Shown one piece after another: positions 1-10,581 of a stretch of 10,581 bases of DNA. The translations under genes and the position numbers were made by a program. Each line of letters begins with the position of its first letter. Position 1 is the stretch's first letter. Below the pieces are notes generated by a model. It saw only the letters and a list, made by a program, of their open reading frames with translations, was not told the origin of the DNA and made no database searches. This DNA is from SAR92 clade bacterium (GTDB lineage: Bacteria > Pseudomonadota > Gammaproteobacteria > Pseudomonadales > Porticoccaceae), in assembly GCA_018607545.1 (NCBI GenBank), contig JABBBF010000095.1, positions 1-10,581 of the forward strand, read 5' to 3'.

Positions 1-1
1 T

Positions 2-901
2 TTTGAACGCGCCATGACACAGATGTCGAGTCAGCAGGCTAAGGTCGCTGATCTACAGTCGAAGTTGGCCACCGGCCAGCAAATTACGCGACCAAGTGAC
101 GATCCGGAAAAGGCTGGTGTGATCCAGCGACTCACCAGCGCTAACCAACGATTAGAAGGGTATCAGAATAATCTCACAGCACTTAATAGCCGCTTGGGCA
201 CAGAAGAGGGCGCTCTGAAGTCCTCAGAAAATATCTTACAGCGTATGCGTGAGTTAGCAGTGCAAGCTAGCAGTGACAGTTTTTCGCCAGCGGACAGAGA
301 GATTATTGCCACCGAGGCCAGCGCACTGCGTGATCAATTAGTCTCTCTGGCCAATAGTGCTGATGCCTCGGGAAATTATGTCTTTGCCGGCGCGATGACG
401 TCAACTGTGCCCTTTGCTGAGAATGCAGAGGGTGAAACCGTGTACCAGGGCGATAATAGTCGCATGCTGGTGGATGTTTCGGATCAGCGACAACTTGCGC
501 TCAATAAGCCGGGCAATGAGGTCTTTTCCAGCGTTGTTCGAGAAACTAGTAATGGCACCTTTGAACGAGTTGGCTTCTTTGCCATTATTGATGATTTTAC
601 CGCCGCCCTAGAAAATAACGATACAGATCAGATTGGGGCAAGCCTCGGCGAAATTAGCGATTTGACACAGGGAATGGCTATGGCTATGGCCGATGTGGGC
701 AGCCGCATGACTACAGCACAATCTCAAGTAGACGCTCTTACCGAGACTAAAGTTCGCTACCAGGCATTGCTCTCAGCGGCTCAGGATTTGGATTATACCT
801 CGGCGATTACTCAGCTCACTTCAGAGATTATGTCTCTGGAGGCAGGGCAGAGTAGCTTTATGAAAATTTCACAATTAAGTTTGTTCGACTACATCCGATA
901 A
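2..901 (+). CDS. flgL: Flagellar hook-associated protein 3 (FlgL), 5' end outside window
   Basis: FlgL forms the ring that joins the hook to the flagellin filament and is exported by the flagellar type III system. The reading frame is open to the left edge. Codons before the ATG at 14 read F-E-R-A, continuing the helix typical of FlgL (usual N-terminus MRIST...), so the true start lies a few codons upstream and the ATG at 14 is internal. The flagellin-like D0/D1 signature is clear: L-A-T-G-Q-Q-I-T-R-P-S-D-D-P near residues 20-35, then [12 protein letters not shown]. The C-terminus, with M-K-I-S-Q-L-S-L-F-D-Y-I-R, is the classic FlgL ending and separates it from true flagellins, which end in QQAQNVL-type sequence. 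Total length of roughly 300 residues fits the family. It lies 66 bases upstream of fliD on the same strand and is probably co-transcribed with it. Confidence 0.93.
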   Translation, partial: FERAMTQMSSQQAKVADLQSKLATGQQITRPSDDPEKAGVIQRLTSANQRLEGYQNNLTALNSRLGTEEGALKSSENILQRMRELAVQASSDSFSPADREIIATEASALRDQLVSLANSADASGNYVFAGAMTSTVPFAENAEGETVYQGDNSRMLVDVSDQRQLALNKPGNEVFSSVVRETSNGTFERVGFFAIIDDFTAALENNDTDQIGASLGEISDLTQGMAMAMADVGSRMTTAQSQVDALTETKVRYQALLSAAQDLDYTSAITQLTSEIMSLEAGQSSFMKISQLSLFDYIR

Positions 902-931
902 CTTAACTATCTAGAAATATTTTTCGCCACA

Positions 932-946
932 TCGGCGGAGCGCCGA
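932..946 (+). other. Small GC-rich stem-loop between flgL and fliD
   Basis: TCGGCG at 932-937 pairs with CGCCGA at 941-946 around a 3-base loop. No T-run follows on either strand, so it is not a convincing intrinsic terminator. It could be an mRNA-processing or stabilising element in a flgL-fliD transcript, or chance. The fliD ribosome site (AAGAG, 10 bases before the ATG) lies just downstream and is rather weak. Confidence 0.3.
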
Positions 947-967
947 ATTGTAAAAAAGAGATTAAAA

Positions 968-2395
968 ATGGTCGACACCTCAACAGCTATTTCGACACAA
1001 ATAATGACATCACTGGGCGCAGGCTCTGGTGTTGATATTGTTTCCCTAGCGCGAAATTTGACCAACGCTGAGCAGGTTCCAAAGACAGCAGCGATTCAGA
1101 GTGCCATCGATGCAGCAGAAGCGCAGGTTTCCGCTTATGGGCTAATTTCCTATCAGCTAGGGCTACTCCAAAGCGCTTTTGAAGGTCTTAATGATGCTAA
1201 AGAGGTTACGGATAGTTATGCCAGTAGTACTGACACTGCAATGCAGTTCACAGCATTTGACGGTACCGAAGTCGATGGTAGCTACAACATAACAGTCAAT
1301 CAGTTAGCGCAAGAAAAGATAATGATCTCGGACGAATACAGCTCCACCAGCGCTGTCCTGAGTGCCAGCTCATTTGATCTTTCGGTTACGGTTGGCAATA
1401 CGTCTACAGCCACTACTTCCATTACAGTCGATACAATGACTCCTCAGGGCGTTGTTGACGCAATTAATGAGGAGAGTATGGGTGTTACAGCCAGTCTGGT
1501 TGATACTGGAATTGATGGCACTAACTATCGAATTATTCTGACTGGCGAGACAGGCAGCGAAAGTGCCTTTACAGTCACTTCAGATCCAGATCTCGGCTTC
1601 GGGGATGCGGGCAACACGCTGCAAGCGGCTCAGGATGCGCAAATTGATTTTGATGGGCTTACCCTCACTCGAGATAGCAATGAATTCTCTGATGTGGTGA
1701 GTGGTGCGACATTAACGCTCTATGAAACCACCACATCAGCGGTAACCGTGGCGGTCTACAGTGACACCTCAACATTGAAAACCAAGCTTGAAGATGTTGT
1801 CGCTCTCTATAACGATTATCGCGGTCTCATGGACGAACTCACAGCAACAACCATAGACGAGGATGTAGAGCTGAGTGGCGCATTGCAGCGAGATTTAACC
1901 ACGGCACGCTATATCACTGACCAGATCAGGACTGCAATACTTGATGATTCCTCAACTGCATCTGGTAACGTATCCGCGTTTAGAGATATTGGTATTAGTA
2001 TTGATAGTAAAGGTGCTCTGACCTTTGATGAAACTACCTTCGATGACGTAATTCAAGACAGCTATGACGATGTGGTTACCATGCTGACGGCTAATACCAA
2101 TAACCAAAGCCTCTATAGTACCGACGGCATGGGTTTGGCGCAGGATATAGCTACTATTATTGACGGTATTGTTGACATCGACGGCGTCCTAGCGACCCGA
2201 GAAACCAATGCTGAAGCGACAGTGATCGACTATCAAGATGAGCTGACCGTTCTAGAAGCCAGAATGAGCGCAGTGTACGACCGATACTTATCGCAGTTTA
2301 CCGCCATGGAGCTTCTCACTAACAAGCTCAATAACGTCAAGGACTACCTGACCGGGCAGCTGGAGGTCCTCTCTAAAGCTTATGATTCAGATTAA
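968..2395 (+). CDS. fliD: Flagellar filament cap protein FliD (HAP2)
   Basis: FliD caps the growing filament and promotes flagellin insertion at the tip. The 475-residue length is close to the usual size (468 in E. coli). Residues about 12-108 match the FliD N-terminal domain: S-L-G-A-G-S-G-V-D-I-V-S-L near 15-27, then A-E-Q-V-P-K-T and a heptad-rich helix. Residues about 135-205 form a flagellin hook IN-type motif (G-V-V-D-A-I-N-E, then Y-R-I-I-L-T-G-E-T-G). Residues about 220-465 match the FliD C-terminal domain, with S-D-T-S-T-L-K-T-K-L-E-D-V-V-A-L-Y-N-D-Y, the G-I-S-I-D-S-K-G-A-L-T-F-D motif and a C-terminal coiled coil. The start at 968 is supported by the N-terminal match and by AAGAG upstream. 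It follows flgL, whereas in many gammaproteobacteria fliD follows flaG. No fliS is seen in the window. It converges on the sulfotransferase gene with a 22-base gap and no obvious terminator between them. Confidence 0.95.
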   Translation: MVDTSTAISTQIMTSLGAGSGVDIVSLARNLTNAEQVPKTAAIQSAIDAAEAQVSAYGLISYQLGLLQSAFEGLNDAKEVTDSYASSTDTAMQFTAFDGTEVDGSYNITVNQLAQEKIMISDEYSSTSAVLSASSFDLSVTVGNTSTATTSITVDTMTPQGVVDAINEESMGVTASLVDTGIDGTNYRIILTGETGSESAFTVTSDPDLGFGDAGNTLQAAQDAQIDFDGLTLTRDSNEFSDVVSGATLTLYETTTSAVTVAVYSDTSTLKTKLEDVVALYNDYRGLMDELTATTIDEDVELSGALQRDLTTARYITDQIRTAILDDSSTASGNVSAFRDIGISIDSKGALTFDETTFDDVIQDSYDDVVTMLTANTNNQSLYSTDGMGLAQDIATIIDGIVDIDGVLATRETNAEATVIDYQDELTVLEARMSAVYDRYLSQFTAMELLTNKLNNVKDYLTGQLEVLSKAYDSD

Positions 2396-2417
2396 AATAT
2401 TCTCGCAGCTAATTTAA

Positions 2418-5400
2418 TCAAAAGAAATCGGTTAGGTTTTTCTCATAATTACGCCAAGCTTCAGAGCTGTTTTTATAGAGCTTTTGTGTCACTTGATTAT
2501 TCGATGCAGTAAGTACCGCACGCTTGTTTTTATGAAAGTCCATGCATCTCTGTTCCCAGTCAAGGCCCACATAATCAAGCAACTTTCGTGTCTCCTGTTC
2601 TTGATTTTCAGTCAATGTTTCATAGTTAAGTTCAAATATTCGTCCCGGATACTTGGCCTTAAAAAACCCCATAAGATCCACCTGCATCTTCTGATAATGC
2701 TCCAGGTCAGCTAGGTCATGGGAAAATCCATTACCGTTAGACGCGAAGTAGGTCTTAAAAATTGACCAGCATGTGGCTCTGGCATCGCGAACTGTATAGA
2801 TTATTTTCGCTTCAGGAATTGCCGATAAAATAAGCCCCGTCCAGCGAAAATTGAGCGGCATTTTATCTGTTACGTAAGGCAAATTTGAAATTCCAGCCGT
2901 GTTTTCAAGGTAATAAGACCTGACCTGTTGCAACTGCTTTTTGGACAGCGTTATACCCTGCCAATCTAAGGTCTTAATACAGTCATTTAGGGTATTTAAT
3001 TCACCGGCACCGAACACCTTCGAGTGGCTCGAGAGAATTTGTTCTGCAAGAGTTGAACCAGATCTCGGCATTCCGAGAATAAAAATCGGTGTCTGGCTTA
3101 TCTCATTCTCGAAATCCTCTCCGGGTAATAAGCTTGGCACATTTCCCATAAAGGTCTGCAGAACGCCAGAAAAAAGCTTTTTGTCTGACTGAAGGTCATA
3201 GTTTAGCTCGCTTTTCCTGAGCCTGTTGCCTTCAACAAAATGGTCAAAGGCCCTGTTGTAGTCTTTGATGTCCTCATAGGCTTTTCCCAAGGCAAAATTG
3301 AGATCGATTTTGTCGCATTCAGGCGCTGAGGGATTATCCAAAAGTCGCTGCATTTGTTCACATTGGTTATCAAAAGAGCTGTATTTTTTAACCGAAGAAA
3401 GATGTCGGTGACCGATAGCAAATTCGGGGGCTATTTCAATCGCCCTTTTGTAGCTCTCTGCCGCTCCGTTGGAGTCGCCTTTTGCCTTCAAAACAATGCC
3501 TAATAAATTATGTGCCTCTGGATAATCTTCTTTGATAGACAACGCCGTTCGAACAGACTGTTCAGCGAGTGCTATATCGCCTATCTCCTTATACATAACC
3601 GCTAGACTGTTGTGGGCATCCGCCAGCAAAGGATTGATTTCCAGCGCTTTATTTAGGCAGTCTAGCGCCTCGTCATAGCGACGCAGTTTTTTGGCTAACA
3701 CTAAACCTTTGTTATTCAATAAAACTGACGATTGTGGATAGCGCTCAAGCAGGTGATTTAATGCCTTGAGTGCACCTTCGTTGTCCTCACTCTCGAACAT
3801 TTTAACAATTGGCAGTATCAATTCTTGTGGTGGATCCATATTTTTCATAACAGGCAGCTGAGTTACTTCTTTGGAGACCAATCCAAGAATTGGTAAAATT
3901 TGGTTTTCAAATTTACGCCATTGCTGCGAACTATTTTGATACATTTTTTTACGTACCTGACGAGCAGAGCTAGTAGATACCGCTCGTTTATTCTGATGGA
4001 AATCAACGCAGGCGTCTTCCCATTCAACGCCGATATAATTAAGCACTTTTTGTGTTTCTTCAGTTTGGTTTTCAGTCAGTTTTTCATAGTCTAAGTCGTA
4101 AATGGAATTGGGATATAGCGAGCGCCAAAATTCCATCAGATCAGTGTATAGATCGTAATAGGCACTAATATCATTCAGATCATTAGCATAGCCATTGCCA
4201 GTAGAAGAGAAGTTATGCTTATAAATGGACCAACATGTAGCCAATTTATCCCTTTGTATATTGATTATTTTCGCCTCTGGAATAGCTGCGAGAATAAATC
4301 CAATCCAGCGAAAGTTTACTGGCATCTTGTCGGTAATAAATTCTTTCTCAGAAAGTTGGCCAAGAGCTTCAAGATAGTCATTACGACAACTGTGCAGCTG
4401 TTGTTTGGAGAGTGACTGGGTGTCCCAATTTATATTTTTGATCGATTTTGCTAGGGACTCTAGTTCGCCAGCACCAAAGACCTTAGAGTGGCTCGATATT
4501 ATCTGCTCTACCAATGATGAGCCTGATCTCGGCATGCCGAGAATAAAAATCGGAACACTCTTTGCTTTCTGCTCTAAATCTCTGCCATAACTAAGCTTTG
4601 GAGGACCCTTTTTGAATATAGGTTTAATCGCCGAGAAAAGGGTTTGGTCCGTGACGATAGTATACTGACTTTCTTTTTTCTTGAGTCTGTTCCCTGCAGC
4701 ATAAAATTCAAATGCCAAGGCGTAATTATGTAATCCCTCATGAACATTCGCGAGTGCAAAATTGAGATTTGCTTTGTCTTTATTCGGCAACACTAGATCA
4801 TCTAGCAGAGCAGTCATTATGTTAATTTGTGGGTCATCGACTTCAATTTTCTTAGATTGGCAAATACCAAGATGCGCAGGGGATAACCGCGGATTCAAAC
4901 GCGCGGCCTTAGTGTAAAACTCAAGTGCCATTTTATTATCGCCAAGATGGGTATATGAATTGGCTTTATGAAGATGGGCCTCGGCATAGTTTGGGTGCAG
5001 CTGTATCGCAGTGGAAAAGGCTTCAATAGCCGCCTCGTTGTCACCGATCGCGGCCAGGACAATACCTTTATTGTTCAGCGCGTCTGGAAATTTGGGTTTT
5101 AATTTTAGCGCTTTGGAAAAGCTTTTTAATGCTTCTTGGTGTTCTCCTAGAGAGCCCAATACAGCACCCATATTGCTATGTGCTTCGGCATATTCCGGCT
5201 CAAGTCTAATTGCTTCTTTGTAGCTATGCAGAGCAGGTTCAAGATCCTCTTTGTCTTTTAAACTAGCACCTTTATTATTGTGTGCCACGGCAAAACTTGG
5301 ATCAATTTGGATAGCTCTATTGTAATAAACGATTGCTTGATCTAACAGTCCCAATCTGGTGCTAGCAACGCCAGCGAGATTGACTAACAATTTCGAGTTT

Positions 5401-5681
5401 GGATAGATTTTAATCAGGCTATTACAGATTTCAATGGATTGATTATAATGCCCGTTTTCAAACGCGATATGCGCTGGCATAAATGTTTTGTCTGGCAGCG
5501 GTTTGGCAGGTTTCGGACTTTTTATTTTTTCAGAAAAAAGTATTTTTAAGCCGTTAATAGTCGCTTTGTTTAAAGGATCCAATTGTAAAATTTCAGTTAG
5601 TATAGCTTCAGCCTCATCATACTGTCTTAGCAGTGTTAGTAAGGCGGCTTTTTTAATTTTCGGTTCTAACTGTCCGGACAT
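2418..5681 (-). CDS. Tandem double TPR-sulfotransferase (two TPR + PAPS-dependent sulfotransferase modules)
   Basis: The predicted enzyme transfers sulfate from PAPS to an acceptor held by its TPR domains. Module A (residues 1-605) has TPRs, including five in exact 34-residue register from about 98 to 267, then a sulfotransferase domain at about 376-596. Module B (about 615-1087) repeats the plan with roughly four TPRs (619-755) and a second sulfotransferase (864-1087). Both carry the 5'-phosphosulfate loop G-M-P-R-S-G-S-(S/T) at 382-389 and 870-877. Both keep G-A-G-E-L, whose Glu (406, 894) aligns with the catalytic base of tyrosylprotein sulfotransferases, and the 3'-phosphate Arg/Ser pair (R477/S485 and R965/S973). 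Both end in K-R-A-V-x-T-(S/A)-S plus an S-S-x-x-W-R motif. There is no signal peptide or membrane segment, so it is probably cytoplasmic. AAGGA lies 7 bases before the ATG. The usual TPR-sulfotransferase has one module of about 500-700 residues, so this is a duplication-fusion. Its place beside flagellin genes suggests filament modification, but the substrate is unknown. Confidence 0.9.
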   Translation of the reverse strand: MSGQLEPKIKKAALLTLLRQYDEAEAILTEILQLDPLNKATINGLKILFSEKIKSPKPAKPLPDKTFMPAHIAFENGHYNQSIEICNSLIKIYPNSKLLVNLAGVASTRLGLLDQAIVYYNRAIQIDPSFAVAHNNKGASLKDKEDLEPALHSYKEAIRLEPEYAEAHSNMGAVLGSLGEHQEALKSFSKALKLKPKFPDALNNKGIVLAAIGDNEAAIEAFSTAIQLHPNYAEAHLHKANSYTHLGDNKMALEFYTKAARLNPRLSPAHLGICQSKKIEVDDPQINIMTALLDDLVLPNKDKANLNFALANVHEGLHNYALAFEFYAAGNRLKKKESQYTIVTDQTLFSAIKPIFKKGPPKLSYGRDLEQKAKSVPIFILGMPRSGSSLVEQIISSHSKVFGAGELESLAKSIKNINWDTQSLSKQQLHSCRNDYLEALGQLSEKEFITDKMPVNFRWIGFILAAIPEAKIINIQRDKLATCWSIYKHNFSSTGNGYANDLNDISAYYDLYTDLMEFWRSLYPNSIYDLDYEKLTENQTEETQKVLNYIGVEWEDACVDFHQNKRAVSTSSARQVRKKMYQNSSQQWRKFENQILPILGLVSKEVTQLPVMKNMDPPQELILPIVKMFESEDNEGALKALNHLLERYPQSSVLLNNKGLVLAKKLRRYDEALDCLNKALEINPLLADAHNSLAVMYKEIGDIALAEQSVRTALSIKEDYPEAHNLLGIVLKAKGDSNGAAESYKRAIEIAPEFAIGHRHLSSVKKYSSFDNQCEQMQRLLDNPSAPECDKIDLNFALGKAYEDIKDYNRAFDHFVEGNRLRKSELNYDLQSDKKLFSGVLQTFMGNVPSLLPGEDFENEISQTPIFILGMPRSGSTLAEQILSSHSKVFGAGELNTLNDCIKTLDWQGITLSKKQLQQVRSYYLENTAGISNLPYVTDKMPLNFRWTGLILSAIPEAKIIYTVRDARATCWSIFKTYFASNGNGFSHDLADLEHYQKMQVDLMGFFKAKYPGRIFELNYETLTENQEQETRKLLDYVGLDWEQRCMDFHKNKRAVLTASNNQVTQKLYKNSSEAWRNYEKNLTDFF

Positions 5682-5716
5682 TATTGATTCCTTTATAAGC
5701 TCTATGATAGCTTTGT

Positions 5717-5745
5717 ATAGTAAGTTATTTTCGGCTCTTCGTTAA
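5717..5745 (-). promoter_or_regulatory. Possible sigma-70-type promoter for the TPR-sulfotransferase gene
   Basis: On the minus strand TTAACG (5740-5745) and TACTAT (5717-5722) are separated by 17 bases, each matching the -35/-10 consensus at four of six positions. It lies about 36 bases before the start codon and downstream of the flagellin terminator hairpins, so the gene probably needs its own promoter. The match is modest. Confidence 0.3.
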
Positions 5746-5762
5746 GGCTATTCCGTGCCAAT

Positions 5763-5795
5763 AAAAAAGCCCCTTCTGATAACAGTCGGGGCTTT
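5763..5795 (-). terminator. Intrinsic terminator of flagellin copy 1 (second, T-tailed hairpin)
   Basis: On the minus strand AAAGCCCC pairs with GGGGCTTT (8 bp, plus-strand arms 5766-5773 and 5788-5795). A short CTG/CAG inner stem may form within the loop, and the sequence runs on into TTTTTTAT. This is a classic rho-independent terminator oriented with the flagellin gene, 55 bases or more past its stop codon. It would insulate the sulfotransferase gene from strong flagellin transcription. Confidence 0.8.
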
Positions 5796-5796
5796 A

Positions 5797-5827
5797 AATG
5801 GTTGGGAGCAAAAAGCCCCCAACCATT
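5797..5827 (-). terminator. First stem-loop downstream of flagellin copy 1
   Basis: AATGGTTGGG (5797-5806) pairs perfectly with CCCAACCATT (5818-5827), a 10-bp stem with an 11-base loop, starting about 22 bases after the flagellin stop codon. No T-run follows directly, since the next hairpin begins 1 base later. The two stem-loops therefore form a tandem 3' end that could both stop transcription and protect an abundant mRNA from 3' exonucleases. Confidence 0.6.
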
Positions 5828-5849
5828 GGTACAACCTAGCTAGGAAGAA

Positions 5850-7901
5850 TTACTTCAACAGAGCTAGTACTGACTGAGCCTGCTGGTTGGCTTGCGACAA
5901 CATTGCCGTGCCAGCCTGTGCGATAATCTGCGCACGGGCCAATTCAGTTGTCTCAGCAGCATAATCGGCGTCCTCGATACGGCTTCTTGATGCGCTCGTG
6001 TTTTGAGAGACATTCATCAGGTTATCTACGGTGTACTCTAGGCGGTTGATCGCTGCACCGAAGGTGGCGCGTTGCGAGGCAAGGCCCGCAAGGGCAGTAT
6101 CAAGCGTACTGATAATACCGGTTGTTTCGGTATCGATCGTCGCGCTGGAACTCATGGCACCACCAAGAGCTACACCAAATACACCTGTACTAGATGCAGT
6201 CACGGCGGCAGCACCAGCAGTACCCTCGGCAACAGTGTCAGCAGTGACAACTGTGATAGTTGGTGCTGATGAGACTGCGGCGGCTGTATCTTGAGTCATG
6301 GTTAGGTTGGTGGTGCCTGCGTAGGTGTAGTCAGCCGTAGCGGAAGTTGTGCTAGCATTTAGGGCTGTGACCAGCGCTGAATTGTCTGTTTCACTGCCTG
6401 TTACGGTGTAGCTTGTACCATTGGCTGTAATCACATCACCTGCAGCGTAGTCCGTTACATCAATGGCACTGGTGTACAGAGCGGCCGCCGATGCAGCACC
6501 TGCTGTAGCTTCAGTTGCGGTGTAGGCCTTTGCTACAGCAGTGGTTGGATCTGTTGCAACTACCGCCGCCGCATCCTGGGTCATGACAATGTCAGCACCC
6601 GAAGTGGAATAGGTATAGGCTGCTGTTGCAGTAGTGGTGCTGGCATTGAGTGCTGTGATCAAGCTCGAGTTATCTGTTTCACTACCAGTCACAGTGTAAG
6701 CTGTACCATTAGAGGTAATGATATCGCCCGCATCATAATCTGTGACATCAATAGCGCTAGTATAAACAGCAAAAGCAGTTGCGGAACCTGTCGTGGTGGT
6801 TGCGGTTGTAACTGCAACTGCACCTACAAGTGTAGGGTCAGAGGCAACTGCACCGGCAGCATTAGCTGTTGCCGTAAGTGTTGTGCCACTGGCGGACCAG
6901 GTGTATGGAGTTGCAGTGGTCGCAGTGCTTAGATTCAGAGCAGTAACTAAAGTCGACAGATCGGTTTCAGAACCGGTTGCAGTGAAAGTCTCGCCAGCAA
7001 TTGTAAGGGTGTCGCTCGCTGCGTAGTCGCTAATATCAATGGTAGCGGTATAGACGGCAAAAGCATCTACTGCACCGGCTGTTGTCTCAGTATTAGTAAG
7101 GGCAATGCTGCCGATGGCGGTGGGGTCAGAAGCAATAACGCCGCCCGTGTCTGCAGTCATTGTCAGTGTCGTGCCTGATGCGGAGAATGTGTAAGGCGTT
7201 GCAGTGGTTGCCGTGCTGGCGTTCAGTGCAGTGACAAGGGTAGACAGATCGGTTTCAGACCCGGTTGCAGTGTAAGTGACGCCAGCTACAGCAAGGGTAT
7301 CGCCGGAGCTATAATCACTGATATCAATTGTTGAGGTGTAGACGGCTGCTGTGGCAGCGGTAACAGTCGAAGATCCGCCAGTGCCATCGGCCATATTAAA
7401 GTCGGCAAAGTCAACGGTGACAGTTTGAGAATCGTTGGCGCCAATCTGAAAAGACATAACCCCGTTAGAGCCAGAGCCTTCGCTACCGTCCAAAATTGCC
7501 ATGCCATTCCACTGAGTACCGTCGACCACTCGATCAATTTCATCAGCCAGTGCGGCAAATTCTATGTTTAGGTTTGCGATATCGGCATCGGTATTTGTGC
7601 CGTTTGCAGATTGCACTGCCAGTTCTCGCATACGCTGTAGCATGTTACCAATTTCAATGGCCGCGCCATCAGCAGTTTGGATCATGGAGATTGCATCGTT
7701 AGCGTTGCGACCGGCCTGGTTCAGGCCATTAATTTGCGACGTCATTTTAGAGGCAATTGCGAGCCCGGCGGCATCGTCAGCGGCAGAGTTAATACGCTTG
7801 CCCGTTGATAATCGCTCCATTGTTTGTTCTAGAACGCGTTCGTTTTTTGATAGTGCGTTTGACGTCACTGTCGCACTAATATTAGTGTTTATTACAGCCA
7901 T
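5850..7901 (-). CDS. fliC: Flagellin (copy 1, intact, 683 residues, repeat-containing outer domain)
   Basis: Structural subunit of the filament, secreted by the flagellar type III system. The start at 7901 ([12 protein letters not shown]) is chosen over an in-frame ATG at 7970 for three reasons: it is the universal flagellin N-terminus, GAGG lies 8 bases upstream, and the upstream ATG falls at or before the expected start of transcription from the sigma-28 promoter. Residues 1-170 form the D0/D1 arm ([12 protein letters not shown], then [12 protein letters not shown]). Residues 187-570 are four tandem 96-residue repeats. Residues about 580-683 form the C-terminal D1/D0 arm (S-R-I-E-D-A-D-Y, then A-N-Q-Q-A-Q-S-V-L). 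It is larger than the 498-residue E. coli FliC because of the repeats. Between R124 and R611 the only basic residue is K458. The gene has its own promoter and terminator. Most of its length is identical to copy 2. Confidence 0.94.
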   Translation of the reverse strand: MAVINTNISATVTSNALSKNERVLEQTMERLSTGKRINSAADDAAGLAIASKMTSQINGLNQAGRNANDAISMIQTADGAAIEIGNMLQRMRELAVQSANGTNTDADIANLNIEFAALADEIDRVVDGTQWNGMAILDGSEGSGSNGVMSFQIGANDSQTVTVDFADFNMADGTGGSSTVTAATAAVYTSTIDISDYSSGDTLAVAGVTYTATGSETDLSTLVTALNASTATTATPYTFSASGTTLTMTADTGGVIASDPTAIGSIALTNTETTAGAVDAFAVYTATIDISDYAASDTLTIAGETFTATGSETDLSTLVTALNLSTATTATPYTWSASGTTLTATANAAGAVASDPTLVGAVAVTTATTTTGSATAFAVYTSAIDVTDYDAGDIITSNGTAYTVTGSETDNSSLITALNASTTTATAAYTYSTSGADIVMTQDAAAVVATDPTTAVAKAYTATEATAGAASAAALYTSAIDVTDYAAGDVITANGTSYTVTGSETDNSALVTALNASTTSATADYTYAGTTNLTMTQDTAAAVSSAPTITVVTADTVAEGTAGAAAVTASSTGVFGVALGGAMSSSATIDTETTGIISTLDTALAGLASQRATFGAAINRLEYTVDNLMNVSQNTSASRSRIEDADYAAETTELARAQIIAQAGTAMLSQANQQAQSVLALLK
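5899..7484 (-). repeat. Long exact repeat, unit 1 (1586 bp, inside flagellin copy 1)
   Basis: Line-by-line comparison shows this stretch to be the same, base for base, as 8180-9765, at a constant offset of 2281. It covers flagellin residues of about 139-667: the end of the N-terminal arm, the whole outer domain and most of the C-terminal arm. Outside the limits the two genes differ at many synonymous and nonsynonymous sites. This pattern fits gene conversion between direct repeats. Confidence 0.92.
6192..7343 (-). repeat. Four tandem 288-bp repeats in flagellin copy 1
   Basis: In translation the outer domain divides into four units of exactly 96 residues: R1 7056-7343, R2 6768-7055, R3 6480-6767, R4 6192-6479. 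Each begins (V/L)-Y-T-(S/A)-x-I-D-(I/V)-(S/T)-D-Y. Each shares T-G-S-E-T-D-(L/N)-S-(T/S/A)-L-(V/I)-T-A-L-N about 26 residues later, and R1-R3 also share A-S-D-P or A-T-D-P, which becomes S-S-A-P in R4. R1 and R2 form one subfamily and R3 and R4 another. The fold is probably beta-rich and recalls the flagellin hook IN motif, but that assignment is tentative. Confidence 0.9.
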
Positions 7902-7975
7902 TTGAGTATCCTCGGGAAAATTATTGAATCTGTTTTTAAATTCATTCGCGTGTATCTCAGCGAAGTTCAATATAA

Positions 7976-8002
7976 GGATCGGCAGTAAATCTTTTTTCTT
8001 TA
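7976..8002 (-). promoter_or_regulatory. Sigma-28 (FliA) promoter of flagellin copy 1
   Basis: On the minus strand TTTAAAG (TAAAG at 7998-8002) is followed by GCCGATCC (7976-7983), giving TAAA-N15-GCCGATCC against the consensus TAAA-N15-GCCGATAA. Spacing is exact and six of eight -10 bases match. Transcription would begin near 7968-7970, leaving a leader of about 67 bases before the ATG at 7901. The leader ends in GAGGATACTC (7904-7913), which contains the ribosome site and could fold as a tiny hairpin with GGA partly in the loop, a feature that CsrA-type regulators bind. That last point is speculative. Confidence 0.8.
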
Positions 8003-8043
8003 AACTCAGTTTGAAATCAATCTAATAGTAGGTGTGATTATTA

Positions 8044-8079
8044 GGATAAGCCTCTTATTTAAGGGTAAAAGGCTTATCC
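8044..8079 (-). terminator. Stem-loop downstream of flagellin copy 2
   Basis: GGATAAGCC (8044-8052) pairs perfectly with GGCTTATCC (8071-8079), a 9-bp stem with an 18-base loop that itself holds CTTA/TAAG. It lies 48 bases past the copy 2 stop and just upstream of the copy 1 sigma-28 promoter. No strong T-run follows on the minus strand, so it may be a weak terminator or an mRNA 3' stabiliser. Confidence 0.45.
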
Positions 8080-8179
8080 CATAATTCTGTGAGATGCAAA
8101 AAGCTATATCAAAGCTTAACGCACAGGTTAGCCTTTGAGGAGTGTTAGAACGTTCTGCGCCTGCTGGTTTGCTTGAGCT

Positions 8180-9765
8180 AACATTGCCGTGCCAGCCTGT
8201 GCGATAATCTGCGCACGGGCCAATTCAGTTGTCTCAGCAGCATAATCGGCGTCCTCGATACGGCTTCTTGATGCGCTCGTGTTTTGAGAGACATTCATCA
8301 GGTTATCTACGGTGTACTCTAGGCGGTTGATCGCTGCACCGAAGGTGGCGCGTTGCGAGGCAAGGCCCGCAAGGGCAGTATCAAGCGTACTGATAATACC
8401 GGTTGTTTCGGTATCGATCGTCGCGCTGGAACTCATGGCACCACCAAGAGCTACACCAAATACACCTGTACTAGATGCAGTCACGGCGGCAGCACCAGCA
8501 GTACCCTCGGCAACAGTGTCAGCAGTGACAACTGTGATAGTTGGTGCTGATGAGACTGCGGCGGCTGTATCTTGAGTCATGGTTAGGTTGGTGGTGCCTG
8601 CGTAGGTGTAGTCAGCCGTAGCGGAAGTTGTGCTAGCATTTAGGGCTGTGACCAGCGCTGAATTGTCTGTTTCACTGCCTGTTACGGTGTAGCTTGTACC
8701 ATTGGCTGTAATCACATCACCTGCAGCGTAGTCCGTTACATCAATGGCACTGGTGTACAGAGCGGCCGCCGATGCAGCACCTGCTGTAGCTTCAGTTGCG
8801 GTGTAGGCCTTTGCTACAGCAGTGGTTGGATCTGTTGCAACTACCGCCGCCGCATCCTGGGTCATGACAATGTCAGCACCCGAAGTGGAATAGGTATAGG
8901 CTGCTGTTGCAGTAGTGGTGCTGGCATTGAGTGCTGTGATCAAGCTCGAGTTATCTGTTTCACTACCAGTCACAGTGTAAGCTGTACCATTAGAGGTAAT
9001 GATATCGCCCGCATCATAATCTGTGACATCAATAGCGCTAGTATAAACAGCAAAAGCAGTTGCGGAACCTGTCGTGGTGGTTGCGGTTGTAACTGCAACT
9101 GCACCTACAAGTGTAGGGTCAGAGGCAACTGCACCGGCAGCATTAGCTGTTGCCGTAAGTGTTGTGCCACTGGCGGACCAGGTGTATGGAGTTGCAGTGG
9201 TCGCAGTGCTTAGATTCAGAGCAGTAACTAAAGTCGACAGATCGGTTTCAGAACCGGTTGCAGTGAAAGTCTCGCCAGCAATTGTAAGGGTGTCGCTCGC
9301 TGCGTAGTCGCTAATATCAATGGTAGCGGTATAGACGGCAAAAGCATCTACTGCACCGGCTGTTGTCTCAGTATTAGTAAGGGCAATGCTGCCGATGGCG
9401 GTGGGGTCAGAAGCAATAACGCCGCCCGTGTCTGCAGTCATTGTCAGTGTCGTGCCTGATGCGGAGAATGTGTAAGGCGTTGCAGTGGTTGCCGTGCTGG
9501 CGTTCAGTGCAGTGACAAGGGTAGACAGATCGGTTTCAGACCCGGTTGCAGTGTAAGTGACGCCAGCTACAGCAAGGGTATCGCCGGAGCTATAATCACT
9601 GATATCAATTGTTGAGGTGTAGACGGCTGCTGTGGCAGCGGTAACAGTCGAAGATCCGCCAGTGCCATCGGCCATATTAAAGTCGGCAAAGTCAACGGTG
9701 ACAGTTTGAGAATCGTTGGCGCCAATCTGAAAAGACATAACCCCGTTAGAGCCAGAGCCTTCGCT
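8180..9765 (-). repeat. Long exact repeat, unit 2 (1586 bp, inside flagellin copy 2)
   Basis: Partner of 5899-7484 in direct orientation. The boundaries are sharp: the first difference at the promoter-proximal end is 9766 (against 7485), and the identity ends at 8180 (against 5899). The frameshift near 9931 lies about 165 bases outside the tract, in the diverged N-terminal part. Confidence 0.92.
8473..9624 (-). repeat. Four tandem 288-bp repeats in flagellin copy 2
   Basis: Same four 96-codon units as in copy 1: R1 9337-9624, R2 9049-9336, R3 8761-9048, R4 8473-8760. The unit-to-unit differences are identical in both genes, so the array was copied as a block and was not expanded independently. 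Confidence 0.9.
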
Positions 9766-10371
9766 GCCGTTCAAAATAGCCATGCCATTCCACTCTGTAG
9801 CATCAACTATGCGATCAATCTCGTCAGCCAATGCGGCAAACTCTATGTTCAAATTAGAGATATCAGACGGCGAATAGGAATCACTGGTTGCTTGAACTGC
9901 CAGTTCACGCATGCGCTGAAGCATATTGGTGAATTTCAATCGCGGCGCCATCTGCGGTCTGGATCATGGAAATTGCGTCATTAGCATTACGGGCTGCTTG
10001 GTTCAGGCCGTTTATCTGCGACGTCATTTTAGAGCCAATTGCGAGGCCAGCGGCATCGTCACTTGCAGAGTTAATGCGTTTACCGGTTGATAAGCGTTCC
10101 ATGGTTTGTTCCAGGACGCGTTCGTTTTTGGTTAGTGAGTTTGCAGTCACTGTCGCACTAATGTTGGTGTTTATTACGGCCATAATTCTTAACTCCTGAA
10201 TTTGAGGCTCGCCAGTTCAAAAGGGTTGCCTTTAAATATCCAAACTTTCCTGCCTTTAGTGCAGATATGAATTAGATATAGCAAAATGGCCATAAAAAAA
10301 GGCATAACTTTCAGTATGTTAGGAGATTTCAGGGGAGGATTGACACAAGGTGGCAAAGGCGATGCGGCAAG

Positions 10372-10389
10372 CCGGCAAAGAGTTGCCGG
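10372..10389. other. Hairpin in the flaG-flagellin intergenic region
   Basis: CCGGCAA (10372-10378) pairs with TTGCCGG (10383-10389) around a 4-base loop. It lies in the 262-base gap between the flaG stop and flagellin copy 2, about 57 bases past flaG. It has no T-run, so it is at best a factor-assisted terminator or an RNA-stability element. Apart from the AGGAG ribosome site of copy 2 (near 10193-10197) I see nothing else convincing in this gap. Confidence 0.4.
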
Positions 10390-10445
10390 ATTCTAGTTGG
10401 ATATCACGATTTTTGGGCTACTGGGCTATCGAGTCCAGGGTTTTT

Positions 10446-10581
10446 TTAATAAACATCATCAAACAGAATGCCCTTGAGTGACTCCAAGTTGCGGGCAATT
10501 TGCAAAACGGCCTCGCCAGGTAGAGTTCGAACAACCTCGCCAGTGTCCTCATTGGTGACCTGAACCACAACTCTGTTGGAT
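10446..10581 (-). CDS. flaG: FlaG family protein, C-terminal part only (5' end outside window)
   Basis: Reading the minus strand from the right edge gives 44 codons and a TAA stop at 10446-10448. The peptide has the FlaG C-terminal pattern: V-V-V-Q-V-T-N-E-D-T-G-E-V-V-R-T-L-P, then a helix L-Q-I-A-R-N-L and the ending G-I-L-F-D-D-V-Y. FlaG is a small (about 110-150 residue) protein linked to flagellar filaments in Pseudomonas, Vibrio, Aeromonas and Campylobacter, where it affects filament length or assembly. Its exact role is not settled. Here it lies upstream of the flagellin genes in the same direction, while in the common gammaproteobacterial order it follows flagellin and precedes fliD. 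The start and N-terminal half are not visible. Confidence 0.85.
   Translation of the reverse strand, partial: SNRVVVQVTNEDTGEVVRTLPGEAVLQIARNLESLKGILFDDVY

What the first reader, a model, noticed from the sequence alone, without database searches (positions are those of the whole stretch)
2418..5681. Double TPR-sulfotransferase next to flagellins: candidate flagellin sulfation system
One polypeptide holds two complete TPR + sulfotransferase modules, each with P-loop, a catalytic Glu equivalent to that of tyrosylprotein sulfotransferases, and PAPS 3'-phosphate Arg/Ser. It sits directly downstream of the flagellin genes in the same direction. TPR-linked transferases near flagellins are a known theme for flagellin glycosylation, but I know of no well-described bacterial system that sulfates flagellin. 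Two linked active sites with repeat-binding TPRs could act processively on the repeated outer domain.
Basis: inference. Interest (0 to 1): 0.72.

Follow-up and report, generated by a model that had tools for sequence, protein, structure and literature searches.

The report
Flagellin-linked double TPR-sulfotransferase
A marine bacterium carries, right beside its flagellin genes, an enzyme that looks built to grip a protein and attach sulfate to it, and in its family it was found only with one unusual kind of flagellin, so it may sulfate the flagellum.

Summary

The link to flagellin is specific but narrow. Of 112 Porticoccaceae genomes, 2 have the double enzyme and the same 2 have the enlarged flagellin with four 96-residue repeats. 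Both place the enzyme between flagellin and fliD. Seven congeners with a readable junction lack both. Three other families hold single sulfotransferases beside flagellar genes. Distant homologues are mostly elsewhere, nearly half beside TonB-dependent receptors: 1 of 93 TPR-sulfotransferase loci and 0 of 40 flagellin loci showed linkage.

Best reading: a FlmG-like cytoplasmic enzyme that sulfates its partner flagellin before export (about 0.58). Whether tyrosine, Ser/Thr or a glycan is the acceptor is undecided; tyrosine is plausible, not shown. No sulfation was demonstrated; processivity is untested.

The parts
2418..5681 (-). double TPR-sulfotransferase gene, 1087 aa
   Evidence: ORF and Pfam; homologues
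4611..5666 (-). module 1 TPR superhelix, residues about 6-357
   Evidence: TPR Pfam hits; helices in the whole-protein model
3882..4562 (-). module 1 sulfotransferase domain, residues about 374-600; R385, E406, K452, R477, S485
3147..3827 (-). module 2 TPR superhelix, residues about 619-845
2421..3098 (-). module 2 sulfotransferase domain, residues about 862-1087; R873, E894, K940, R965, S973
5766..5827 (-). two tandem hairpins, the second followed by a U run: terminator-like, between flagellin 2 and the sulfotransferase gene
   Evidence: fold z -4.9 for 5682-5849; a like structure in the orthologous gap of Ww453, z -4.0. The consensus scan (loops of at most 8) did not list it
5850..7901 (-). 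flagellin 2, intact, about 683 aa, with a central domain of four 96-residue repeats
   Evidence: Pfam Flagellin_N and _C; repeat tyrosines at positions 194, 290, 386, 482 of the translation window:5850-7892:-
8128..10183 (-). flagellin 1, same central domain, reading frame interrupted near 9931
   Evidence: two ORFs, 8128-9951 and 9905-10183; comparison with G001
968..2395 (+). fliD, convergent with the sulfotransferase gene
   Evidence: Pfam FliD_N and FliD_C
14..901 (+). flgL-like hook-filament junction gene, 5' end may lie outside the window
   Evidence: Pfam Flagellin_N; matches FlgL of Ww453

Best explanation
A cytoplasmic, PAPS-dependent sulfotransferase dedicated to the neighbouring flagellin. 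It is built like OGT or FlmG: a TPR superhelix holds the client chain and a fused transferase domain modifies it, but the transferase is a TPST-type sulfotransferase. Shown here: gene, domains, active-site residues, fold match, synteny, co-occurrence with the enlarged flagellin, and an APS kinase gene (PAPS supply) in the genome. Inferred: that flagellin binds the TPRs, that sulfate is transferred to it before export, and that the acceptor lies in the repeated outer domain. The acceptor type (Tyr, Ser/Thr or a glycan) is not settled.
Against: The co-occurrence is one linked cassette in two related genomes, not independent events. Distant TPR-STs are rarely flagellar (1 of 93 loci; 0 of 40 flagellin loci). 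The linkage in G124 is not shared by its genus: 0 of the 21 other genomes has a close homologue (best 34% identity). G046's gene is beside flgL, with no flagellin on that 5-kb contig, and G046 has PF01973 genes; G336's ORF is only 396 aa and ends near a contig end. A terminator-like structure separates the gene from flagellin. A fold match does not fix the substrate.
Confidence: 0.58

Rival explanations
1. A TPR-sulfotransferase whose real substrate is something else (an outer-membrane protein, a polysaccharide or a small molecule); its place beside flagellin is a chance insertion kept by hitch-hiking with a gene cassette.
For: Related TPR-STs are usually not flagellar (92 of 93 loci); 55 of 117 TPR-ST ORFs lie within 1.5 kb of a TonB-dependent receptor, and 37 of 53 large neighbours carry the Pfam Plug domain. 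G001 has two more TPR-STs far from flagellin. The polyketide sulfotransferase CurM is the top PDB sequence hit.
Against: Conserved position at 71% protein identity, joint absence of enzyme and flagellin type in congeners, and flagellar linkage in three more families.
Confidence: 0.22
2. It sulfates a glycan already attached to flagellin, as sulfotransferases do on the N-glycan of Halobacterium glycoproteins, rather than an amino-acid side chain.
For: Archaeal precedent for sulfated N-glycans (PMC11980604, start of abstract seen). Tyr to Phe or Val changes occur at some repeat positions, so Tyr need not be the acceptor there.
Against: No PF01973 in G001, G194, G124, G336 and no Glyco_transf_41 in 12 of 12 genomes searched; other glycosyltransferase families were not searched. 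No sugar-biosynthesis genes were looked for systematically.
Confidence: 0.14
3. The protein acts mainly as a flagellin-binding TPR chaperone or export factor and its sulfotransferase activity is lost or unimportant.
For: TPR chaperones for exported proteins are common (recalled); export needs a binding step.
Against: All ten catalytic and PAPS-site positions named here are invariant in 4 orthologues down to 72% identity and in 10 double proteins.
Confidence: 0.06

Closest known systems
FlmG (Caulobacter TPR flagellin glycosyltransferase)
   Same: TPR domain plus fused transferase, linked to flagellin; FlmG's TPR part binds flagellins and it works in the cytoplasm (PMC7591256, passages)
   Different: Sulfotransferase in place of a glycosyltransferase; two modules in one chain; flagellin binding not tested here
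O-GlcNAc transferase OGT / SPINDLY
   Different: Catalytic domain is a TPST-type sulfotransferase; no Glyco_transf_41 in the genome searched
Tyrosylprotein sulfotransferases TPST1/2
   Different: TPSTs are Golgi enzymes without TPR (recalled); identity about 19-20%
RaxST (Xanthomonas tyrosine sulfotransferase)
   Same: Bacterial protein sulfotransferase (recalled; PMC8872720 seen as listing only)
   Different: Not compared here; substrate is a small secreted peptide (recalled)
Single-module TPR-STs beside TonB-dependent receptors
   Same: Same domain order and Pfam families; 30-48% identity
   Different: One module; different neighbour; separate part of the tree
Halobacterium glycan sulfotransferases
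   Same: Sulfate on a secreted glycoprotein (PMC11980604, start of abstract)
   Different: Archaeal, act on sugars of an N-glycan

Membership tests
Sulfotransfer_3 (PF13469) sulfotransferases | profile match above the curated cut-off | tested here: met
   272.6 bits against 27, two stretches
PAPS-dependent sulfotransferase | 5'-phosphosulfate loop and 3'-phosphate Arg/Ser present | tested here: met
   GMPRSGS and R..S in both modules, invariant in orthologues
PAPS-dependent sulfotransferase | sulfate transfer from PAPS | not testable with these tools
   needs an assay; APS kinase gene is in the genome G001
Tyrosylprotein sulfotransferase (TPST type) | fold and catalytic Glu | tested here: met
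Tyrosylprotein sulfotransferase (TPST type) | tyrosine in a protein as acceptor | tested here: inconclusive
   Repeat tyrosines near acidic residues, 25/25, 25/25, 13/25 and 22/25 conserved in 25 flagellins; Tyr more conserved than all columns (p 0.014) but not than structural residues (p 0.066)
FlmG-like TPR flagellin-modifying enzymes | TPR plus transferase linked to flagellin genes | tested here: met
FlmG-like TPR flagellin-modifying enzymes | TPR domain binds flagellin | not testable with these tools
   needs a binding assay; no complex was modelled
FlmG-like TPR flagellin-modifying enzymes | glycosyltransferase domain | tested here: not met
   no glycosyltransferase among the families shown for this protein; so it may work like FlmG but is not a FlmG

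The most novel reading that the evidence does not exclude
Direct O-sulfation, most simply of tyrosines in the acidic I-D-x-x-D-Y repeats, of a bacterial flagellin by a dedicated two-module TPR-sulfotransferase; and, more widely, a bacterial class of OGT-like TPR-sulfotransferases that sulfate exported surface proteins (flagellin here, perhaps TonB-dependent receptors in other loci) while they are still unfolded in the cytoplasm.
Probability: 0.25. Interest if true: 0.85.

Novelty: new variant of a known kind. Interest (0 to 1): 0.62.

Why it matters
If true, it adds sulfate to the known bacterial flagellin modifications, made by an OGT-like architecture with an exchanged catalytic domain, and gives a specific gene-substrate pair to test. 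It would also offer a lead on what the many TPR-sulfotransferases of marine bacteria do; here they often sit beside outer-membrane receptors. In the held library, searches for flagellin sulfation found no bacterial example (open-licence papers only, listings read, not the papers).

Tried and rejected
Chance ORF: rejected (full-length homologues, synteny). Simple flagellin operon: weakened by the terminator-like gap in both species; the promoter scan gave 15 sites against 9.1 expected and was not used; the only sigma28-like match is upstream of flagellin 2, none before the enzyme gene. Universal flagellin partner: rejected (0 of 40, 1 of 93). One flagellar clade of TPR-STs: not supported by the tree. 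Tyr-rich flagellin as a signature of TPR-ST: rejected, because G020 and G014 flagellins are as Tyr-rich with no linked TPR-ST found. Tyr conservation as proof of acceptor: inconclusive. The first genome-contig scan with the protein alone found nothing. The surroundings of P0002 and P0003 (90 and 81% identical) could not be read.

It said APS kinase in 12 of 12; G021 has only a weak partial match (E 9.6e-4), so 11 of 12 are convincing. The TonB-receptor HMM was seeded with 12 neighbours of TPR-STs, so that count is partly circular, and no background rate was measured; the Pfam count (37 of 53) is independent of the HMM. The 53 are the neighbours of 600-1100 aa out of 184 adjacent ORFs. The 93 loci are top-scoring hits, not a random sample, 9 of them under 10 kb; the 40 flagellin loci are a hand-picked part of the rows listed. 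G336 and G046 were found by comparing coordinates and are not in the 93.

Full report
What is there. The ORF 2418-5681 on the minus strand encodes 1087 aa. It holds two TPR + Sulfotransfer_3 modules, 44% identical to each other over 454 aa. The P-loop, Glu, Lys and Arg..Ser positions are present in both modules and are invariant in 4 orthologues and in 10 double proteins. In sequence, module 2 aligns with TPST1/2 across the domain at E 2.8e-5 to 1e-3, though a short match to the CurM sulfotransferase has the best E-value. TPST residue numbers are recalled.

Where it sits. In the window the order is flgL, fliD on the plus strand, then this gene and two flagellins on the minus strand. The near-identical genome G001 has the same order, and so does Porticoccaceae MAG Ww453 at 71% protein identity (the same genome is G194). 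That MAG's title places the window's relatives in Porticoccaceae. The gap between flagellin and enzyme folds as terminator-like hairpins in both species, so separate transcription is likely (inference).

Partner flagellin. The two flagellins carry a central domain of four repeats 96 residues apart, each with a Tyr in an acidic setting such as IDISDYSSGD. In 112 family genomes the central domain was found in 2 and the double enzyme in the same 2. Seven of 7 congeners in which flagellin and fliD could be seen face to face have no enzyme there, and none of 91 distinct flagellin ORFs from other genomes has the motif. In the large protein set only 26 proteins match the central domain, and 4 full-length double enzymes reach 72% identity, the next being 40%. 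This pairs the enzyme with that flagellin type, but as one linked cassette, so hitch-hiking is not excluded.

Which residue. Across 25 flagellins the four repeat tyrosines are kept in 25, 25, 13 and 22. Tyr as a class is more conserved than the domain average (0.88 against 0.77, permutation p 0.014) but not clearly more than structural residues (p 0.066). Phe or Val replaces Tyr at some positions, as expected of a buried aromatic. Between the G001 and Ww453 flagellins, Tyr is kept in 15 of 18, Thr in 72 of 105, Ser in 27 of 48. Tyrosine is thus plausible, not shown.

The wider family. Of 93 TPR-ST loci taken for score and not for linkage, 1 was flagellar (G124, enzyme between flaG and a flagellin). 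Of 40 flagellin loci from the order, 0 had a TPR-ST. By comparing coordinates I found two more: G336 (396-aa ORF about 0.9 kb from a flagellin, divergent, near a contig end) and G046 (562 aa, convergent with flgL, no flagellin on that contig). In G124's genus none of the other 21 genomes has a close homologue. A tree of 118 domains puts the flagellar ones in several places (5 changes, at least 3 forced; bootstrap not settled), and both window modules in one starred fork of 5 rows with a Marinicaulis protein. So flagellar linkage seems to have arisen more than once (inference). Separately, 55 of 117 TPR-ST ORFs lie within 1.5 kb of a TonB-dependent receptor and 37 of 53 large neighbours carry the Plug domain. 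A common theme could be modification of proteins that leave the cytoplasm unfolded (inference).

Supply and alternatives. APS kinase, the PAPS-making step, is strong in 11 of 12 genomes searched, including G001, G194, G124, G336 and G046; G021 shows only a weak partial match. PF01973, recalled as the Maf-type domain, is absent from 11 of 12 and present in G046. Glyco_transf_41 is absent from 12 of 12, with Caulobacter as positive control. Other flagellin glycosyltransferases were not searched for.

Literature. FlmG is the nearest described system: its TPR part binds flagellins and is needed for specificity, and modification can occur in the cytoplasm (PMC7591256, abstract and passages). Sulfotransferases acting on an archaeal N-glycan are described (PMC11980604, start of abstract). 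No bacterial flagellin sulfation appeared in the searches, which cover only open-licence papers and of which I read listings.

Verdict. Novel in the pairing and in the double module, built from known parts.

Noticed in passing
L038-L200 (TPR-ST loci of other genomes): Nearly half of TPR-sulfotransferase ORFs (55 of 117) lie within 1.5 kb of a TonB-dependent receptor gene; 37 of 53 large neighbours have the Plug domain. The HMM count is partly circular and no background rate was measured.
   Followed up: partly
window 9500-10322: About 108 mismatches and 23 gap columns to G001, against 21 mismatches in the other 9.5 kb, with a frame interruption of flagellin 1 near 9931: recombination between flagellin copies or an assembly chimera. 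Described only, not mended.
   Followed up: partly
window 5766-5827 (-): Strong tandem hairpins between flagellin 2 and the enzyme gene, also present in the orthologous gap of Ww453.
   Followed up: yes
L043 5716-17721: A gammaproteobacterial contig with TPR-sulfotransferases next to a TPR-Glyco_transf_41 (OGT-like) gene, as if the two transferase types swap on one TPR scaffold.
   Followed up: no
L193, L196 and L182, L184: Tandem clusters of two to four TPR-sulfotransferase ORFs in one locus, a likely source of fused double enzymes.
   Followed up: no
L039 13171-13872: A SapC-family gene directly after a TPR-sulfotransferase in a Desulfobacula MAG.
   Followed up: no
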